Positions 1-64,000 of a stretch of DNA of 64,000 bases are shown here, in pieces (within the stretch, counting starts at the first letter, position 1; each line of letters opens with the position of its first letter). The notes under the pieces were generated by a model. That model did not search any database, was not told where the DNA came from, and saw nothing but the letters and a program-made list of their open reading frames with translations. A program made the translations under genes and the position numbers. Origin of the DNA: Actinoplanes derwentensis. GTDB taxonomy: Bacteria; Actinomycetota; Actinomycetes; Mycobacteriales; Micromonosporaceae. The DNA is taken from assembly GCF_900104725.1 (NCBI RefSeq), contig NZ_LT629758.1, positions 6,937,001-7,001,000 on the forward strand, in the 5' to 3' direction.

Positions 1-14
1 CGAAGGGGTGCCTC

Positions 15-962
15 ATGCCTGATCATTTTGAGGAACTGTTCGCACGGGCCCGTCCGGTCGCGGTGCAGACGATCCGGCCGCCCGGCACCGACGCGGCCCG
101 GCAGACAGTCCGGCGGCGCCGTCGTCGGCGGGCCGTGGCGATCGGTGTCGCGGCGGTGCTCGTCGTGCTCGGTGGCGTGCTGGTCCGGCCGGGTTCGGCG
201 CCGCCGGTGGTGGCGCCGGTCTCGCCGGAGCGACTCGGTCAGGTCGCCCGGAACGCGCTCGGCCCGGCCACCGGCCCGGTGGCCGTGGAGAAACAGGGCG
301 AGGTGCGGAACGGCTGGTCCGCGCCGGGATACGTCTACTTCGGGGAACAGCAGCTGATCGCGGCGTGCGCCGGGACCGGCTCGATGACCCTGGTCGTCAC
401 CGGCGTGTCGGGCCTCTCGGCCGGTCCGTCCCTCGTCAGGGAACTGACGGTGCCCTGCTCGGATGTTCCGGAACCGGTCAGCACCCGGTACTTCCCCGAC
501 AACCGTCACACGGCCGGCGTCGAGTTCTCGATCGTGAACGCGGTGGGCACTGCCGGTTTCGCCTTCCGGGTGCTCACCCCCGACACCGGCGAGCCGCTGC
601 GGCTCGACGTCGACGCGGCCAGCCCGAACACCGCGCTCCAGCTCACCGAGAAGGAGAGCCGCTCCGGATTCGGGATGAGCGGCGACCTGGAGGGCGAGGC
701 GGTGTCCGTGTTGCCGGAGACAGTCGGCGGGCGGTTCACGGTGGCGGTGGCCTGCGCCGGTGTGGGCCGGCTCGAGGTCACGATCAGGCGGGTGTCCGGA
801 GGGACCGTCGACACGTGGGAGATGCCCTGCCGGTGGCCGCCGGAACGGCACAACTGGAAACCGGCCCAGGCCAGCGGCGACCTCGAACTCCAGCTGCTCT
901 TCGTGCCCGGATCGGATTCGACGGCCGGCGCCCATTTCGCGGTCCAGGTGATCCCGAAGTAG
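15..962 (+). CDS. membrane-anchored hypothetical protein, paralogue of the 1541-2536 protein
   Basis: 315 aa of unknown function. The N-terminus (about 1-38) is cytoplasmic and ends in an arginine run (RRRRRRR), followed by one hydrophobic segment at about 40-57 and a long exported domain with no signature I recognise. An AAGGGG Shine-Dalgarno lies just before the ATG. The N-terminal motif (DHFEELF, then RPPGT and ARQTVRRRRRRRA) matches that of the gene after the sigma factor (DHLEVLF, QPPGT, VRQTVRRRRTGRA), so the two are paralogues flanking an ECF sigma factor. Anti-sigma or signal-sensor roles are inferred from position only; no zinc-binding anti-sigma motif is visible. Confidence 0.75.
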   Translation: MPDHFEELFARARPVAVQTIRPPGTDAARQTVRRRRRRRAVAIGVAAVLVVLGGVLVRPGSAPPVVAPVSPERLGQVARNALGPATGPVAVEKQGEVRNGWSAPGYVYFGEQQLIAACAGTGSMTLVVTGVSGLSAGPSLVRELTVPCSDVPEPVSTRYFPDNRHTAGVEFSIVNAVGTAGFAFRVLTPDTGEPLRLDVDAASPNTALQLTEKESRSGFGMSGDLEGEAVSVLPETVGGRFTVAVACAGVGRLEVTIRRVSGGTVDTWEMPCRWPPERHNWKPAQASGDLELQLLFVPGSDSTAGAHFAVQVIPK

Positions 963-999
963 CCTGCAACGTTTCGTGGGAGTCCGGCGTGTAGTCGCC

Positions 1000-1551
1000 A
1001 TGACAGCCCTCGTCGAACCCCGATCGGAGACGCCGGACGCCGTGCACCATGATCCGCCGTCGTTCGACGAGGTCTACGCCGCGCACTTCGCCGACCTGAC
1101 CGTGCAGCTCTACGCCTACTTCGGGGACCGGCAGGAAGCACAGGATGTGGTCCAGGAGGCGTTCTGCCGGGCGTACGCCCGATGGAAGACCATTTCCGGG
1201 TACGAGGATCCGGTCGCGTGGGTGCGCCGGGTCGCCTGGAATCTGGCCGTCAGCCGGTGGCGGCGGGCTCGGACCGCACTGGGCTTCCTGCGCCGGCAGC
1301 GGGTCGTCGAACCGGCCGCTGACGGGCCCAGCCCGGAACGGGTCGCCCTGGTCGCCGCGCTCGGCACTCTGCCAACGGCCCAGCGCCGGGCGGTCGTCCT
1401 GCACTACCTGGCCGACCTGCCGACCGCCGAGATCGCGGTGCGGGAGCAGGTCACCGAAGCAGCGGTCCGTTCCAACCTGCACCGTGGCCGGGCTGCACTG
1501 GCCGCCCAGCTCAAGACTTCGGATTCGCATGGGGTGTGTCGTGACCACTGA
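1000..1551 (+). CDS. ECF-type sigma-70 family RNA polymerase sigma factor (SigE-like)
   Basis: 183 aa from the ATG; an in-frame GTG at 976 would add eight residues. Region sigma-2 is at about 18-85 (FDEVYAAHFADLTVQLYAY, then QDVVQEAFCRAY and the WVRRVAWNLA helix). Region sigma-4 is at about 120-172 (LPTAQRRAVVLHYLADL with a C-terminal helix-turn-helix). There is no sigma-3, as expected for ECF factors, which direct RNA polymerase to a small set of promoters. The stop overlaps the start of the next membrane gene, so the two are probably translated together. The target promoters cannot be read from this window. Confidence 0.92.
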   Translation: MTALVEPRSETPDAVHHDPPSFDEVYAAHFADLTVQLYAYFGDRQEAQDVVQEAFCRAYARWKTISGYEDPVAWVRRVAWNLAVSRWRRARTALGFLRRQRVVEPAADGPSPERVALVAALGTLPTAQRRAVVLHYLADLPTAEIAVREQVTEAAVRSNLHRGRAALAAQLKTSDSHGVCRDH

Positions 1552-2536
1552 TCACCTGGAGGTGCTCTTCGCGGATCTGCGGGCGGACACGCTGCCGACC
1601 GTCCAGCCACCCGGAACGGTGGCGGTGCGGCAGACCGTGCGACGCCGCCGGACCGGGCGCGCGGTGCTCTCGGCGGCCGCGGCGGTCCTGGTGATCGCCG
1701 GTGGGATCGCCGTGTCGACCGGTCACCGGTCCGCCGCTCCACCCGCCGACGCGACGCCGTCCGTGACACCCTCCGCGATACCGTCCGTCGCGGAGGATCC
1801 CCTGTTGAAGCAGGCGAACGTCGCCAGGCAGGCCCTGCTCGCCGGGCAGAACGGAACCCCGGCGATCGACGCCGCCGAACCGGTCGTCGGCGGATACCGG
1901 GTCGAGCACGGCAAATACCCGGGCAAGCTGCTGCTCCGGGTCGCCTGTGCCGGGAGCGGGCACTTCACGCTGACCGTCGACGCCCACGACCCGAAGGTGG
2001 AGTGGAAGAAGATCGCCCAGGTGCCGGTGGAATGCTCCGACCAGCCCGTTCCGGCGAGCACCACCTTCACCATGGTCGCGTCGTCGACCATCCACCGGAT
2101 GCGGCTCGCCGACGCCATGGACTCCAGCGGCAACGGCGGCTTCGCCTACCAGGTGACCAGCGCGACCGGTGCGCCGCTCAGCGGCGAACCGGAACCCACC
2201 GACAGTTATAACCCGGATCGCAGACTCAAGCTGGACGGACGCGAGCCCGAGACCGAGGGGACCGCACGGCTCGGACGAGGTAGGCCGCAGGCCGGTATGG
2301 CGCCCTCCCGGGAGGAGGGCCGCTACCTGCTCCTGACCAAATGCACCGGGACCGGCATCGCCACCCTGGCGGTGAGAAGCGGCGGGAAAGACATCGTCAC
2401 GGTCGACACGGTCTGCGCCTCGCCGGCTGGACCTCAGACCGAGACTCCGGGGATCCCGGTCGACATGATGACGAGTGTCAGCATCCGGGCCGACGGCGCG
2501 GACGGCCTGCTCAGCTGGGCCCTCATCCCTTCATGA
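1541..2536 (+). CDS. membrane-anchored hypothetical protein, likely partner of the ECF sigma factor
   Basis: 331 aa. The GTG start is chosen because it aligns with the start of the upstream paralogue and has GGGG six bases before it; an in-frame ATG at 1529 is the alternative. The layout is a short cytoplasmic segment, an arginine-rich stretch, one membrane segment at about 41-58, a Pro/Thr/Ser linker (TPSVTPSAIPS), then an exported domain with paired cysteines (RVACAGSG, VPVECSD, TKCTGTG). It overlaps the sigma gene by 11 bases. This is the usual place for an anti-sigma factor, but the known anti-sigma folds are not recognisable. Confidence 0.75.
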   Translation: MTTDHLEVLFADLRADTLPTVQPPGTVAVRQTVRRRRTGRAVLSAAAAVLVIAGGIAVSTGHRSAAPPADATPSVTPSAIPSVAEDPLLKQANVARQALLAGQNGTPAIDAAEPVVGGYRVEHGKYPGKLLLRVACAGSGHFTLTVDAHDPKVEWKKIAQVPVECSDQPVPASTTFTMVASSTIHRMRLADAMDSSGNGGFAYQVTSATGAPLSGEPEPTDSYNPDRRLKLDGREPETEGTARLGRGRPQAGMAPSREEGRYLLLTKCTGTGIATLAVRSGGKDIVTVDTVCASPAGPQTETPGIPVDMMTSVSIRADGADGLLSWALIPS

Positions 2537-2541
2537 GGCCG

Positions 2542-3831
2542 TCACAGGCCGGGGAGGCGGCCGTTGCGGAAGACGTCGACGAAGTCCTGGTGGTCCTCGC
2601 GGGCCTGGTCACCGTACTTGTGTGCGAACTCGACCAGGTGCCGTACGAAACCCGCCTCGTCCTTGTCGACGACCGCGACGATCGCCTCCTCGGTGGAGAA
2701 GTCGACCAGGTCGTGGCTCGACTCGTCGTCGGCGACCGAGTGCATGCGGGCCACCGCCCGGCCCAGGTCGGCGATCACTCCAGCCAGTTCCTCCGGCTCG
2801 TTCACGTCGGACCAGTCGAGATCGGCGGCGTACGGCGACACCTCCGCCACCAGCTGGCCCACCCCGTCCAGCTCGGTGAAACCCAGCCACGGGTCGGCGT
2901 GCGCCTGCAGGGCACGCTGCGACTCCGCCGTACGGTGGCCCTGGTGTTGGAAGTAGCCCTTGACCCGGTCGTCGTCGATCCATCGGGCCACGGCCGGCAC
3001 CTGGGCCTGCTTCATGTAGATGATCACGTCGTTCTCCAGGGCCTCGGTGTGGCCTTCGAGAAGCAGGTTGTACGACGGCAGCCCGGCTGAACCGATGCCC
3101 ACGCCCTTGCGCAGCTTGATGTCCTTGATGTGCGTCGACACCGGCCGCGTCGATTCGGGCAGCGTGCCCAGGTAGCGGGTGAACGCCTGCTTCACCGTCT
3201 CGGCCGTCGGCTCGTCGACGTCGTAGACGCCGTCACCGAGGGAGAAGCGGCGTTCGAAGTCGTCGATCGTGGTCTGGCTGTCGAGCAGGTCGACCCGGGT
3301 GTTGAGGCGGGCCTCCTGGAGCACCCGGCGCAGCACACCGGCGGCGTTCGCCAGGGTGATCGAGCCGATCGCGTCGTCGCCGCCGTGCGCGATGGCCCGC
3401 AGCTCGGTCAGGTACGACTTGGCGAACTCGCTGACCAGCGCGGTGATGTGGTCATCCGAGAGCGCCTTCGAGTAACCGATCAGAGCGACGCTCGCCGCGA
3501 ACCGCTTCAGGTCCCAGCTGAACGGGCCCACGTACGCCTCGTCGAAGTCGTTGACGTTGAAGACGAGGTGCCCGGACGAGTTCATGTAGGTGCCGAAATT
3601 CTCGGCGTGCAGGTCACCGTGAATCCAGACGCGGCTGGTCCGCTCGTCGAGAAAACTGTCATCTCGGAAATCGCCTCTCAAATCGGCGTAGAAAAGCGAG
3701 GCGCTGCCCCGGTAGAACGCGAACGGCGACGCCGCCATCTTCCGGAACTTGCGACGGAACGCGGCCGGGTCCAACGCCATGAGCTGGCCGAACTCGCGCG
3801 TCAGAACCTCGGTGATGAACTCAGCCCTCAT
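2542..3831 (-). CDS. DUF2252 family protein
   Basis: 429 aa. The start is placed at [10 protein letters not shown] because upstream codons run into the divergent hemC region. Family hallmarks are [12 protein letters not shown] (38-49), [10 protein letters not shown] (71-80) and NVNDFDEA (92-99). The HGDLH...N and DFD pair resembles the catalytic loop and metal-binding DFG of aminoglycoside-phosphotransferase-like kinases, so an ATP-dependent phosphotransfer role is plausible, though the biochemical function of DUF2252 is not established. It is convergent with the gene ending at 2536, five bases away, and divergent from hemC across 49 bases that must hold both promoters. Confidence 0.88.
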
Positions 3832-3880
3832 GTCGGCCACGCTACTCAGCCTCGTCGACCCTCCGGCTACGCTTTCCGCT

Positions 3881-4807
3881 ATGTCCGCTTCCCGTCTGGT
3901 GCGCATCGGCACCCGGTCCTCCCCCATGGCACTCGCCCAGGTCGAGAGGGTCCGCCGGATGCTCGCCACGCTGCGGCCCGAGCTCACCGTCGAAGTCGTG
4001 CCGCTCTCCACCAGCGGCGACCGATGGCAGGGGGCGCTGTCCGAGCTCGGCGGGAAGGGCGCGTTCACCAAAGAGGTCGACCAGGCGATCCTCGACGGGC
4101 GCGCCGACCTGGCCGTGCACTGCGTCAAAGACGTGCCCGGTGACCGGCCCGCACCCGCCGGCACCGTGTTCGCCGGCTACCTGACCCGCGACGACGTGCG
4201 CGACTGCCTCGTCGACCCGTCCGGGCGCCTGATCTCTCAGCTTCCGCCCGGGACCCGGGTCGGCACCTCCGCCGTCCGGCGCATCGCCCAGCTCAACCTG
4301 CACTGGCCGCACCTCGTCCCGGTGCCGATCCGTGGCAACGCCAACTCCCGGCTGGCCAAACTCGACGCCGGAGAGTACGACGTGCTCCTGCTCGCCGTCG
4401 CCGGCCTGCACCGCATCGACCTGCCCGCCCGGATCACCCATCCGATCGACGTCGACACGTTCGTGCCCGCCGTCGGTTCCGGGACGCTGGTCCTGCAATG
4501 CCGCAAAGACGACACGGCCGCGCTCGAACTCGCGGACGTCCTCAACGACCGGCGCACCGCTCAGGAGACCGAAGCCGAACGCACCATGCTGCACATCCTG
4601 CAAGGCAGCTGCTCGTCACCCATCGGTGGTTACGCGCGCACCGAACCGGACGGTCGGATCAGCCTGCGCGCCCGGGTGATCAGCCTGGACGGCAAGACGG
4701 TGCTGGACGCGCACGAGTGGGCCGCCGACCCGGTCGTGCTCGGCACCTCGGTCGCCGCCTCGCTACTGCGGCAAGGCGCTCGGGAAATCCTCGCTCAGGC
4801 CGCTTGA
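3881..4807 (+). CDS. hemC: hydroxymethylbilane synthase (porphobilinogen deaminase)
   Basis: 308 aa, the usual length. It polymerises four porphobilinogen molecules to hydroxymethylbilane in tetrapyrrole synthesis. Motifs seen: [14 protein letters not shown] (7-20), [11 protein letters not shown] carrying the catalytic aspartate region, [28 protein letters not shown] and [13 protein letters not shown]. Cys244 in the last motif is the expected attachment point of the dipyrromethane cofactor. The start is the ATG before [11 protein letters not shown]; longer readings would run into the divergent DUF2252 gene. No other haem gene is adjacent, so this copy sits outside a hem operon. It converges on nuoB across a 22-base tandem repeat. 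Confidence 0.97.
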
Positions 4808-4815
4808 TCGGCGGT

Positions 4816-4881
4816 TCATGGCTCTTCTACCAGCGGTCTATGGCTCTTCGACCAGGGGCTTATGGCTTTTTGACCAGCGGC
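4816..4881. repeat. 22-base tandem repeat, three copies, spanning the nuoB stop codon
   Basis: Three imperfect copies with a 22-base period; the core ATGGCT starts at 4818, 4840 and 4862. The right-hand copy encodes the last residues of NuoB (PLVKKP-stop). Read on the minus strand, each copy carries a stop codon after CCA: TAA, then TAG, then TGA. The array fills the space between convergent hemC and nuoB. Confidence 0.85.
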
Positions 4882-5381
4882 GCGGCCAGGGCCAGCGGGT
4901 CCGGCCGGTGCACTCCGCCCAGCCCGGACTGCTCGGCGGCGATCTTCTCCTGAAGCTTCAGGATGCCGTGCAGCAGCGCCTCCGGGCGGGGCGGGCAACC
5001 CGGCACGTAGACGTCCACCGGAATGATCTGGTCGACGCCCTTGGTGACCGAATAGGAATCCCAGTACGGCCCGCCGCAGTTCGAGCAGGAGCCGAAGGAG
5101 ATCACATACTTCGGCTCCGGCATCTGGTCGTACAGCCGCTTGATCGCCGGAGCCATCTTGTCGGTGACCGTGCCCGAGACGACCATCAGGTCCGCCTGGC
5201 GCGGCCCGTGCGCGAACGGGATCACCCCGAGGCGCATGAAGTCGTGGCGCGCCATGCTCGACGCGATGAATTCGATGGCGCAACACGCCAGACCGAAATT
5301 GAACACCCAGAGCGAATAGCGCCGCCCCCAGTTCAACACGAACCGGATGGGTTCCCCGAGTACTCCTGGCAGACCGGCCAT
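4860..5381 (-). CDS. nuoB: NADH-quinone oxidoreductase subunit B-like protein
   Basis: 173 aa, full length for the complex I subunit that carries the terminal [4Fe-4S] cluster N2 next to the quinone site. The four ligands are present: the tandem pair Cys33-Cys34 in GLACCAIEF, one of Cys99/Cys102 in GSCSNCGG, and Cys129 in VPGCPP. The unusual point is the setting: no other nuo gene is in the neighbourhood, so this is an isolated copy, probably extra to a complete nuo operon elsewhere. It could serve a second complex I-like or hydrogenase-like assembly; that is inference. The 3' end is part of a 22-base tandem repeat. Confidence 0.93.
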
Positions 5382-5438
5382 CCGGTCAACCTAACGCATC
5401 CGGGTACGGCTGACTCAGCGTCATCGGCGTCCGAGCCA

Positions 5439-5470
5439 CGATGCCGACCAGGAGGTCCCGGTCGGCATCG
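5439..5470. terminator. 11-base-pair hairpin downstream of the MFS gene
   Basis: Perfect inverted repeat: CGATGCCGACC at 5439-5449 and GGTCGGCATCG at 5460-5470 with a ten-base loop. It lies 24 bases past the stop of the minus-strand MFS gene and upstream of nuoB. There is no clear U tract, as is common in GC-rich actinomycetes. Confidence 0.6.
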
Positions 5471-5494
5471 GTCACCAGATGGCTGCCGTAGCCA

Positions 5495-6736
5495 TTACGT
5501 CATTGCGTCGAGTGATGCGGCTCGGCGGCTCGGTCTGCGGACGGACGTGGACAAGGCTGCGAGCAGTGGTGGGGTGGCGGCTATCGCGAAGCACACCGGC
5601 AGCGACAGGCCGGCCAACAGCAGGCCGATCAGGGCGGTGCCCGCCGAGTTGGCCAGGTTGAAAGCGGTGTTCACCCAGGCGCCGGCCTGGGTGCGGGTCT
5701 CGGGTGTGGCGGTCTCGTCGGCCAGCAGGTAGGCCGTCGTCAACGACGGGGAGACGAACAAACCGATCACGCCGACCAGCGCGGCCAGCACGTAGAGGTT
5801 CGCCGACAGGCCGGCGACCGCGAACGACGTCCCGAGCCCGGCGGCGAGCAGCGGCAACCGGCGGCTGCCGGGCATCCGCCACGTGACGGCGCCGTAGGCC
5901 AGGCCACCGGCGACACTGCCGACCGCGAGGGCCGCCTCGATCCACGCGACGGCGGCCAGATGGTTCGCATTCCGAGCGGCGGCGACCACGAGCAGGCTGA
6001 GCGCACCGAGACACATGCCAGCCGACGCGGAGATCAGAATCGGCCGATACAGATGCGCGACGACCCGAAAGCCACTCGTCCGGGCGGACGCCCCGGTGCT
6101 CACCGCCGGGGCCGGGGCGCGGGCCGGGATGTCAGCGGCTGGTCGGGGGCGTGCAGGTGGTGACATGGCGAGCAGCAGGCTTCCGGTCAGGATGAGGATG
6201 GCGCTGAGCACCACGCCCAGTGCCGGGTTCGTGAGGGCGGCCACCGCGCCCGCTAGCAGCGGGCCGACGATGTACAACACCTCCTCGGCGACCGTGTCCA
6301 GGGAGAAGGCCCGTTGTCGCAGGGCCGGCTCGGGAAGCAGATCGCTCCAGAGTGAACGCATGATCGGGCCGAGCGGTGGGGTCGACGAACCCGCGACGGC
6401 CGACAACCCGTACAGCAGAAGGTCCGGGGTGGTGCCGGGGTGCCAGGTCGCGACGGCAAGGGCGGTCAGTGCTGAGGCGTAGACGGCGGCCATCGGTGGC
6501 AGCGCCCGGCTCGGGCCGTGCCGGTCGATGATCCGGGCCCGCACGGGCGACAGAACCCCGCTGGTCAAGCCGAAAAGGGCGACGAAGACACCGGCCACGC
6601 TGTACGAGCCGGTGGCCCGGATCACGGCGAGCATCAGAGCCAGATAGACGATGCCGTAGGAGAGCCGCCCGAGCAGGGCGGATCCGAACGTGCGGACAGC
6701 ATGAGGGGTACGCAGCACAGCGGCGTATGAGGGCAT
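5495..6736 (-). CDS. MFS transporter
   Basis: 413 aa with about twelve hydrophobic segments in two halves, joined by a Pro/Ala-rich central loop (PPARPRPAADIPARAPAPAVS). GVLSPVRARIIDRHGPSRAL after the second segment is a degenerate form of the MFS loop-2/3 signature. This indicates a proton-coupled efflux or uptake carrier of the inner membrane; the substrate cannot be told from sequence. The start is the ATG at 6736 before PSYAAVLRTP. It is transcribed alone, with a hairpin after its stop. Confidence 0.88.
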   Translation of the reverse strand: MPSYAAVLRTPHAVRTFGSALLGRLSYGIVYLALMLAVIRATGSYSVAGVFVALFGLTSGVLSPVRARIIDRHGPSRALPPMAAVYASALTALAVATWHPGTTPDLLLYGLSAVAGSSTPPLGPIMRSLWSDLLPEPALRQRAFSLDTVAEEVLYIVGPLLAGAVAALTNPALGVVLSAILILTGSLLLAMSPPARPRPAADIPARAPAPAVSTGASARTSGFRVVAHLYRPILISASAGMCLGALSLLVVAAARNANHLAAVAWIEAALAVGSVAGGLAYGAVTWRMPGSRRLPLLAAGLGTSFAVAGLSANLYVLAALVGVIGLFVSPSLTTAYLLADETATPETRTQAGAWVNTAFNLANSAGTALIGLLLAGLSLPVCFAIAATPPLLAALSTSVRRPSRRAASLDAMT

Positions 6737-6842
6737 GACTTTTCCTCGAAAGACACAGCGCTGAGATGTAGCGCCGTGGAGCGACAGGGAGGCGGGCGTG
6801 GTGCCGCGCTCCTACGCACAGAGGAAATGCATGACCATCACA

Positions 6843-7040
6843 TTACCGGCGGTCGGCCGTACCCCTCGTCATGGGGCGCTGGAGCAAGCTCAGGAAGACG
6901 GTCAGATAAGGCAGAAGAAGCAAACCGGGCACCGTACCGAAAGCTCCGGTGACCAACGAGCCGAGGGCATATCCAGCCAAAACACTGCGGGGAAGAACAC
7001 CCGACGGAGGGACCACGGGAGAGGGACCGGAGGTCGTCAT
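6843..7040 (-). pseudogene. N-terminal remnant of a GPH-type sugar:cation symporter
   Basis: 65 codons. The segment VLAGYALGSLVTGAFGTVPG followed by LLLLPYLT matches the first transmembrane segment of glycoside-pentoside-hexuronide symporters, which normally continue for over 400 residues. Here homology stops abruptly after PYLT, and a short unrelated tail (VFLSLLQRPMTRG) leads to a stop. The simplest reading is an internal deletion that removed nearly the whole carrier and left its start beside the divergent gamma-glutamyltransferase gene. A small functional membrane peptide is possible but unlikely. Confidence 0.55.
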
Positions 7041-7089
7041 CGAAGCGCATCGTAACCAAGATCGGCCTGCGCCGCCTACGCTCGCCGCT

Positions 7090-8481
7090 ATGAAAAGCGT
7101 TGCTGCCGGCGTCGCCGCCAGTCACCCGGCGACCGCCCGGACCGGGATGCGCGTTCTGCAGGCCGGAGGTACCGCAGCCGACGCCGCGGTGGCCGCCGTG
7201 CTGGCCAGTTGCGTCGCCGAGACCGTCTACACCGGACTAGGCGGGGGCGGATTCGCCACCTACTTCGAGGCGAGCACCGGCGAGGTCACCTGTCTCGACT
7301 TCTTCGTGTCGGTGCCGGGGCTCGACGGCGATCGCAGCGCGGCGGACATGATGTCAGTGGACGTGTTCTTCGGCGGGCTGCCACAGATCTACTCGATCGG
7401 CGGAGCCAGTGTGGCCGTGCCGGGAGTGCCGGCCGGGCTCGGCGAGGTGCATCGCCGCTGGGGCAAGCTGGCCTGGCCGGAGGTGGTGGCGCCGGCGGCT
7501 GGGCTGGCCCGGACCGGGGTGCTGCTGCCACCGGCGCACGCTCGCACCCTGGAATCGTGCGCGCTGGCGCTGGCCTACGGCGAGGGGGCGGCCCACTACC
7601 AGCCGGGTGGGCGGCTGCTGCAGGGCGACGAGTTGCTCTTCCACCCCGGGCTGGCGACGGCGATGGACGTGCTGGCCAGTGACGGGCCGGAGGTCTTCTA
7701 CACCGGGGAGTACGCGAAAGTGCTCGTCGACACGGTTCGGGAGGCGGGCGGGTCGATCGGGCCGGCTGATCTGGCGGCCTATCGGGTCGAATCGGTTCCG
7801 GTGGATCACGCGAGGTTGGCCGGTTACCGGGTGCACGCCCGGCATGATCTGAACCGGACCGTCGACACGATCGGTGCGCTGCCCGCCGACCTGTCCCGCC
7901 CGCATCGTGCGCCGGGAGTGGCGGACGCGCTGGTCAACCGGGGTAAGCAGCGGCTCGGCGACACCACGAACGTCTCGGTCGTGGACGGCGAGGGCAACGC
8001 CTGCGTGATCACTACGACGCTCGGGCTGGGCGCCGGGGTGTGGCTGCCGGGGCTCGGCATCAACTTGAACTCGATGCTCGGTGAGGGTGAGCTGCTGACC
8101 GGTGAACTGGTGCCGGGGCAGCGGATGTCGTCGTACATGTGCCCGCTCGTGGTCACCGATCCGGACGGTGGATTGGTCGTCGCGGCCGGTTCGGCAGGGG
8201 CCTCCCGGATTCGGACCGCGCTTGTCGACACGCTGCTCGGGGTCCTGGTCGACGAGTTGAGCGTTCCCGAAGCGATCGCCCGGCCGCGCTTTCACGCGGT
8301 CGAGGACACCGTGCATGCCGAAGCCGGCTGCCCGCCCGGTGAGCTGGAGGCTCTGGCGAGTGCCGGCTGGCAGATCGTCGAGTGGCCGGAGATCAACCAC
8401 TACTTCGGCGGGGTCACCGCCGTGGGCCGGGCCGGTGCGGCCGGCGACCCTCGGCGTGGCGGTGTCGGACTGCTCGTCTGA
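7090..8481 (+). CDS. gamma-glutamyltransferase family protein
   Basis: 463 aa, shorter than classical periplasmic enzymes (about 570-580) and without a signal peptide. The family self-cleaves before a Thr nucleophile and transfers or hydrolyses gamma-glutamyl groups. GDTTNVSVVDGEGNACVITT contains the expected nucleophile, Thr292, in place of the classical TTHxSVVD. GLGAGVWLPGLGINLNSMLGE forms the substrate-binding stretch, and YTGLGGGGFATYFE is near the N-terminus. The ATG before KSVAAGVAASHPATA is chosen; longer readings would run into the divergent remnant. Reaction specificity in this short cytosolic subgroup is not known to me. Confidence 0.87.
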   Translation: MKSVAAGVAASHPATARTGMRVLQAGGTAADAAVAAVLASCVAETVYTGLGGGGFATYFEASTGEVTCLDFFVSVPGLDGDRSAADMMSVDVFFGGLPQIYSIGGASVAVPGVPAGLGEVHRRWGKLAWPEVVAPAAGLARTGVLLPPAHARTLESCALALAYGEGAAHYQPGGRLLQGDELLFHPGLATAMDVLASDGPEVFYTGEYAKVLVDTVREAGGSIGPADLAAYRVESVPVDHARLAGYRVHARHDLNRTVDTIGALPADLSRPHRAPGVADALVNRGKQRLGDTTNVSVVDGEGNACVITTTLGLGAGVWLPGLGINLNSMLGEGELLTGELVPGQRMSSYMCPLVVTDPDGGLVVAAGSAGASRIRTALVDTLLGVLVDELSVPEAIARPRFHAVEDTVHAEAGCPPGELEALASAGWQIVEWPEINHYFGGVTAVGRAGAAGDPRRGGVGLLV

Positions 8482-8482
8482 G

Positions 8483-8517
8483 GTCACTCACGCGCTGTGA
8501 GACGGGGCGTGAGTGAC
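8483..8517. terminator. 11-base-pair hairpin after the gamma-glutamyltransferase gene
   Basis: GTCACTCACGC at 8483-8493 pairs perfectly with GCGTGAGTGAC at 8507-8517 around a 13-base loop. It starts just after the stop codon at 8481. It is followed by about 70 bases without features before the convergent epimerase gene. Confidence 0.65.
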
Positions 8518-8589
8518 GGGATGATCGCTTGGCGACGGCCGCGGGACGCAAAGACGGTGCTTGAGCGGTGGGGTGGCTGTCTGGTGGGG

Positions 8590-9513
8590 TCACATGGTTC
8601 GGGCGGCGGTGGTGTCGGCTTCGGTGGCGGTTTCGCGGAGCGGGATCTCGACGTCGGTGGGGGTGAGGCCGAAGGTGCGCTCGGTCAGGGACGAGTCGAG
8701 GATGAACGGGGCGTAGAACTGGTAGTCCATTTCGGCCATCTCGCGGGCCATCGGAACGGCGACGCCGGCGGTGTGCATCACGAAGCGGGGCAGCTTGTGG
8801 ATCTTCAGGTGGGGCTGGCCGGTCAGGTCGCAGTAGCGGTGGGCCAGCTCGCGGATGCTGATCGGCTTCGGTGACGGGACGTGCCAGGCTCGGCCCCAGG
8901 CTCGGTCGTCGCGGGCCAGTTCGACCAGGGTGCGGGCCATGTCGCCGGTGTAGGTGAAGGTGTGCGGGGCGTCGACGTCGCCGGGCGCCCAGGCGGCGCG
9001 GCCGGCGCGGATCGCGGGCAGCAGCACGCTGGAGAAGACGCCGACCGCGCCGGCACCCACGTAGTCGGAGGCTCGGGCCTCGAACGTGCGCACGCCACTG
9101 TCCAGGGCGTCCTGCCACATCTGGTTGCGAATGCGGCCCTTACGGCCGGTGGCGGCCAGCGGGGAGTCCTCGGTCATGAGGCCGCCGGGCTGAGGGCCGT
9201 AACCGTAGAGGTTGCCGGTGATGGCGTAGACCGCGCCGGACGCCTTGGCCGCGGCGATCATCGCGTTGTTCATCGGGAACCACTTCTCGGCCCACTCGGT
9301 GTATTTCGGGTTGGCGCAGTTGTAGATGACCTCGGCGCCTTCGGACAGCTCAGTGAGGCGGCGCACGTCGGACGCGTCGGCCGCGACCCGCTCGATCAGC
9401 TCGTGTGAGGGGCCGCCGCCGCTGCGGGTCACCATCCGGACGTTTTCGCCGCGCTGGGCGAGAAGACGGGCGACGGTGGAGCCGATGGGACCGAAACCGA
9501 TGATTACCTGCAT
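8590..9513 (-). CDS. NAD-dependent epimerase/dehydratase-like oxidoreductase
   Basis: 307 aa Rossmann-fold protein of the extended SDR or NmrA-like type. The nucleotide-binding loop is GFGPIG (6-11) right at the N-terminus. AITGNLYGYGPQPGG occupies the place of the usual active-site YxxxK, which is not obvious. The substrate is unknown. The start is fixed by AGGAG seven bases upstream. The gene faces a TetR regulator, and a palindrome in its promoter (9528-9540) is shared with that regulator, so it is probably induced by the TetR ligand, perhaps its own substrate. Confidence 0.85.
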   Translation of the reverse strand: MQVIIGFGPIGSTVARLLAQRGENVRMVTRSGGGPSHELIERVAADASDVRRLTELSEGAEVIYNCANPKYTEWAEKWFPMNNAMIAAAKASGAVYAITGNLYGYGPQPGGLMTEDSPLAATGRKGRIRNQMWQDALDSGVRTFEARASDYVGAGAVGVFSSVLLPAIRAGRAAWAPGDVDAPHTFTYTGDMARTLVELARDDRAWGRAWHVPSPKPISIRELAHRYCDLTGQPHLKIHKLPRFVMHTAGVAVPMAREMAEMDYQFYAPFILDSSLTERTFGLTPTDVEIPLRETATEADTTAARTM

Positions 9514-9527
9514 TGCGATCTCCTTTG

Positions 9528-9540
9528 TGAGCACTGCTCT
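9528..9540. promoter_or_regulatory. candidate TetR operator, site 1
   Basis: TGAGCACTGCTCT, one mismatch from the palindrome AGAGCAnTGCTCT. It lies 15 bases upstream of the epimerase start in the divergent spacer with the TetR gene. The matching site 2 is 53 bases away, about five helical turns. Confidence 0.65.
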
Positions 9541-9580
9541 CTGTTGAGAACAACGATCGCACAGCCTTCATCCGAAAGCA

Positions 9581-9593
9581 AGAGCAGTGCTCT
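9581..9593. promoter_or_regulatory. candidate TetR operator, site 2
   Basis: AGAGCAGTGCTCT, a perfect 13-base palindrome around a central G. It sits 21 bases before the TetR start codon. It has the same consensus as site 1, which suggests autorepression and co-repression of the epimerase. Confidence 0.68.
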
Positions 9594-9613
9594 CGTTATG
9601 GCACACTGGCCTC

Positions 9614-10324
9614 ATGAGCGAGCGATCACCAGCGAAAACACCACGAACGCTGCGAGCCCGGGTGCGGGCCGAGATGACCGAGGAGATCAAGACGGTGGCC
9701 CGGCGGCACCTGGCAACCGATGGGGCGAACCTGTCGTTGCGGGCGGTCGCACGGGATCTGGAGATGGCCTCGTCCGCGGTCTACCGGTACTTCGCCAGCC
9801 GGGACGAACTGCTCACCGCGCTGATCATCGACGCGTACAACACGGTGGGTGAGGCGGCCGAACAGGCCGCGGCGGCACAGACGGCACCGTTGGAGAAGTG
9901 GCTGGCGGCCGGGCACGCGGTCCGCGACTGGGCATTGGCCAACCCGCACGAGTGGGCGCTGATCTACGGCAGCCCGGTCCCGGGTTACCAGGCCCCAGCC
10001 GACACCATCACCCCGGCCACCCGCGTGTTGCTGCTGCTGGGGGCGATTTTGACCGGGGCGTACGAGGCCGGCGAGATCCCGGCGCGCGAGCCTCTGGCCG
10101 GCCGGTTCGCGCAGGAGCTCGCACCGATCGCGGCGCAGTACTCCCCCGGCATGCCGACCCGGGTCATCGCCGAGACCATCGCCGCCTACTTCCAGATCTG
10201 CGGCGCGATCAGTTACGAGCTGTTCGGGCAACTCAAGAACTCGGTCGAGGACGACCGGCGAGGTTTCTTCGAGTTCCAGATGCGCAACGCGGCCGCGACG
10301 GCGGGCCTAACGGGCGTGCAGTAA
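9614..10324 (+). CDS. TetR/AcrR family transcriptional regulator with WHG-type ligand domain
   Basis: 236 aa. The DNA-binding helix-turn-helix is at about 35-75 (NLSLRAVARDLEMASSAVYR, then YFASRDELL). The C-terminal domain contains WALANPHEWALIYGSPVPGY, typical of the WHG subgroup of TetR ligand domains. The start is ATG at MSERSPAK. It is divergent from the epimerase with two matching 13-base palindromes in the spacer, the standard layout of a TetR repressor controlling itself and its neighbour. The 3' end overlaps the convergent methyltransferase gene by 18 bases. Confidence 0.93.
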   Translation: MSERSPAKTPRTLRARVRAEMTEEIKTVARRHLATDGANLSLRAVARDLEMASSAVYRYFASRDELLTALIIDAYNTVGEAAEQAAAAQTAPLEKWLAAGHAVRDWALANPHEWALIYGSPVPGYQAPADTITPATRVLLLLGAILTGAYEAGEIPAREPLAGRFAQELAPIAAQYSPGMPTRVIAETIAAYFQICGAISYELFGQLKNSVEDDRRGFFEFQMRNAAATAGLTGVQ

Positions 10325-11089
10325 GTGGCCTCCGGGGGTTGAGGGCGGCACGTCGGTGCGGCCGAAGTAGCGTGCGGCCAGCGCTGACGGCCCCAGGTCC
10401 TCGATCTCGGCGAATCCGAGCCCTCGCAACCGGGAGTCGATCTCGTCGGGCTCGAAATAGCTGAGCCACGGCTCGCCGAGCTTGGCCACCCGGTCAGTGC
10501 GCGCCTCCAGAGCGGCCCGGCGATCACCGGTCGTCCGATCGGGTGACTGGGCGTAGTCGAAGACGACCTCGTGCCCGACGGTCGACGACATCGTCGAGGT
10601 GAAGGCAGCGACGGTCAGGTAGGGCACCACACCCAGCCAGAGGAAGAACGTCGGCTGATCCCACCGGGGAAGGGACAAGGTCTCGAAGTCGACGCCCAGG
10701 TAGCGCACGTTCGGCGGGACGACGATGCCAGCCGACGCGAGCCGTTCCCGCTTCCACTCCTGCGTGTCCGGATGATCGACTTCGACGACCGACAGGTTCG
10801 GGTACGGGTTGCGGTAGGCGAACGTGTCCAGCCCCGCCCCGAGCACCACCACCTGCCGGACTCCCCGGGACACAGCGGCGGCCAGCGCGTCCTCGGCGAA
10901 CCGATGCCGGGCCGCGATGAACAGACGCATGCCCCGGCGCGGTTCGTCGGCGAGGAGGGCGGCTTCGGGTTCACCTGACAGGCGTACCGCCAAATCGTCT
11001 TTGAAGATCGACCCGCCCTCCAGGAGCTGATGGGCGGCCCGGTAGCGCGCGGCACTCCACGCTGTCCGGCTCGGTGATCCCTGTCGCAT
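10307..11089 (-). CDS. class I SAM-dependent methyltransferase, leucine carboxyl methyltransferase (LCM) type
   Basis: 260 aa. Signatures of the LCM-type family are TAWSAARYRAAHQLLE at the N-terminus, VVVLGAGLDTFAYR (SAM-binding motif I), VVEVDHPDTQEWKRERL (motif II) and FFLWLGVVPYLT. These enzymes methylate small molecules or carboxyl groups; the bacterial substrates are mostly unknown. The start ATG overlaps the stop of the upstream ATL gene in an ATGA arrangement, so the two are co-translated. The tail overlaps the convergent TetR gene. Confidence 0.88.
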   Translation of the reverse strand: MRQGSPSRTAWSAARYRAAHQLLEGGSIFKDDLAVRLSGEPEAALLADEPRRGMRLFIAARHRFAEDALAAAVSRGVRQVVVLGAGLDTFAYRNPYPNLSVVEVDHPDTQEWKRERLASAGIVVPPNVRYLGVDFETLSLPRWDQPTFFLWLGVVPYLTVAAFTSTMSSTVGHEVVFDYAQSPDRTTGDRRAALEARTDRVAKLGEPWLSYFEPDEIDSRLRGLGFAEIEDLGPSALAARYFGRTDVPPSTPGGHLLHAR

Positions 11090-11391
11090 CACGGCATCCA
11101 GGAGGCGTCGGCGATCAGGACCCGGTCGCCGCGCATCGGCACGCCCTCGGCCACCAGCAGGGCCTTGGCCCGCGCCTCGTGACCTGGGGGAAGCCGGCCG
11201 CCGCCGCTGCACACCCGATGCCACGGGACCGCACCGCCGTGCAGCGACATGATCCGGCCGACCTGTCGTGGTGAGTTGCGGCCCGAGCGGTCGGCGAGGG
11301 CGTCGGCGATCGCGCCGTACGACATCACCCGGCCCTCGGGAATGCGCTCCACGAGGCTGAGGACCTCTTCGACGTACTCCTGCGGTGTCAT
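11089..11391 (-). CDS. alkyltransferase-like (ATL) protein of the MGMT family
   Basis: 100 aa, consisting only of the DNA-binding C-terminal domain of O6-methylguanine methyltransferase. RVMSYGAIADALADRSGRNS is the helix-turn-helix wing, and GRIMSLHGGAVPWHRVCSGG holds the active-site position. The catalytic PCHR of true methyltransferases is PWHR here. Cys replaced by Trp is the hallmark of ATL proteins, which cannot transfer alkyl groups but bind O6-alkylguanine and hand it to nucleotide excision repair. The start is ATG before TPQEYVEEVL. It is divergent from proB across 53 bases and coupled to the methyltransferase downstream. Confidence 0.9.
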   Translation of the reverse strand: MTPQEYVEEVLSLVERIPEGRVMSYGAIADALADRSGRNSPRQVGRIMSLHGGAVPWHRVCSGGGRLPPGHEARAKALLVAEGVPMRGDRVLIADASWMP

Positions 11392-11444
11392 CACCCGCCA
11401 CGATATGGGATCTGACAACGATCGACACCCGCCTGCCGAGCACA

Positions 11445-12566
11445 ATGGGCCGGGTGCGGGAACTGGTGACCGGTGCGCGACGGATCGTGGTGAAGGTGGG
11501 CTCGTCCTCACTGACCACCGCGACGGGCGGCATCGACGAGCAACGGGTCGATGCCCTGATCGACGTGCTGGGCAAACTGGCAGCCGACGGGCGTGAGGTG
11601 GTGCTGGTCTCCAGCGGCGCGATCGCCGCCGGGCTGGCCCCGTTGCATCTGCGGCGCCGGCCGCGCGACCTGGCCACCCAGCAGGCCGCCGCTTCGGTGG
11701 GCCAGGGTCTCCTGATCGGGCGGTACATCGCCGGTTTCGCCCGGCACGGCATCACCGTCGGGCAGGTGCTGCTGACCGTCGACGACGTGACCCGGCGCGT
11801 GCACTATCGCAACGCCTATCGCACGCTGCGCAAACTGCTCGATCTGGGCGCGCTTCCGATCGTGAACGAGAACGACACGGTGGCCACCGAGGAGATCCGG
11901 TTCGGCGACAACGACCGGCTGGCCGCGCTGGTGGCCGCGCTGGCCGACGCTGATCTGCTGGTGCTGCTCTCCGACGTGGACGCGCTCTACACCGGCAATC
12001 CGGCCGACCCGTCGTCGGTGCGGATTCCGCTGGTCCGCGACGACCGGGACCTCGATGGGGTGACGGTCGGATCGGCCGGTAAGGCCGGAGTCGGCACCGG
12101 TGGCATGGTCACCAAGGTCGAGGCGGCCCGGATCGCCACCGGTTTCGGCATCCCGGTGGTGCTGACCGCGGCGCCGCTGGCCGCCGAGGCGCTCGGCGGC
12201 GAGGAGGTCGGAACGCTGTTCGAGGCGGCCGCGAAACGACCGGCGGCCCGGCTGTTCTGGCTGGCCCACGCCACGTCTCCGCGCGGGCGCCTGCACCTGG
12301 ACGCGGGGGCCGTCGCGGCGGTGGTGGCCCGGCGCAAGTCGTTGCTGCCGGCCGGGATCACCGCGGTGGACGGGTCGTTCGCAGCCGGGGATCCGGTGGA
12401 CCTGGTGGACGCCGAGTCCGGGACACCGGTCGCCCGGGGACTGGTCAACTACGACGCGGTGGAACTTCCGGCACTGCTGGGACGGTCCACACCGGAGTTG
12501 GCCGCGGAGCTGGGGCCGGGATATGAACGAGAGGTCGTCCACCGCGACGACCTGGTTCTTCTCTAA
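11445..12566 (+). CDS. proB: glutamate 5-kinase
   Basis: 373 aa from the ATG at MGRVRELVTG, matching the family length; upstream in-frame starts would overlap the divergent ATL gene. It phosphorylates glutamate in the first step of proline synthesis. Kinase motifs: RIVVKVGSSSLT, VLVSSGAIAAG, LPIVNENDTVATEEI, FGDNDRLAA and GKAGVGTGGMVTKVEAA. A C-terminal PUA domain follows (about 285-373, with LLPAGITAVDGSFAAGDPV). proA follows 41 bases downstream. The last codons and the stop are inside a perfect 26-base direct repeat. Confidence 0.97.
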   Translation: MGRVRELVTGARRIVVKVGSSSLTTATGGIDEQRVDALIDVLGKLAADGREVVLVSSGAIAAGLAPLHLRRRPRDLATQQAAASVGQGLLIGRYIAGFARHGITVGQVLLTVDDVTRRVHYRNAYRTLRKLLDLGALPIVNENDTVATEEIRFGDNDRLAALVAALADADLLVLLSDVDALYTGNPADPSSVRIPLVRDDRDLDGVTVGSAGKAGVGTGGMVTKVEAARIATGFGIPVVLTAAPLAAEALGGEEVGTLFEAAAKRPAARLFWLAHATSPRGRLHLDAGAVAAVVARRKSLLPAGITAVDGSFAAGDPVDLVDAESGTPVARGLVNYDAVELPALLGRSTPELAAELGPGYEREVVHRDDLVLL

Positions 12567-12597
12567 GAAGAGACGACCTGGTTCTTCTCTAAGAAGA
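12546..12597. repeat. perfect 26-base direct repeat across the proB stop
   Basis: 12546-12571 and 12572-12597 are identical. The first copy encodes the final DDLVLL-stop of ProB and the second lies in the proB-proA spacer. Each copy contains TTCTTCTCTAAGAA, a five-base stem with a CTCT loop. The AAGAAGAAAGG end also supplies purine-rich sequence before the proA start. Confidence 0.9.
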
Positions 12598-12607
12598 AAG
12601 GCTAGTA

Positions 12608-13849
12608 ATGAGCGTGCTGGAACAGGCCGCCGCGGCGCGGGTCGCCGCCATCGATCTGGCCCGGGCCACCCGCGCCGAGAAGGACGCGGCCCTGCTGCTG
12701 ATGGCCGACCGGCTGGTCGAGCGGACCGACGACATCGTCCACGCCAACGGGGTGGACATCACGAACGCCCGAGCCAACGGCCTCTCCGAGGCGATGATCG
12801 ACCGGCTGACGCTCACCCCGGAGCGGGTCGCCGCGATGGCCGACGGTCTGCGGCAGCTCGCCGTCCTGCCCGACCCGATCGGTGACGTGGTGCGCGGGTC
12901 GACGCTGGCCAACGGGCTGGAGCTGCGGCAGATCCGGGTGCCGTTCGGGGTCGTCGGCATGATCTACGAGGGCCGGCCGAACGTGACCGCCGACGCCGCC
13001 GGCATCTGCCTCAAGAGCGGCAACGCGGCGCTGCTGCGCGGCTCCGGTTCGGCGTTCGCGTCGAACGCGGCGATCGTCGCGGTGCTGCGCAAGGCGGTCG
13101 CCGACGCGGGTCTGCCGGTCAACACGGTCCAGTTGCTCGACGCCACCACCCGCGACTCGGTGAAGGAGCTGATGCGGGCCCGGGGCCTGGTCGACGTGCT
13201 GATCCCGCGCGGTGGCGCCTCGCTGATCAAGACGGTGGTCGAGGAGTCGACGGTGCCGGTGATCGAGACCGGGGTGGGCAACTGCCACGTCTATGTGGAC
13301 TCGGCCGCCGACCTGGAGAAGGCTCTGGCCGTCACGGTCAACTCGAAGACACAGCGGTACTCCACCTGCAACACCGCAGAGTCGCTGCTGGTACACGCGG
13401 CTATCGCGGACACGTTCCTGCCGCTGGTCCTGGAGGAGTTGCAGAGCCGCGGCGTCACCGTGCACGGCGACGCCCGCGTGGCGGGTTTCAGCGATGCGGT
13501 GGTCGCCGCCACTGACGACGACTGGGGTACGGAATACCTGTCCCCGGACATCGCGGTGGCCGTCGTCGACTCCCTGGACGACGCCCTCGACCACATCCGG
13601 CAGTGGGGCACCGGCCACACCGAGGCCATCGTCAGCGAGTCGACCACCGCGACCAGGCGTTTCGTGGCCGGCGTGGATGCGGCGGCAGTGATGGTCAACG
13701 CGTCGACCCGGTTCACCGACGGCGGCGAGTTCGGTTTCGGCGCGGAGATCGGCATCAGCACCCAGAAACTGCACGCCCGCGGTCCGATGGGCCTGCCGGA
13801 GCTGACCTCCACGAAATACGTGGTGACCGGAAACGGTCACACTCGCTAG
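12608..13849 (+). CDS. proA: glutamate-5-semialdehyde dehydrogenase (gamma-glutamyl phosphate reductase)
   Basis: 413 aa, the normal length. It reduces gamma-glutamyl phosphate with NADPH to glutamate semialdehyde, the second step of proline synthesis, and works with ProB because the intermediate is unstable. Motifs: [40 protein letters not shown] and the active site [11 protein letters not shown] with Cys254. [20 protein letters not shown] is the conserved C-terminal signature. It is transcribed with proB. A gene on the other strand ends 11 bases after its stop. Confidence 0.97.
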
Positions 13850-13859
13850 AAGCGAGAAA

Positions 13860-14666
13860 TCAACGGCAGGCCCGCAGCGCCGTCAGCGTCGCGTTGACGT
13901 CGAAGAGCGGGCCTTCGTTGCTGTCCCAGCCGCCGTCGACACGTTGTGCCTCACCCAGCCGCTTCCAGGCGCTCTGCAACAGCCAGTCGTCACCCAGGTT
14001 GACCCGGCGCAGCGCCACCGTCATCGCCGCCACATCGGCCGGGGACATGTCCGGCAGGCGGCTGCCGAGCACCTGCTGGACCCGGGCCGACTCGTAGAAG
14101 AACTGCTGCTGATGCAGGAGCCCGGCGGCGTGCCAGCCGGTGGCCAGGAACGACGGCCAGCTGCCGTCCGGCCGGAGCTGGGCGGCCACCCACGTCGCGG
14201 ACGAGCGCGCTACCTCGTCGTACGGCGAACGGGTTTGAAAAGGGTCGGTCGCGACCGCGACGGCGGTGAGCCAGAAGCCGGCCAGCGACGTCAGGTACAG
14301 GGTCGCCTCCGGGTCGCCGGGCAGCGCCCACGGTGGCGCCTGCCCGGCCAGCGACTCGTGCTCCTGCCAGGTGCCGTCGCCGCGCTGGGCCGAGGCCAGC
14401 CACTGCAGGGCCCGCTCGCCGATCGGGCTGTTGAGGACGCCGATGTCGTCCAGCTCGGCCAGGCGGAAGCAGGTGGCGTCGATCGAGGGGATCGCACCGT
14501 CGTCGGCGGAGGCGGGCCAGCCGCCCTCGGGCAACTGCCCGGCGGCGATCCGGTCCACGATTTCCGGCAGAGGCGGCTGACCGGTCCTGATATGGGACAA
14601 CCGCGCCCGCTCGACGGGGTCACCATGGGCGACCACATATCCGATCGCGGCGTCTATATCGATCAC
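13860..14666 (-). CDS. prenyltransferase/squalene-cyclase-repeat protein
   Basis: 268 aa of alpha/alpha-barrel type repeats. QW-like segments recur: LPEGGWPASADDG, GDGTWQEHES, RPDGSWPSFLATG and RVDGGWDSNEGP. These resemble the QW repeats of squalene-hopene cyclases and prenyltransferase beta subunits. The protein is less than half the length of a real cyclase, and no DxDD protonation motif is visible, so enzymatic terpene cyclisation is doubtful. A GTG start at VIDIDAAIGYVV is chosen. It converges on proA with ten bases between them. Confidence 0.72.
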   Translation of the reverse strand: MIDIDAAIGYVVAHGDPVERARLSHIRTGQPPLPEIVDRIAAGQLPEGGWPASADDGAIPSIDATCFRLAELDDIGVLNSPIGERALQWLASAQRGDGTWQEHESLAGQAPPWALPGDPEATLYLTSLAGFWLTAVAVATDPFQTRSPYDEVARSSATWVAAQLRPDGSWPSFLATGWHAAGLLHQQQFFYESARVQQVLGSRLPDMSPADVAAMTVALRRVNLGDDWLLQSAWKRLGEAQRVDGGWDSNEGPLFDVNATLTALRACR

Positions 14667-14715
14667 GATGACGACCGTACCGGCCGAACCTATGGAACGC
14701 AGGCCCCTCCACTTC

Positions 14716-14740
14716 GGGGAGTCACCCGTTGGTGACCCCC
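14716..14740. terminator. hairpin between moeZ and the prenyltransferase-like gene
   Basis: GTCACC and GGTGAC form the inner stem around CGTT, extended by GGGG/CCCC with one bulged A. It lies 15 bases past the moeZ stop on the minus strand, where it can end moeZ transcription. Confidence 0.55.
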
Positions 14741-14754
14741 CGGGGTGAAAACGA

Positions 14755-15936
14755 TCAGTACGACGGGAGGGACGGGTCGACCGTGCTGACCCAGGAGACG
14801 ATGCCGCCCTGGACGTGCACGGCGTCCTTGAAACCGGCCGCCTTGAGTGCCGCGAGCGCCTCCGCCGAGCGCACGCCCGACTTGCAGTGCAGGACGATCT
14901 GCTTGTCCTGCGGGAACTGCGCGAGCGCGGCACCGGACAGGATCTCGCCCTTGGGGATCAGGACCGCGCCGGGGATCCGGTTGATCTCCCACTCGGCCGG
15001 CTCGCGGACGTCGGCCAGGAAGATGTCCTTGCCGCTGTCCTGCCAGTCCTTCAGCTCGCGGGCGGTGATCGTGGAACCGGTGATCGCCTCCTGCGCCTCC
15101 TCGGAGACCGCGCCGCAGAAGTCCTCGTAGTCCTCGAGCAGGTCGGTGACGGTCGGGTTGTCGCCGCAGAGCGCGCAGTCCGGGTCCTTGCGGACCTTGA
15201 TCTTGCGGTACTCCATCTCCAGGGCGTCGTAGACCATCAGCCGACCGACCAGCGGCTCACCGATGCCGGTGATCAGCTTGATCGCCTCGTTGACCTGGAT
15301 CGAGCCGATCGACGCACAGAGCACACCGAGCACGCCACCCTCGGCGCAGCTCGGGACCATGCCGGGCGGCGGCGGCTCCGGGTAGAGGCAGCGGTAGCAG
15401 GGACCGTGCTCCTCCCAGAAGACCGAGGCCTGGCCGTCGAAACGGTAGATGGATCCCCAGACGTACGGCTTGCCGAGCAGCACGGCGGCGTCGTTGACCA
15501 TGTACCGCGTGGCGAAGTTGTCGGTGCCGTCGACGATCAGGTCGTACTGGCTGAAGATCTCTTTGACGTTGTCGCGGTCCAGCGCGGTGTTGTGGATGAC
15601 CACGTTCACCAGCGGGTTGATCTCGGCGATGCTGCGGGCCGCCGACTCCGCCTTGGGTGTGCCGACGTCGGAGACACCGTGGATGACCTGACGCTGCAGG
15701 TTGGACTCGTCGACCGTGTCGAAGTCGATGATGCCGAGCGTGCCCACCCCGGCCGCGGCCAGGTAGAGCAGCGCCGGCGAACCGAGACCGCCCGCGCCGA
15801 CCGCGAGGACCTTGGCGTTCTTCAGACGCTTCTGCCCGTCCATCCCGACGTCGGGGATGATCAGGTGACGCGAGTAGCGGCGGATCTCGTCGACGCTCAG
15901 CTCAGCTGCCGGCTCGACGAGCGGAGGCAGACCCAC
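14755..15936 (-). CDS. moeZ: adenylyltransferase/sulfurtransferase MoeZ (MoeB-rhodanese fusion)
   Basis: 393 aa, the normal length. The N-terminal ThiF/MoeB domain activates the C-terminal glycine of ubiquitin-like sulfur carriers: AVGAGGLGSPALLYLAAAGV (ATP loop, 47-54), DFDTVDESNLQRQ and DGTDNFATRYMVND. The zinc pairs CYRC and CALC are present. The C-terminal rhodanese domain has Cys351 in LHCKSGVRS, which would carry the persulfide. In actinobacteria MoeZ serves molybdopterin, thioamide and cysteine-pathway sulfur carriers. The GTG at 15936 is chosen because GGGGAG sits five bases ahead and related proteins begin xLPPLVEPAAEL. Confidence 0.95.
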   Translation of the reverse strand: MGLPPLVEPAAELSVDEIRRYSRHLIIPDVGMDGQKRLKNAKVLAVGAGGLGSPALLYLAAAGVGTLGIIDFDTVDESNLQRQVIHGVSDVGTPKAESAARSIAEINPLVNVVIHNTALDRDNVKEIFSQYDLIVDGTDNFATRYMVNDAAVLLGKPYVWGSIYRFDGQASVFWEEHGPCYRCLYPEPPPPGMVPSCAEGGVLGVLCASIGSIQVNEAIKLITGIGEPLVGRLMVYDALEMEYRKIKVRKDPDCALCGDNPTVTDLLEDYEDFCGAVSEEAQEAITGSTITARELKDWQDSGKDIFLADVREPAEWEINRIPGAVLIPKGEILSGAALAQFPQDKQIVLHCKSGVRSAEALAALKAAGFKDAVHVQGGIVSWVSTVDPSLPSY

Positions 15937-16044
15937 ATTCACTCCCCGGGTTGATGGTAAGGATCGCCGCCCATTGTTGCTCGATTCGCGGGCTCGCACC
16001 CATGACGTTGGCCACCGGCCCGACATGCGGGATGACGGAATAAC

Positions 16045-17883
16045 TCAGGCGATCGGCTTACCCTGATAACGGTCGCCGTCCAGGTACGGCCACGCGTTCG
16101 CGGTGCACCCCTTCAGACCGAACGTCTGCTGCTGCATCACCGGCGCCGGTTCGCCCTTACCCGGACACGCCTCGTGACCGTGCCCCAGCTCGTGCCCGAC
16201 CTCATGATTGATCGTGTAACGGCGGTAGGTCGTCAGCCGGTCCCCGAACTCCGGCACCGCCCCGGCCCACCGGGCGGCGTTGATGATCACCTTTCCGGGA
16301 AGCCGGCACGAGGTGTAACCGTCGGTGTCCAGGCCACCGGCCGCGCACATCTTCTCCGAGGTCTTCGCGGACGCCAGGTAGATGGTGAAGTCCACGTCGT
16401 CGCCGGCTTTCGCGGCCCGGCGCAACCGCAGTTCACCACTGTGCACCCAGCTGCGGTCGTCACCGAGAGTCTCGTCGATCACCTCGGCGAAGCCGGCCGG
16501 TGACGTGTCCTCGACGACCTCCTCGACCGCGACCCGGAAACGGTACAGACGGCCACTCTCGCCGAGCATCGGGCCACGGCTCCGTTCGTACGAGAAATCG
16601 CCGCTCTTGCCCTTTTTCTTGCTGGTCGGCTCCTCCAGCGGTGCCCCGGTCATCGTGACAGCCGGTGTCGGGCCCGCCGGAACACCGATCTCGCCCGCCG
16701 GCTGGGCGACCTCCGGTTTGTCCCGCACCGAATCGATCGGCTGCCCACCGGTCCACACCTCATGACCGACGACCAAAGCCGTCAAGACCACCATGGTGTA
16801 CGCCACCAGAACCGCCCGCCTGCGACGGCGAACCTGGCGAGTCGTCACCGACTCCGGAACCATGTGCCGGGCCGGAGACGGCCGGGAGTGCGCGGGAACG
16901 TAATCGATCTCCTCGCGCTCCGCGACCTCGTGCTGGGACAGCACCGCCGGCAGGAAGTCGGGGGCGGGTTCCTCGTCCGGCACCGGTTCGGACGCCGCGG
17001 GCACGTAGATCCGCTCCTCGGTGACCGGCTCGAACTCCGGGGCGTGATGCCGGCCCGCCAGTTCGGGGATCGACTCGACCCGGGGCGTCACGGGCGGGTT
17101 CTCCGCGAGGTTCCGGTCCAGCAGGTTCTTCGGCGGCCACAGGTTGTCCGGCAGCTCGGCCGGCAGGCGCAGACTCGGCGGCAGGCCGCGCCGGTTCGGG
17201 GTCCGCGGGTAGCGGTCCTCCAGCGGGATGTCGTCGGCGTACACGTTCCGGGCCGGCTTCTCGTCGACCTCGAGGGCGGGCTCTGGCTCGACCGGGCCGC
17301 CCAGCCAGCCGTTGTCCGGCGCGGGCGGGCGGGGCGCCTCGGGCAGTGCTCTCATTCCGCCGGAGCGACTCGATCGGCGGCCACCGGCGGCTCGGAGGCC
17401 CACCGAGGTTCCCGGAGCCGCCATCGGGTCGCCGGGGGCCGGGGCGGGCGGCTCCAGCTCCGGCGTGCGGGGCTGGGACGCGGCCAGGCGTTCGGCGGCC
17501 AGCTCCAGGATGCCGCGGGTCATCTCCGGTCCCCTCGCCGGCGGCGCCGTCTCCGCTACTTCCGGCGGCTTCGCCACCGGGCGCCGACGGGCCGCCCGCT
17601 CCCCCACCGGGCGGGGCTCTGCCCTGGTCACGGTGGTCTTGCGGGCCGGGGCGCGTTCGGTCGCCGCTCGCGCTGAAGGGCTCTTGACCGCGTCCGGTTC
17701 CAGGTTCTCCCCGGCGGTGGACTTCTTGGCGGCCGGTTTACGGGCGGGCTTGCGGGCCGGGTCGGTGGAGGCGGTCACCGGAGACTTCGCGGTGGCCGTC
17801 GCAGGCACGGTACGGGCGCGGGCCCGGCCTCGCCGCTCACTGCCGGCGTCCGGGTCAACAGGGCCATTTGTCGCGTTTGCCAT
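16045..17883 (-). CDS. DUF3152 domain protein, membrane-anchored metalloprotease-like
   Basis: 612 aa. The first 350 residues are a disordered, Pro/Ala/Arg-rich cytoplasmic region. One membrane segment follows (AVLVAYTMVVLTALVVGHEV), then an exported DUF3152 domain. The domain carries HEVGHELGHGH at 560-570, an extended HExxHxxGxxH zinc site like that of metzincins, with conserved cysteines (SCRLPGK, EACPG, LKGC). A peptidase role is likely from the motif but DUF3152 is not characterised. A second, shorter DUF3152 gene follows directly upstream at 17945. Confidence 0.87.
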   Translation of the reverse strand: MANATNGPVDPDAGSERRGRARARTVPATATAKSPVTASTDPARKPARKPAAKKSTAGENLEPDAVKSPSARAATERAPARKTTVTRAEPRPVGERAARRRPVAKPPEVAETAPPARGPEMTRGILELAAERLAASQPRTPELEPPAPAPGDPMAAPGTSVGLRAAGGRRSSRSGGMRALPEAPRPPAPDNGWLGGPVEPEPALEVDEKPARNVYADDIPLEDRYPRTPNRRGLPPSLRLPAELPDNLWPPKNLLDRNLAENPPVTPRVESIPELAGRHHAPEFEPVTEERIYVPAASEPVPDEEPAPDFLPAVLSQHEVAEREEIDYVPAHSRPSPARHMVPESVTTRQVRRRRRAVLVAYTMVVLTALVVGHEVWTGGQPIDSVRDKPEVAQPAGEIGVPAGPTPAVTMTGAPLEEPTSKKKGKSGDFSYERSRGPMLGESGRLYRFRVAVEEVVEDTSPAGFAEVIDETLGDDRSWVHSGELRLRRAAKAGDDVDFTIYLASAKTSEKMCAAGGLDTDGYTSCRLPGKVIINAARWAGAVPEFGDRLTTYRRYTINHEVGHELGHGHEACPGKGEPAPVMQQQTFGLKGCTANAWPYLDGDRYQGKPIA

Positions 17884-17944
17884 AGCAAGCGAAAGCCTGC
17901 CACGACTTACCGTCCGTCACAGGACTTTCGCGTTTCCGTACCTG

Positions 17945-18808
17945 TCAGAGACGCGGCCCGGCCAGGTTCTTGTCGTTGCGGCGCGGCCAGGAGTACGGCG
18001 TACAGCCCCGTAACGTCAGCGTCTGCTGCACCATCACCGGGGCCGGGCCGCCCGCCTCGGGACAGCCCTCGTGCCGGTGGCCCAGCTCGTGCCCGACCTC
18101 GTGGTTGATCACATATTGCCGGTACTCGGCCAGCCCGGCCTTCGCGGCCAGGTAGGGCGTCGACGACTTCCGCCAGCGGTCCAGGTTGATGATCGCCTTG
18201 CCGCTGGTCCGGCACGAGGTGAACGGCACCCCGCCGATCCGGATGTCGGTGCCGCCCCGTTCGCACATCCGCCCGGCCGTGACCCGCGTCGCCAGGTAGA
18301 TCGTGAAGTCGGCCTTGTCCGACCCGGCAACCAGTTGCAACCGGAACTTTCCGGAGCCGGCCCAGCTGCGCTCGTCCTCCAGCACCGCCCGGACCCGCTC
18401 GGTGAAGTCGGCGACGTCCTCGCCACTGCCCTTCTCCACGGCGACCTTGAAACGGCGGAGCGTGCCCTTGCTCCCGGCCACCGGCCCGCGCTCACTGGAG
18501 AACGTGAAGTCGCCGGAGCCCTTGGACGGCACTTTCCCGGCGAGCTGAAGAACGCCCTCGGCCAGAGTTTCCTCAGCCGGTTCGCTCGGTTCAGCCGGTT
18601 CGCTCGGCCTGGTCGTCCCACTTACCGACGGCTCTTCTAAAGGCTCGGCGGCCGCCGCCGGACTGCCCGGCTGGACCGGCTCAGCCCTCCACCGGCTGCT
18701 GATGGCAATCGTCGCGAGCAGCAGCAAGGTCGCGGCCAGCACCACGAACCAGGTCCACTGCCATCGGTCACCACGGGAGATCACCTTTCGGAGATTTCCA
18801 CATGTCAC
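17945..18808 (-). CDS. DUF3152 domain protein, short paralogue
   Basis: 287 aa. One N-terminal membrane segment (TWFVVLAATLLLLATIAI, about 19-36) is followed by a Pro/Glu/Ser linker with SEPAEPSEPAE repeats and a DUF3152 domain. The zinc motif HEVGHELGHRH is at 236-246 and the cysteine spacing matches the neighbour (SCRTSGK, EGCPE, LRGC). It lacks the 350-residue cytoplasmic extension of the 16045-17883 protein. The start is uncertain: GTG at 18808, or a second GTG 24 bases in. Tandem duplication with later change of the N-terminus is the likely origin. Confidence 0.83.
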   Translation of the reverse strand: MTCGNLRKVISRGDRWQWTWFVVLAATLLLLATIAISSRWRAEPVQPGSPAAAAEPLEEPSVSGTTRPSEPAEPSEPAEETLAEGVLQLAGKVPSKGSGDFTFSSERGPVAGSKGTLRRFKVAVEKGSGEDVADFTERVRAVLEDERSWAGSGKFRLQLVAGSDKADFTIYLATRVTAGRMCERGGTDIRIGGVPFTSCRTSGKAIINLDRWRKSSTPYLAAKAGLAEYRQYVINHEVGHELGHRHEGCPEAGGPAPVMVQQTLTLRGCTPYSWPRRNDKNLAGPRL

Positions 18809-18846
18809 TCACCGTGCCCAGCCGGGGACAATCTTGGTGCGTTTCG

Positions 18847-19815
18847 TTACACGTTCCCGCTGGTGGACTGATGGGCCTCGGTCAGCAGGCCGACGATGGC
18901 ACGGCCCACCAGACGGGGGACCTCCATCTGAGCGACGTGGCCGACCCCGGGCAGGATCAGCAACCGGCCGTCCGGGACGATCCGGGCCACCTGAGCCGGC
19001 ACCCGCGGGTCGATCAGCTTGTCGGTGAGACCCCCGATGACAAGCGTCGGCGCCTCGATCCGGGCGGCCAGGCGCCACTGCGAGTTGTCACCCGGCAGAT
19101 AAGCCCGCAAGAAGCTGCCGACCAGGCCCCGCAGGGTGCCGAGATAGGCCCGCGGGTAGTGGGCGACGGTGTAGCGGAGCTGGATCTCGGCCATCGCCTC
19201 GGCCCGACGCTGCGGATGCACCTTCGTGGTGTCCCCGAAACACGCCGCCAGCACCTGCTCGGCCATCTCCTCAGCGGTCACCCGGGTGAGTGCCCAGGCC
19301 ATCAGGCGCTCGGCACCGGGCAGCGCGAGCAGCGGCAGCACCGGGCCCTGCGCGGTCCGGCGCGGGTCCAGGAACGGCATCGCCGGCGAGATCAGCGTGA
19401 GGGTCCGGACCAGGTCGGGCCGGAGCGCCGCCACCCGCACCGAGATCGACCCGCCGAGCGAGTTGCCGATCAGGTGGACCGGTCCCCGCCCGGAGTGGTC
19501 CAGGTAGTCGATCAGCGTCGACGCGAAGGACGGGATCGAATAACGCGGGCTCGGGTCGCTGTAACCGAACCCGGGCAGGTCGACCGCCTGGCCGTCGAGC
19601 CGGTCGGCGAGCAGCCCGGCCAAGTCGGTGAAATTCTGCGAGGAACCACCCAGCCCGTGTACGTACACGGCGGGCTGGGCCTCAGGAGTCAGCCCCGGGG
19701 TGTCCCGGACGTGCAGCATCGCGCCACCGACCGTGACCCGGCGCGCGGGCCACGGTGGCGGAACCTCACCATCCGGCAACAGCGTGCTGTCGTCGGCAAG
19801 AATCGCGCCTCTCAT
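18847..19815 (-). CDS. alpha/beta hydrolase
   Basis: 322 aa. Oxyanion motif YVHGLGG (51-57), nucleophile elbow GNSLGG with Ser119, acid in GGLTDKLIDP and catalytic His293 in GVGHVAQME, so the triad is complete. Substrate unknown; esterase or C-C hydrolase activity is possible. There is no signal peptide. The ATG lies in the last unit of a 24-base repeat array that separates this gene from the one upstream, an unusual origin for a start region. Three minus-strand genes in a row (this and the two DUF3152 genes) may share transcription. Confidence 0.88.
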   Translation of the reverse strand: MRGAILADDSTLLPDGEVPPPWPARRVTVGGAMLHVRDTPGLTPEAQPAVYVHGLGGSSQNFTDLAGLLADRLDGQAVDLPGFGYSDPSPRYSIPSFASTLIDYLDHSGRGPVHLIGNSLGGSISVRVAALRPDLVRTLTLISPAMPFLDPRRTAQGPVLPLLALPGAERLMAWALTRVTAEEMAEQVLAACFGDTTKVHPQRRAEAMAEIQLRYTVAHYPRAYLGTLRGLVGSFLRAYLPGDNSQWRLAARIEAPTLVIGGLTDKLIDPRVPAQVARIVPDGRLLILPGVGHVAQMEVPRLVGRAIVGLLTEAHQSTSGNV

Positions 19816-19916
19816 CAGCCCCTCATCAGGCCTGTGGTCAGGCCGTTCATCGGGCCTATGGTCAGGCCTTTCGCCGGGCCTCTCAACAGGCCTTTCGCCG
19901 GGCCCCTCATCAGGCC
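19816..19916. repeat. 24-base tandem repeat between two minus-strand genes
   Basis: AGGCC anchors recur at 19840, 19864, 19888 and 19912 (24-base period), with a half-unit at 19828, giving about four and a half copies. On the minus strand the array begins at the stop codon of the 19910-21772 gene and ends at the ATG of the hydrolase. In the frame of the upstream gene every unit keeps a stop codon (TGA or TAG). Confidence 0.85.
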
Positions 19917-21772
19917 AGCAGTGCCTCTAGGCGGCGGTTGACCGCGGCCAAGGTGGCGCGGACCATGGCGTGCCGGTCGTCGCCGGTCACCACAGCCGAT
20001 CCGGCCAGCTGCTCGACCCAGCCGCCGCCGCACGAGAGCAGCAACACGACCACGGCGACCTGCATCTGCCCGAACGACACCGCGGCGGCGTGCTCGACGA
20101 AACAGCGCGCCGGACCGTCCGGATGACCGGAGGTGGAGAGCAACTCGTCGACCGCACCCGCGGTGGCCGTCGCGCAGAGGCGAAGCAGGTAGCCGTCGAC
20201 CGCCGGGCCGGTGGCCACACCCGAGGCGGTCCGCCCGCCGGCGCGCAGCCGCACCTCGACGGTGGCGTCCGCACCGAACGTGTTGACGTGCACGTTCTCG
20301 ATGATCACCCGAGGGCCGGGGTTGTCACCCGGGTCCAGCGGGCGCGGTTTGGAGGCGTCCGCCGGGACCAGTGCGGCCGGTGTGCTGATCGCCGGGCTGA
20401 CCGGAGTGGCCGCCGGCACCGGAGCCGGAGCCATCAGGGCCGTCGGAATAGTCGGAATCGGCGAGGCCGTCGGCATCGGCGGGGCCGGTGCCGCGGAGAC
20501 CGGTGCCATCGGCATCGGGGCCGCCGGGCTCGACACCGGCGCGGCCGGACTGGAGATCGGGCGGACCGGACTGGAGACCGGCCGGGCCGGGCTGGACACC
20601 GGCGCCACCGGGAACGAGGCCCGGGCCTGCCGGGTGGGCTGGCTGGGCAGCAACGGCGTCCGCGGTGACGAGACCGGGGCGCCGGCCGGCCGGAGCGCGG
20701 CGGGCGGGTCGCCCGGCATGGCCGCGTCGAGACCCATCCGGTCCTGCAGGAGGCGGGCCACCTGGCGGCTCACCTCGGCCGGGTCGGCGCCGTCGGACAG
20801 GTCGAGCCGGAGACTGTGCGCGCCGGCCGGGGTGGCCCGCAGCGACGCGTCCCGGACCCCGTCGACCTCACGGACCGCGGCCAGGATGTCCTGGACGTCG
20901 AAACCTTCTTGACGCTCCTGGGCGGGCACGACGTCACCGCGACGCAGGTGCGTCGCTATCCGCGCCAATGCCGGTGCTTCGGCCGACGGCTCCACAGCGG
21001 GCGGCTCCGGAACTCTCGGGACGTCCGGCTGGGCCGGAACGCGCTGGGGCAGGACCCCGCGCGGCTCGCCGTCGGCGTCGGTCTCGACGTCGCCGGCACC
21101 CGGCAGACCCGGCGAGGGGAATGTCGGCTTGCGCGGGTAGCTCGGCGAATCGTACGCCGAACCGTCACCTGTCGGCCCGTCGAAATGCGGCAGGCCCTGA
21201 GCCAGAGTGTCGGTGACCAGGGCGTGCCGGGACCGGATCGGCTCGGACGAGACCGGCGCGGCCGGCGTCTGCTCGGCGGCGGGCTGCTCGGGAAGCCAGT
21301 CGGGCCGGGGCATCGGCACCGAGCCACGCTGCTGGGGGTACGAGTCGTCCAGATCACCCTCGTACGGGTACGGCGGGGCGCTGCTCGGGGTCGGCGGCAG
21401 CGGCGGCACACCCGGCGGACGGCGGTGGCCGAGAATGTCGGCGAGCCTGTTCCGTTCGGAAGGCCACCCGTCAGAGGACCCGGACGGGGGAACCTCGGAA
21501 CTCGGTGCCGAACCCGGCGTCGACTCGGGAACCCCGGACGCCGGCGCTGTCCCGAACGGCCGCTCGGCCGGGAACTGCTGCCGGCCGAAGGTGCGCCCGT
21601 CCGCTGGCCGCCGCCATGGAGGCGTGTCCACTCCCTGCTCCAACCCCGCTCCCGTGTTGGGCCACGAGCTGTCGTTATTCGCCCAGCCGTTCACCCGTGT
21701 GCGGTCTTGCGAGTCGGCTCCGTTGCCACCCGTTGAGGCTCCGGTGTCCCCGGAATGCCCTGATTCATCCAC
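19910..21772 (-). CDS. large Pro/Ala/Ser-rich hypothetical protein
   Basis: 620 aa, function not recognised. The first 300 residues are low-complexity and rich in Pro, Ser, Gly and Asp. A folded segment follows at about 300-370 (DVQDILAAVREVDGVRDASL, an ACT-like alpha/beta pattern). A second linker repeats PVSSPxxP motifs many times. The C-terminal domain (about 490-620) begins RVIIENVHVNTFGADATVEV and predicts as alpha/beta. The GTG start has GAGGAG six bases upstream. It is divergent from a TetR gene with 160 bases between. It is probably cytoplasmic, as no signal peptide or membrane span is evident. Confidence 0.72.
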   Translation of the reverse strand: MDESGHSGDTGASTGGNGADSQDRTRVNGWANNDSSWPNTGAGLEQGVDTPPWRRPADGRTFGRQQFPAERPFGTAPASGVPESTPGSAPSSEVPPSGSSDGWPSERNRLADILGHRRPPGVPPLPPTPSSAPPYPYEGDLDDSYPQQRGSVPMPRPDWLPEQPAAEQTPAAPVSSEPIRSRHALVTDTLAQGLPHFDGPTGDGSAYDSPSYPRKPTFPSPGLPGAGDVETDADGEPRGVLPQRVPAQPDVPRVPEPPAVEPSAEAPALARIATHLRRGDVVPAQERQEGFDVQDILAAVREVDGVRDASLRATPAGAHSLRLDLSDGADPAEVSRQVARLLQDRMGLDAAMPGDPPAALRPAGAPVSSPRTPLLPSQPTRQARASFPVAPVSSPARPVSSPVRPISSPAAPVSSPAAPMPMAPVSAAPAPPMPTASPIPTIPTALMAPAPVPAATPVSPAISTPAALVPADASKPRPLDPGDNPGPRVIIENVHVNTFGADATVEVRLRAGGRTASGVATGPAVDGYLLRLCATATAGAVDELLSTSGHPDGPARCFVEHAAAVSFGQMQVAVVVLLLSCGGGWVEQLAGSAVVTGDDRHAMVRATLAAVNRRLEALLA

Positions 21773-21932
21773 CGCGTGCTCCTCGCTCGCCCCCGCTGAG
21801 GCTACCGTGTCGTTGCAGTGGCGATAAGTTGCAGCGTCGCGACAATTGCCCGCACGACCGCGACATGCGCCGAACCGGGCAATCCGAGACGACAAACCGC
21901 GGGGACACGAGACCCCCTGGAGGTTCACAGAA

Positions 21933-22592
21933 ATGACCGCTGCGTCCGGCGGGCCACAGACCGCACGACCTACCCGCCTGCCCCGCTCGGCGCGCCGTAA
22001 GCAGTTGCTGGCCGCCGCGCAGCAAGTCTTCGTCGCCCACGGCTACCACGCCGCGGCGATGGACGACATCGCGGAACGTGCAGGTGTCTCGAAGCCTGTT
22101 CTCTACCAGCACTTCCCCGGCAAACTCGAGCTCTACCTGGCCCTGTTGGACACGCACTGCGACGCGATAATCGCCAAGGTGCGCGGGGCGATGCTGGCAT
22201 CGCCGGACAACAAGGACCGGGTGAAGGGCGCCGTCCGGGCGTACTTCGACTTCATGGACCACGAGAGCGAGGCCTTCCGGCTCGTCTTCGAGTCGGACCT
22301 GCGCAACGACCCCCAGGTGCGCCAGCGGGTCGAGCGGGTCGAGCAGGGCTGCATCGCCGCGGTGACCGACACCATCATCTCGGACACCGGGCTCCGGGCC
22401 GATCAAGCCGAACTGCTCGCCTCGGGCCTCGCCGGGGCCGCCGGGCAGGCCGCGCAGTTCTGGCTGGCGAACGGTCGGCGTACGCCGAAAGCTGAAGCCG
22501 AAGCGCTTGTAGCTGCACTGATCTGGCGTGGGATCGCCAGCTTCCCGCTCCAGGGCGGTTCAACCGCCGGAATGGCCCCGGAAATCGGATAG
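21933..22592 (+). CDS. TetR/AcrR family transcriptional regulator
   Basis: 219 aa. The N-terminal helix-turn-helix is at about 20-65 (RKQLLAAAQQVFVAHGYHAA, then MDDIAERAGVSKPVLYQHF). The ligand domain begins near 75 (DTHCDAIIAKVRGAMLAS). GGAGG nine bases before the ATG fixes the start. It is followed by a DUF3107 gene and a DEAD-box helicase in the same direction, an order I recall as common in actinomycetes. The upstream spacer holds two near-direct repeats beginning GTTGCAG, but no clear palindromic operator. Confidence 0.92.
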   Translation: MTAASGGPQTARPTRLPRSARRKQLLAAAQQVFVAHGYHAAAMDDIAERAGVSKPVLYQHFPGKLELYLALLDTHCDAIIAKVRGAMLASPDNKDRVKGAVRAYFDFMDHESEAFRLVFESDLRNDPQVRQRVERVEQGCIAAVTDTIISDTGLRADQAELLASGLAGAAGQAAQFWLANGRRTPKAEAEALVAALIWRGIASFPLQGGSTAGMAPEIG

Positions 22593-22632
22593 CCTTTCGA
22601 TCGGGTAACAGATCTTTTTTGGGAGGGACTCC

Positions 22633-22857
22633 GTGGAGGTCAAGATCGGCGTGCAACAGTCGCCGCGCGAGCTTGTGCTGGAGAGCGCTCAGACCCCGGC
22701 GGAGGTCGAGCAGGCCGTGACGGATGCTCTGGCCAAGGACGGCGTCCTGACACTCACTGACGAGAAGGGCCGCAAGGTGATCATCCCGATCGCCAAGGTG
22801 GCTTACGTGGAGATCGCGGAGGCGACGCACCGCCCCTTCGGCTTCACCACTCGCTGA
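22633..22857 (+). CDS. DUF3107 family protein
   Basis: 74 aa, full length for this small actinobacterial family of unknown function. It begins VEVKIGVQQSPRELVLES from a GTG preceded by GGGAGGGA. The C-terminus is IPIAKVAYVEIAEATHRPFG, then FTTR. It is cytosolic with a beta-rich pattern. The TetR gene ends 40 bases upstream. A strong two-part hairpin directly after the stop separates it from the helicase. Confidence 0.93.
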   Translation: MEVKIGVQQSPRELVLESAQTPAEVEQAVTDALAKDGVLTLTDEKGRKVIIPIAKVAYVEIAEATHRPFGFTTR

Positions 22858-22866
22858 ACTACTGCG

Positions 22867-22902
22867 ACGGGAGGGATGCCCTGGCACAGGGCGCCCTCCC
22901 GT
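22867..22902. terminator. two-part hairpin after the DUF3107 gene
   Basis: The outer stem ACGGGAGGG pairs with CCCTCCCGT. The inner stem GCCCTG pairs with CAGGGC around GCA. It begins nine bases after the stop. No strong U tract, but 15 base pairs in all. The following 175 bases up to the helicase start form its promoter and leader; I see no riboswitch-like fold there. Confidence 0.72.
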
Positions 22903-23077
22903 AACTCTCTCTCGGGTGCGTCTGCTATCAGGTCGGGTAGAGTGGCCTGTGTCGTCGTCGATCTGTCAAGTCGACGGCCCGCGTGTGGCCCGCTTTCGAG
23001 CGTGCGGCCCGCGCCTATACGAGATCGCGCCCACGACATCCGACGGGCGCACCACGAGAGGGCACCCGTAAAACTTC

Positions 23078-25135
23078 ATGACCGACAATGAGCAAGCTCT
23101 AGTTCCCGTAACCAGCCGCGCCCCGGTCCGCGCTGACAGCCCCACCTTTGCTGAGCTGGGCGTTCGGGCCGAGACCGTCGAGGCGCTGGCCACGGCCGGC
23201 ATCACCCACGCGTTCGCCATCCAGGAGTACGCGCTGCCGATCGCCCTGCGCGGCACCGACCTGATCGGCCAGGCGCCCACCGGCACCGGCAAGACCCTCG
23301 GTTTCGGCCTCCCCCTGCTGGAGCGCGTCACCGCCCCGTCCGAGGGCGCCGACGGCCAGGCGCAGGCCCTGATCGTCGTCCCCACCCGTGAGCTCGGTCT
23401 CCAGGTGGCCCGTGACCTGGCCGCCGCGGGCAGCACCCGCGGTGTCCGAGTGCTGCCGATCTACGGCGGGGTGGCGTACGAGCCGCAGGTCGAGGTCTTG
23501 AAAAAGGGTGTCGAGATCCTGGTCGGCACCCCCGGCCGTCTGCTCGACCTGGCCAAGCAGAAGCACCTGAAGCTGAACTCGGTCAAGGCGCTGGTGCTCG
23601 ACGAGGCCGACCGGATGCTCGACCTGGGCTTCCTGGAGGACGTCGAGAAGATCCTGGCGATGCTTCCCGCGAAGCGCCAGACGATGCTCTTCTCGGCCAC
23701 CATGCCGGACCCGATCGTGGCCCTGTCCCGCCGGTTCCTGCACAACCCGGTCACGATCCACGCCGGGCACACCACCGAGAGCGCCGCGTCGCCGCTGACC
23801 AAGCAGGTCGTCTACCGCACCCACCCGCTGAACAAGGTGGAGATGGTGGCCCGCATCCTGCAGGCCAAGGACCGCAGCCTCACGATGATCTTCACCCGCA
23901 CCAAGCGGGCCGCCGACCGGGTCGCCGAGGACCTCGACTTCCGTGGTTTCGCGGTTGCCGCAGTGCACGGTGACCTGGGCCAGGGCGCGCGTGAGAGGGC
24001 ACTGCGGGCGTTCCGCAGCGGCAAGATCGACGTGCTGGTGGCGACCGACGTGGCGGCCCGTGGCCTGGACGTGTCCGGCGTCACCCACGTGATCAACTAC
24101 GACTGCCCGGAAGACCCGGAAACCTACACGCACCGCATCGGCCGCACCGGCCGGGCCGGTGCGACAGGTGTCGCGGTGACCTTCGTCGACTGGGAGGACA
24201 TGCCGCGCTGGGTGCTGATCGACAAGTCGCTCAGTCTCAGCATGCCGGAGCCGCCGGAGACCTACCACACGAGTCCGGCGCTCTACTCCGACCTGGACAT
24301 CCCCAGCGGCATCTCGGGCACCCTGCCGACCGCCTCGCGCAGCCGGGCCGGTCTGTCCGCGGAGATCGAGGAAGACCTCGGCGGTGTGGGGCGTCGCGGT
24401 GGTAGCCGTAGCCCTCGCGGTCGTGGCGACAGCAGCCGCTCACGTGGGCGCAGCTCCGGGCCGTCGTCGCCGTCCACCTCGGGTTCCGCTGCGGATTCCG
24501 GTTCGGGCTCGGGATACGGGCCGGGCTCGGCATCCGGATCGGGTTCGGGTTCGGGTTCGGCATCGGCTGAGGTGACCGAGCGGCCCAAGCGGCAGCGTCG
24601 CCGTCGCCGGATCGACGAGGAAGCATCCGCCGGGTCCGTTGTGGCTCCCGCGGACGGCCCGGTCGTCACCGAGGCTCCGGTCGCCGTTGCTCCGGCCGCT
24701 TCAGTTTCGACCGACGCTGCGCCGGCCGACTCCGGTTCGGCCGCTTCCGCTCCGGCAGCCTCTGCACCGGCGGTCTCCGCTCCGGCGGTCTCCGCTCCGG
24801 CTTCGGAGGGTTCGGTTGTCGAGGAGGCCGCGCCTCGTGCCCGGACTCGGCGGCGCCGCGCTCCCGCGACTTCGCTGACCTTCTCCGAAGTCGCCGCCAC
24901 CGAAGCCGCTGCTCCGTCCGCCGCCACCGTTTCGGCTGAGGTTCCGGCCGCCACCACCGGTGCGGCTGCTACCGCCGTTTCGGCTGAGGCTCCGGTCGCT
25001 GCCGCCGCTTCGGATGACGCTGTTGCTGCTCCGGCTGCTGCTGCTCCGGCTGTTGCTGAGGAGCCCGCCGCACCTCGTCGGCGTCGTCGTCGCGCCGCCA
25101 CCGCACCGGCTGAGGACACCACCGCCGACGCCTGA
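23078..25135 (+). CDS. DEAD/DEAH-box ATP-dependent RNA helicase with long low-complexity tail
   Basis: 685 aa. The helicase core occupies about 20-430. Motifs: Q motif region AGITHAFAIQEYALPIAL, Walker A APTGTGKT (66-73), PTRELGLQVA, GTPGRLLDL, LDEADRMLDLGF (Walker B is DEAD), FSATMPDPI, ATDVAARGLDVSGV and HRIGRTGRAG. It unwinds structured RNA, for example in ribosome assembly. The last 250 residues are disordered: a Gly/Ser/Arg segment (RGGSRSPRGRGDSSRSRGR), a Gly-Ser repeat, and a long Ala/Pro/Val stretch broken by basic clusters (RTRRRRAPA, PRRRRRRAA). Such tails usually bind RNA or drive condensate formation. Confidence 0.95.
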   Translation: MTDNEQALVPVTSRAPVRADSPTFAELGVRAETVEALATAGITHAFAIQEYALPIALRGTDLIGQAPTGTGKTLGFGLPLLERVTAPSEGADGQAQALIVVPTRELGLQVARDLAAAGSTRGVRVLPIYGGVAYEPQVEVLKKGVEILVGTPGRLLDLAKQKHLKLNSVKALVLDEADRMLDLGFLEDVEKILAMLPAKRQTMLFSATMPDPIVALSRRFLHNPVTIHAGHTTESAASPLTKQVVYRTHPLNKVEMVARILQAKDRSLTMIFTRTKRAADRVAEDLDFRGFAVAAVHGDLGQGARERALRAFRSGKIDVLVATDVAARGLDVSGVTHVINYDCPEDPETYTHRIGRTGRAGATGVAVTFVDWEDMPRWVLIDKSLSLSMPEPPETYHTSPALYSDLDIPSGISGTLPTASRSRAGLSAEIEEDLGGVGRRGGSRSPRGRGDSSRSRGRSSGPSSPSTSGSAADSGSGSGYGPGSASGSGSGSGSASAEVTERPKRQRRRRRIDEEASAGSVVAPADGPVVTEAPVAVAPAASVSTDAAPADSGSAASAPAASAPAVSAPAVSAPASEGSVVEEAAPRARTRRRRAPATSLTFSEVAATEAAAPSAATVSAEVPAATTGAAATAVSAEAPVAAAASDDAVAAPAAAAPAVAEEPAAPRRRRRRAATAPAEDTTADA

Positions 25136-25146
25136 TCGTCCGTAAG

Positions 25147-25174
25147 CCGCATGGGCCCCTCTTGGCCCATGCGG
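25147..25174. terminator. 11-base-pair terminator hairpin after the helicase gene
   Basis: CCGCATGGGCC (25147-25157) pairs perfectly with GGCCCATGCGG (25164-25174) around CCTCTT. It lies 11 bases past the helicase stop. A further partial copy (CCGCATGGGCTGATGGG) follows at once. Confidence 0.75.
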
Positions 25175-25222
25175 CCGCATGGGCTGATGGGACCGTCTCC
25201 CACCGCGGGCAGAATGGGACCC

Positions 25223-26356
25223 ATGCCAGAACCGCTCGAATCAGTACTCGCCGAGGTGCGTGAGCTTCTGCTCGCACCCGGCCTCACCCGGGCTGTCGCG
25301 GCCGGCCGCCGCCGCGGGCATACACCCTCGGTGACTCGCGCCCAGGTGCGCCCGGTCACCTTGAAGCAGGGGCGGAAGCTACAGATCGTCACCGACGACG
25401 GTGCCCGGCCGTTCACCCGGAACGTCGAGGGCACCGAAGCCGCCGAGGCGGTCGACGCTCTGCTGGCCGAGCCGTTCGGCAACTGGCATGTGGAGACCGA
25501 CTCGGCCACCGTGCAGGTACGGGTGACCAAGAAGGGCGACGCTCAGGTGCACCGGGGCGCGGCTGTCGCCGGGCAGCCCGTGCCCGAGACTCACGACCGG
25601 GCCAAGCAGTGGCTGCTCGACCCGGGTGACCCGCTCTTCACCGTGATCGGCGGCACGGCCGCCAAACGCCGCCAGATCGACGCCTTCCTCCGGGCGCTCG
25701 CCGCCACGCTGCCCGACGATCTTCCGACTCCGCTGCGTGTCGTCGACCTGGGCTGCGGAAACGCGTACCTCACCTTCGCCGCCTATCGATACCTGGCCGG
25801 GCGGGGCGTTCAGGTCCAGGTCGTCGGGGTCGACGTCCGCGAGGATCAGCGGGTACGCAACAGCGCGGTCGCTGCCGAACTGGGCTGCGCCGCCGAGGTC
25901 ACGTTCGTAGCCGGAACCATCGAGGAAGCCGAACTGCCGATCGAGCCCGACCTGGTGCTCGCGCTGCACGCCTGTGACACCGCCACCGATCAGGCGCTGG
26001 CTCGCGCGGTGGGCTGGCGGGCCCGGTGGGTGCTGGCCGCTCCGTGCTGCCATCACGACATCGCGGCGCAGCTCAAAGGCAGTTCGACCCCTTCGCCGTA
26101 CGGGGAGGTAACCCGTCACGCGATCCTGCGCGAACGATTCGCCGACGTGCTGACCGATTCGCTTCGGGCCGCCCTGCTGCGACTGCACGGCTACCGGGTG
26201 GACGTCGTCGAGTTCATCGACTCGGCACACACGCCACGCAACCTGATGCTGCGGGCCCGGCGGACCGAGGCCACACCCACGGCCGAGCAGGAAGCCGAAT
26301 ATGCCTCGCTGACCGGCCAGTGGGGCGTCGAACCGGCGCTGGCGAAACTACTCTGA
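25223..26356 (+). CDS. SAM-dependent methyltransferase (methyltransferase domain 32 type)
   Basis: 377 aa. The N-terminal 150 residues are a substrate-binding domain (SVTRAQVRPVTLKQGRKLQI). The Rossmann methyltransferase domain follows with VVDLGCGNAYLTFAAYRYLA (motif I), VVGVDVREDQ (motif II), LVLALHACDTATDQAL and LAAPCCHHDI. The HACDTATDxAL and PCCHH pair is characteristic of the family that includes METTL25-like and other RNA or protein methyltransferases. The target is unknown. The start is ATG at PEPLESVLAEV. It is separated from the helicase by a terminator, so it is probably an independent unit. Confidence 0.87.
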   Translation: MPEPLESVLAEVRELLLAPGLTRAVAAGRRRGHTPSVTRAQVRPVTLKQGRKLQIVTDDGARPFTRNVEGTEAAEAVDALLAEPFGNWHVETDSATVQVRVTKKGDAQVHRGAAVAGQPVPETHDRAKQWLLDPGDPLFTVIGGTAAKRRQIDAFLRALAATLPDDLPTPLRVVDLGCGNAYLTFAAYRYLAGRGVQVQVVGVDVREDQRVRNSAVAAELGCAAEVTFVAGTIEEAELPIEPDLVLALHACDTATDQALARAVGWRARWVLAAPCCHHDIAAQLKGSSTPSPYGEVTRHAILRERFADVLTDSLRAALLRLHGYRVDVVEFIDSAHTPRNLMLRARRTEATPTAEQEAEYASLTGQWGVEPALAKLL

Positions 26357-26377
26357 GTCTTCCAACTGGGGTTGCGC

Positions 26378-27346
26378 TCAGCTGACTACGACAGTCCAGG
26401 CCGCCGTGGAGACCTTCCCGGCGACCTGGAAGTCGAGGAACATCCGGTAGGTGCCCGGACTCGGAGCGGCCAGCCAGAACTTGACCTTGCCGTCGACCAG
26501 CTGAGTCTCCGGGTGCACGTGGACATAGCCGAGATCGTTCTGGCGCAGCATGACCAGGTGACCGAACGCACCCAGATAGGGCTCCAGCACGGCGGGTTTC
26601 CCGGAGCCGTCGGTCACCGTCATCAGCAGTGGCTGGGTGGACTCGGTGGCGGGCGTTCCTTCGTACCCCACCTGGAAGTCGCCGGTGGTAGCGGCCCGGA
26701 CCGGATCGGGAAGGGTGACCGGCGCGTAGTCTCCCGCGACCGTCAGGTCGCTGCCCAGGCTGCTGACCGTCTCGACACCACCGACCTGAGCAGTGAAATC
26801 AGCGATCATCCGGTAGAGGCCCGGCTCACCCAGGGTGAGATCGACACTCCACGTACCGTCGGGCGCCATCACCGGATGTAGATGCTGAAAGCCGGTGAGG
26901 TCACGCCGAATAACGATCAAATGCAACAGCTTGTCGTGTACGACGGCAAACGTGGTGACCGGCGCACCACCCGGCCCGTTGATCGTGAATTCAAGCCGCC
27001 GCGCTTTCCCCGCGTCGAAGACCGTGGTCAGCGGAGTGAGGGTGAGACCGCCGCCGCTGAGGGAGAGGCCGCCGACGGGGGCGCCGCCGGTCGTACCGAT
27101 CGGGGCGGTGGTCCCATGAACATGGGGCTGACTCTCGTCAAAAGCGGACGCGCTCGGGGTGGCCTGCGGCCTGGTCGCGCCTGCCTCGCCTGTGGTGCCG
27201 CCGTTGAGCCGGCCGAGCCCGTATCCCGCGAAGAGGACGACGATCAACAGGGCGCCGATCGCGGCGAATCGAAAGCCGTCACCTGCCGGTTTCCCGGCGC
27301 TCTCCGGCCGGGCGAGGCCGAACCGTGGTTCCTCGTCGTCAGGCAT
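26378..27346 (-). CDS. membrane-anchored exported protein with two His-motif beta domains
   Basis: 322 aa. A membrane anchor lies at about 26-43 (RFAAIGALLIVVLFAGYGLG) after a short acidic N-terminus. The exported part holds two related segments: LHLIVIRRDLTGFQHLHP ending GLYRMIADF, and GHLVMLRQNDLGYVHVHP ending GTYRMFLDF. The matched HLHP and HVHP motifs suggest an internal duplication and possible metal (copper-type) binding; that is inference. The start is ATG before PDDEEPRFGL. It is alone on the minus strand between two plus-strand genes. Confidence 0.78.
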   Translation of the reverse strand: MPDDEEPRFGLARPESAGKPAGDGFRFAAIGALLIVVLFAGYGLGRLNGGTTGEAGATRPQATPSASAFDESQPHVHGTTAPIGTTGGAPVGGLSLSGGGLTLTPLTTVFDAGKARRLEFTINGPGGAPVTTFAVVHDKLLHLIVIRRDLTGFQHLHPVMAPDGTWSVDLTLGEPGLYRMIADFTAQVGGVETVSSLGSDLTVAGDYAPVTLPDPVRAATTGDFQVGYEGTPATESTQPLLMTVTDGSGKPAVLEPYLGAFGHLVMLRQNDLGYVHVHPETQLVDGKVKFWLAAPSPGTYRMFLDFQVAGKVSTAAWTVVVS

Positions 27347-27422
27347 CGATGATGAGAATCCTTCCGCCCGGTTGCGTCCACTCGTCAGCGTAACTGTCAT
27401 CCCCGGCGGTAGCGTGCGGGGC

Positions 27423-27929
27423 GTGGGCGGCTTCGAAATACATCTGACGGTTTCAGCCGAAGCGGACGACGAGAAGCTTCGGTCCTGGGCCGCCGGGAGC
27501 GGGTGGAAGTACACCCGTATCCTGCTCGACCAGGGCCTCACCGCCGACCAGCCGATGCTCAGCCTACTGACCGGCGGCACCGCTGCCGAAGCCGAGCAGG
27601 TCGCCCGCCATACCGCGGCTGAACTGTGGAAATCCGGCTTCACCGTCACCCGGCTCAAAGTGGAGGCCGCCGCGTCCAGCCGGGAGACGCCCGCCACGGG
27701 CCACCTCTACTTCGAGCATCACGTGAAGCTGCTGCTGCCGGCCGGCAGCGACCTCGAGCAGGTACGCGCGGTCGTCGGCCGGCACGACGCCCGCCTGTCC
27801 CGCAACGCGCGACGGGTCCGCGACGACGGCGTGCAGGAGCGGTTTGTGACCCAGTGCTGCCATCACGTCGGCCGGGCCGAGGCGGACCCGGTTCTCCTGA
27901 AGGCATCGTGTTCGACCCCGAGGAGATGA
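27423..27929 (+). CDS. conserved hypothetical protein, probably missing its C-terminus
   Basis: 168 aa from the GTG at VGGFEIHLTV. Recognisable family features are GWKYTRILLDQGLTADQPML, HTAAELWKSGFTVTRLKVEA, LYFEHHVKLLL and ARLSRNARRVRDDGVQERFV followed by TQCCHHVG. I recall this as a small actinobacterial family often found next to AbiEii-like nucleotidyltransferases. Here the conserved part ends at VLLKA, and the last residues (SCSTPRR) are read from sequence that, one frame over, encodes nucleotidyltransferase homology. A deletion appears to have fused the two genes out of frame. Whether the truncated product is made is unknown. Confidence 0.55.
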   Translation: MGGFEIHLTVSAEADDEKLRSWAAGSGWKYTRILLDQGLTADQPMLSLLTGGTAAEAEQVARHTAAELWKSGFTVTRLKVEAAASSRETPATGHLYFEHHVKLLLPAGSDLEQVRAVVGRHDARLSRNARRVRDDGVQERFVTQCCHHVGRAEADPVLLKASCSTPRR

Positions 27930-28483
27930 ACGTCACGTCGGACATCGACTACGCCGACTACGACCTCGACGGTGAGACCGGCCGTGTCCGGGTCAGCGTC
28001 CCGTGGCGTGCCCCGGACTTCGAGCCCGGCACCGTGCAGATCGACGTGTCCTTCGGCGAACGCCTCCCCGAGCCTCCGGTGTGCACGGCTGTCCCCCGCT
28101 CCGGCGGCCGGCCGCCCCTGGGCTTGTGGACACCGAGCCGTGAGTTGTCGCTGGCGTGGAAACTGTACTGGCTCGCCACCGACCAGAGGGTAAGCCGGGT
28201 ATCAGCGATGAAGGACGACTACGACGCCGTCCTGCTGGCCGAATCCCCCGGCATGCACCTGCGTCCGGTGTTGCAGAGGGTCGCCCTGGGCACCGAGCCC
28301 GCGCCCTCACCCATCCGCTCCCCCAGCAATGCCATCAGCCACACCGTCGGCGACCAGCGGGCCGACGGTGTGGTTGGAGCCGCCGTCAGAACCAACCCTG
28401 GAGTCCCTGCTGTCACCCGCCACGATCCGCACCTGGACGGTGAGCGGCACCCCTCCAGACGGCGGCGCGCCCCCACCTCCTGA
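27902..28483 (+). pseudogene. remnant of an AbiEii-like nucleotidyltransferase
   Basis: The open frame reads GIVFDPEEMNVTSDIDYADY, then VRVSVPWRAPDFEPGTVQID, RELSLAWKLYWLATD and MKDDYDAVLLAES. These are the middle and C-terminal conserved blocks of the AbiEii/nucleotidyltransferase superfamily found in toxin-antitoxin and defence loci. The N-terminal nucleotide-binding part is absent: homology begins in the middle of a block at 27902 with no usable start. After VLQRVALG the frame drifts into unconserved sequence. The ATG at 27926 overlaps the upstream stop but has no spaced ribosome-binding site. I read this as the 3' half of a gene lost by deletion. Confidence 0.55.
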
Positions 28484-28755
28484 CTGACGCGCCTGGCAAC
28501 CGCAACAACCCGACTGCTCTGACACCGGCAGCCCTCCCGTGCCCCGCTCCCCTACCCATCGCCGACCTGGATCGGCCCCGCTTTCCCTGCTCACCGCCTG
28601 TCCCGCACCGGCCCTGTCTTACCTGTTCGCAAGGCCTGCCCATCAGAGGGTGACGTCCCGGATGCCGTGACACGGCGGCCTACCGACACGGGACGATCAA
28701 CCTCTGTGACACCATGCGACCGGCCGGGTACTCAGCCAGGACGAAGGAGCACTCC

Positions 28756-29328
28756 GTGGAAGATCTGGAACGCGACGGATACGTCCTGTCCGCAGACCCG
28801 AAACGCGTCGACTTCACCCGCGTCCACCGCTGGCTGGCCGAGGAGTCCTACTGGGCAGCCGGCCGCCCGTACGACCTGGTAGCCCGCTCCATCAACGGCT
28901 CCCTCCCTTACTCGGTCTTCAAAGCCACCCCAACCACACCCGCTACCGCCCACACCCCAGCGTCAGACGCGGGCACCGCCTCGGACCCGGCCACCGTCCC
29001 GGACCCCGGCACCGTCCCTGGTCAGGGCGCCGTCGCCGGTCCGGGTGAGCAGGTCGCGTTCGCTCGGGCCGTCACCGATGGCGCCACCTTCGCCTGGATC
29101 TGCGACGTCTTCGTCGACAAGGATCACCGCGGCCACGGCCTCGGCCAATGGGTGATCGACACCATCCTGGCCGACCTCTCCGAACGCGGCATCCAGCGTT
29201 TCCTCCTGGCCACCCGGGACGCCCACGACGTCTACCGCCGCTCCGGTTTCACCGAACTGGCCGGGGCCCACCGCTTCATGGAGATCGACCGCCGCCCCAC
29301 CCGAAACGCCATCCTCGGCAAGTCCTGA
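28756..29328 (+). CDS. GNAT family N-acetyltransferase
   Basis: 190 aa from a GTG with GAAGGAG six bases upstream. It transfers acetyl from acetyl-CoA; substrate unknown. GNAT features: FAWICDVFVDKDHRGHGLGQ (motif A with the pyrophosphate loop), FLLATRDAHDVYRRSGF (motif B) and the N-terminal RVHRWLAEESYWAAGRPYD. Between beta strands 2 and 3, where relatives have a tight turn, about 40 residues of Thr/Ala/Pro/Asp-rich sequence are inserted, including a threefold hexapeptide repeat. The preceding 270 bases (28484-28755) contain nothing I can identify. Confidence 0.85.
   Translation: MEDLERDGYVLSADPKRVDFTRVHRWLAEESYWAAGRPYDLVARSINGSLPYSVFKATPTTPATAHTPASDAGTASDPATVPDPGTVPGQGAVAGPGEQVAFARAVTDGATFAWICDVFVDKDHRGHGLGQWVIDTILADLSERGIQRFLLATRDAHDVYRRSGFTELAGAHRFMEIDRRPTRNAILGKS
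28990..29043 (+). repeat. 18-base in-frame triplication inside the GNAT gene
   Basis: Three 18-base units at 28990-29007, 29008-29025 and 29026-29043 encode ATVPDP, GTVPGQ and GAVAGP. They sit in a longer Ala/Thr/Pro/Asp-rich insertion and keep the reading frame. Confidence 0.7.
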
Positions 29329-29363
29329 CAGCCACCACCGGGCACTCCACGCCTTGAGGTTGG

Positions 29364-31514
29364 TCAGCCGGCCACCGCAAGTGCCAGGGGCAGGACTCCG
29401 GGGGCGCCTGCTCGTCGGAGGGCACGGCCGGCCAGTGTCATCGTCCAACCGGAGTCGACCAGGTCGTCGACCAGTAACACCGGGCCGGACAGGTCCGGCA
29501 GCTCGGCGGCCATCGCCGGTGGCACCTCGAAAGCGTCGTGCAAGGCCCGGACCCGCTGGGCGCTGTTGCCTCGGTGACTGCCGCCATCGAGCGTGGGTGA
29601 GGCTTGGACCACGCCGAGCATCGGCAGCCTGCCGACCGCGGCGATGCGCTCGGTGAGGCTGTGGATAAGTTGTGGATGACGCTGTGAATAGACGGCTGCG
29701 ACGGCTGCGGGACGCTGCTTCCAAGCGTCATCTCCCCTGGCCCAGGCCTTGAGCACCTCGACAACAGCATCGGCCAGCTCTGGTGGGATCGGACCGTCCA
29801 CGGACTCCGGTGAGACCGCGGCGCGCAGCCGGTTGCCCCAGCCGAGATCGGACAGACGGCCGACGGCCCGGCCCGGTTCGATCTGCTCGGCGGGCGCGAT
29901 CCGGCCTTTGAGTGAGACACCGACCGCGGCCAGCCCGGTGGGCCACATCTTCTTCGGTGCGATTTCGAGACCGGGACGGCCGAGGAACGCTTCGGCGGCC
30001 GCGAACGAACCGGCGGACACCTCACTGTCGAACAGCGGTTCCGCGCAGTTGTCGCAGCGGCCACACGGGACCGCTTCCGGGTCGTCCAGGCAACGACGGA
30101 GGAACTCCATCCGGCAGGCGGTGGTCACCGCGTACTCAAGCATGGTCTTCTGCTCTGTCTCGCGTGCCTCGGCGACGCGCCGCAACCGTGCCTCGTCGTA
30201 GGTCCACGGTTCACCGGTGGCGAGCCAGCCGCCACGGGTGCGGCGCACCGCCCCGTCCACGTCGAGGACCTTGAGCATCAGCTCCAGCCGGGTGCGTCGG
30301 AGATCGACGAGTGGCTCCAGCGCCTGGGTCGACATCGGCTGGACCGGCGAGAGCCGGCTCAGCACCGCGTGCACCTGATCTTCCGGCGGGAAGGCCAGCG
30401 ATGCGAAGTAGCGCCAGATCGCGACGTCCTCGGGGCCGGGCAGCAGCACCACCTCGGCGTGTTCGACCGCGCGGCCGGCGCGGCCGACCTGCTGGTAGTA
30501 GGCGATCGGGGAGGGCGGCGCGCCGAGGTGGACGACGAACCCCAGGTCGGGTTTGTCGAAGCCCATGCCGAGAGCCGACGTGGCGACCAGCGCCTTGATC
30601 TTGTTGTTGAGCAGGTCCTGCTCGGCGGCCCGGCGCTCGGCGTCCTCGACCTGGCCGGTGTAGGTCGCCACCTCGAATCCACGCGAGCGCAGGAAGTCGG
30701 CGGTCTCACCGGCCGCGGCGACGGTCAGGGTGTAGATGATGCCGGAACCGGGCAGCCGCTCCAGGTGGTCGGCGAGCCAGGCCAGACGATGCGCGGGGTC
30801 CTCCAGCCGGAGCGCGGCCAGGCGCAGTGAGTCCCGCTCGAGCGAGCCACGCAGGACCAGCGCGTCGCCGAGCTGGTCAGCGACATCGGCGGTGACCCGG
30901 GCGTTGGCGGTCGCGGTGGTGGCCAGCACCGGGGTGCGGCTGGGCAGGCCGGCCAGGAACGTCCGCAGCCGCCGATAGTCGGGCCGGAAATCGTGCCCCC
31001 AGTCGGAGACACAGTGCGCCTCGTCGACCACGAGCAGGCCGGTGCTGCCTGCGAGCCCGGGCAGCACGTTGTCCCGGAAGTCGGGGTTGTTGAGCCGCTC
31101 CGGGCTGATCAGCAGCACGTCGACCTCGCCGGCCCGGATCTCCTGCTCGATCAGGGACCACTCGTCGAGGTTCGCTGAGTTGATCGTGCGGGCCTGGATG
31201 CCGGCCCGGGCGGCCGCGTCGACCTGGTTGCGCATCAGGGCGAGCAGCGGCGACACGATGACCGTCGGCCCGGCCTGCCGGTCACCGGCGCGCAGCAGCG
31301 CGGTGGCCACGAAGTAGACCGCCGACTTGCCCCATCCGGTGCGCTGCACACACAGCACCCGCCGCCGGTCGACGGTGAGCGCCTCGATCGCCCGCCACTG
31401 GTCCTCCCGGAGCACCGCGTGCTCCCCGGCCAGCCGGCGGAGAACCTCCTCGGCCCGCTCTCGCACGACCGCTCGCTCGGCCTCGCTTGCCGCCATCCGC
31501 GTCGTATCAGTCAC
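29364..31514 (-). CDS. RecQ family ATP-dependent DNA helicase with C-terminal phosphoribosyltransferase-like domain
   Basis: 716 aa. Helicase motifs: LREDQWRAIEAL (motif 0), QRTGWGKS (57-64, Walker A), VVDEAHCVSDWGHDFRPDYR (motif II and aromatic loop), LATTATANARV, ATSALGMGFDKPDLGFVVHL and QQVGRAGRA. The RecQ zinc site follows (CRMEFLRRC, then CGRCDNC). The canonical HRDC region is replaced by a domain ending in GPVLLVDDLVDSGWTMTLAG, the PRPP-binding motif of type I phosphoribosyltransferases. It unwinds DNA 3' to 5'; the C-terminal activity is unproven. The start may be GTG at 31514 or ATG at 31496. Confidence 0.93.
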   Translation of the reverse strand: MTDTTRMAASEAERAVVRERAEEVLRRLAGEHAVLREDQWRAIEALTVDRRRVLCVQRTGWGKSAVYFVATALLRAGDRQAGPTVIVSPLLALMRNQVDAAARAGIQARTINSANLDEWSLIEQEIRAGEVDVLLISPERLNNPDFRDNVLPGLAGSTGLLVVDEAHCVSDWGHDFRPDYRRLRTFLAGLPSRTPVLATTATANARVTADVADQLGDALVLRGSLERDSLRLAALRLEDPAHRLAWLADHLERLPGSGIIYTLTVAAAGETADFLRSRGFEVATYTGQVEDAERRAAEQDLLNNKIKALVATSALGMGFDKPDLGFVVHLGAPPSPIAYYQQVGRAGRAVEHAEVVLLPGPEDVAIWRYFASLAFPPEDQVHAVLSRLSPVQPMSTQALEPLVDLRRTRLELMLKVLDVDGAVRRTRGGWLATGEPWTYDEARLRRVAEARETEQKTMLEYAVTTACRMEFLRRCLDDPEAVPCGRCDNCAEPLFDSEVSAGSFAAAEAFLGRPGLEIAPKKMWPTGLAAVGVSLKGRIAPAEQIEPGRAVGRLSDLGWGNRLRAAVSPESVDGPIPPELADAVVEVLKAWARGDDAWKQRPAAVAAVYSQRHPQLIHSLTERIAAVGRLPMLGVVQASPTLDGGSHRGNSAQRVRALHDAFEVPPAMAAELPDLSGPVLLVDDLVDSGWTMTLAGRALRRAGAPGVLPLALAVAG

Positions 31515-31840
31515 CCGGCATGTCTATCAGCCCGCGGCGGACCTCCTTCGAGTTATCCACAGTCGGGAGTTGTCCACAGGGCGAGGGGCGATTTCGAGCA
31601 GCGGTCCGGCGGATCGGCAATGCTCCAAGGCGTCCAAGCGGGTTCGATCGGAAGGGGCACCATGCAGACGTCAGGTGGATGCACGACCCGGTTCGTCCCG
31701 GCGCGAAGTGGCGTCAAACCGGCTCAGGCCGGGCCTCGCCCACCACCACGCCGGGCCGGCTCCGGCCGGCCCGGTACCCACGTGGGACGCGTTCGGCGAA
31801 GACGGTGATCCGGTGCCGGGCGGGTGGAATTCTCGGTGAC
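31515..31840. promoter_or_regulatory. spacer upstream of recQ with two DnaA-box-like sites
   Basis: This 326-base divergent spacer lies between recQ and the 31841-32239 gene. It contains TTATCCACA at 31553-31561 and TTGTCCACA at 31570-31578, both fits to bacterial DnaA boxes, 17 bases apart and 39-64 bases upstream of recQ. The rest looks non-coding, with no other motif I can support. Confidence 0.5.
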
Positions 31841-32239
31841 ATGACCACAACGATCGCCGAGAAACTGCTGATCAAGCCCAACTCGACCGTCTGGCTCAAC
31901 GAGCCGGCCCGGCTGCCGCTGCTCACTCCGATGCCGGAGGGCGTGCGGGAGTCCGCGTCCCTCGCGACCGCGAGCACGGCGGTGCTGTTCACCGAGGATG
32001 CCGCTGGTGTGCGGGATCAGCTCGAACGGCATCGCACCGATCTCGATAAGCCCGGCGCGTTCTGGATCGCCTATCCGAAGGGGAACAAGGCCGACATCAA
32101 CCGGGATTCGTTATGGCCGATCGTGGCCGACTTCGACATGCGCCCCTGCGGTCAGGTGTCGATCGACGAGCAATGGTCGGGGTTGCGATTCCGGGCCAAT
32201 CGTCCTGACGAGGGCCGCTTCACCGGCGGTGCGGGATGA
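31841..32239 (+). CDS. conserved hypothetical protein
   Basis: 132 aa, cytosolic, no signal or membrane segment. It begins TTTIAEKLLIKPNSTVWLNE and has AFWIAYPKGNKADINRDSLW followed by QVSIDEQWSGLRFRANR. This pattern (KxxIKPxxTV, WIAYPKG, then IDxxWSxLRFR) recurs in short actinobacterial proteins of unknown function; I do not assign a role. It ends in front of a strong hairpin and the 34-base repeat array. Confidence 0.75.
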   Translation: MTTTIAEKLLIKPNSTVWLNEPARLPLLTPMPEGVRESASLATASTAVLFTEDAAGVRDQLERHRTDLDKPGAFWIAYPKGNKADINRDSLWPIVADFDMRPCGQVSIDEQWSGLRFRANRPDEGRFTGGAG

Positions 32240-32245
32240 GATGGC

Positions 32246-32285
32246 ACCGGCCGTCGCCGCCCTCGACGGGGTGGCGACGGCCGGT
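32246..32285. terminator. 13-base-pair terminator hairpin
   Basis: ACCGGCCGTCGCC (32246-32258) pairs perfectly with GGCGACGGCCGGT (32273-32285). The loop is 14 bases. It sits seven bases after the stop of the 31841 gene. Confidence 0.75.
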
Positions 32286-32310
32286 CTTGGAGCTTCTCGG
32301 CCAACCTGGC

Positions 32311-32510
32311 CCAGCGGATGCCGGGCCAGGCCGGTCGGTCCGGTCCGGCGCATGCCAGGCCAGGCCGGTCGGTCCGGTCCGGCGCATGCCAGGCCAGGCC
32401 GGTCGGTCCGGTCCGGCGCATGCCAGGCCAGGCCGGTCGGTCCGGTCCGGCGCATGCCAGGCCAGGCCGGTCGGTCCGGTCCGGCGCATGCCAGGCCAGG
32501 CCGGTCCTGG
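32311..32510. repeat. 34-base tandem repeat array, five near-identical units plus degenerate ends
   Basis: CATGCC recurs at 32351, 32385, 32419, 32453 and 32487, an exact 34-base period. A degenerate unit precedes (GATGCC at 32317) and a partial unit ends near 32510. The array fills the gap between convergent genes, 14 bases from the SDR stop codon. Because 34 is not a multiple of 3, every frame stays open across it, which produces false ORFs. No spacers separate the units, so this is a minisatellite and not CRISPR. Confidence 0.93.
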
Positions 32511-32523
32511 CCGCGAAACGTCT

Positions 32524-33249
32524 CTATCGGCCGAGGACGGAGCCGCCGTTGACGTTGATGATCTGTCCGGTGACGAAGCCGCCGCCGGGGCCGACCAGCC
32601 AGCGGACCGTCTCGGCGATCTCGCCGGGTGTGCCGGCGCGCTTGACGAGGGTGGCGGCGACGCGGTGTTGGTGTCCTTCCGGGGTCATCCGGCCGTCGAA
32701 GAACTCGCTGTCGGTGATGTAACCAGGCGCGATGACGTTGGCCGTGATGCCCTCGGCACCGAGTGAGGTGGCCAGGTCGAGGACGTATCCGTGCAGTGCG
32801 GCCTTGGCTGCCGAGTAGGGTCCGCCACCACCACGCTGGGCGGCGATCGAACTGGTCAGGATGATCTTGCCGCCGGGACGGCGGAGCTGCGGAAGGAGGG
32901 CGGTCGTCGTGAGAACCGCGGTGAGTACGTTGGAGTCGAGGTTGGCCCGCCAGCGGTCCGCTACCTCGTGGAGGGTGCTCTCGTCCCCGGCGACGTACGC
33001 CCCCGCGTTGTTGACCAGCACGTCGAGCGGACGGCCGGCCACCGCCTCGACCACGGCCGGGAGCTGGGCCGGGTCGGTGACGTCGGCGGTCACCGCGGTG
33101 GCCTGCGGTCCGATCCATTTCACGGCGTCGTCGAGCACCTCGGCACGGCGTCCGACAATGATCACGTCGAAGCCCTCGCCGGCGAGCATGCCCGCCGTCG
33201 ACCTGCCGATCCCGGTCCCGCCGCCGGTGACCACTGCGAGTCTCGTCAT
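32524..33249 (-). CDS. SDR family NAD(P)-dependent oxidoreductase
   Basis: 241 aa classical short-chain dehydrogenase. TGGGTGIGRS (8-17) is the cofactor loop, VGRR suggests NADP preference, and NNAGAYV and the catalytic Ser in LTSSIAAQ are followed by PYSAAKAAL (Tyr-x-x-x-Lys). VIAPGYITDSEFF and GQIINVNGG close the fold. It reduces or oxidises an unknown carbonyl or alcohol substrate. ATG start at MTRLAVVTGG. It is a single gene; the 34-base repeat array is just past its stop. Confidence 0.93.
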   Translation of the reverse strand: MTRLAVVTGGGTGIGRSTAGMLAGEGFDVIIVGRRAEVLDDAVKWIGPQATAVTADVTDPAQLPAVVEAVAGRPLDVLVNNAGAYVAGDESTLHEVADRWRANLDSNVLTAVLTTTALLPQLRRPGGKIILTSSIAAQRGGGGPYSAAKAALHGYVLDLATSLGAEGITANVIAPGYITDSEFFDGRMTPEGHQHRVAATLVKRAGTPGEIAETVRWLVGPGGGFVTGQIINVNGGSVLGR

Positions 33250-33334
33250 GCTCTCGACCCTATCGGTGGATCATCCGGGCGATCGTCGGCCGTGGCGTTC
33301 CGGGCCGGGGAACGGAACCGGACGCCGAAGTCCG

Positions 33335-35131
33335 TCAGAGCGCCAGGGAGAAGCCGGTCTTCCTTTTGGGGGCCGGGAGGCCGGGCGGGACCGGTGCCGG
33401 GCTCTTCCGGGCCGTCCCAGCACGCCGGGACGGCGGGCGTTTGCGTTTGTTCGCGGTCTCGTTCCCGGCCGGGGGCTGCTCGGCCGTCGCCGCGTTGACG
33501 GAGTCGGCGTTGGACGCCACCGGTGGCGGGCTGATGGTGCCGTCCGGAGGGGTGGTGGTGCCGCCCAGGACTTCGGCGCGGCACCGGACGCCGTTCAGTG
33601 TGAACGAGAGTGGCAGCGGGTTCCGGCTCCGGTAATCACCGCGCAGGACGACGGCCCGGGACCGTCCGCGACCGTCGAGCACGACCCGGCGGCCGTGCTG
33701 GGTCACCGTGTCAGGCGTGGCGGCGAGGCGTTGCGAGCCGGGAAAGGTGAACTCGACCCGCCACTGGGCCGTCTCCGTGGTCTCCACGCTCAGCCGCGCC
33801 TCGAAGTCGGTTCCGGAGTCCCGTTTTACCTGGTATCTGACCCGGCAACGGCCACGTTCCGGAGCGGCGACGACAGCGGTGCCCGCTCCGGCACCGGCCG
33901 CTGCGGCCTGGGCCGGCTCGGTGTCCGGTGCCTCGCGGCGCGTGGACCAGCTGAGCGCGGTTCCGGCGAGCAGGATCAGGGTGGCCAGGGCGGCGATGGC
34001 GGGCTTCCGGTCGCGAGCGCCCATCAGACGGTTCGCCGGGAGTATCCGGCGCCGGTCGCCCATGAAGAGGCCGCCTCCGAGCGGGCGCACGGTCCCGCGG
34101 CGCAGCAACAGACCGGCCCGCAGCCGTACGGTGGCGACCGCGACCCTGGGCCGGGTGGCGCAGACGCTCAGGACTCGGCGTACCCCCGCTCCGGCTCGTC
34201 GGGCGGCCGGCACCGACGCGACCGCCCGCGCCACCGGCGCCGTGGGTTTCTCGTTCTGCCGCAGTGGCGGGATGATCGGCCGCAGTCCGACGGTCGCGGC
34301 CAGGGCCCGGGCCACCTCGGCCGCGCCGGGACGTTCGGCCGGACTCTTCGCGAGGCAGCGCAGGCACAGTTCGGCGACGACGGCGGGCATCCCGTCGAGT
34401 TCGGGGATCGGTGCGGGGTCGGCGTACAGGTGGGCGCGCAGGGCTTCGGTGGTGTTCTCGGCATGCCAGGGCATCCGGCCGGTGAGTGCCCGGTAAAGCA
34501 GGAGACCGAGGGCGTAGACGTCAGTGGCGGGCGAGACGGAGGAGCCGCCGAGGCGTTCCGGGGCGAGGTAGGCGGGGGTGCCGAGCAGGGTGCCGTCCGG
34601 GCCCGCGTCACGTTGCCCGACCACCGCGGAGATGCCGAAGTCGACGATCTTCGCCCCGGAGCCGGTCAGCATGACGTTCGCGGGGGTGACGTCACGGTGC
34701 ACGAGGCCGCGGGCGTGTGCGGTGGCCAGTGCGGAGGCGACCTCGGCGGTGATCGTGACGGCTTCCCGCCAGTCGAGCGATCCCTGCCGGCCGAGGCGGG
34801 CGCCGACGGACTCGCCGTCATTGAGTTCCATCACCACGTAGGGGACGGTCAGCCGCTCGGAGATCGGGGCCTCGCCGAAGTCGTGGATCCCGGTGATGTG
34901 CGGGTGGCAGAGCCGGGCCGCGGCCAGGGCCTCCTGGCGGAGCCGGTCCCGGAAAGCCCGGTCCTCGGCCAGTTGGGGAGAGAGCACCTTGACGGCGACG
35001 TCACGGCCGAGGACTTCGTCGTAACCACGCCAGACCACCGACATGCCGCCGGTGCCGAGTTTCTCGATCAGGCGGTAGCGGCCGGCCAGACGGAGCGATC
35101 CGTCGTGACCGTTTCGCTCCGTACGCCCCAT
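33335..35131 (-). CDS. transmembrane Ser/Thr protein kinase with CBM2-like extracellular domain
   Basis: 598 aa. The N-terminal kinase domain (about 19-285) is complete: GTGGMS loop (26-31), Lys48 in VAVKVL, HRDVTPANVM, DFG in IVDFGIS and LAPERL. A basic juxtamembrane stretch leads to one membrane segment (IAALATLILLAGTALSW, about 380-398). The outside domain (about 425-520) is cysteine-bounded, from CRVRYQVKRDSGTDFEARLS to PLSFTLNGVRC, with WRVEFTFPGSQRL in the middle, resembling a CBM2 carbohydrate-binding fold. A Lys/Arg/Pro-rich tail follows. It probably senses wall or extracellular polysaccharide; that is inference. Confidence 0.9.
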   Translation of the reverse strand: MGRTERNGHDGSLRLAGRYRLIEKLGTGGMSVVWRGYDEVLGRDVAVKVLSPQLAEDRAFRDRLRQEALAAARLCHPHITGIHDFGEAPISERLTVPYVVMELNDGESVGARLGRQGSLDWREAVTITAEVASALATAHARGLVHRDVTPANVMLTGSGAKIVDFGISAVVGQRDAGPDGTLLGTPAYLAPERLGGSSVSPATDVYALGLLLYRALTGRMPWHAENTTEALRAHLYADPAPIPELDGMPAVVAELCLRCLAKSPAERPGAAEVARALAATVGLRPIIPPLRQNEKPTAPVARAVASVPAARRAGAGVRRVLSVCATRPRVAVATVRLRAGLLLRRGTVRPLGGGLFMGDRRRILPANRLMGARDRKPAIAALATLILLAGTALSWSTRREAPDTEPAQAAAAGAGAGTAVVAAPERGRCRVRYQVKRDSGTDFEARLSVETTETAQWRVEFTFPGSQRLAATPDTVTQHGRRVVLDGRGRSRAVVLRGDYRSRNPLPLSFTLNGVRCRAEVLGGTTTPPDGTISPPPVASNADSVNAATAEQPPAGNETANKRKRPPSRRAGTARKSPAPVPPGLPAPKRKTGFSLAL

Positions 35132-35221
35132 GCGCCGATTCTCGCCCTAGTGACTCGCCCACCGATGCCGCACCCGAAAACCCGCTCGGAATCCGAGGTC
35201 GTCTCCTGGCCGGTCGAAGAG

Positions 35222-36730
35222 TCAGCCGGCCAGGAGCTGGTCCACCGGTGCGTAATCATCGGTGAGGACCGGGGAGTCACCGATGAAGTCGGTCAGCTCG
35301 GTGCCGGAGAGCAGGAGGACCGGTTCGTTCAGCCCGGACAGAGCGGGCCGGACGGCGTCCAGCGGGAGCGGCGCCCGCGAGGCCAGGATGACGAAGTTGG
35401 AACCCCGGTCACCGGAGAGCGCCGCGGGCGGGACGATCAGGGCGACGTGCGGGAACGCGGCGGCCACGGTGGCCAGCTCGGCGCGGATGAAACGGTTCGG
35501 CGGGTAGTCGATCACGTTCTGGGTGTAGATCCCGTCGGGCCGCAGCACCCGGGCGACGTCCTCGGCCATCTCACGGGTGGCCAGGTGCCAGGGGACGGCC
35601 AGGTGCCCGAAAGCGTCACCGACGACCAGGTCGTACGAGGTGTCCGGGCGTTCGGCCAGGCCCACCCGGGCATCACCGATCCGGACTCGCATGTCGGGGC
35701 CGGTCTTCAGTCCGAGGCTGCGTTCGTCCAGGTCGACCAGGCCGCCGTCGAGTTCGAGGACGAGCTGGTCGCTGCCGGGGCGGGTGGCCCGCAGATAGTT
35801 CGGGACGGTGAAACCACCACCGCCGAGATGCAGCGCGTCGATCGGGGTGCCGGCCGGCTTCAGCACGTCGGCGACGGCACCGATCCACTGCACGTACTCG
35901 AACTCCAGGTGGGTCGGGTCGTTCAGGTCGACGTACGAGTGCCGGGCCGAGTTGAGCACCAGGGTCCGTCCGCCGTCTCGCCCCGAATCCGTCGTCACGG
36001 TCGCGCAGTGATAGGCCGTCTCCACGTCGCACGGTGTCGGTGCGGTGGCGCCCAGCCCGGCTCCGACCAGCCCGACCACGGCCAGCGAAGCCCGGATCCG
36101 GGGCGTGCCGGGCAGCTCCGGCCGAGTTCCGTCCCGGCGCAGCCACCAGGCCAGTGCCACTCCGCTGAGCGCCAGCAGCACGGCCAGACTCAGGATGATC
36201 GCGCTGCTCGGCATAGCCGCGACGAAGACGAACCCGGTCACCAGTGTGGCCGTGATGGCGCCGAGCGTGCCGATGCTGGACAGCCGGCCCACCACCGAGC
36301 CGGCTTTCCGCAGATCGGCGAGCTGAAGTTTCACCACCATCGGCGGAATCGTGGACAGCACCAGCGCGGGCAGGAAGATCGCGAGCGCGGCCAGCATGAG
36401 CACGGCCGGGGCGGCACCACCCCGCAGCAGCTCACCGCCCCAGCGGACGAGGGGCAGGGTGACCGCGGTCCCGATGGCGCCGAGGATCAGGGCCGGGGCC
36501 AACAGCGTACGAGCGTCGAACTTGTCGGCGAGGCGGCCACCGATCCACGCTCCGTAGGCGATCGCGGCCAGCGCGACTCCGATCACCGAGCTGCTGACCT
36601 GAAGGGTCACGCCGACGTAGGGCCCGACGAGGCGCAACGCCACGATCTCCAGGACGAGGACGGCACCACTGGATCCGAACGCCAGAGCGGTCGCCAGGAC
36701 CGAGGGCAGGGCACGCGGCTGGTTCTCCAC
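35222..36730 (-). CDS. membrane-anchored spermidine-synthase-like protein
   Basis: 502 aa. The N-terminal 220 residues hold about seven hydrophobic segments (ALAFGSSGAVLVLEIVALRL, VIGVALAAIAYGAWIGGRLA). The C-terminal half is a spermidine-synthase-like Rossmann domain: LHLGGGGFTVPNYL (SAM-type motif I), LVLELDGGLVDL, VRIGDARVGL and DLVVGDAFGHLAVP. The aspartate-rich decarboxylated-SAM site of true synthases is altered. The group is common in bacteria and is often named fused MFS/spermidine synthase, but the reaction is unverified. It is probably an independent transcription unit. Confidence 0.87.
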   Translation of the reverse strand: MENQPRALPSVLATALAFGSSGAVLVLEIVALRLVGPYVGVTLQVSSSVIGVALAAIAYGAWIGGRLADKFDARTLLAPALILGAIGTAVTLPLVRWGGELLRGGAAPAVLMLAALAIFLPALVLSTIPPMVVKLQLADLRKAGSVVGRLSSIGTLGAITATLVTGFVFVAAMPSSAIILSLAVLLALSGVALAWWLRRDGTRPELPGTPRIRASLAVVGLVGAGLGATAPTPCDVETAYHCATVTTDSGRDGGRTLVLNSARHSYVDLNDPTHLEFEYVQWIGAVADVLKPAGTPIDALHLGGGGFTVPNYLRATRPGSDQLVLELDGGLVDLDERSLGLKTGPDMRVRIGDARVGLAERPDTSYDLVVGDAFGHLAVPWHLATREMAEDVARVLRPDGIYTQNVIDYPPNRFIRAELATVAAAFPHVALIVPPAALSGDRGSNFVILASRAPLPLDAVRPALSGLNEPVLLLSGTELTDFIGDSPVLTDDYAPVDQLLAG

Positions 36731-37102
36731 CGCCGGGATGCTACCGGCGGCGGAGGGGGCGTCACCTCATCGACAGGCCGCTTTGTACCTGTGCAAAAGC
36801 TGGAGGCCGGCGAGTGCTGGGGCAGTACAGGTATTCCAACGGTGTGAATGGGCAGGCTCCGCTGTCGGTGGCCTTCGGCTCCTACCCCGGGGTACCTGCT
36901 GAACAGCCGTCTGAGCCGCCAAGCGCGACTGCTGTGAGTGGTGGCGGACGAGCCGAGCACGGGTCGGGAAGGGACCGAGCGCGGGATGCCTGCGTCAGAT
37001 CGAGTGGGAAGATCTGCCAGCCCGCCTAGTTCACGACGCCGGTCGGGCTGGGCGGATCGGGGGTTCCGCGAACTCGGGAGTGGCGAGCGGACATATACAG
37101 GT
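36731..37102. other. 372-base intergenic region before the second sigma factor
   Basis: Divergent spacer between the spermidine-synthase-like gene and the ECF gene. It contains a palindromic TACCCCGGGGTA near 36883-36894 but no ORF with homology. The promoters of both flanking genes must lie here; I cannot place -35/-10 elements with confidence. Confidence 0.4.
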
Positions 37103-37747
37103 ATGGGGCCGCCGATGGGTGAAGAGGTTCGCGATGTCGAGCTGTTGGCGCGCGCGCAGGCCGGTGAGGGAGAGGCGTTTGGGCTGATCTTCCGCCGGCA
37201 CGTCGACGCCGTGTACAACCATTGCTTTCGGCGGTTGGGTTCGTGGAGCGGCGCGGAGGACGCCGCTTCGCTGGTCTTTCTGGAGACCTGGCGCCGCCGG
37301 CGTGATGCCGTCGACTCGGACGGCTCGCTGCTGCCGTGGCTGCTCGGAGTGGCGAACAACGTAGTGCGGAACCTGAGTCGCACCGCGCGCCGGTACGACG
37401 CCGCGCTGTTCAGGCTCCCCCAGCCTGTGTCCGAGCCGGATCACGCCGATCAGGTGGCGGCCCGGCTCGACGACGAACGTCGGATGCGGGAGGTCCTTCG
37501 TGACCTGTCCGCCCTGAGCAGGGTCGAGCAGGACGTCGTCGCGTTGGTGCTGATGTCCGGCCTGAGCTATGCCGAGGCTGCAGTCGCCTTGGGCGTGCCG
37601 GTGGGCACCGTTCGCTCCCGGCTGGCCCGCGCCCGTGAGCGCCTCAAGGCCACCGCGCTGGGACCAACCGCATCGAGGCCTGCGCTGACATCGCCCCGTC
37701 CAGACCGTCGCGAGTCCGAAGGAGTGCCTGATGGTCGATCTGAGTGA
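37103..37747 (+). CDS. ECF-type RNA polymerase sigma factor
   Basis: 214 aa from the ATG at MGPPMGEEVRD; a second ATG four codons in is possible. Sigma-2: DVELLARAQAGEGEAFGLIF, then NHCFRRLGSWSGAEDAASLV and WLLGVANNVVRNLSR. Sigma-4: LSRVEQDVVALVLMSGLSYA followed by the helix-turn-helix EAAVALGVPVGTVRSRLARA. The C-terminal 35 residues are an unconserved Arg/Pro/Ser tail. It overlaps the next membrane gene by 17 bases, the usual arrangement of a sigma factor with a membrane partner. Confidence 0.93.
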   Translation: MGPPMGEEVRDVELLARAQAGEGEAFGLIFRRHVDAVYNHCFRRLGSWSGAEDAASLVFLETWRRRRDAVDSDGSLLPWLLGVANNVVRNLSRTARRYDAALFRLPQPVSEPDHADQVAARLDDERRMREVLRDLSALSRVEQDVVALVLMSGLSYAEAAVALGVPVGTVRSRLARARERLKATALGPTASRPALTSPRPDRRESEGVPDGRSE

Positions 37748-38261
37748 TCTCCCGTCCGAGCGGCCCATGCCGCATGTCCACATGCTGGTGCGTCAACAGC
37801 GCATCGAGCAGTACGCCGCCGGGCCGACGCGACGTCGATGGGCCGTCCGGAACGCGGTCCGCTACGCGATGGTGGTCGCGGGTGCATCTGCCCTGTTGAT
37901 CGGCGGCACCGCGGCGGCGTACGTCGCGTTCAAACCCGCGACGGTTCCGGTCGCCGACGAAACTCGTTGCTATACCAAGGCATCCCTGGAGGGGGGCAAG
38001 GACTTCTTCGGCACCACCGTCAGCCAGGCGTGGTCGGCCGACGGCACCCGAGACGCTGCATCCGCGGTGGAGGCATGCTCCGCGGTATGGCGGCAGGGCT
38101 TGCTGCGACTCGGCTCGAAGCAGGTAGGCGGGCCGGACACCGGGACCGACCATCCGATCCCACCACTAGTTGCCTGCACACTGGACAACGGCGTTGCCGC
38201 AGTCTTCCCCGGCGACGAGCAGACCTGCGCTCGACTGGGCCTGCCCCGACTGGCCGAATAG
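37731..38261 (+). CDS. single-pass membrane protein, likely partner of the ECF sigma factor
   Basis: 176 aa, no recognised family. A 44-residue cytoplasmic N-terminus, a membrane segment at about 45-67 (YAMVVAGASALLIGGTAAAY) and a 110-residue exported domain with four cysteines (TRCYT, EACSA, VACTL, QTCARL) that could form two disulfides. It overlaps the sigma gene and shares its transcript. An anti-sigma role is inferred only from position. The cytoplasmic part lacks the HxxxCxxC of ZAS-type anti-sigma factors. Confidence 0.75.
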   Translation: MVDLSDLPSERPMPHVHMLVRQQRIEQYAAGPTRRRWAVRNAVRYAMVVAGASALLIGGTAAAYVAFKPATVPVADETRCYTKASLEGGKDFFGTTVSQAWSADGTRDAASAVEACSAVWRQGLLRLGSKQVGGPDTGTDHPIPPLVACTLDNGVAAVFPGDEQTCARLGLPRLAE

Positions 38262-38297
38262 ACCCAAGGCGCACCCCGCCCCCGAACGGGCGCGTGT

Positions 38298-39035
38298 TCA
38301 GCCGAACCGATTCGCGGCTACCCGGAGTAGCTGCCAGAGCAGCGCGGTCAGTGCCGCGGTCGAGATCATTGCGATGAGCAGTGTGGGCCACGCTCGCCAA
38401 AGGCGCTGGACGTGTGCCAGCCAGGCACCGATAGCGAGCGGGAGGATGACTTGGATCAGCTTCGCTGCGAGGAAGCCGGGTGCGACTTCGCCGTCAGCTG
38501 CTGCCGCCAGGAAGACCCAGGGTGGCGCCGCAGCGATCTCTTGCCAGCCTTGGCCCGACAATAATCCGCATGCGATCCCCGCGGCCAGCGCCGAGCCCGT
38601 CGTCTGAGTGGTTCGAGTCCGGTGGCCGAGCAGGCCCAGCATTGGTCCCGCGATGAGAGATGCCACGAGCCATGCTGCGGTCATGATCGCCAAAGAGCGC
38701 AGCCCGTACAGGTCCGCCGACGATCCGTCGGCCAGATACCCACCGCTCCAGCGTCGGCTCACCACAAGGATCAGCAGGTAGTACACGAGCGTGGCGGAGA
38801 TCAGCAGGACGGTCGCGCCGTGGACGGCGCTGCGGTGATCAGCTGCTCTCCGGCCTGCCAGGAACGCTGCCAGGCCCCAGGCGAGGCCGCTGCTGATCAA
38901 TGCCGTGAGCACTTGTCCAGCGGGGGCGGCTGGGTCGAAGGCGTCGGCGGCGAACGCAAGCAGGCCGAGCGCGAATGCCGCGGCCAAGATCCGTGGGTTA
39001 CGGGCAGCAGGACGCCGCACCGTAAGGTTGATCAT
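38298..39035 (-). CDS. multi-pass membrane protein, DUF6518-like
   Basis: 245 aa with six to seven hydrophobic segments (ILAAAFALGLLAFAADAF, ATVLLISATLVYYLLILVVS, AAWLVASLIAGPMLGLLGHR, LLIAMISTAALTALLWQLL). The overall pattern resembles DUF6518; function unknown. The start ATG has AGGAG seven bases upstream and overlaps the stop of the recombinase-like gene as ATGA, so it is translationally coupled to the integrase cassette and may be its cargo. No transport motif is visible. Confidence 0.68.
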   Translation of the reverse strand: MINLTVRRPAARNPRILAAAFALGLLAFAADAFDPAAPAGQVLTALISSGLAWGLAAFLAGRRAADHRSAVHGATVLLISATLVYYLLILVVSRRWSGGYLADGSSADLYGLRSLAIMTAAWLVASLIAGPMLGLLGHRTRTTQTTGSALAAGIACGLLSGQGWQEIAAAPPWVFLAAAADGEVAPGFLAAKLIQVILPLAIGAWLAHVQRLWRAWPTLLIAMISTAALTALLWQLLRVAANRFG

Positions 39036-40750
39036 GATCGTTCTCCTGGACCGGGCCACGCTACCAGCACCGTGCTCCGTCCGTTGCAGGTTTTCATCGA
39101 CTGCGGTCGGCGGCGTAGGTGGCCCAGTTGCCGTTGGCTTCGTGCGCCCATTTTCGTCGCGGTGCCGGTATGGACTCCGAGTAGGTCAGCGATGACGACG
39201 GCGGGGAGTTCAGCCGCGAGTTGGAGCATGGCGGCGTTGCGGTTGCTGCGGGCGTAGATGCCGAGGGCGTTGAGCCGGCGCATGAGGGTGGCGGAGTCTG
39301 CGGGGCGGTCGGGGTGTCGGCCGGGGAACAGCCAATGGTCGGTGTAGAGAGTTCGAGCCATGCCGACGGGCCGCCGCTCGGGAAGGCTGGCAGCGAGGCC
39401 GGCCAGGGGTGATGGGAGTTGGAGGGCGTCAGTGCCGACGTCGAGCATGGTGGTGCCGCCGACGTGGCGGAGGTGGCCGGTGGTCAGGCGCGCGATGCGG
39501 GCCACCGGTTGGGCGTAGAGCAGTACGAGCAGGCCGGCGAAGCGGTCGCTGATGGTGGCGGCGGAATCGTCGTGCAAGAGGGTGCGGGCCAGGTTCCAGC
39601 GGTGTTGGTCGTCGGCGAAGTGCAAGGGCTGGCGGGGCTGGTGTTTCGGCAGCTGGATTCCGGTGATGAGCCGGTGGCTGTCGGCCCAGGAGAGAAACGA
39701 ACGCAGGATGTCACGGCTGGTGAGGAGCGCGTCGATGTCGGGTTGGCACAGGGTGTCGAGTGATCGTCCTTGCTGACGGATGTCGGCCAGAAGCCGTGCA
39801 GCGGCGGTGATCTCGTGGCGGGCGCGGTATCCGGCAGCGGGCCAGATCGCGGGGCGGGGCCGGTCGTTGCGGATGCGGTGGATGACGTGCCAGGTGGCGT
39901 AGGAACGCAGCAGACGTCGGTCCTTGGGATCCTCGATGGCCTCGATGGTGCGCTTTGCGAATGCTTCGAGTCGGGCGAGGTGTTCGTTGCGTTCGGGCAG
40001 GGCGTCGGCGGCGACGAGCATGCGGCGCAGGTGCTCGACGGACTTGCCGGGTGGTTGGCGGTCGAGAGCGTCGTGGGTGAGCGGGAGCTGCCCGGAGGCG
40101 AGCTGGGCGAGGAGGGTGGCGCCGCGGCTGCGGCCGAGCCAGCCGAGTCCGGTGGCGGGGTTGTCCACCGACAGGACGGCGGTGCGGATCGGTTGCAGGG
40201 CGGGCAGGATGGTGCCGTCGGGTTGGACGAGCAGCGCGTCGAGGCGGTCGGTCAGGTGGCAGCGCCAGCAGATGGCGTGGCGTCCGGTGGTGGTGCCTCG
40301 GCAGCGGGTGACGGTGCCGCAACGGGTGCAGGCGGTGATGGCGGCCTGGTGGCAGGTGCCGCACAGGTCCGGTGAGGTGGCGGTGGCCTTCACGCGGACG
40401 CGGCGGGTGCGCCCGCAGCCGCCGCAACGTCGGCTCTCACCGCGGTAGCAGCACGGGCCGAGGTTCTCGGTGTGTCCGCCGCGGCCGCCGGCGCGGACGA
40501 TCGGGTGCACGAGCTTGCCGCGCCGATCGCACGGCAGCTTGGGCTGGGTGGACTTGCGGTAGCAGTTCGTGCAGCGGGCGGTGCCGTCGGCGGCGCGGGC
40601 GTTGACCCGCTTGGTCTGGCCGCAGCCGCCGCAGGGCTCCCAGGTCGCCGGATCCTGGTGGAAGCAGTTGCGGCAGCGAGCCCGGCCGTCGGGCATGCGC
40701 TGCCGGACCGGCTTGTCCTGCCCGCAGAACGCGCAGACGGCGCGGCTCAC
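39032..40750 (-). CDS. zinc-ribbon protein with degenerate tyrosine-recombinase domain
   Basis: 572 aa. The first 190 residues hold about five zinc-ribbon-like units (VCAFCGQDKP...CRNC, CGGCGQTKR...CTNC, CGGCGRTRR...CGTC, CTRCGTVTR...CWRC, and a broken one from CDRRG). The rest has the two-domain layout of tyrosine recombinases: a SAM-like core-binding part (LLRSYATWHVIHRIRNDRPR) and a catalytic-like part with ARIARLTTGHLRHVGG (box I Arg) and SNRNAAMLQLAAELPAVVIA (box II). The expected His and the nucleophilic Tyr are not in place. It is coupled by GTGA to the XRE gene and by ATGA to the downstream membrane gene, and probably assists the active integrase in DNA binding. Confidence 0.75.
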   Translation of the reverse strand: MSRAVCAFCGQDKPVRQRMPDGRARCRNCFHQDPATWEPCGGCGQTKRVNARAADGTARCTNCYRKSTQPKLPCDRRGKLVHPIVRAGGRGGHTENLGPCCYRGESRRCGGCGRTRRVRVKATATSPDLCGTCHQAAITACTRCGTVTRCRGTTTGRHAICWRCHLTDRLDALLVQPDGTILPALQPIRTAVLSVDNPATGLGWLGRSRGATLLAQLASGQLPLTHDALDRQPPGKSVEHLRRMLVAADALPERNEHLARLEAFAKRTIEAIEDPKDRRLLRSYATWHVIHRIRNDRPRPAIWPAAGYRARHEITAAARLLADIRQQGRSLDTLCQPDIDALLTSRDILRSFLSWADSHRLITGIQLPKHQPRQPLHFADDQHRWNLARTLLHDDSAATISDRFAGLLVLLYAQPVARIARLTTGHLRHVGGTTMLDVGTDALQLPSPLAGLAASLPERRPVGMARTLYTDHWLFPGRHPDRPADSATLMRRLNALGIYARSNRNAAMLQLAAELPAVVIADLLGVHTGTATKMGARSQRQLGHLRRRPQSMKTCNGRSTVLVAWPGPGERS

Positions 40751-41085
40751 CGCGGGTCGTCGCCGACGATCCGGGCCCGTTTCGGTCGGCGGGCAACGGA
40801 CGCGGTCGGTGCCTCGCCACCCGCTGCTTTGCGGGCACGTCCGCTGCTGGTCTCGACGGTGGGCTCGAACAGGTCGGCGGCGGTGCAGCCGAGGATGTCG
40901 CACAGCGCGGCGAGAACGGTGAGATTGAGCCGTTCGGGCGTCTGGGCGACGAGCCGGTAGACCTGTACCGGTGACAGGTCGATGCCCCGCTCGGCCAGGT
41001 GCGGGTGGATGTCGGTGGTGTGGAACATGCCGTGGGCGGCCATGACCTCCCGCAGCCGCCACCGGTGGCCGACCCTGCGCGTCAT
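40747..41085 (-). CDS. XRE-type helix-turn-helix transcriptional regulator
   Basis: 112 aa. The Cro/C1-type domain spans about 8-75: HRWRLREVMAAHGMFHTTDI, GIDLSPVQVYRLVAQTPERL and LAALCDILGCTAADLFEP. A basic tail with ARRPKRARIVGDD follows. It is the middle gene of the integrase cassette, with its start overlapping the integrase stop (ATGA) and its stop overlapping the zinc-ribbon start (GTGA). It probably regulates the cassette or acts as a directionality factor; the inverted repeat before the integrase gene is a candidate operator. Confidence 0.88.
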   Translation of the reverse strand: MTRRVGHRWRLREVMAAHGMFHTTDIHPHLAERGIDLSPVQVYRLVAQTPERLNLTVLAALCDILGCTAADLFEPTVETSSGRARKAAGGEAPTASVARRPKRARIVGDDPR

Positions 41086-42194
41086 CCGTGGCTTTCCTTC
41101 CCGAGCGCTGGGCCGAGAGCTCGGCGCAGCATGGTGTTCTTGAAGTCGGAGCTGACGCCGGTGTAGAGAGCCGTGGTCGACCCCCACGCGTGACCGACCT
41201 GCTGTTGGACGAAGAACGGGTCGAACCCGTCCTCGATCAGGTGCGTGACATACGAGTGTCGCAGGCAATGCGGGTGCAGTTCGGGCGGCAGACCCGCGGC
41301 GCTGCGGTACTCCGCGAACCTGATGTTGATCGACGCGACCGATATCCGACCGCCGCGTTCGGTGGGCCACAACGCGGTCCGCTTGCCCGGGGCGTAGAAG
41401 CCGCGGATGTCCTCGACGTACTCGGTGAGCACGTCAACGGCCCAACCCATGGTGGTGAGCACGTTACGGCGCCTCGGTGGTGAGCCCTTCACGGCCTTGC
41501 CATACCGGACGTTGCACATGCCGTACCGGCCGAACTGCGGTGCCGCGGCGTTACGGGTGAAGTCGGTGACGTCCAGCATCGCGACCTCCCGACGCCGTAG
41601 CCCCCAGGCGTAGGCGACCTTGAACAGCGTCGCGTCCCGGAACGCCGCCAGCCAACCCTTACGGTTCAGCCGCCGGGCCTGGTCGACCTGCTCGTCGGCG
41701 AAGTCGAAAAACTCCTGCAGCTCGCTGCGGGTGAACGGCCGCACCTCGGGCCGGGCCTCGTGGTCGCTGGTGTGCCGAGCGGTGTTCCACTCGTGGAAGA
41801 CCTGCACCGGATGCGTCCCCAACTCCTGCTCACACCGGTCCGCCCAGCCGTACCGGGCGTCGGTGATGAAGGAGCAGAACAGCGCGACGTCGTTCTGGTA
41901 GCCACGAATGGTCGAGTGCGCTCGGCCACCGCGCAACTCGGCGGTCCACTCCTCGACGTCAGCCGGCGTCCACTGCCACGGGTACGAGCCGACGAACCGC
42001 GCGAACCGGCCCACCGAGTCCGCACGCTGCTTACGCGTCGAGGCAGCCAACAGCCGACTCGCCTGCTGCCGGTCCCACACGGTCAGCATCGCCGCGAACA
42101 TGGCCTCGGCTGGATCCAGGTGCCGGACCACCCCACGATCAGCGAGCACCAGGTGCGCCGCACCTGGAATATCAACCGCCCGAACAGCCACCAT
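41082..42194 (-). CDS. tyrosine-type site-specific integrase
   Basis: 370 aa. The N-terminal core-binding domain includes LLAASTRKQRADSVGRFARF. The catalytic domain keeps the full set: Arg in YAWGLRRREVAMLDVTDF, HCLRHS (His-x-x-Arg), His in QQVGHAWGSTTA and the nucleophilic Tyr in ALYTGVSSDF. It cuts and joins DNA at specific sites through a 3'-phosphotyrosine link. It is the first gene of a cassette read leftward with 4-base overlaps. An 11-base inverted repeat sits directly before its start and overlaps the ribosome-binding site. Attachment sites flanking the cassette are not obvious. Confidence 0.93.
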   Translation of the reverse strand: MVAVRAVDIPGAAHLVLADRGVVRHLDPAEAMFAAMLTVWDRQQASRLLAASTRKQRADSVGRFARFVGSYPWQWTPADVEEWTAELRGGRAHSTIRGYQNDVALFCSFITDARYGWADRCEQELGTHPVQVFHEWNTARHTSDHEARPEVRPFTRSELQEFFDFADEQVDQARRLNRKGWLAAFRDATLFKVAYAWGLRRREVAMLDVTDFTRNAAAPQFGRYGMCNVRYGKAVKGSPPRRRNVLTTMGWAVDVLTEYVEDIRGFYAPGKRTALWPTERGGRISVASINIRFAEYRSAAGLPPELHPHCLRHSYVTHLIEDGFDPFFVQQQVGHAWGSTTALYTGVSSDFKNTMLRRALGPALGKESHG

Positions 42195-42197
42195 GAC

Positions 42198-42236
42198 CCC
42201 TTCATCAGGAGAATGAATCCTTCTTCTGATGAAGGG
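42198..42236. promoter_or_regulatory. 11-base inverted repeat upstream of the integrase start
   Basis: CCCTTCATCAG (42198-42208) is the exact reverse complement of CTGATGAAGGG (42226-42236), with 17 bases between. The left arm includes the GAAGGGG Shine-Dalgarno, read on the minus strand, four bases from the integrase ATG. A third core copy, CTGATGAA, occurs at 42359-42366. It may be an operator for the XRE protein, a recombinase-binding site or a translation-blocking hairpin. Confidence 0.7.
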
Positions 42237-42379
42237 CTACTCGGCGAAAGTCCTGTTCAGGCAGAGGGTCAGGCCTTCTACAGCCTCATCGGGTCGGCGC
42301 TATAGTTTCCGCTGGTAGAGCCGATGCGGCCGCTGGCCCAACGATGCGAATGCATCATCTGATGAAACTTTTCTCAGAA

Positions 42380-43390
42380 CTACAGCATGGAGAGATGGAC
42401 GTGGTTGGTGTGCACCGCCGCTGGGCCGCCACTCGCGCTGTAGGCGCGCCAGCCGGTGCTCGGCATCCAGATCTGCCGGTACCAGATCACGTACATCACA
42501 CCGAGCGAGCTGGCGTTCTTCACGTAGTACGCGGCGAGACGGTCGCCGTAGGTCTTGTCGCCGCCGGTGGCCGCGACGTTCTCGAAACCGCCCGAGGCCG
42601 CGGAGTGGTCACAGGCCCGGCCTTTCGGGTGCTCACCGGAGGACCGCTCGCTGAAACAGACCGTGTACCGCTTGAAGCCCGCCGCCTGCGCCTGCTGGTA
42701 GGCGTGCAGGGTGCGCGGCGTGATGCACCCGTTCGAGGTCGGGTCCTTGATCGTGCACGACTCCTTCGGCCAGGAGCCGTCGGAGTTGCGGGGCGCCGGC
42801 TCGGCCGCGGGCGAGTTCGGGTCGATGAAGCCGCCGGCCGAGCCGCCACCGACCTCGGCCAGCGCGGTCTCGGCGTCCTTCTTCCGCTTGGCCATCACGT
42901 TGACCTGACGCTGCTGCTCCTTGACCTCGGCATCGAGCGCGATCTTGGCCTTCGACGCGGTCTCGATCTGCTGGCGATAGTCGGCGAGTGTCCCGCCGTC
43001 CATCTGGGCGAGCATGTCGAGGCTCTGCACCTTCTCGATGAAGTCGCTGGGGTTCGCGCTGTTCAGCAGCAGCCCGGCGGTGCTGACCCGGCCCATCTGG
43101 TAAGCCCGGTTGGCGACCTCGTTGACCTGCGCGGTCAGAGTCGACGAGTTCGTCTCGGCGTCCTTGAGCGCGGTGGTGAGCAGCTTCTGCCGCTTCTTGG
43201 AGTTGGCCAGCTTCGTCTTCGCCGAGTCGTAGCCCTTGGCCGCGGTCTCCAGTGCGGTGCGCAGCTTCTTCGTACCGCCCTCGGGGTCGGCAGCAAGGGC
43301 TGGCGAACCGGGCACGGCAAGGGCCACCGCGAAGACCGCGGCGAACAGCGCGAGCAGGGTTGCGAACCGGCGCGGGAGACTGGCCGCCAC
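42380..43390 (-). CDS. secreted coiled-coil protein with VldE-like/M15-like C-terminal domain
   Basis: 336 aa. The signal peptide spans about 1-33 (FATLLALFAAVFAVALAVPG, then SPALA-A). Residues 40-195 are a long coiled coil (KKLRTALETAAKGYDSAKTK, AKRKKDAETALAEV) like that of cell-wall hydrolases of the NlpC or RipA type. The C-terminal domain (about 215-336) has SGEHPKGRACDHSA and HTNHVHLSML: a His-x(6)-Asp and His-x-His set resembling the zinc site of M15 peptidases. GTG start with GGAGG five bases upstream. Likely acts at the cell wall; activity unproven. Confidence 0.8.
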   Translation of the reverse strand: MAASLPRRFATLLALFAAVFAVALAVPGSPALAADPEGGTKKLRTALETAAKGYDSAKTKLANSKKRQKLLTTALKDAETNSSTLTAQVNEVANRAYQMGRVSTAGLLLNSANPSDFIEKVQSLDMLAQMDGGTLADYRQQIETASKAKIALDAEVKEQQRQVNVMAKRKKDAETALAEVGGGSAGGFIDPNSPAAEPAPRNSDGSWPKESCTIKDPTSNGCITPRTLHAYQQAQAAGFKRYTVCFSERSSGEHPKGRACDHSAASGGFENVAATGGDKTYGDRLAAYYVKNASSLGVMYVIWYRQIWMPSTGWRAYSASGGPAAVHTNHVHLSML

Positions 43391-43453
43391 AGTTACCTCC
43401 AAGTCGTGAGCGCCGGTACTTTACCGTGTCTCAGCAGGGGAAAGGGAGATCGG

Positions 43454-44227
43454 TCAGGTAGCCGAATATCCACCGTCAACGAAGAGTGTCTGTCCGGTTA
43501 CCGCCTGACCAGCATTACTAGCCAGGAAAACGACACAACCGGCAAAGTCGCCCGGTACGCCGTTGCGTCCGGTCATCGCGCGAGCCGCGTGCGCCGCCAC
43601 TTTCGTGGGATCGGCGAAGACCGGCTCGGTCAGCGGCGTGTGCACCACCCCGGGGGCGATCGCGTTGCAGCAGACGCCGTGCGGACTCCATGCCTCGGCC
43701 TGCGATCGGGTGAGGCCGACCAGTCCGGCTTTGGCCGCACCGTAGGCGCCGCTGTTCCCGTAGGCGCGGAACGCCTGCTGCGAGACGACGTTGACGATCC
43801 GGCCCCAGCCACGGGCGGCCATCGCCGGGGCGAACGCCTGGCCCAGCAGGAACGGGGCGGTCAGGTTCGCGGCGAGCGTCTGATCCCACACGTCGTCGCT
43901 CAGCTCCGCGAGGGGCGGGCGCAGGTTGACGGCGGCCGAGTTGACCAGGACGTCAGGGGCGTCGTACCGCGCAATGATCTCTGCGGCGACGGCCTTGACG
44001 GCCTCGCGGTCGGCGAGATCCGCGGAGAACGCGTCCGCTTCCGCACCGTGACCGCGCAGTTCGGCCACCACTTCGGCCATCGGCGCTGCACGCCGGGCCA
44101 CCAGCACGATCCGGGCTCCGGCCCGGCCCAGGGCCAGCGCCATGGCCCGCCCGATCCCGGAGCTACCGCCGGTCACCACCGCGGTCCGCCCGGCCAGCCC
44201 GAAAATCTCATCGAGATACGACGTCAT
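43454..44227 (-). CDS. SDR family oxidoreductase
   Basis: 257 aa. TGGSSGIGRA (cofactor loop), NSAAVNL, the Ser in VNVVSQQAF, the Tyr-x-x-x-Lys in AYGAAKAGLVGL and AIAPGVVHTPL. FVDGGYSAT closes the protein. Typical of glucose-dehydrogenase or 3-oxoacyl-reductase-like enzymes; substrate unknown. It is downstream of the inositol-monophosphatase-like gene across the 13-base repeat array, so it could be the last gene of the signalling operon or independent. Confidence 0.92.
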   Translation of the reverse strand: MTSYLDEIFGLAGRTAVVTGGSSGIGRAMALALGRAGARIVLVARRAAPMAEVVAELRGHGAEADAFSADLADREAVKAVAAEIIARYDAPDVLVNSAAVNLRPPLAELSDDVWDQTLAANLTAPFLLGQAFAPAMAARGWGRIVNVVSQQAFRAYGNSGAYGAAKAGLVGLTRSQAEAWSPHGVCCNAIAPGVVHTPLTEPVFADPTKVAAHAARAMTGRNGVPGDFAGCVVFLASNAGQAVTGQTLFVDGGYSAT

Positions 44228-44267
44228 GACCGCACCCTAGATCGACCGGCCCGCACCCGGAGACCCG

Positions 44268-44358
44268 ACGGAAGGTCAGCCCGGAAGGCGAGCCCGAGAG
44301 GTGAGCCCTGCAGGTCAGCACGGCAGGTCAGCACGGCAGGTCAGGGGACGTAAGGTCA
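44268..44358. repeat. 13-base tandem repeat after the inositol-monophosphatase-like gene
   Basis: On the minus strand the unit CTGACCTGCCGTG occurs twice exactly, followed by CTGACCTGCAGGG, CTCACCTCTCGGG, CTCGCCTTCCGGG and CTGACCTTCCGTC: six copies in a row. A related CTGACCTTACGTC unit carries the stop codon of the upstream gene. The array occupies most of the 128-base spacer to the SDR gene. Confidence 0.85.
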
Positions 44359-45183
44359 GGGAACGGCTGGTGTGCCGGACGGGAAGAGGGTGCCGTGGAC
44401 TGTGTTCCAGATGTCCTCGTTGGCGGCGGCCAGCAGGCCCCGCTGATGGCCCGCGGGGCGATACTCCGAGCCGTCCAGGTGCCGGACGACCCCGCCGGCC
44501 TCACTGACGATCAGGGCTCCGGGAACGTGGTCCCACGGGAGGATCCGCCAGAACATCGCGAACTGCTGCTCGTCGGTGGCGACCGCCGGGTACTCGTACC
44601 CCGCGCAGTGCCGCCCGGTGTTGGAACCGCCCAGCCCGGTGGCCGTCGAGAGAACCTGTTCCCGAAGGTCGTCCGGGAAGTACTTGTGAGCGATCACGCC
44701 GTGCAGCGCCGCCGCGCCCGGATCATCGGTGCGGGTCTTCACCCGGACGCCGTTGCAGTATGTGCCCGAGCCGGTCTCGGCGACCGTCAGGTGGTCCGCG
44801 ACCACGTCGAGGACCCAGGCCGCGGTGGCCACCCCGCCCCGGACCAGGGCGACCATCACACAGAACGGGGTCACCCCGGCGGCGAAGTTGTTGGTCCCGT
44901 CGACCGGGTCCACGATCCAGACCGCGCCGTCGCCACCGAGCCGGTCCAGGACGGCGGGGTCGGCGGCCACCGCCTCCTCACCGACGACGGTCGAGCCGGG
45001 CAGCAGTGCGGCGAGGCCGCGGGTCAGCGCCTTCTCGGACTCCTGGTCGGCGATGGTGACCAGGTCGCCGGGCGCTTTCTGGTGCACGTCGTCGGCGGAC
45101 AGGTGCTGGAAACGCGGCAGCACGATGGTGTGCGCCACCTCGCGGACGAGTTCGGCTACCTGATCAAGGATCCGATCAGGCAC
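44356..45183 (-). CDS. inositol monophosphatase family protein
   Basis: 275 aa. Metal-binding signatures are GEE (68-70), DPVDGTNNF (92-100) and [15 protein letters not shown]. Family members dephosphorylate inositol, histidinol, fructose or PAP phosphates using Mg2+. The substrate cannot be decided here. The GTG start overlaps the stop of the Rcp1-type response regulator by eight bases, so the enzyme belongs to the signalling operon. That placement is odd for a metabolic phosphatase. Confidence 0.9.
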
Positions 45184-45628
45184 GCGGCGGCAACTTCACG
45201 ACGCTGACGAAGAATTCGTCGATCTGCCGGATGACCGTGATGAAGCGATCGAAGTCGACCGGCTTGGTGACGTAGGCGTTCGCGTGCAACTGGTAGCTGC
45301 GCAGGATGTCCTCGTCGGCGGACGAGGTGGTCAGCACGACGACCGGGATCCGGCCCAGTTCGTCGTCCTTCTTGATCTCGGCGAGCACCTCGCGGCCGTC
45401 CCGCCGGGGCAGGTTGAGGTCGAGCAGGATCAGGTCGGGACGGACGGCGTTCGCGTACTGACCCTCCCGCCGCAGGTAGGCGAGCGCCTCAGCACCGTCG
45501 GAGACGACGTTGAGCCGGTTGCGGACCTTGTGCTCCTCGAACGCTTCCTGCGTCATCAGCACGTCGCCGGGGTCGTCCTCGATGAGCAGCACCTCGATCG
45601 GGGTGCCGTTCTCTCGTTCCAGGCTCAC
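45176..45628 (-). CDS. Rcp1-type single-domain response regulator
   Basis: 150 aa, a receiver only. Asp18-Asp19 in LLIEDD, the phosphoacceptor Asp70 in [13 protein letters not shown], Thr-Thr in [13 protein letters not shown] and Lys in [12 protein letters not shown]. The LNLPRxDG and SxxDEDIL pattern is that of cyanobacterial phytochrome partner Rcp1, whose relatives pair with histidine kinases like the one upstream. It has no output domain, so it acts by protein contact. The GTG start overlaps the kinase stop as GTGA. Confidence 0.9.
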
Positions 45629-47304
45629 ATGCCCACCTTCTCTTCCTCGCCCGAAGACGAATCCGACCCCGCTGGCAAAGAATCCGCAGAGGAAGCGGAC
45701 GAAGCGGGTGATGTGGATGAAGCTGATGAAGCGGGTAGAACAGGCGAAAGACCCGGCACCACCGGTAGCGTGAACCAGATCGAAGCGCCCTCCGCCACAT
45801 CGACGTCCAGCCAGATCCGTCCGCCATGGTATTCGACGATCTTCTTGACGATGGCCAGGCCGATGCCGGTCCCGTCGTAGGCGTCCCGCGCGTGCAGCCG
45901 CTGGAAGATCACGAAGACCTTGTCCGCGAACTCGGCTTCGATCCCGATGCCGTTGTCCCGGACGTTGATCCGCCATTCGGAGCCGTCCAGTTCCGCGCTG
46001 ATCCGGATCTGCGACGGCACGTCCGGGCGGTGGAACTTCAGCGAGTTACCGATCAGGTTGACGAAGAGCGTGCTGAGCAGCGGCTCCTCACCCTCCACGG
46101 TGGGCAGTCCGGTCCAGCTGATCTCGGCGTCCTCGCCACCGGCCCGGCCGGAGAGCTGCGATTTCACGTCGCTGAGCAGTTCATTCAGGTCGATGTCGGT
46201 GAATCCGGTGGTGAGCCGGCCGATGCGGGAGAAGGCGAGCAGGTCGTTGATGAGTCGCTGCATGCGCTGGGCGCCGTCGACGGCGAAGCCGATGTACTGG
46301 TCGGCGCGTTCGTCCATCTGCCCGGCGTAGCGGCGTTGCAGGAGCTGGCAGAAGCTGGCCACCTTACGCAGCGGCTCCTGCAGGTCGTGCGACGCGACGT
46401 AGGCGAATTGTTCCAGGTCACGGTTGGACCGGGTGAGTTCCTCGGCCTGGGTCCGCAGTTGCTGGTTGATCCATTCGACCTGCTGGCGGGCGTCGCTGAC
46501 CTCGCTCAGTTCGCTGGCGATCTGCTGGCGCATCTGGTCGACGTCGTCGGCGAGCCCGATCAGGTCGGGTGAGCCGTACACGGTGCTGTCGATGTGCCGG
46601 GTGTAGTCACCGGCGGCGACCTGCCGCACCTGACCGGCGAGGTGCAGGATCGGCCGGCTGACGAGGCGATCCAGCAGGATCAGCAGAAGCACGCCGGTGA
46701 TCAGGATGATCACCGCGGCGGCGACCTCGATCGCCACCATGGTCTGGCTGCTGTCCCGGGCGGCCTGGGCCGAACTCGCCCGCAACACCGAGATCCGGTC
46801 CTGCATGACGCTGACGGCGCCGCGCAGTGCGTCGAAGTCGCGGGTGTCGGAGGCTTCGACGCGCTGCTGGGCGGCTTGTGTGCCCTCGGTGCGGACGGTT
46901 TCCAGGAGTGGTTCGGCGACGTTGGCCCGCCAGGTCGCGGCGCGGGCTACGACGGTGTCGAGGGCGGCGCGGATCTCGTCGTCCTCGGGGCCGAGGAGGC
47001 GCTGGATCCGGGCGACCTGATCGGTCTCCGCCGCGAGGCCCCGCAGGTACGGCTCGAGGGTGCGATCCTGTCCGGTGATGGCGTACCCGCGGACGCCGGT
47101 CTCCTGGTTGACCAGGGCGGTGCTGAGGGTCTCGCCGGCGGCCCGCATCGGGCTGGCCCGGTCGAGGACGTTGTCGATCTGCCGGTTGTTGGCGGCGGCG
47201 GTGAGCGCGGCGACGACACCGAGCCCGCCGAGGATGATTCCGGTGGCCGCGCAGAGCGCGAAGATCCGGACGCGCAGGGTCCAGTGCCGGACGCTGATCC
47301 TCAC
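45625..47304 (-). CDS. CHASE3-domain sensor histidine kinase
   Basis: 559 aa. TM1 is at about 14-38, then an extracellular CHASE3 domain (about 40-180, with [20 protein letters not shown]), TM2 ([20 protein letters not shown]), HAMP, and a HisKA domain with the phosphoacceptor in [16 protein letters not shown]. HATPase motifs are [10 protein letters not shown] (N box), DNGIGI (G1) and [14 protein letters not shown] (G2). The last 35 residues are Ser/Ala/Pro-rich with a ninefold-residue repeat ([18 protein letters not shown]). The GTG start overlaps the stop of the phosphatase gene as GTGA. The ligand is unknown. Confidence 0.93.
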
Positions 47305-48500
47305 CGGCCACCACCTCGGGAGATCAACAGCATCGCCACGTCGTCGGCGAGGGGGCCCCCGTTGTCCCGGTCGGCTCGGGCCACCAGCCATTCCGGGAGT
47401 TCCGGGAGGGGGCGGCTGCGGGCGTCCGGCTCGTCGAGCAGTTTGCAGAGCCCGTCCACGTCGAGTCGTTCGTCGCCGGCACCGGTGCGCCCTTCGATGA
47501 GTCCGTCGGTGTACATCAACAGAGACCAGTCGTCACCGGAGAACTCCAGTTCGGTGGCGGGGGTCGGAGTGGGTCGTACCCCGAGGACGATCCCGGTACG
47601 CACGGCCACCGGCGCGGCTTTCCCACCGGAGAGGACGACGGGCGGCGGGTGCCCGGCGACCCGGACGGTCGCCCGGTTTCCCGGCAGGTCGATGACCGCG
47701 GAGGCGACGGTGGCGAAGACCTCCCGGGCCCGGCGTTCGGTCATCAGCACCTGTTCCAGCGCTTTCAGCACCTGGTCCTCGGGCACGCCGGCCAGGATGA
47801 GTGCCCGCCACGCGACCCGTAGTTCGACACCGAGGGCCGCTTCGTCGACCCCGTGACCGCAGACGTCACCGACGATCACGTGCAGTTTGTCGGCGCCGAC
47901 CTGGACCACATCGTAGAAGTCGCCGCCGAGCAGGCCCATGGCCCGCCCCGAGCGGTAGAACGGCTGGACCTCGATGCCGAAGTCGTCGCTCTTGAGCGGT
48001 TTCGGCAGCAGACCGCGTTCCAGGCGGGCCGATTCGGCCTGGAGCAGTTCGACCTCACGCAGCAGCCGGGCGTTCTCGTCGGCGCGTTTACGCTCGACCG
48101 CGTATCGCAGCGAACGGATCAGCAGGACCCCGTCGACCTGCCCCTTGACCAGGTAGTCCTGGGCGCCCTCGGCAACCGCCTGGACGCCGAGGTGCTCGTC
48201 GGAGCGGCCGGTCAGCACACAGACCGCGGCGCCGCCGGCGACGGCCAGGAGTTTACGAAGCCCGTCGATGCCCTCGGCGTCGGGCAGCCCGAGGTCGAGC
48301 AGGACGCATTCGACGCCGGTCAGCATCTCCCGGGCCTGGCGCAGGCTGGTGGCGACGTTCAGCTCGAACGGCGCCTCGGCCTCGCTCAACAGCTCGCGCA
48401 CGAGGAAGGCGTCGCCCTCGTCGTCCTCGACCAGGAGGATGCGCAGCCGTTCCATCTGTGACGGCGCGTACCTGCGAGGTGCGAGGGACCGCTCAGTCAT
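47301..48500 (-). CDS. receiver-SpoIIE/RsbU-type PP2C phosphatase
   Basis: 399 aa. The N-terminal receiver domain (about 18-135) has DD in LLVEDDEGD, phosphoacceptor Asp69 in CVLLDLGLPD and Lys in DYLVKGQVDG. A helical linker (ENARLLREVELLQAESARLE) leads to a PP2C domain (about 190-395) with LLGGDFYDVV and VGDVCGHGVDEAAL (metal aspartates), then LLMYTDGLIEGR. Such phosphatases usually dephosphorylate anti-anti-sigma factors in partner-switch control of sigma factors; no such partner is next door. The ATG start has GGGGAA upstream. First gene of the operon. Confidence 0.92.
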   Translation of the reverse strand: MTERSLAPRRYAPSQMERLRILLVEDDEGDAFLVRELLSEAEAPFELNVATSLRQAREMLTGVECVLLDLGLPDAEGIDGLRKLLAVAGGAAVCVLTGRSDEHLGVQAVAEGAQDYLVKGQVDGVLLIRSLRYAVERKRADENARLLREVELLQAESARLERGLLPKPLKSDDFGIEVQPFYRSGRAMGLLGGDFYDVVQVGADKLHVIVGDVCGHGVDEAALGVELRVAWRALILAGVPEDQVLKALEQVLMTERRAREVFATVASAVIDLPGNRATVRVAGHPPPVVLSGGKAAPVAVRTGIVLGVRPTPTPATELEFSGDDWSLLMYTDGLIEGRTGAGDERLDVDGLCKLLDEPDARSRPLPELPEWLVARADRDNGGPLADDVAMLLISRGGGR

Positions 48501-48515
48501 TCCGATTCCCCACTC

Positions 48516-48555
48516 GACGCAGAAGTGACCCGCTAGACGCAGAAGTGACCCGCAA
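48516..48555. repeat. 20-base direct duplication upstream of the phosphatase operon
   Basis: 48516-48535 and 48536-48555 are near-identical (unit begins GACGCAGAAGTGACCCGC). It starts 16 bases upstream of the operon's first start codon, in the likely promoter or leader. Confidence 0.75.
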
Positions 48556-48593
48556 ATCGTGTACCACGCGGCCCGGCTGCACAACTTCGGTAG

Positions 48594-48935
48594 TCACGGG
48601 GAGTCGTCACTCTTGGCCGCGACTCGGCGCGCGTGCTCGGCGATCACTTGCCCAAGGATGCCGTGCAGTTGCCCGCAGTCCTCGCAGTGCAGGTTCTCAT
48701 CGATGTGGCGACTCCCACAGTTGGCGCAGTTCCCCCGATCCTCGGGGTCGCGATAGGACTCGATCGCTCGGCACAGGGCTCGGATGACGTGATCGCTGAG
48801 TGTGAAGACGTCCTCGCCGAGCGCGGTGCGCACGCCGAGGACGGCGACGGGGTCGGCGTCCGGATGTGGGTTGTAGGGGGCCACCCGGTCGATGAACTCG
48901 GCGATGACGGCTGCTGGGTCTAGCGGCTTAGTCAC
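48594..48935 (-). CDS. small zinc-ribbon hypothetical protein
   Basis: 113 aa from a GTG. A zinc-ribbon motif near the C-terminus reads CANCGSRHIDENLHCEDCG (CxxC, 11 residues, CxxC). The rest is mostly helical (PAAVIAEFIDRVAPY, LSDHVIRALCRAIESY). No family recognised. It lies upstream of the phosphatase operon in the same orientation but beyond its duplicated leader, so it may be a separate unit. Confidence 0.68.
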   Translation of the reverse strand: MTKPLDPAAVIAEFIDRVAPYNPHPDADPVAVLGVRTALGEDVFTLSDHVIRALCRAIESYRDPEDRGNCANCGSRHIDENLHCEDCGQLHGILGQVIAEHARRVAAKSDDSP

Positions 48936-49010
48936 GCGGACAACGCTATTGCACGCGCGAATGGATCTACGGGCTACCCGCCAGGCGTACCCGGACGATT
49001 AGATGTCCCC

Positions 49011-51326
49011 ATGCGTGCCTCAGTCCCCCTCCGATCCGCGGCCGTCGTTCTGGCCGTTCTCGCCCTGGCCGGGTTCGCGGCGATCCGTTCGGCGCAGCCA
49101 CCCGCGGCGCGCACCGATTCGGCACCGGCGACCGAGTTCAGCGCTTCAAGAGCATTTGCCACGGTACGCACCATCTCGTCCACACCACACCCGGCTGGCA
49201 GTGTCGCCAACGACACGGTCCGGGACTACCTGTTGACGACCCTGCGCGGGCTCGGTCTCTCCCCCGAGGTCCAGGACACCGTGTCGGTGCAGGGCGCCGG
49301 CCTGTCGTCATCGGCGGGTGGCACCGGGTTCGCCCGGGTCCGCAACGTGGTCACGGTGATCCCGGGCACCGCGTCGACCGGGCGGGTGTTCCTGGTCGCG
49401 CACTATGACTCGGCACAGATCGCCCCGGGCGCGAACGATGACGGCGCGGGCACCGCCACGATCCTGGAGGCGGCCCGGGCGCTGACCGCCGGGGAACGGC
49501 CCCGCAACGACGTGGTGCTGGTGCTCACCGACGCCGAGGAGGCCTGTCTCTGCGGGGCCAAGGCCTTCGTCGACCAGCACCCGCTGGCCCGCGACGGGGG
49601 CGTGGTGCTCAATCTGGAGGCACGCGGCAGCAGCGGTCCGGCGATCATGTTCGAGACGACCGACGGCAACCGGGAACTGGTCGAGACGTACGCGAAGACG
49701 CCGTACCCGGTCGGTACGTCCTTCGCGGTGGAGATCTACCGGCTGCTGCCGAACGACACCGACTTCACCCCGTTCCGGGAACAGCCGCGGTTCCGGGGCC
49801 TGAACACCGCCTACATCGACGGGGCCGCGATCTATCACGCGCCGACCGACCGGCCGGAGGCGATGAACCAGGACAGCCTCCAGCACCACGGTTCCAACGC
49901 GCTCGCCCTGATCCGCGAGTTCGGCGACGAGGATCTGGGCGCGAGCACGAACGTGGGGGACGCGACCTACTTCCCGGCGCCGGGGCTGCTGGTCCGCTAC
50001 CCGGGCGAACTGGTGTGGCCGCTGGCCGTACTCGCCCTGGTCCTGGCACTGGCGCTGGCCTGGACGGTCGGCCGGCGGTCCTTCGCCGCGATCCCGCTGA
50101 CCCTGATCCCGATCGTCGTGGCCCCGCTGCTCGGGCAGGGGTTGTGGATGATGCTGGTGGCGATCCGTCCGGGGTACGGCGGTCTACCGATCGACCCGTA
50201 CCGTCCGATGTGGTATCGATTGGCAGTTATCGCCCTGGTCGCCCTGACCATCCTGGTCTGGTACGCCCTGCTCCGCCGCCGTGTCACGCCGGCCGCCCTG
50301 GCCGCCGGTGGTCTGTTCTGGCTGGCGGTCCTCGGTGTGGTGCTTGCCGCCTTACTCCCGGGCGGTTCCTACCTAGCGGCTCTGCCGGCGCTGGCCGGTT
50401 CGATCGCCGCCCTGGTCGCGGCCCGGCTGCGGTCCTGGCCGGCGCTGGCCGTGCTGACCGCCGGCGCCCTGGTCCCGATCGTCGTCCTGCTGCCGGCCGT
50501 GTTGTTGCTCTTCCCCGCGCTGGGCATGCCGATGGCCGGGGTGGGCGCGTTCCTGACCGTGTTGCTCGGCCTCGCGCTGCTCCCGATGATCGAGCGGCTG
50601 CATCCGGCGGTCCAGGGGGCACGGGGCATGAAGACGCTGCGGGCCAGGCGGCAGGGAGCGCTGCCCGCCCTGGTCGCGACGGGGGCGGTGCTCGCGTGCA
50701 CGGCGACCGGCCTGATCGTGGACACCTTCGACGACGAGCACCCGTCGCTCACCCACCTGATGTACGCGCTGGACGCCGACAACGGCACGGCCCGCTGGCT
50801 GAGCGAGGAGACCGAGCCGCAGGAGTGGACCGCCCGGCACGTCTCCGACGCACCGGCCGTGGTCGCCGACACTCTGCCCGCGTTCGGCGCGGAGCTACTG
50901 CGCAGTGGCCCGGCACCGGCCGCGACCCTGCCGGCCCCGGCCCTGACCCTGGTGTCGGAGACCCGCACCGGCGACCAGCGCACCATGAAACTGCTGCTGG
51001 ACCCGCAGCGGACGGCCCGTTTCACCACGCTGCACGTGGCCACCGCGACACCGGTCACCGCGGCCACGATCGGCGGCCGGCCGGCCGAGATCGAACCGGT
51101 CACCGGCGGGAAGTGGGGCTTCGGGTTCGCCTTCCACGCGCCGCCGGAGACCGGTGTCGAGATCGAGCTGACGGTCCGGTCCACCGGCCCGGTCACCTTC
51201 CGGGTCATGGACGGCAGCGACGACCTGCCCACGGTCCCGGGTTTCCAGCCTCGCCCGGCCGGGGTCGGCGTCCTCGGTTCACACAGCAGCGAGCTGGTGG
51301 CGGTCGCCAAGACCTACACCCTGTGA
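49011..51326 (+). CDS. M28 family zinc peptidase with C-terminal membrane domain
   Basis: 771 aa. An N-terminal hydrophobic segment at about 8-25 anchors or exports the catalytic domain (40-300). Zinc ligands of the M28 type are His131 in LVAHYDS, bridging Asp143 in GANDDGAG, Glu176/177 in LTDAEEACL, and the later Asp/His in NDTDFTPF and AIYHAPTDRPE. Eight or so hydrophobic segments follow (about 335-560) and a soluble beta-rich C-terminus. This layout matches the membrane-bound M28 peptidases related to yeast Pff1 and ERMP1. It probably cleaves peptides outside the membrane. Confidence 0.9.
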   Translation: MRASVPLRSAAVVLAVLALAGFAAIRSAQPPAARTDSAPATEFSASRAFATVRTISSTPHPAGSVANDTVRDYLLTTLRGLGLSPEVQDTVSVQGAGLSSSAGGTGFARVRNVVTVIPGTASTGRVFLVAHYDSAQIAPGANDDGAGTATILEAARALTAGERPRNDVVLVLTDAEEACLCGAKAFVDQHPLARDGGVVLNLEARGSSGPAIMFETTDGNRELVETYAKTPYPVGTSFAVEIYRLLPNDTDFTPFREQPRFRGLNTAYIDGAAIYHAPTDRPEAMNQDSLQHHGSNALALIREFGDEDLGASTNVGDATYFPAPGLLVRYPGELVWPLAVLALVLALALAWTVGRRSFAAIPLTLIPIVVAPLLGQGLWMMLVAIRPGYGGLPIDPYRPMWYRLAVIALVALTILVWYALLRRRVTPAALAAGGLFWLAVLGVVLAALLPGGSYLAALPALAGSIAALVAARLRSWPALAVLTAGALVPIVVLLPAVLLLFPALGMPMAGVGAFLTVLLGLALLPMIERLHPAVQGARGMKTLRARRQGALPALVATGAVLACTATGLIVDTFDDEHPSLTHLMYALDADNGTARWLSEETEPQEWTARHVSDAPAVVADTLPAFGAELLRSGPAPAATLPAPALTLVSETRTGDQRTMKLLLDPQRTARFTTLHVATATPVTAATIGGRPAEIEPVTGGKWGFGFAFHAPPETGVEIELTVRSTGPVTFRVMDGSDDLPTVPGFQPRPAGVGVLGSHSSELVAVAKTYTL

Positions 51327-51339
51327 GGAGTACGCCGGG

Positions 51340-51624
51340 TTACCGGCCCCGTCCGCGCTTGCCGGTGGGCGCGTTGTGACGGAAGTGGACGAAGAGACGG
51401 CCCCAGTTGTCGCCGTCCTTCTCCACCCGGTGATAGAGCTGCTTGATCTCTTTCTGCTCGAGGAAGCGGATGACCTTCTTCTTCAGGGCCCCGCTGCCCT
51501 TCCCCGGGATGATCTCGACGAGGGGAGCCTTCTTCTGGATCGCCTCGTCGATGATCCCGCGGAGGGCGCGGTCGATCTCTTGACCCCGGTTGAAGATGTC
51601 GTGCAGGTCCAGCTTCAGCTTCAC
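51340..51624 (-). CDS. Smr/MutS2-C-terminal domain protein
   Basis: 94 aa, a stand-alone Smr domain. MKLKLDLHDIF carries the LDLH motif, and IIPGKGSGALKKKVIRFLEQ has the GxGxG loop. Smr domains bind nucleic acid and can cut branched DNA or collided mRNA. The C-terminus is basic (NAPTGKRGRGR). It is convergent with the peptidase gene, 13 bases away, and downstream of the TPR gene. Confidence 0.9.
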   Translation of the reverse strand: MKLKLDLHDIFNRGQEIDRALRGIIDEAIQKKAPLVEIIPGKGSGALKKKVIRFLEQKEIKQLYHRVEKDGDNWGRLFVHFRHNAPTGKRGRGR

Positions 51625-51634
51625 GATCGTGACC

Positions 51635-52006
51635 CTACGCCGCGGTGGACTTCCCGAGCCACGTCTCGACCCGGCGCACGGCCTCCTGGTAGTCGGCCTG
51701 CGTCTTCATCGCGGCAGCCAGCCGCAGGTGCGGCAGCGCCTCCCGGAAACGGCCGGCCCGCTCCAGGGTCCGGCCGAGCACATGATGCGAGTAGTGGTCG
51801 GAGGGGTCCTGCTCGACCAGCACGCGCAGTTGCTCCTCCGCCCCGCTGAGTTGGGCGGAGTTGAAGTAGGCCCGCGCCAGCAACTGGCGGACCGCGGCGT
51901 TGTGCGGCTCGGCCTCGACTATCGGCTCCAGGAGCCGGGCGGCGCCGAGCGGGTCGCCGGATTCGAAGAAGAAGGTGGCCCTGCGGTAGTCCTCGAGAAG
52001 ATCCAC
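51635..52006 (-). CDS. tetratricopeptide-repeat protein
   Basis: 123 aa. Three TPR-like helical pairs: YRRATFFFESGDPLGAARLL, AVRQLLARAYFNSAQLSGAE and SHHVLGRTLERAGRFREALP. A scaffold protein with unknown partner. The GTG start is set by GAGGAG six bases upstream. The Smr gene follows ten bases past its stop, so the two are probably co-transcribed. Confidence 0.87.
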   Translation of the reverse strand: MDLLEDYRRATFFFESGDPLGAARLLEPIVEAEPHNAAVRQLLARAYFNSAQLSGAEEQLRVLVEQDPSDHYSHHVLGRTLERAGRFREALPHLRLAAAMKTQADYQEAVRRVETWLGKSTAA

Positions 52007-52334
52007 TGCACGCTCCTCACGCTCTTTGCCCAACGCTCGCACAACAACGCCCCGACATCGAGTGTTCCCCCGATACGAGGTTGTCAACAAGCCGGTTGAG
52101 CAGCAGCGGGAGGCCGCCGTTTCGTCACGATAAAACTAGTATGTAAATGTTGATCCATAATTTAACGTCGCCGGATTCTCAAGCACCGGAACCGGCGTGC
52201 CGAAACGAAAATGCCGGTGCGACATTGGGGCAACCTGTGCACCGGTCGTGACGTGTCTGTGCTCAACACACAGGTGGCACACAGCAAACGGAAAGCCGGC
52301 GCAGAGCGTGGGTCAGCACAGTGGGGGCATGACG
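52007..52334. promoter_or_regulatory. AT-rich promoter spacer upstream of the PhoP-like regulator
   Basis: 328-base divergent spacer. It includes the most AT-rich stretch noticed in the window (about 52130-52170, with TGATCCATAATTTAAC), a probable promoter core. The candidate PhoP-type box at 52268-52285 lies downstream of it. Confidence 0.5.
52268..52285 (+). promoter_or_regulatory. candidate PhoP-type box upstream of the response regulator
   Basis: ACACAGG, four bases, ACACAGC: two 7-base direct repeats with an 11-base period, close to the mycobacterial PhoP motif TCACAGC-N4-TCACAGC. It lies 50-67 bases before the regulator start, consistent with autoregulation. Confidence 0.55.
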
Positions 52335-53066
52335 ATGGCGAACACCGATCCGAGCACCGAACTCCGGCGTCCCGACGGGACCCCGGTCCGGGTGCTCGTC
52401 GTGGATGACGAACCGACGCTGGCCGAGCTGCTGTCGATGGCTCTGCGCTACGAGGGCTGGGACGTCCGCAGCGCCGGTGACGGCATGACCGCGGTGCGCA
52501 CCGCGCGCGACTTCCGGCCGGACGCCGTCGTCCTGGACATGATGCTGCCCGACATCGACGGGCTCGAGGTGCTGCGCCGCCTGCGCGGGGAGTCGCCCGA
52601 GGTGCCGGTGCTGTTCCTCACCGCCAAGGACTCGGTCGAGGACCGGATCACCGGCTTGACCGCCGGCGGCGACGACTACGTGACCAAGCCGTTCAGCCTG
52701 GAAGAGGTGGTGGCCCGGCTGCGCGGGCTGATGCGTCGGATGGGGCACGCCCCGATGCGCACCGAGTCGCAGCTCGTCGTCGGTGACCTCACCCTGGACG
52801 AGGACTCGCACGAGGTGCGCCGGGCCGGTGACCTGATCACGCTGACCGCCACCGAGTTCGAGCTGCTGCGCTACCTGATGCGCAACCCGCGCCGGGTGCT
52901 GAGCAAGCCGCAGATCCTGGACCGGGTGTGGAACTACGACTTCGGTGGGCAGGCGAACGTGGTCGAGCTCTACATCTCGTACCTGCGCAAGAAGATCGAC
53001 GCCGGTCGCGCGCCGATGATCCACACCATGCGCGGCGCCGGTTACGTGCTGAAGCCGGCCGACTGA
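52335..53066 (+). CDS. OmpR-family response regulator, PhoP-like
   Basis: 243 aa. The receiver domain has Asp24-Asp25 in VVDDEP, phosphoacceptor Asp68 in DAVVLDMMLPDIDG and Lys118 in DDYVTKPFSLEEVVARL. The winged-helix DNA-binding domain has LTATEFELLRYLMRNPRRVL and VWNYDFGGQANVVELYISYL. These stretches are very close to those I know from Mycobacterium tuberculosis PhoP. The ATG at 52335 is eight bases after GGGGG; the ATG at 52329 is too close. The sensor kinase starts four bases after the stop. Matching direct repeats occur here and before two glycosyltransferase genes. Confidence 0.93.
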   Translation: MANTDPSTELRRPDGTPVRVLVVDDEPTLAELLSMALRYEGWDVRSAGDGMTAVRTARDFRPDAVVLDMMLPDIDGLEVLRRLRGESPEVPVLFLTAKDSVEDRITGLTAGGDDYVTKPFSLEEVVARLRGLMRRMGHAPMRTESQLVVGDLTLDEDSHEVRRAGDLITLTATEFELLRYLMRNPRRVLSKPQILDRVWNYDFGGQANVVELYISYLRKKIDAGRAPMIHTMRGAGYVLKPAD

Positions 53067-53069
53067 CCG

Positions 53070-54650
53070 ATGAGTTCCGCCGCCCCGAAAGCCCGCCGCA
53101 CCCGCTGGATCGATCCCGCGGGCTGGCCGCTGCGCACCCGCATCGTCACCACCATGATCGCGCTGCTGGCCGTGCTGGGCCTGGTCGTCGGCGGCACCGC
53201 CGAGCTCTATCTCTACAACTCGCTGCACAAGCAGGTCGACACCGAGGTCGAGGAACTGAGCCGGCGGATCGGTTCCAAGCCGCCGGGAAAGGGCGCATTC
53301 GACAAACACGACGGCCAGCAGGATGACGGCCTCGTCTCCACGAAGAGCACCGACAACCTCCCCGGTGGTATTCCCCGGGACGCGCTGGTCCTCCAGCAAC
53401 TGACGGACGGTTCACTCGACGGCGGTGTGCTCCAGTTCCTGGACACCAGCCCCGACCCCCAGGTTCAGGCCCTGACCGCCGCGGCGCAGACGACCGTGAT
53501 CGCCGAAGTCCCGGCGGATGGCAGGAGGGTCGACGTCTCGGTCGGTGACGGACTTCCCCAGTACCGGATGAAGAAGGTCACCAAGGACGGCAATGTCTAC
53601 TACATCGGGATCTCCCTGGAGGAGTCGAACGGCACTCTTCTGCAGGTCGCCCTCTTCACCGGCTGCGTCATCCTCGGATCGCTGATCATCGCGGGCTGGG
53701 GTGGGGCGCTCATCGTCCGCCGTACCCTCCTGCCTCTGGATCGGGTCGCGGCGACCGCGACCCGCGTCTCCGAACTGCGCCTGGACCGTGGCGAGGTGCA
53801 GCTCGCGCAGCGAGTGCCCGAGCAGGACACCGACCCCCGCACCGAGGTCGGCCAGGTCGGCGCCGCCCTGAACCGGATGCTCGACCACGTCGGCAACGCG
53901 CTGGAGGCGCGGCACGCGAGCGAGATGCAGGTCCGCCAGTTCGTCGCGGACGCCAGCCACGAGTTGCGCACCCCGCTGGCCGCGATCCGTGGTTACGCCG
54001 AGTTGAGCCGCCGCAGCCGCAAGCCGGTCCCGGACGAGATCGCGCACGTGCTGACCCGGGTCGAGTCCGAGGCGAAACGGATGACCGCCCTGGTCGAGGA
54101 CCTGTTGCTGCTGGCCCGTCTGGACGCCGGCCGCCCGCTGGCCCAGGATCCGGTCGACCTGACCATGCTGGCCGTCGACGCGGCGAGCGACGCGCACGCG
54201 GCCGGCCCCCGGCACTACTGGCAGCTGGATCTGCCGGAGGAGCCGGTCACGGTGATCGGCGACGGTGCCCGCCTGCATCAGGTGGTGGCGAACCTGCTGG
54301 CCAACGCCCGCACGCACACGCCGGAGGGTTCGACCGTGACGGTCAAGGTCGGCGCGGTGCCGAACGCCGCCGTGGTCCAGGTGATCGACAACGGCCCGGG
54401 TATCCAGCAGGACCTGGTGCCGCGCATCTTCGAACGGTTCGCCCGTGGTGACAGTTCCCGGTCGCGGGCGGCCGGCAGCACCGGTCTGGGCCTGTCGATC
54501 GTGCACGCCGTGGTCACCTCGCACCGTGGCAAGGTGGGTGTGCAGAGCCGTCCCGGGCAGACCATCTTCACCGTCATGCTGCCGCTCGGCCCTCCGCCGG
54601 TCGTCCCAACAGCTGAACAACGGCCGCAGATGCTGCATCCGGCCCGGTGA
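53070..54650 (+). CDS. sensor histidine kinase, partner of the PhoP-like regulator
   Basis: 526 aa. TM1 at about 24-46, an extracellular sensor of about 145 residues, TM2 at 193-216, HAMP to about 275, HisKA with phosphoacceptor His297 in DASHELRTPLAAIRGY, and HATPase with NLLANARTHTPEG (N box), DNGPGI (G1) and GSTGLGLSIVHAVV (G2). The classical orthodox layout. It follows the regulator by three bases and is surely co-transcribed. The signal is unknown; the sensor has a His/Asp/Lys-rich stretch (FDKHDGQQDDG) that could bind a cation. Confidence 0.94.
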   Translation: MSSAAPKARRTRWIDPAGWPLRTRIVTTMIALLAVLGLVVGGTAELYLYNSLHKQVDTEVEELSRRIGSKPPGKGAFDKHDGQQDDGLVSTKSTDNLPGGIPRDALVLQQLTDGSLDGGVLQFLDTSPDPQVQALTAAAQTTVIAEVPADGRRVDVSVGDGLPQYRMKKVTKDGNVYYIGISLEESNGTLLQVALFTGCVILGSLIIAGWGGALIVRRTLLPLDRVAATATRVSELRLDRGEVQLAQRVPEQDTDPRTEVGQVGAALNRMLDHVGNALEARHASEMQVRQFVADASHELRTPLAAIRGYAELSRRSRKPVPDEIAHVLTRVESEAKRMTALVEDLLLLARLDAGRPLAQDPVDLTMLAVDAASDAHAAGPRHYWQLDLPEEPVTVIGDGARLHQVVANLLANARTHTPEGSTVTVKVGAVPNAAVVQVIDNGPGIQQDLVPRIFERFARGDSSRSRAAGSTGLGLSIVHAVVTSHRGKVGVQSRPGQTIFTVMLPLGPPPVVPTAEQRPQMLHPAR

Positions 54651-54669
54651 TGTGGCTATGCTGGCGGGC

Positions 54670-54741
54670 ATGTCTCGGATGTGGTCCTTCTATTGGTTTA
54701 CGAGGCCGGCTCAAGCCGGTGACTCGGCCATGACCGCATGA
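54670..54741 (+). CDS. leader peptide of the DAHP synthase attenuator
   Basis: 23 codons beginning MSRMWSFYWFTRPAQAG. Residues 5-10 (WSFYWF) are five aromatic residues out of six, two Trp, two Phe and one Tyr. It lies upstream of an intrinsic terminator and the DAHP synthase gene, which opens aromatic amino-acid synthesis. Ribosome stalling here when aromatic tRNAs are scarce would favour an alternative RNA fold and read-through. The Shine-Dalgarno is weak (GGCGGG close to the ATG). The feature is inferred from sequence; no expression evidence. Confidence 0.78.
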   Translation: MSRMWSFYWFTRPAQAGDSAMTA

Positions 54742-54765
54742 CCTGAGACACCCGCCAGAGCCGGC

Positions 54766-54795
54766 AAGGCAGCGACGTCGTCGCTGCCTTTTTGT
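54766..54795 (+). terminator. intrinsic terminator of the DAHP synthase leader (attenuator)
   Basis: AAGGCAGCGAC (54766-54776) pairs with GTCGCTGCCTT (54780-54790) around GTC. A TTTTT run begins at 54789, the best U tract in the window. Competing pairings exist: CCGGCT/AGCCGG at 54706-54719 inside the leader ORF, and AGAGCCGG near 54757-54764 with CCGGCTCT just past the terminator. Confidence 0.85.
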
Positions 54796-54850
54796 TTGCC
54801 CCGAGCAAACCGGCTCTGACGCAGGGCCGGTCGAAGGAGAAGAGAACACC

Positions 54851-55915
54851 ATGACCGCCCCTGAGGTGCAGCGAGTCCGTGATCAGCGGATCGAGAAGGT
54901 CGTCCCGCTGATGAGCCCGGCGCTGCTGCACCACGAGCTGCCGCTGACCAGTGAGTGTCACGACACCGTGCTGGCGGGCCGCAAACAGGTCGAGGACGTG
55001 CTGAACGGCCGAGATCAACGCCTGATCGTGGTCGTCGGCCCGTGTTCGGTGCACGACCCGGTGGCCGCCGGCGAGTACGCGGACCGGCTTCAGCTGGAGG
55101 CCGAGCGGCTGAAGGAGGACCTGCTGATCGTGATGCGGGTGTACTTCGAGAAGCCGCGTTCCACGGTCGGCTGGAAGGGCCTGATCATGGACCCGGCCCT
55201 GGACGGCTCGGGTGACGTCGGCACCGGCCTGCGGATCGCCCGCAAGCTGCTGCTGGAGGTCGTCCAGCGGGGTCTGCCGGTGGCGGTGGAGTTCCTCGAC
55301 CCGATCACCCCGCAGTACATCGCGGACACCGTGGCCTGGGGTGCGATCGGCGCCCGGACGGTGGAGTCGCAGGTGCACCGTCAGCTCTCGTCCGGCCTGT
55401 CGATGCCGATCGGCATGAAGAACCGCCCGGACGGCAGTGTCTCCACCGCGGTCGACGCGATCCAGGCCGCCGAGGCGAAGCATGTCTTCCCGGGGATCGA
55501 CTACTCGGGCACGCCGGCGATCCTGCACACGGCCGGTAACCCGGACTGTCACCTGGTGCTGCGCGGTGGCGGCGGCAAGCCGAACTACAGCGCCGAGCAC
55601 GTCGAGTCGTCGCTGGCGCTGCTGCGCAAGGCGGGCCTGCCGGAGCGTCTGGTGATCGACTGTTCGCACGGCAACAGCAGCAAGGACCACAACCGGCAGC
55701 CGATCGTGGCCGAGGACATCGCGCAGCAGATGGAAGCCGGTCAGCACGCGATCAGCGGCGTGATGCTGGAGAGTTTCCTGGAGCCGGGCCGACAGGACCT
55801 CGGTGGCGAGCTGACGTACGGCCAGTCGGTCACCGACGCCTGCATGGGCTGGGACGCGACGGTGAGTGTGCTGGACCGGCTGGCCGCGGCCTCCGCGAAG
55901 CGGCGCACGGTCTGA
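54851..55915 (+). CDS. 3-deoxy-7-phosphoheptulonate (DAHP) synthase, class I (AroG/F type)
   Basis: 354 aa, the usual class I length. It condenses phosphoenolpyruvate and erythrose 4-phosphate, the first step of the shikimate pathway. Motifs: VVVGPCSVHD, RVYFEKPRSTVGWKG, AIGARTVESQVHRQLSSGLS, MPIGMKNRPDGS, HLVLRGGGGKPNY and VIDCSHGNSSKDH (metal Cys and His ligands). GVMLESFLEPGRQDL ends the active site. GGAG lies before the ATG. The leader peptide with six-residue aromatic block and a terminator precede it, indicating attenuation. A 15-base-pair hairpin ends the gene. Confidence 0.96.
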   Translation: MTAPEVQRVRDQRIEKVVPLMSPALLHHELPLTSECHDTVLAGRKQVEDVLNGRDQRLIVVVGPCSVHDPVAAGEYADRLQLEAERLKEDLLIVMRVYFEKPRSTVGWKGLIMDPALDGSGDVGTGLRIARKLLLEVVQRGLPVAVEFLDPITPQYIADTVAWGAIGARTVESQVHRQLSSGLSMPIGMKNRPDGSVSTAVDAIQAAEAKHVFPGIDYSGTPAILHTAGNPDCHLVLRGGGGKPNYSAEHVESSLALLRKAGLPERLVIDCSHGNSSKDHNRQPIVAEDIAQQMEAGQHAISGVMLESFLEPGRQDLGGELTYGQSVTDACMGWDATVSVLDRLAAASAKRRTV

Positions 55916-55923
55916 ATTGTGCA

Positions 55924-55958
55924 GACCCCTGTGAGTCCGATGGGGACTCACAGGGGTC
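55924..55958. terminator. 15-base-pair hairpin after the DAHP synthase gene
   Basis: GACCCCTGTGAGTCC (55924-55938) pairs perfectly with GGACTCACAGGGGTC (55944-55958). It is nine bases past the stop. Its right arm contains the first repeat of the PhoP-type box. Confidence 0.8.
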
Positions 55959-55976
55959 GCACAGCGGCGGCACAAG
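55948..55976 (+). promoter_or_regulatory. candidate PhoP-type box upstream of the GT39-like gene
   Basis: Three 7-base repeats with an 11-base period: TCACAGG (55948-55954), GCACAGC (55959-55965), GCACAAG (55970-55976). They lie 34-62 bases before the glycosyltransferase start. Confidence 0.6.
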
Positions 55977-56009
55977 GACGCGACAGGGCGCCGACGAACC
56001 GTTGACCGG

Positions 56010-58016
56010 GTGATGACCGCACCACGTACCGGGGCGGCCCGGTGGCTGCTCGGCCGCCACGACGCCCCTTGGATCCGCCCGTCCCTCTACGCCCTGCTGC
56101 TGACCACCGCCGTCCTCTACATCTGGGGGCTGGGCGCGTCGGGCTGGGCCAACGCGTTCTACTCCGCCGCCGTCCAGGCCGGTTCGGAGAGCTGGACGGC
56201 GTTCTTCTTCGGTTCGTCCGACGCGGCCAACGCGATCACCGTCGACAAGACCCCGGCCGCCCTCTGGATCATGGCGCTGTCGGTGCGGATCTTCGGGCTC
56301 AGCTCGTGGAGCATCCTGGTCCCGCAGGCGCTGCTGGGCGTAGCGACGACCGGATTGCTGTTCGCGACCGTACGGCGCGGTTTCGGTCCCGCGGCCGGTC
56401 TGCTCGCCGGTGCGATCTCGGCGCTGACCCCGGTGGCCGTGCTGATGTTCCGCTTCAACAACCCGGACGCGCTGCTGGTGCTGCTGATGGTCGGCGGGGC
56501 GTACTCGATCCTGCGAGCCGTCGAGTCCGGCGCCACGAAGTGGGTGGTGCTGACCGGTGTGCTGGTCGGGTTCGCGTTCCTGGCCAAGCAGTTGCAGGCG
56601 CTGCTGGTGGTTCCGGCGTTCGGTTTGGCCTACCTGATCGCCGGCCCGCCGAAGCTCGGTAAGCGGATCGTCCAGTTGCTGCTGGCACTGGTCGCGATGG
56701 TCGCCTCCGCCGGCTGGTACATCGGCATCGTCGAACTGGTGCCCACGTCGATGCGCCCGTACATCGGTGGTTCGCAGAATAACAGCCTGCTCGAACTCAC
56801 CCTCGGTTACAACGGCCTGGGCCGGCTCAACGGCGAGGAGTCCGGCAGTGTCGGCAACGCGTCGGCCCGGCTGAGCGAGGTCGGCCTGACCCGGCTCTTC
56901 AACAGCGCGCAGGGTGGTCAGATCTCCTGGCTGCTGCCGGCCGCGCTGATCCTGCTGGTCGCCGGACTCGTGATCACCGCTCGGCGGGCCCGCACCGACA
57001 CGCAGCGGGCCGCCCTGATCGTCTGGGGCACCTGGCTGCTGGTCACCGGGCTGATCTTCAGCTACATGCAGGGCATCTTCCACGCGTACTACACGGTGGC
57101 GCTGGCTCCGGCGATCGCCGCGGTGGTCGCGATGGGTGCGGCGCTGCTGTGGAAGCGCCGGGCGGAACTGTTCGCGGCGCTCGCCCTGGCCACGGCGATC
57201 GGGGTGACCGCCTGGTGGTCGTGGACGCTGCTCGGCCGCAGTTCTGACTTCGTGCCGTGGCTGCGCCTGCCGGTGCTGATCGCGGGGCTGCTGGCGGCGG
57301 TCGCGGTGGTCCTCTCGGTCCGGCTCACGGCGCGTCTGGCCCTGGTCGCCGCGACGGTCGCGGCAGTCGCCGGATTGGCAGGACCGGCTGCGTACGCGGT
57401 ACAAACGGCCGCCGAAGCCCACACCGGTTCGATCCCGACCGCCGGCCCGTCGGTCTCCGGTGGACGGGGCGGCGGCATGGCACCCGGCGGCCGAGGCAAC
57501 GGTGGCCCCAGCGGCGGACAGAACGGTCGTACTTTCGGGGGCGGCGCCCCTGGTGGACAGAACGGTCGTTCTGCGGACGGGTCTGAAGGCGCCCAGAACA
57601 GCCGCCCAACCCAGACCGGCCGAAGCTCCCGTGGCGGCAACAGTGGCCTGCTCAACGCGAGCGAGGTCAACACTCAGGTGAAGGCCCTGCTGGAGAACGA
57701 TGCCGACAGTTACACCTGGGTGGCCGCCGCGATCGGTTCACAGAACGCGTCCGGCTATCAGCTGGCCACCGAGGAACCGGTGATGGCGGTAGGCGGTTTC
57801 AACGGCACCGATCCGTCCCCGACGCTGGCGCAGTTCCAGCAGTACGTCACCGACGGAAAGATCCACTACTTCATCGGCGGCGGCGGCTTCGCTCGCAACG
57901 GCGGCAACGGTGGCAGCGACGAGAGTGGCCGGATCTCTGAGTGGGTGGCCGCGAACTTCACCGCCCAGACGGTCGGCGGCACCACCCTCTACGACCTGAC
58001 GACGACCGGCAAGTAG
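56010..58016 (+). CDS. GT39/ArnT-type membrane glycosyltransferase (YkcB-like)
   Basis: 668 aa from GTG (an ATG is the second codon). About twelve hydrophobic segments fill residues 25-475 (YALLLTTAVLYIWGLGASGW, GLLAGAISALTPVAVLMFR). The first loop has the acidic and aromatic pattern of the GT-C superfamily, and VDKTPAALWIMALSVRIFGL matches PMT/ArnT enzymes, which use polyprenyl-phosphate sugars. A Gly/Asn/Gln-rich linker (GGGMAPGGRGNGG) leads to an exported C-terminal domain (about 545-668) of the YkcA/B type (YTWVAAAIGSQNASGYQLAT). It probably glycosylates wall polymer or protein. Its PhoP-type box and the GT2 gene downstream suggest a shared pathway. Confidence 0.9.
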   Translation: MMTAPRTGAARWLLGRHDAPWIRPSLYALLLTTAVLYIWGLGASGWANAFYSAAVQAGSESWTAFFFGSSDAANAITVDKTPAALWIMALSVRIFGLSSWSILVPQALLGVATTGLLFATVRRGFGPAAGLLAGAISALTPVAVLMFRFNNPDALLVLLMVGGAYSILRAVESGATKWVVLTGVLVGFAFLAKQLQALLVVPAFGLAYLIAGPPKLGKRIVQLLLALVAMVASAGWYIGIVELVPTSMRPYIGGSQNNSLLELTLGYNGLGRLNGEESGSVGNASARLSEVGLTRLFNSAQGGQISWLLPAALILLVAGLVITARRARTDTQRAALIVWGTWLLVTGLIFSYMQGIFHAYYTVALAPAIAAVVAMGAALLWKRRAELFAALALATAIGVTAWWSWTLLGRSSDFVPWLRLPVLIAGLLAAVAVVLSVRLTARLALVAATVAAVAGLAGPAAYAVQTAAEAHTGSIPTAGPSVSGGRGGGMAPGGRGNGGPSGGQNGRTFGGGAPGGQNGRSADGSEGAQNSRPTQTGRSSRGGNSGLLNASEVNTQVKALLENDADSYTWVAAAIGSQNASGYQLATEEPVMAVGGFNGTDPSPTLAQFQQYVTDGKIHYFIGGGGFARNGGNGGSDESGRISEWVAANFTAQTVGGTTLYDLTTTGK

Positions 58017-58062
58017 CACAGCGGAGCGTGGTGAGCCCTAGGGCTCACCACGCTCCGCTGTG
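58017..58062. terminator. perfect 22-base-pair palindrome after the GT39-like gene
   Basis: Arms 58017-58038 and 58041-58062 are exact reverse complements around TA. The left arm begins CACAGCGGAGCGTGG. It starts directly after the stop codon. No U tract follows. The right end runs into the PhoP-type box of the next gene. Confidence 0.8.
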
Positions 58063-58065
58063 GAC

Positions 58066-58094
58066 TCACAGGGCCGGCACAGGGCCGCCATAAG
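58066..58094 (+). promoter_or_regulatory. candidate PhoP-type box upstream of the GT2 gene
   Basis: TCACAGG (58066-58072), GCACAGG (58077-58083) and CCATAAG (58088-58094), 11-base period, with the spacer GCCG identical between both pairs. It lies 33-61 bases before the start, the same distance as in the GT39-like promoter. Confidence 0.6.
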
Positions 58095-58126
58095 CTGGGC
58101 AAAGACGCGCGACGGACCTTGGGGAC

Positions 58127-59350
58127 ATGACCCTCTCGACGCTGCCCTCACAGGACACCGGCCGCAGCCGCGTCGGGGCGCCGGTTCTCGACGTGGTGAT
58201 CCCGGTCTACAACGAGGAAGCCGATCTGGAGCCGTGTGTTCGCCGGCTGCACGCTTATCTGGCGGCGAACTTCCCGTACCGGTTCCGGATCACCGTGGCG
58301 GACAACGCGAGCGTCGACGGCACAGCACTGGTGGCACAGCGACTGACCGAGGCGTTCGCCGAAGTCAGCGCGGTCCACCTGGCGGAGAAGGGCCGGGGAC
58401 GGGCGCTCAAGCACGTCTGGTCGCACTCCGACGCCACCGTCCTGGCGTACATGGATGTGGATCTCTCGACCGATCTCGGTGCCCTGCTGCCGCTGGTGGC
58501 GCCGCTGATCTCGGGGCATTCGGACCTGGCGATCGGGTCCCGGCTGGCACGTGGTTCGCGGGTGGTGCGCGGCGCAAAGCGGGAGCTGATCTCCCGGGGT
58601 TACAACCTGATCCTGCGTGGCACGCTGGCCGCACGGTTCTCCGACGCGCAGTGCGGTTTCAAGGCGATCCGGTCCGATGTGGCCGAACGGCTGCTGCCGA
58701 TGGTCGAGGATCCGGGCTGGTTCTTCGACACCGAGCTGCTGGTGCTGGCGGAGCGGGCCGGGCTGCGTATCCACGAGGTGCCGGTGGACTGGATCGACGA
58801 TCCGGACAGCCGGGTCGACATCGTGGCGACCGCGGTGGCGGATCTGAAGGGCATCGTCCGGGTCGCTCGCGCGCTGAGCACCGGCCGTCTGCCGCTGGCC
58901 ACGCTGCGTGCGCAGTTGGGCCGTAATCCGTTGCCGGTGGCGGGTGAGCCGGCCGGGCTGACCGGGCAGCTCATCCGGTTCGCCGGGGTGGGTGTCGCGA
59001 GCACCTTGGCCTACCTGGTCCTTTACGCACTGTTGCGGACCGGGGTGGAAGCTCAGTGGGCCAACCTGTGGGCGCTGCTGCTGACCGCGATGGCCAACAC
59101 GGCCGCCAACCGACGATTGACCTTCGGAGTACGTGGTGGTGACGGTGCTCTGCGGCATCAGGCGCAGGGGCTGGTGGTATTCGGCATCGGTCTCGGGCTG
59201 ACGAGCGGAGCCCTCGCCCTGCTGCACGCCACGGCCGCCGGCGCCCCACGTACCGCCGAATTGATGGTGCTTGTCCTGGCCAACCTGGTGGCCACCGCCG
59301 CGCGCTTCCTGATGTTGCGTATCTGGGTCTTCCGGCCCTCGGCCGGCTGA
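58127..59350 (+). CDS. GT2 polyprenyl-phosphate glycosyltransferase fused to a GtrA-like membrane domain
   Basis: 407 aa. The N-terminal GT2 domain (about 20-255) is of the dolichol-phosphate-mannose-synthase type: VVIPVYNEEADLEPCV, VADNASVDGT, YMDVDLSTDLGALLPLV (DxD), GSRLARGSRVVRGAKRELIS and DAQCGFKAIRS. The C-terminal GtrA domain (about 280-405) has four membrane segments (IRFAGVGVASTLAYLVLYAL, NTAANRRLTFGV). It makes and flips polyprenyl-phosphate sugar, the donor a GT39 enzyme would use, so it pairs logically with the gene upstream. GGGG precedes the ATG. Confidence 0.93.
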   Translation: MTLSTLPSQDTGRSRVGAPVLDVVIPVYNEEADLEPCVRRLHAYLAANFPYRFRITVADNASVDGTALVAQRLTEAFAEVSAVHLAEKGRGRALKHVWSHSDATVLAYMDVDLSTDLGALLPLVAPLISGHSDLAIGSRLARGSRVVRGAKRELISRGYNLILRGTLAARFSDAQCGFKAIRSDVAERLLPMVEDPGWFFDTELLVLAERAGLRIHEVPVDWIDDPDSRVDIVATAVADLKGIVRVARALSTGRLPLATLRAQLGRNPLPVAGEPAGLTGQLIRFAGVGVASTLAYLVLYALLRTGVEAQWANLWALLLTAMANTAANRRLTFGVRGGDGALRHQAQGLVVFGIGLGLTSGALALLHATAAGAPRTAELMVLVLANLVATAARFLMLRIWVFRPSAG

Positions 59351-59595
59351 TCGCGATCTGCCGCCTCAGCCGACGGAACGCCCGCCTGACCGGGCCGTAA
59401 TCGGAGATCAACCGATCCGTTGTACCCGAAGTTGCGGGATTTCAACAGGGCTTGTTGTCCGGAACACAACGAACCGAAAATTCGGCACACGCGGGCGTAT
59501 CACATCGGCAACCCAGAGGTAACAATGAGCTCTGATCGGGATCTGCACCTCTCGATCCATGCTTCACCGGCGCGGCAGACCGGAAGGTAGCGATC

Positions 59596-59892
59596 ATGCT
59601 CAACAAAGAGGACACTCGGCGGCTGGCAGCGATGGAACGCCAACTTCGACGTGACGATCCGGATTTCTGCGCTCGAATGGGCGGCGGAAACTTCAGCGTG
59701 TCAACAACCGGTCGCCCTCCGCTACCACTGTTCATCGTGGCCACCGTGATCACTGTCGCCGCCGTCGTGCTGGGAGCGGTCGGCTGGTGGATCTCCACCT
59801 CGATCGTCGGCGCCTGGGCCGTGATCACCTTCTCCGCGGCGGTCCACCGGTTGCGCAGGCAGCGGACCGAGACCGCGTTCCGGCAGGCCTGA
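59596..59892 (+). CDS. DUF3040 family membrane protein
   Basis: 98 aa. It opens MLNKEDTRRLAAMERQLRRD, then DPDFCARM, the hallmark of DUF3040, followed by two membrane segments (LFIVATVITVAAVVLGAVGW, IVGAWAVITFSAAV). A small actinobacterial membrane protein of unknown function. GGAAGG precedes the ATG. The 245 bases before it (59351-59595) contain no gene I can support, only its promoter. Confidence 0.92.
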   Translation: MLNKEDTRRLAAMERQLRRDDPDFCARMGGGNFSVSTTGRPPLPLFIVATVITVAAVVLGAVGWWISTSIVGAWAVITFSAAVHRLRRQRTETAFRQA

Positions 59893-59898
59893 ACACCC

Positions 59899-60615
59899 TC
59901 ACGAGCTGGTCGTGGCCTGGCTCTCGAACCGGCGGACGATCTCCACGAGGGCCCGGACCTGCCGCAGGACGGCGTCGGCCTCGGTGGACCGGTGCGGCCG
60001 CGCGGCGATGTCGACGATCGCGTCGGCCCGGACACCGACCATGGTGAGCGGGCGGCGGTAAAGCGGCTCCTGCGCCGTGGCCCACTTGACGAAGGCCCGC
60101 GTCGGGTCCGGCAGGTAGACGATCCAAGCGGTGCTCAGCACCCCGGTCTCCGGTTTGCGGAAGTCGAAGACCACGAACTCCAGGTCGTCGTAGTAGCCGC
60201 GCAGCACCGCATAGGCCGGCTGATCCTCGCCGAAGTCCGGGGTGTCGCTCCAGGCGTCCAGCAGATCGCCGTCGACGTCCAGGAACTGCCAGCCGTGCCG
60301 GCGGGCCAGCTCGATCCGGTCACCCACCCCTGCCGATCGGGGAATCGACCGGTCGGCGAAGAACACCAGCCAGACACCCGCGGCGGCGACCAGACCACCG
60401 GCACCGATGATGAGCCGGCCCGCGAGACGGCCGGTGTCGTCCGGTTCCAGAATGCGCGAAGCGCCATCACCGTACGTGATGCACTGGCCGCCGATCTGCA
60501 TCTCGGTCGCTCTACAGGAGGCGCCGCCGTTCAGCAGCAGGATGACGCCGAGGGCGAGAAGCCCCAGTCCGACGATGAGGACGATCCACGAGGATCGACT
60601 CGTTCGCCCGTTCAT
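59899..60615 (-). CDS. two-pass membrane hypothetical protein
   Basis: 238 aa, no family recognised. Membrane segments at about 9-28 (SWIVLIVGLGLLALGVILLL) and 70-88 (IIGAGGLVAAAGVWLVFFAD) enclose a 40-residue loop with two cysteines (SCRATEMQIGGQC). The C-terminal 150 residues are cytoplasmic alpha/beta (VGDRIELARRHGWQFLDVDG, DLEFVVFDFRKPETGVL). Convergent with the DUF3040 gene, six bases away. Confidence 0.78.
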   Translation of the reverse strand: MNGRTSRSSWIVLIVGLGLLALGVILLLNGGASCRATEMQIGGQCITYGDGASRILEPDDTGRLAGRLIIGAGGLVAAAGVWLVFFADRSIPRSAGVGDRIELARRHGWQFLDVDGDLLDAWSDTPDFGEDQPAYAVLRGYYDDLEFVVFDFRKPETGVLSTAWIVYLPDPTRAFVKWATAQEPLYRRPLTMVGVRADAIVDIAARPHRSTEADAVLRQVRALVEIVRRFESQATTSS

Positions 60616-60665
60616 CCGACCTCCTGTGTGCGGCTAGTGATCAAAGTACCGCTACAGGACGTGAA

Positions 60666-60693
60666 GAGGCCCCCGCCATACAGCGGGGGCCTC
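60666..60693. terminator. 11-base-pair terminator of the nuclease gene
   Basis: GAGGCCCCCGC (60666-60676) pairs perfectly with GCGGGGGCCTC (60683-60693) around six bases. It is 18 bases past the nuclease stop on the minus strand. Confidence 0.78.
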
Positions 60694-60710
60694 GACATGT
60701 GTGCAGGTTG

Positions 60711-63700
60711 TTACTTGGTGATACGCACCGTGTGCGTACGAACCGTCGCGGTGTTACCCGCCTTGTCCGTCGCGGTGTAGGTGATCAGCAGCTTGCCCTT
60801 GGTGACGCCGGTGAGCTTGACGCTCCAGACACCCTTGGCGTTCGGCACGGCGGTCAGCACCGCGGCCTTGGCCTGAGCGTCCTTCTTCGACTTCGCCTTG
60901 GTCCACTTGCCGGCCGAGTAGTAGTACCACTTGCCGGACCGCTCCTCGATCGCCTTGACCTTCGCCTTGGCGACACCGAGACCCTTGTCGGTCGCCTTGC
61001 CGGTGACCGTCTTCCAGGAGCTGGCGCGTTCGGAGTGGCTCGGCTTGGTCAGACTCACCGTCGGCTTGGCGGTGTCCTTGGTGACCTTGACGGTGCCGAC
61101 GGTGACGGCCTTACCGGCACCGGCCGCGTTGGACGGCGTCACCTTGACCGCGAAATTCCCGGCCTTGGTGTACTTGTGCACCACCGTCGCGTTCGCCGCG
61201 GTGGTCTTGGTGGTGCTGCCGTCGCCCCAGACGATCGAGAGCTGGGTGGCTCCGGTGACACCGCTGACCCCGAGGCTCACCGACTGGGTCGTCCAGATCG
61301 CCTTGGTGTTCAGCTTGTAGGTGCCGGCCTGCGCCTTCACCACCACGGTGGACGCGGTGATCGTGGCCTTGTTGCCGGCCTCGTCGCTCAGGGTGACGGT
61401 GACCTTGAAGCTGCCCGCCTTGGTGTAGGCGTGCGTGGCCTTGGTCGTACCGACCGCCAGGGTCTGGACGGCGCTGCCGTCGCCCCAGTCGACGACCCGG
61501 GTGATCTTCGCGTTGTCACTGACGTCGTCGTCCAGCGCGGACTCGGTGAGCGTCACCGACTGGCCGGGCCAGATCGCCGCCGTGTTCACCGCGTAGGTGC
61601 CGGTCGGCGCGGTGGCGTCGGCGATCCCGACGGTGCTGCGCGGCGTGGCGTCCGGGGTGATCGGGGTGTACTTGGCGAAGAAGTTGACCAGCATGGTCAG
61701 GTCGTTGTCGCCGGTCGTCTTGCGATCGGTGCCCTTGCCCAGGGTGGTGAAGTTGTCACCACCGGCGGCGAGGAACGAGTTCGACGTGACGCGGTACGTG
61801 CCGGTCGGGTTGAGAACGACCCCGTTCAGCTTCAGCGTCGACGCGATGATCTTCGAGCCCCGCGGCTGGTTCAGGTCGTAGGAGTAGACGAGCCCCTTCG
61901 ACGAGCCCAGGTGCAGCACCGGCCGGGACGCGCCGTCCGGCTGCCACTGCTCCTCCAGCACCTGCTTGATCTGGGCGCCGGTCAGGGTCTGGGTCACCAC
62001 GTCGTTGGCGAACGGCTGGACGGCGAACGCGGCCGAGTAGGTCACGGTTCCGTCGGTGCCGTACGCCAGGTCGGCACGCAGGCCACCCGGGTTCATCAGC
62101 GCGATCTGCGCCCCACCACGACCGGCGTCGCTGGTCTGGTCGAGCTGCACGTCGGCGATGAAGTTGCCCATCACCGACTCGGCACCACGGTCCTCGGCGC
62201 CGGCGGCGGAGTAGGCCCGCTTGATGTCGCCGGTGATCTTGCCGAGCTCACGCTTGCCCAGCTCGGCGGCCTTCGTCTTGGCGTCGGCCACGATCTGCGC
62301 GACCGCCGCGTCGGACGGGTAACCGGTCACGTTCAGCAGCTCGGCCGTCGACGAGGTCACCGACTTGGTGGCCGGGTCGATGGTCAGGACCGCCTTGCCC
62401 AGCCGCAGACCGTAGTCCTCGGCCTGGATCACCGGACGGGTCTTGGTGGTACCGGGGACCGGCACCTGGAACGCGTACGGCTGGTGGGTGTGCCCGCTGA
62501 AGATCGCGTCGATCTCGGCGCTCACCTTGGTGAACTCACCGAACACCGGGTCGGCGGCGAGCGCCTCGGCGGAGTTGATGTTCTCAGTGGCCGCACCCTC
62601 GTGGGTGAGCAGCACCAGCACGTCGGCCTCGCCGTTGGCGGCGTCGCCGTCGGAGAGCTGCGCCGCGAGGGTGTTGGTCTCGGTGATCGGGTCGCGGAAC
62701 TCCACGCCCTTGATGCCGTCCGGGCTGACCAGCGAACCGGTCTGCTCGGTCACCACACCGATGTAGCCGACCTTGATGCCACCCACGGTCTGCACGACGT
62801 AGCCGGGCAGGACCCGCTCGCCGTCCTTGTAGACGTTGGCCGCCAGGTACGGGAAGTCGGCCTTGTCGGAGACCCGGCCGAGCAGGTCGGACAGGCCCTT
62901 GTCGAACTCGTGGTTGCCGACCGCGGAGACGTTCAGCCCACCGGCGTTGAGCGCCGCGAGGGTCGGGTTGTCGTCGTCGATCGCGGAGATGAACGTGGAG
63001 GCGCCGATGTTGTCACCGACGGACACCCACGCGGTGTTCGGGTTGGCCGCGCGGAGCTGGTTGACCGCCCCGACGAGCTGGGCCGCGCCACCGTTGCCGG
63101 TGGTCGGCGACTCGAGCCGGCCGTGGAAGTCGTTGATGCTCAGCAGCTGCAGGTCGATCGGGCTGGCGGCACCGGTCTCCAGGCCGACGACGACCGGGTC
63201 GTGGTCGCTGGAGCGGAACGGGCCGGACTCGTAGAAGGGTCCGTAGCCGTCGTATTCGAAGGCGAACGACTCGACCGAGTTGATGTTCCAGATGTCGACG
63301 CCGGTGATCCGCTTCGCGAACTCGCCGGTGACCAGCGCGTGGTCCAGCGAACCGGACTCGCCGCCGTAGACGTACGAGGACTTGTCCGGCGCGAACGTGG
63401 CGTGCGCGTCGGAGTAGCCCTTCTCGTACAGAGCCTGGAGCGGGTCTTCCTGGCCGTAGGCGTTGAAGTCGCCGAGCAGGATCACCTTGTCGGTGCCGAG
63501 GCCCGCGACGAAGGTCGCGAGCGCGTTGGCCTGCCGGATCCGGTCGCCGTTGTAGGCGCCCTGTCCGTCACCGGTGTCCACGTTGTCACCGGTCGGGGCG
63601 ACCGAGGCGCTCTTGGACTTGAAGTGGTTCGCGACCACGGTGAAGTCGATCGAGCCGGCGGTGAACGTCTGCGCGATCGGCTCGCGGGCGTTGCCCCAGA

Positions 63701-64000
63701 CCGTCTCGTCGTTCACCGACTTCGACGCGCCCTTCGGCGTGACCGAGGCGGGCTTGAAGATGATCGCGCTGGTGATGACGTCCTGCTCGGTCGCGCCCGG
63801 CAGTTCGCCCGGTGACCGGACGTAGTCCCAGACACCCGCGCCGTCGACCGTGTTGAGCTCGCCGACCAGGGTCTTGAGCGCCAGCTGGGTCTCGGTCGTC
63901 TCGAAGCGGACCGAGTTCTCGATCTCCATGAGCGCGACCACGTCGGCGTCCAGGGCGGTGATCGCCGAGACGATCTTCGCTTCCTGCTTCTCCTTGGCCG
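60711..64000 (-). CDS. modular extracellular nuclease/5'-nucleotidase, 5' end outside the window
   Basis: At least 1096 residues; the frame is open to the window edge, so the N-terminus with its signal peptide is missing. Visible order: an endonuclease/exonuclease/phosphatase domain of the ExeM/NucH type (DVVALMEIEN, FTVVANHFKSK, VILLGDFNAYG, SSDHDPVVV); a UshA-type 5'-nucleotidase (LLSINDFHGRLE, VSVGDNIGAS, VGNHEFDKG, FSGHTHQPYAF, and the C-terminal NPGGLRADLAYG); two PKD-like beta domains (DWGDGSAVQTL, VWGDGSTTKTT); and an Ig-like C-terminus. It probably degrades extracellular DNA and releases nucleosides and phosphate. It ends before an 11-base-pair hairpin. Confidence 0.93.
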   Translation of the reverse strand, partial: AKEKQEAKIVSAITALDADVVALMEIENSVRFETTETQLALKTLVGELNTVDGAGVWDYVRSPGELPGATEQDVITSAIIFKPASVTPKGASKSVNDETVWGNAREPIAQTFTAGSIDFTVVANHFKSKSASVAPTGDNVDTGDGQGAYNGDRIRQANALATFVAGLGTDKVILLGDFNAYGQEDPLQALYEKGYSDAHATFAPDKSSYVYGGESGSLDHALVTGEFAKRITGVDIWNINSVESFAFEYDGYGPFYESGPFRSSDHDPVVVGLETGAASPIDLQLLSINDFHGRLESPTTGNGGAAQLVGAVNQLRAANPNTAWVSVGDNIGASTFISAIDDDNPTLAALNAGGLNVSAVGNHEFDKGLSDLLGRVSDKADFPYLAANVYKDGERVLPGYVVQTVGGIKVGYIGVVTEQTGSLVSPDGIKGVEFRDPITETNTLAAQLSDGDAANGEADVLVLLTHEGAATENINSAEALAADPVFGEFTKVSAEIDAIFSGHTHQPYAFQVPVPGTTKTRPVIQAEDYGLRLGKAVLTIDPATKSVTSSTAELLNVTGYPSDAAVAQIVADAKTKAAELGKRELGKITGDIKRAYSAAGAEDRGAESVMGNFIADVQLDQTSDAGRGGAQIALMNPGGLRADLAYGTDGTVTYSAAFAVQPFANDVVTQTLTGAQIKQVLEEQWQPDGASRPVLHLGSSKGLVYSYDLNQPRGSKIIASTLKLNGVVLNPTGTYRVTSNSFLAAGGDNFTTLGKGTDRKTTGDNDLTMLVNFFAKYTPITPDATPRSTVGIADATAPTGTYAVNTAAIWPGQSVTLTESALDDDVSDNAKITRVVDWGDGSAVQTLAVGTTKATHAYTKAGSFKVTVTLSDEAGNKATITASTVVVKAQAGTYKLNTKAIWTTQSVSLGVSGVTGATQLSIVWGDGSTTKTTAANATVVHKYTKAGNFAVKVTPSNAAGAGKAVTVGTVKVTKDTAKPTVSLTKPSHSERASSWKTVTGKATDKGLGVAKAKVKAIEERSGKWYYYSAGKWTKAKSKKDAQAKAAVLTAVPNAKGVWSVKLTGVTKGKLLITYTATDKAGNTATVRTHTVRITK

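What the first reader, a model, noticed from the sequence alone, without database searches (positions are those of the whole stretch)
52268..58094. Three PhoP-box-like direct repeats link a PhoP-like regulator to two glycosyltransferases
Repeats of a 7-base motif (T/G/A)CACAG(G/C) with an exact 11-base period occur at 52268-52285 (two copies), 55948-55976 (three copies) and 58066-58094 (three, last one degenerate). They precede the PhoP-like response regulator, the GT39-like gene and the GT2-GtrA gene. Mycobacterial PhoP binds TCACAGC-N4-TCACAGC. The two glycosyltransferase boxes are the same distance (33-34 bases) from the start codons. This predicts an autoregulated system that controls polyprenyl-linked glycosylation of the cell envelope.
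Basis: partly seen in the sequence, partly recalled or inferred. Interest (0 to 1): 0.78.

Follow-up and report, generated by a model that had tools for sequence, protein, structure and literature searches.

The report
Conserved four-repeat promoter switch for glycosyltransferases
Three promoters in this actinobacterial genome carry the same four-fold DNA repeat, which is conserved in many related bacteria and very probably lets a relative of the mycobacterial acid-response regulator TcrX switch on itself and two enzymes that put sugars on the cell envelope.

Summary
All three promoters carry four 7-bp elements with an exact 11-bp period. A nAnnnT (-10-like) hexamer lies so that transcription would start at, or within 1 nt of, the start codon. 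The layout is conserved: box score >=10/12 upstream of 33 of 33 close regulator orthologues, 0 of 45 kinases, 0 of 10 aroG. A model trained on 41 promoters from other genomes ranks the two glycosyltransferase promoters first and second in the 10.65-Mb genome (E 4.9e-9, 1.2e-6); a CotH gene is third (0.007). The regulator's name needs changing: it lies outside the clade of M. tuberculosis PhoP, and mycobacterial orthologues are annotated TcrX. Both have nearly the same recognition helix, hence the PhoP-like box. This matters because the TcrX site in M. tuberculosis was published as a mirror repeat, and a 2024 study found no genome-wide consensus. The array is a concrete candidate: 26 of 30 mycobacterial tcrX promoters read have it. 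Binding is untested. Nocardiaceae operons keep the array with drifted letters, suggesting hand-over to PhoP.

The parts
52268..52307 (+). four-element array before the regulator gene (ACACAGG N4 ACACAGC N4 GGAAAGC N4 GCAGAGC)
   Evidence: sequence; close orthologous promoters 33 of 33 (window included) score >=10/12; alignment
52317..52322 (+). -10-like hexamer CACAGT (nAnnnT), A and T at -11 and -7 of ATG 52329
   Evidence: A in 30 of 33 and T in 30 of 33 regulator promoters
52329..53066 (+). response regulator, TcrX orthologue (Response_reg + Trans_reg_C)
   Evidence: tree; names of mycobacterial orthologues; start ATG 52329 chosen by array and -10 (ATG 52335 possible)
53070..54650 (+). sensor histidine kinase (HAMP, HisKA, HATPase_c), presumed TcrY-type partner; no array before it
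   Evidence: 0 of 45 kinases with box; orthology to TcrY not tested apart from position
54851..55915 (+). aroG-type DAHP synthase between kinase and GT39; no array before it, so probably not part of the regulon
   Evidence: 0 of 10 with box
55924..55958 (+). 15-bp perfect inverted repeat after aroG (likely terminator); its right arm overlaps array element 1
55948..55987 (+). four-element array before GT39 (TCACAGG N4 GCACAGC N4 GCACAAG N4 CGACAGG)
   Evidence: held-out model best hit in genome E 4.9e-9
55997..56002 (+). -10-like hexamer AACCGT before GT39
   Evidence: A in 23 of 24 and T in 23 of 24 GT39 promoters
56010..58016 (+). GT39-like membrane glycosyltransferase (PMT_2 + YkcB_C)
   Evidence: GTG 56010 or ATG 56013
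58017..58062 (+). 23-bp perfect inverted repeat directly after GT39 stop, probable terminator ahead of the GT2 array
58066..58105 (+). four-element array before GT2-GtrA (TCACAGG N4 GCACAGG N4 CCATAAG N4 GCAAAGA)
   Evidence: second hit in genome E 1.2e-6
58115..58120 (+). -10-like hexamer GACCTT before GT2-GtrA
   Evidence: A in 35 of 40 and T in 34 of 40 GT2 promoters
58127..59350 (+). GT2-GtrA fusion (Glycos_transf_2 + GtrA_DPMS_TM), probable polyprenyl-phosphate sugar synthase/flippase
   Evidence: role inferred from domains

Best explanation
The arrays are operators of the adjacent TcrX-type response regulator. Phosphorylated regulator protomers bind head-to-tail, one per 7-bp element (11-bp period, so all on one face of the DNA), as two tandem dimers over about -61 to -22 of the start codon. 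They activate a promoter that has a weak -10 (nAnnnT, no T in first place) and no clear -35, and that starts transcription at or next to the start codon (leaderless mRNA). Targets are the regulator's own operon, the GT39 (YkcB-like) gene and the GT2-GtrA gene. The last two would act together: GT2-GtrA charges and flips a polyprenyl-phosphate sugar, and GT39 transfers it to an envelope acceptor outside the membrane. The result is an autoregulated two-component switch for envelope glycosylation, probably answering envelope or acid stress as TcrXY does in M. tuberculosis. Shown here: the arrays, their conservation, spacing and genome-wide specificity, and the grouping with TcrX. Inferred: binding, activation, the start site, the signal, and the sugar chemistry.
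For: Array and -10 letters over 84 promoters with an in-frame start 48-79 nt after the box (of 98 boxed): A at the fifth place of elements 1-4 in 100, 99, 92 and 90%; A at index 50 in 90%, T at index 54 in 97%; start codon at index 61-62 in 66 of 84. By class, A50/T54: regulator 30/30 of 33, GT2 35/34 of 40, GT39 23/23 of 24. Spacings 11/22/33: 24/9/6 in 33 regulator promoters and 31/11/11 in 67 GT2 promoters, shuffles <=0.36. Regulator promoters 33 of 33, kinase 0 of 45, inside-gene controls 0. Held-out model: window sites ranked 1 and 2 in own genome. All 128 distinct sites at E<=0.01 in 30 genus genomes (own included) and 147 other class genomes were inspected: GT39 41, GT2 46, regulator 10 (one only 45% like the window's), CotH 1, other or undeterminable 30; at E<=1e-3, 89 of 94 are GT39, GT2 or regulator (tallied by hand from them). 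Co-occurrence: such sites in 38 of 67 class genomes with TcrX (E<=1e-100) against 6 of 81 without, p 3e-11. Tree and TcrX names. Recognition helix: 5 of the 6 PhoP base-contacting residues kept. The PhoP structure paper reports a tandem dimer on 7 bp + 4 bp and says it can be extended to trimers and tetramers with proper repeats (passage). M. tuberculosis TcrXY is positively autoregulated.
Against: No binding or expression data. The regulator's own promoter in the window is not found by the glycosyltransferase-trained model at E<=10. 4 of 30 genus genomes and 29 of 67 TcrX-bearing class genomes have no model hit; the class scan used stricter filters. Only 24 of 81 GT39 promoters have the box, partly because GT2 comes first in many operons. 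A few other spacer lengths score above shuffles too (9 of 33 regulators with spacer 3, 10 of 68 GT2 with spacer 10). The published TcrX site in M. tuberculosis is a 7-bp mirror repeat, and scrambling it abolished binding, which the direct-repeat model must accommodate. Two of 30 mycobacterial tcrX promoters lost the array (L271, L273). One genome without TcrX (G116) has a site at E 7.7e-5. Promoters of orthologues are related, so counts are not independent, and Fisher values ignore relatedness. The planned control (GT39 genes in genomes without TcrX) did not complete.
Confidence: 0.8

Rival explanations
1. The arrays are sites of another PhoP-clade regulator of the same genome (paralogues at 447814, 8619257 or 324870), and the adjacent TcrX orthologue is not the one that acts on the glycosyltransferases.
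For: Own genome has paralogues of 59, 56 and 54% identity. One (L144) keeps five of the six PhoP base-contact residues, V213 being I. PhoP-clade genes of Mycobacteriaceae and Nocardiaceae genomes carry similar boxes (L132, L133, L135, L136, L143).
Against: The promoters of these three paralogues (L137, L144, L153), and of four Nonomuraea and Streptomyces ones (L138, L139, L145, L152), lack the box (7-9 of 12), while TcrX promoters have it. Sites follow TcrX presence across genomes.
Confidence: 0.1
2. The regulator binds the arrays but represses these promoters (roadblock between -35 and -10), with relief by the signal.
For: Element 4 lies inside the usual -35/-10 spacer (worked out from the sequence).
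Against: The -10 lacks T in first place (0 of 60 aligned promoters) and I see no -35, the mark of activator-dependent promoters. TcrXY in M. tuberculosis is positively autoregulated.
Confidence: 0.12
3. The repeats are chance or by-products of terminator hairpins.
For: Element 1 of the GT39 array lies in the arm of a 15-bp inverted repeat; the exact two-copy pattern alone is at background.
Against: Conserved with fixed 11-bp period and near-fixed distance to the start in several families, also where the genes upstream differ.
Confidence: 0.01

Closest known systems
PhoP of M. tuberculosis and its box TCACAGC-N4-TCACAGC (PMC4832192, passages read)
   Same: 7-bp element, 4-bp spacer, 11-bp period; 5 of 6 base-contact residues identical; tandem head-to-tail reading
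   Different: The window regulator falls outside the clade that holds M. tuberculosis PhoP; four elements at a fixed place before a probably leaderless start; Ser216 is Leu in the window protein
TcrXY of M. tuberculosis (PMC10883919: abstract, section 6 and passages read)
   Same: Same regulator group by tree and annotation; autoregulated promoter; tcrX promoters of genomes taken to be Mycobacterium carry the same array (26 of 30 read at >=10/12)
   Different: Published site is a 7-bp mirror repeat; reported regulon of 70 genes without a consensus motif; 'glycosyltransferase' does not occur in that paper's main text
GT2 + GtrA + GT-C membrane glycosylation sets such as CsbB-GtcA-YfhO and YkcB/YkcC (recalled, not from a call)
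   Same: GT2 and GtrA domains plus a multi-membrane transferase (Pfam PMT_2 and YkcB_C)
   Different: GtrA is fused to the GT2; I found no description of control by a TcrX-type regulator

Membership tests
PhoP (M. tuberculosis type) | same clade as M. tuberculosis PhoP | tested here: not met
   Tree of 69 proteins: window protein in a separate 37-row group (91/97); PhoP (3r0j) groups with Nocardiaceae and Mycobacteriaceae proteins (fork drawn open, long-branch row L134)
PhoP (M. tuberculosis type) | 7-bp CACAG-type direct repeats with 4-bp spacer in its own promoter | tested here: met
   so it works like PhoP on DNA, by sequence, without being PhoP
PhoP (M. tuberculosis type) | base-contacting residues of the recognition helix | tested here: met
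   5 of 6 identical; Ser216 to Leu
TcrX | orthology to mycobacterial TcrX | tested here: met
   Mycobacterium proteins in the window's clade; their close relatives named TcrX by some sources (names as written by annotators; M. tuberculosis protein itself not compared)
TcrX | autoregulation | tested here: inconclusive
   array in the regulator's own promoter in 33 of 33 loci; no expression data
TcrX | acid sensing by the partner kinase | not testable with these tools
   reported for M. tuberculosis
TcrX | 7-bp mirror repeat as binding site | not tested
   its letters are not in the text read; no promoter known to be M. tuberculosis's was read
GT39/YkcB-like transferase | PMT_2 and YkcB C-terminal domain | tested here: met
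Polyprenyl-phosphate sugar synthase with GtrA | GT2 domain plus GtrA domain | tested here: met
   donor sugar and acceptor unknown

The most novel reading that the evidence does not exclude
The four-element direct-repeat array is the ancestral TcrX operator of Actinomycetes, and the ancestral job of TcrX is to control a leaderless envelope-glycosylation regulon (GT39, GT2-GtrA, and in some lineages CotH, DUF4956, Cthe_2159, ferric-reductase, ApbE and HtrA-type genes). In Nocardiaceae, where the two genomes searched have no TcrX-level hit, the glycosyltransferase operon kept the array but its letters drifted towards the CCCAG type, often near a PhoP-clade regulator, that is, the regulon was handed over to PhoP. 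The mirror repeat described in M. tuberculosis would then be a remnant or misreading of a direct-repeat array.
Probability: 0.4. Interest if true: 0.75.

Novelty: new variant of a known kind. Interest (0 to 1): 0.62.

Why it matters
TcrXY is reported to be needed for persistence of the tuberculosis bacterium (abstract), yet the same 2024 study says that two target promoters lack the published site and that a genome-wide screen gave no obvious consensus. It also gives two membrane glycosyltransferases of unknown substrate a likely regulator, and offers a natural case in which layout stays fixed while letters drift, perhaps with the regulator.

Tried and rejected
Exact two-copy pattern genome-wide: at background (14 against 12). 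Three-element pattern with up to 3 mismatches: at background (38 against 43), although its only hits with 0-1 mismatch are the GT39, GT2 and CotH sites. Rfam and sigma-70 scan: nothing bearing on the arrays. PhoP as the name of the regulator: rejected by the tree. TrcR was my guess from memory; dropped when mycobacterial orthologues proved to be named TcrX. L231 was first labelled HK and L289 GT39 by mis-centred scripts; both are GT2 promoters. One search failed on a script error and was repeated. Rows dropped: minus-strand matches and genes with under 120 nt upstream; regulators were split at 68% identity into close (33) and far (11); upstreams over 400 nt; rows under about 200 aa, with stops, or identical; in the 128-site tally two sites read twice (L198/L222, L199/L207) and four own-genome hits above E 0.1 (L158-L161). 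Three of the 30 'other' sites (L317, L324, L331) gave no reading frame to judge. Papers: GtrA + Streptomyces + two-component + polyprenyl, and CotH + GtrA + response regulator: none; PhoPR + TrcR + ChIP-seq + binding motif: none. TcrX + TcrY gave 12 papers, TcrX + Streptomyces 10 (8 listed): only listings seen apart from PMC10883919. Passages only: PMC11895460 on TrcRS, PMC9019756 on the GTTCACC-type PHO boxes of Actinosynnema, PMC7112168 on CotH/DUF4956 accessory genes of Gram-positive Pel clusters.
Full report
WHAT IS THERE. The window is bases 6937001-7001000 of a single 10.65-Mb contig; the closest named loci are from Actinoplanes and allied Micromonosporaceae. The order is response regulator (52329-53066), histidine kinase (53070-54650), DAHP synthase (54851-55915), GT39 with PMT_2 and YkcB_C domains (56010-58016) and a GT2-GtrA fusion (58127-59350). 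The first element lies 61, 62 and 61 nt before the start codons 52329, 56010 and 58127.

IS IT MORE THAN CHANCE. The short pattern is not: KCACAG-N6-CACAG occurs 14 times in the genome against 12 for the reversed pattern, and a three-element pattern with up to 3 mismatches 38 times against 43. Conservation and the full array decide. In 300 nt upstream, a score >=10/12 for TCACAG-N5-GCACAG is met by 33 of 33 close regulator orthologues, 9 of 11 more distant ones, 41 of 68 GT2 and 24 of 81 GT39 genes (window included), but 0 of 45 kinases, 0 of 10 aroG and 0 in all six inside-gene control sets; shuffles give 0-2.1 per set. Seven other spacer lengths reach it at most 9 of 33, 10 of 68 and 8 of 81 times. 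Without any alignment to the motif, ACAG-ACAG distances peak at 11, 22 and 33 (24/9/6 in 33 regulator promoters; 31/11/11 in 67 GT2; 17/12/12 in 81 GT39; 0 in 45 kinases).

ANATOMY. Over the 84 of 98 boxed promoters that have an in-frame ATG or GTG 48-79 nt after the box start, the A in the fifth place of elements 1 to 4 is present in 100, 99, 92 and 90%. Downstream, A at index 50 (90%) and T at index 54 (97%) form nAnnnT. The start codon is at index 61-62 in 66 of 84, which puts A and T at or next to -11 and -7, the places of the two key bases of a -10 element if transcription begins at the start codon. No T is seen at -12 (0 of 60 aligned by start codon), and I see no -35. The same A and T hold separately in regulator, GT2 and GT39 promoters, which stand before unrelated genes. 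I read this as a leaderless, activator-dependent promoter with two tandem dimers upstream; that reading is inference. Many Micromonosporaceae GT39 genes keep array and -10 but have the next in-frame start some 30 nt further down.

GENOME-WIDE SPECIFICITY. A sequence-only model (R1, 57 positions) was built from 41 GT39/GT2 promoters of other genomes, with the window and all regulator promoters left out. In the window's genome the best two hits are the GT39 and GT2 promoters (E 4.9e-9 and 1.2e-6), then a site before a CotH gene (0.007; Pfam CotH), then 0.11. The regulator's own promoter is not hit at E 10. In 30 genus genomes, own included, 26 have a hit at E<=0.01 (65 sites); in 148 class genomes, own included, 44 have one (66 sites, 3 of them the own genome's). 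I looked at the gene after all 128 distinct sites (tally by hand): GT39 41, GT2 46, regulator 10 (one only 45% like the window's), CotH 1, other or undeterminable 30. At E<=1e-3, 89 of 94 are GT39, GT2 or regulator. Part of this is recovery of orthologues of the training set. Independent of training are the regulator promoters, GT39 paralogues of 47-53% identity at other places of same-genus genomes (L204-L206, L208-L210, L215), and a few other genes: ferric-reductase membrane components (L303, L323), DUF4956 (L312), Cthe_2159 (L314), dioxygenase-domain proteins (L211, L322), HtrA-like proteases (L220, L328) and ApbE (L221). Those with E between 0.001 and 0.01 include chance hits; lysyl-oxidase, hemerythrin and other unrelated genes are among them.

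WHO BINDS. The best solved-structure relative is M. tuberculosis PhoP, but in a tree of 69 regulators the window protein falls into a 37-row group apart from the PhoP group. The tool drew that fork open and warned of long branches, L134 among them. Close relatives of the Mycobacterium member are named TcrX by several sources and by generic names in most others (for example M. avium and M. helvum). Of those 30 tcrX promoters, 26 have the box at >=10/12, two more (L255, L274) show the array at 9/12, and two (L271, L273) have lost it. Seven PhoP-clade paralogues in the window's genome, Nonomuraea and Streptomyces have no box in their own promoters (7-9 of 12), whereas five PhoP-clade genes of Mycobacteriaceae and Nocardiaceae do (11 of 12). 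Of the six PhoP side chains reported to read bases, five are the same in the window protein; Ser216 is Leu. Class genomes with TcrX at E<=1e-100 have R1 sites in 38 of 67 cases, those without in 6 of 81 (Fisher p 3e-11; at E<=1e-3, 31 of 67 against 1 of 81). Relatedness of genomes is not corrected for.

LINK TO PRINT. PMC10883919 (abstract, section 6, passages) shows that M. tuberculosis TcrXY is acid-induced and positively autoregulated, describes the site in its promoter as a perfect 7-bp mirror repeat, found that two further target promoters bound by TcrX lack that motif, and reports a genome-wide screen without an obvious consensus. PMC4832192 (passages) gives the tandem PhoP dimer on 7 bp + 4 bp and says it can be extended to trimers and tetramers. 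I found no paper that describes this array or a TcrX-glycosyltransferase link. The library lacks most subscription journals, and the 2011 mirror-repeat paper was not read. No promoter known to be M. tuberculosis's was examined.

HAND-OVER. In 27 GT2 promoters of GT2-GT39 operons of Nocardia, Rhodococcus, Williamsia, allied genera and two mycobacterial loci, the four-element, 11-bp layout persists, in 21 of 27 with its best-scoring start 55-68 nt before the gene start, but many elements are CCCAG-like rather than CACAG-like: [AC]CAG gives 38 pairs at 11 bp and 17 at 22 bp against 0.6 in shuffles. In the two Nocardiaceae genomes searched, the best regulator hits are only 58 and 56% like the window protein, that is PhoP level (G004, G005), and nine of these loci hold a PhoP-clade gene (L020, L034, L049, L058, L059, L064, L067, L075, L086). 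A change of master from TcrX to PhoP is the simplest reading, untested. L045 and L061, included in the 27, come from genomes that do have TcrX (G002, G003).

VERDICT. Observation confirmed and extended; interpretation right in its core (autoregulated box-sharing system over two glycosyltransferases, by sequence) and wrong in the regulator's name and in the number of elements. The kind of site is known; its assignment to TcrX, the four-element leaderless layout and the glycosylation regulon appear new within what I could search.

Noticed in passing
window 58017-58062: Perfect 23-bp inverted repeat with no loop directly after the GT39 stop codon; likely a terminator without a T-run between GT39 and GT2.
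   Followed up: no
window 55924-55958: 15-bp perfect hairpin after aroG whose right arm contains array element 1, so the probable aroG terminator and the GT39 operator overlap.
   Followed up: no
L097:1501-2956 (G000:C1 about 1730299): Third own-genome site lies before a CotH-kinase lipoprotein gene; element 4 is poor and the start codon is 94 nt from the box.
   Followed up: partly
L214, L217, L218, L219, L295: Same-genus genomes share, by eye, an unnamed small protein (no Pfam for L214, the one scanned) with a four-element array before it; the C-terminal half looks like a degenerate receiver domain (my reading).
   Followed up: partly
L303, L323, L312, L314, L221: Array-like sites before ferric-reductase-like membrane proteins, DUF4956, Cthe_2159 and ApbE genes in other class or genus genomes; possibly further TcrX targets.
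   Followed up: partly
L204-L206, L208-L210, L215: GT39 paralogues (47-53% identical to the window's) in same-genus genomes carry the same array, in six of the seven with CATAG in place of CACAG in the first element.
   Followed up: partly
regulator promoters against GT promoters, element 3: The last base of the element-3 core is G in regulator promoters (29 of 33) but less often in GT2 (11 of 40) and GT39 (2 of 24) promoters, where A is common; may tune affinity.
   Followed up: no
L271 and L273, upstream of tcrX: Two mycobacterial genomes lost the array; an upstream reading frame seems to abut tcrX, but the -10-like CATACT remains.
   Followed up: partly
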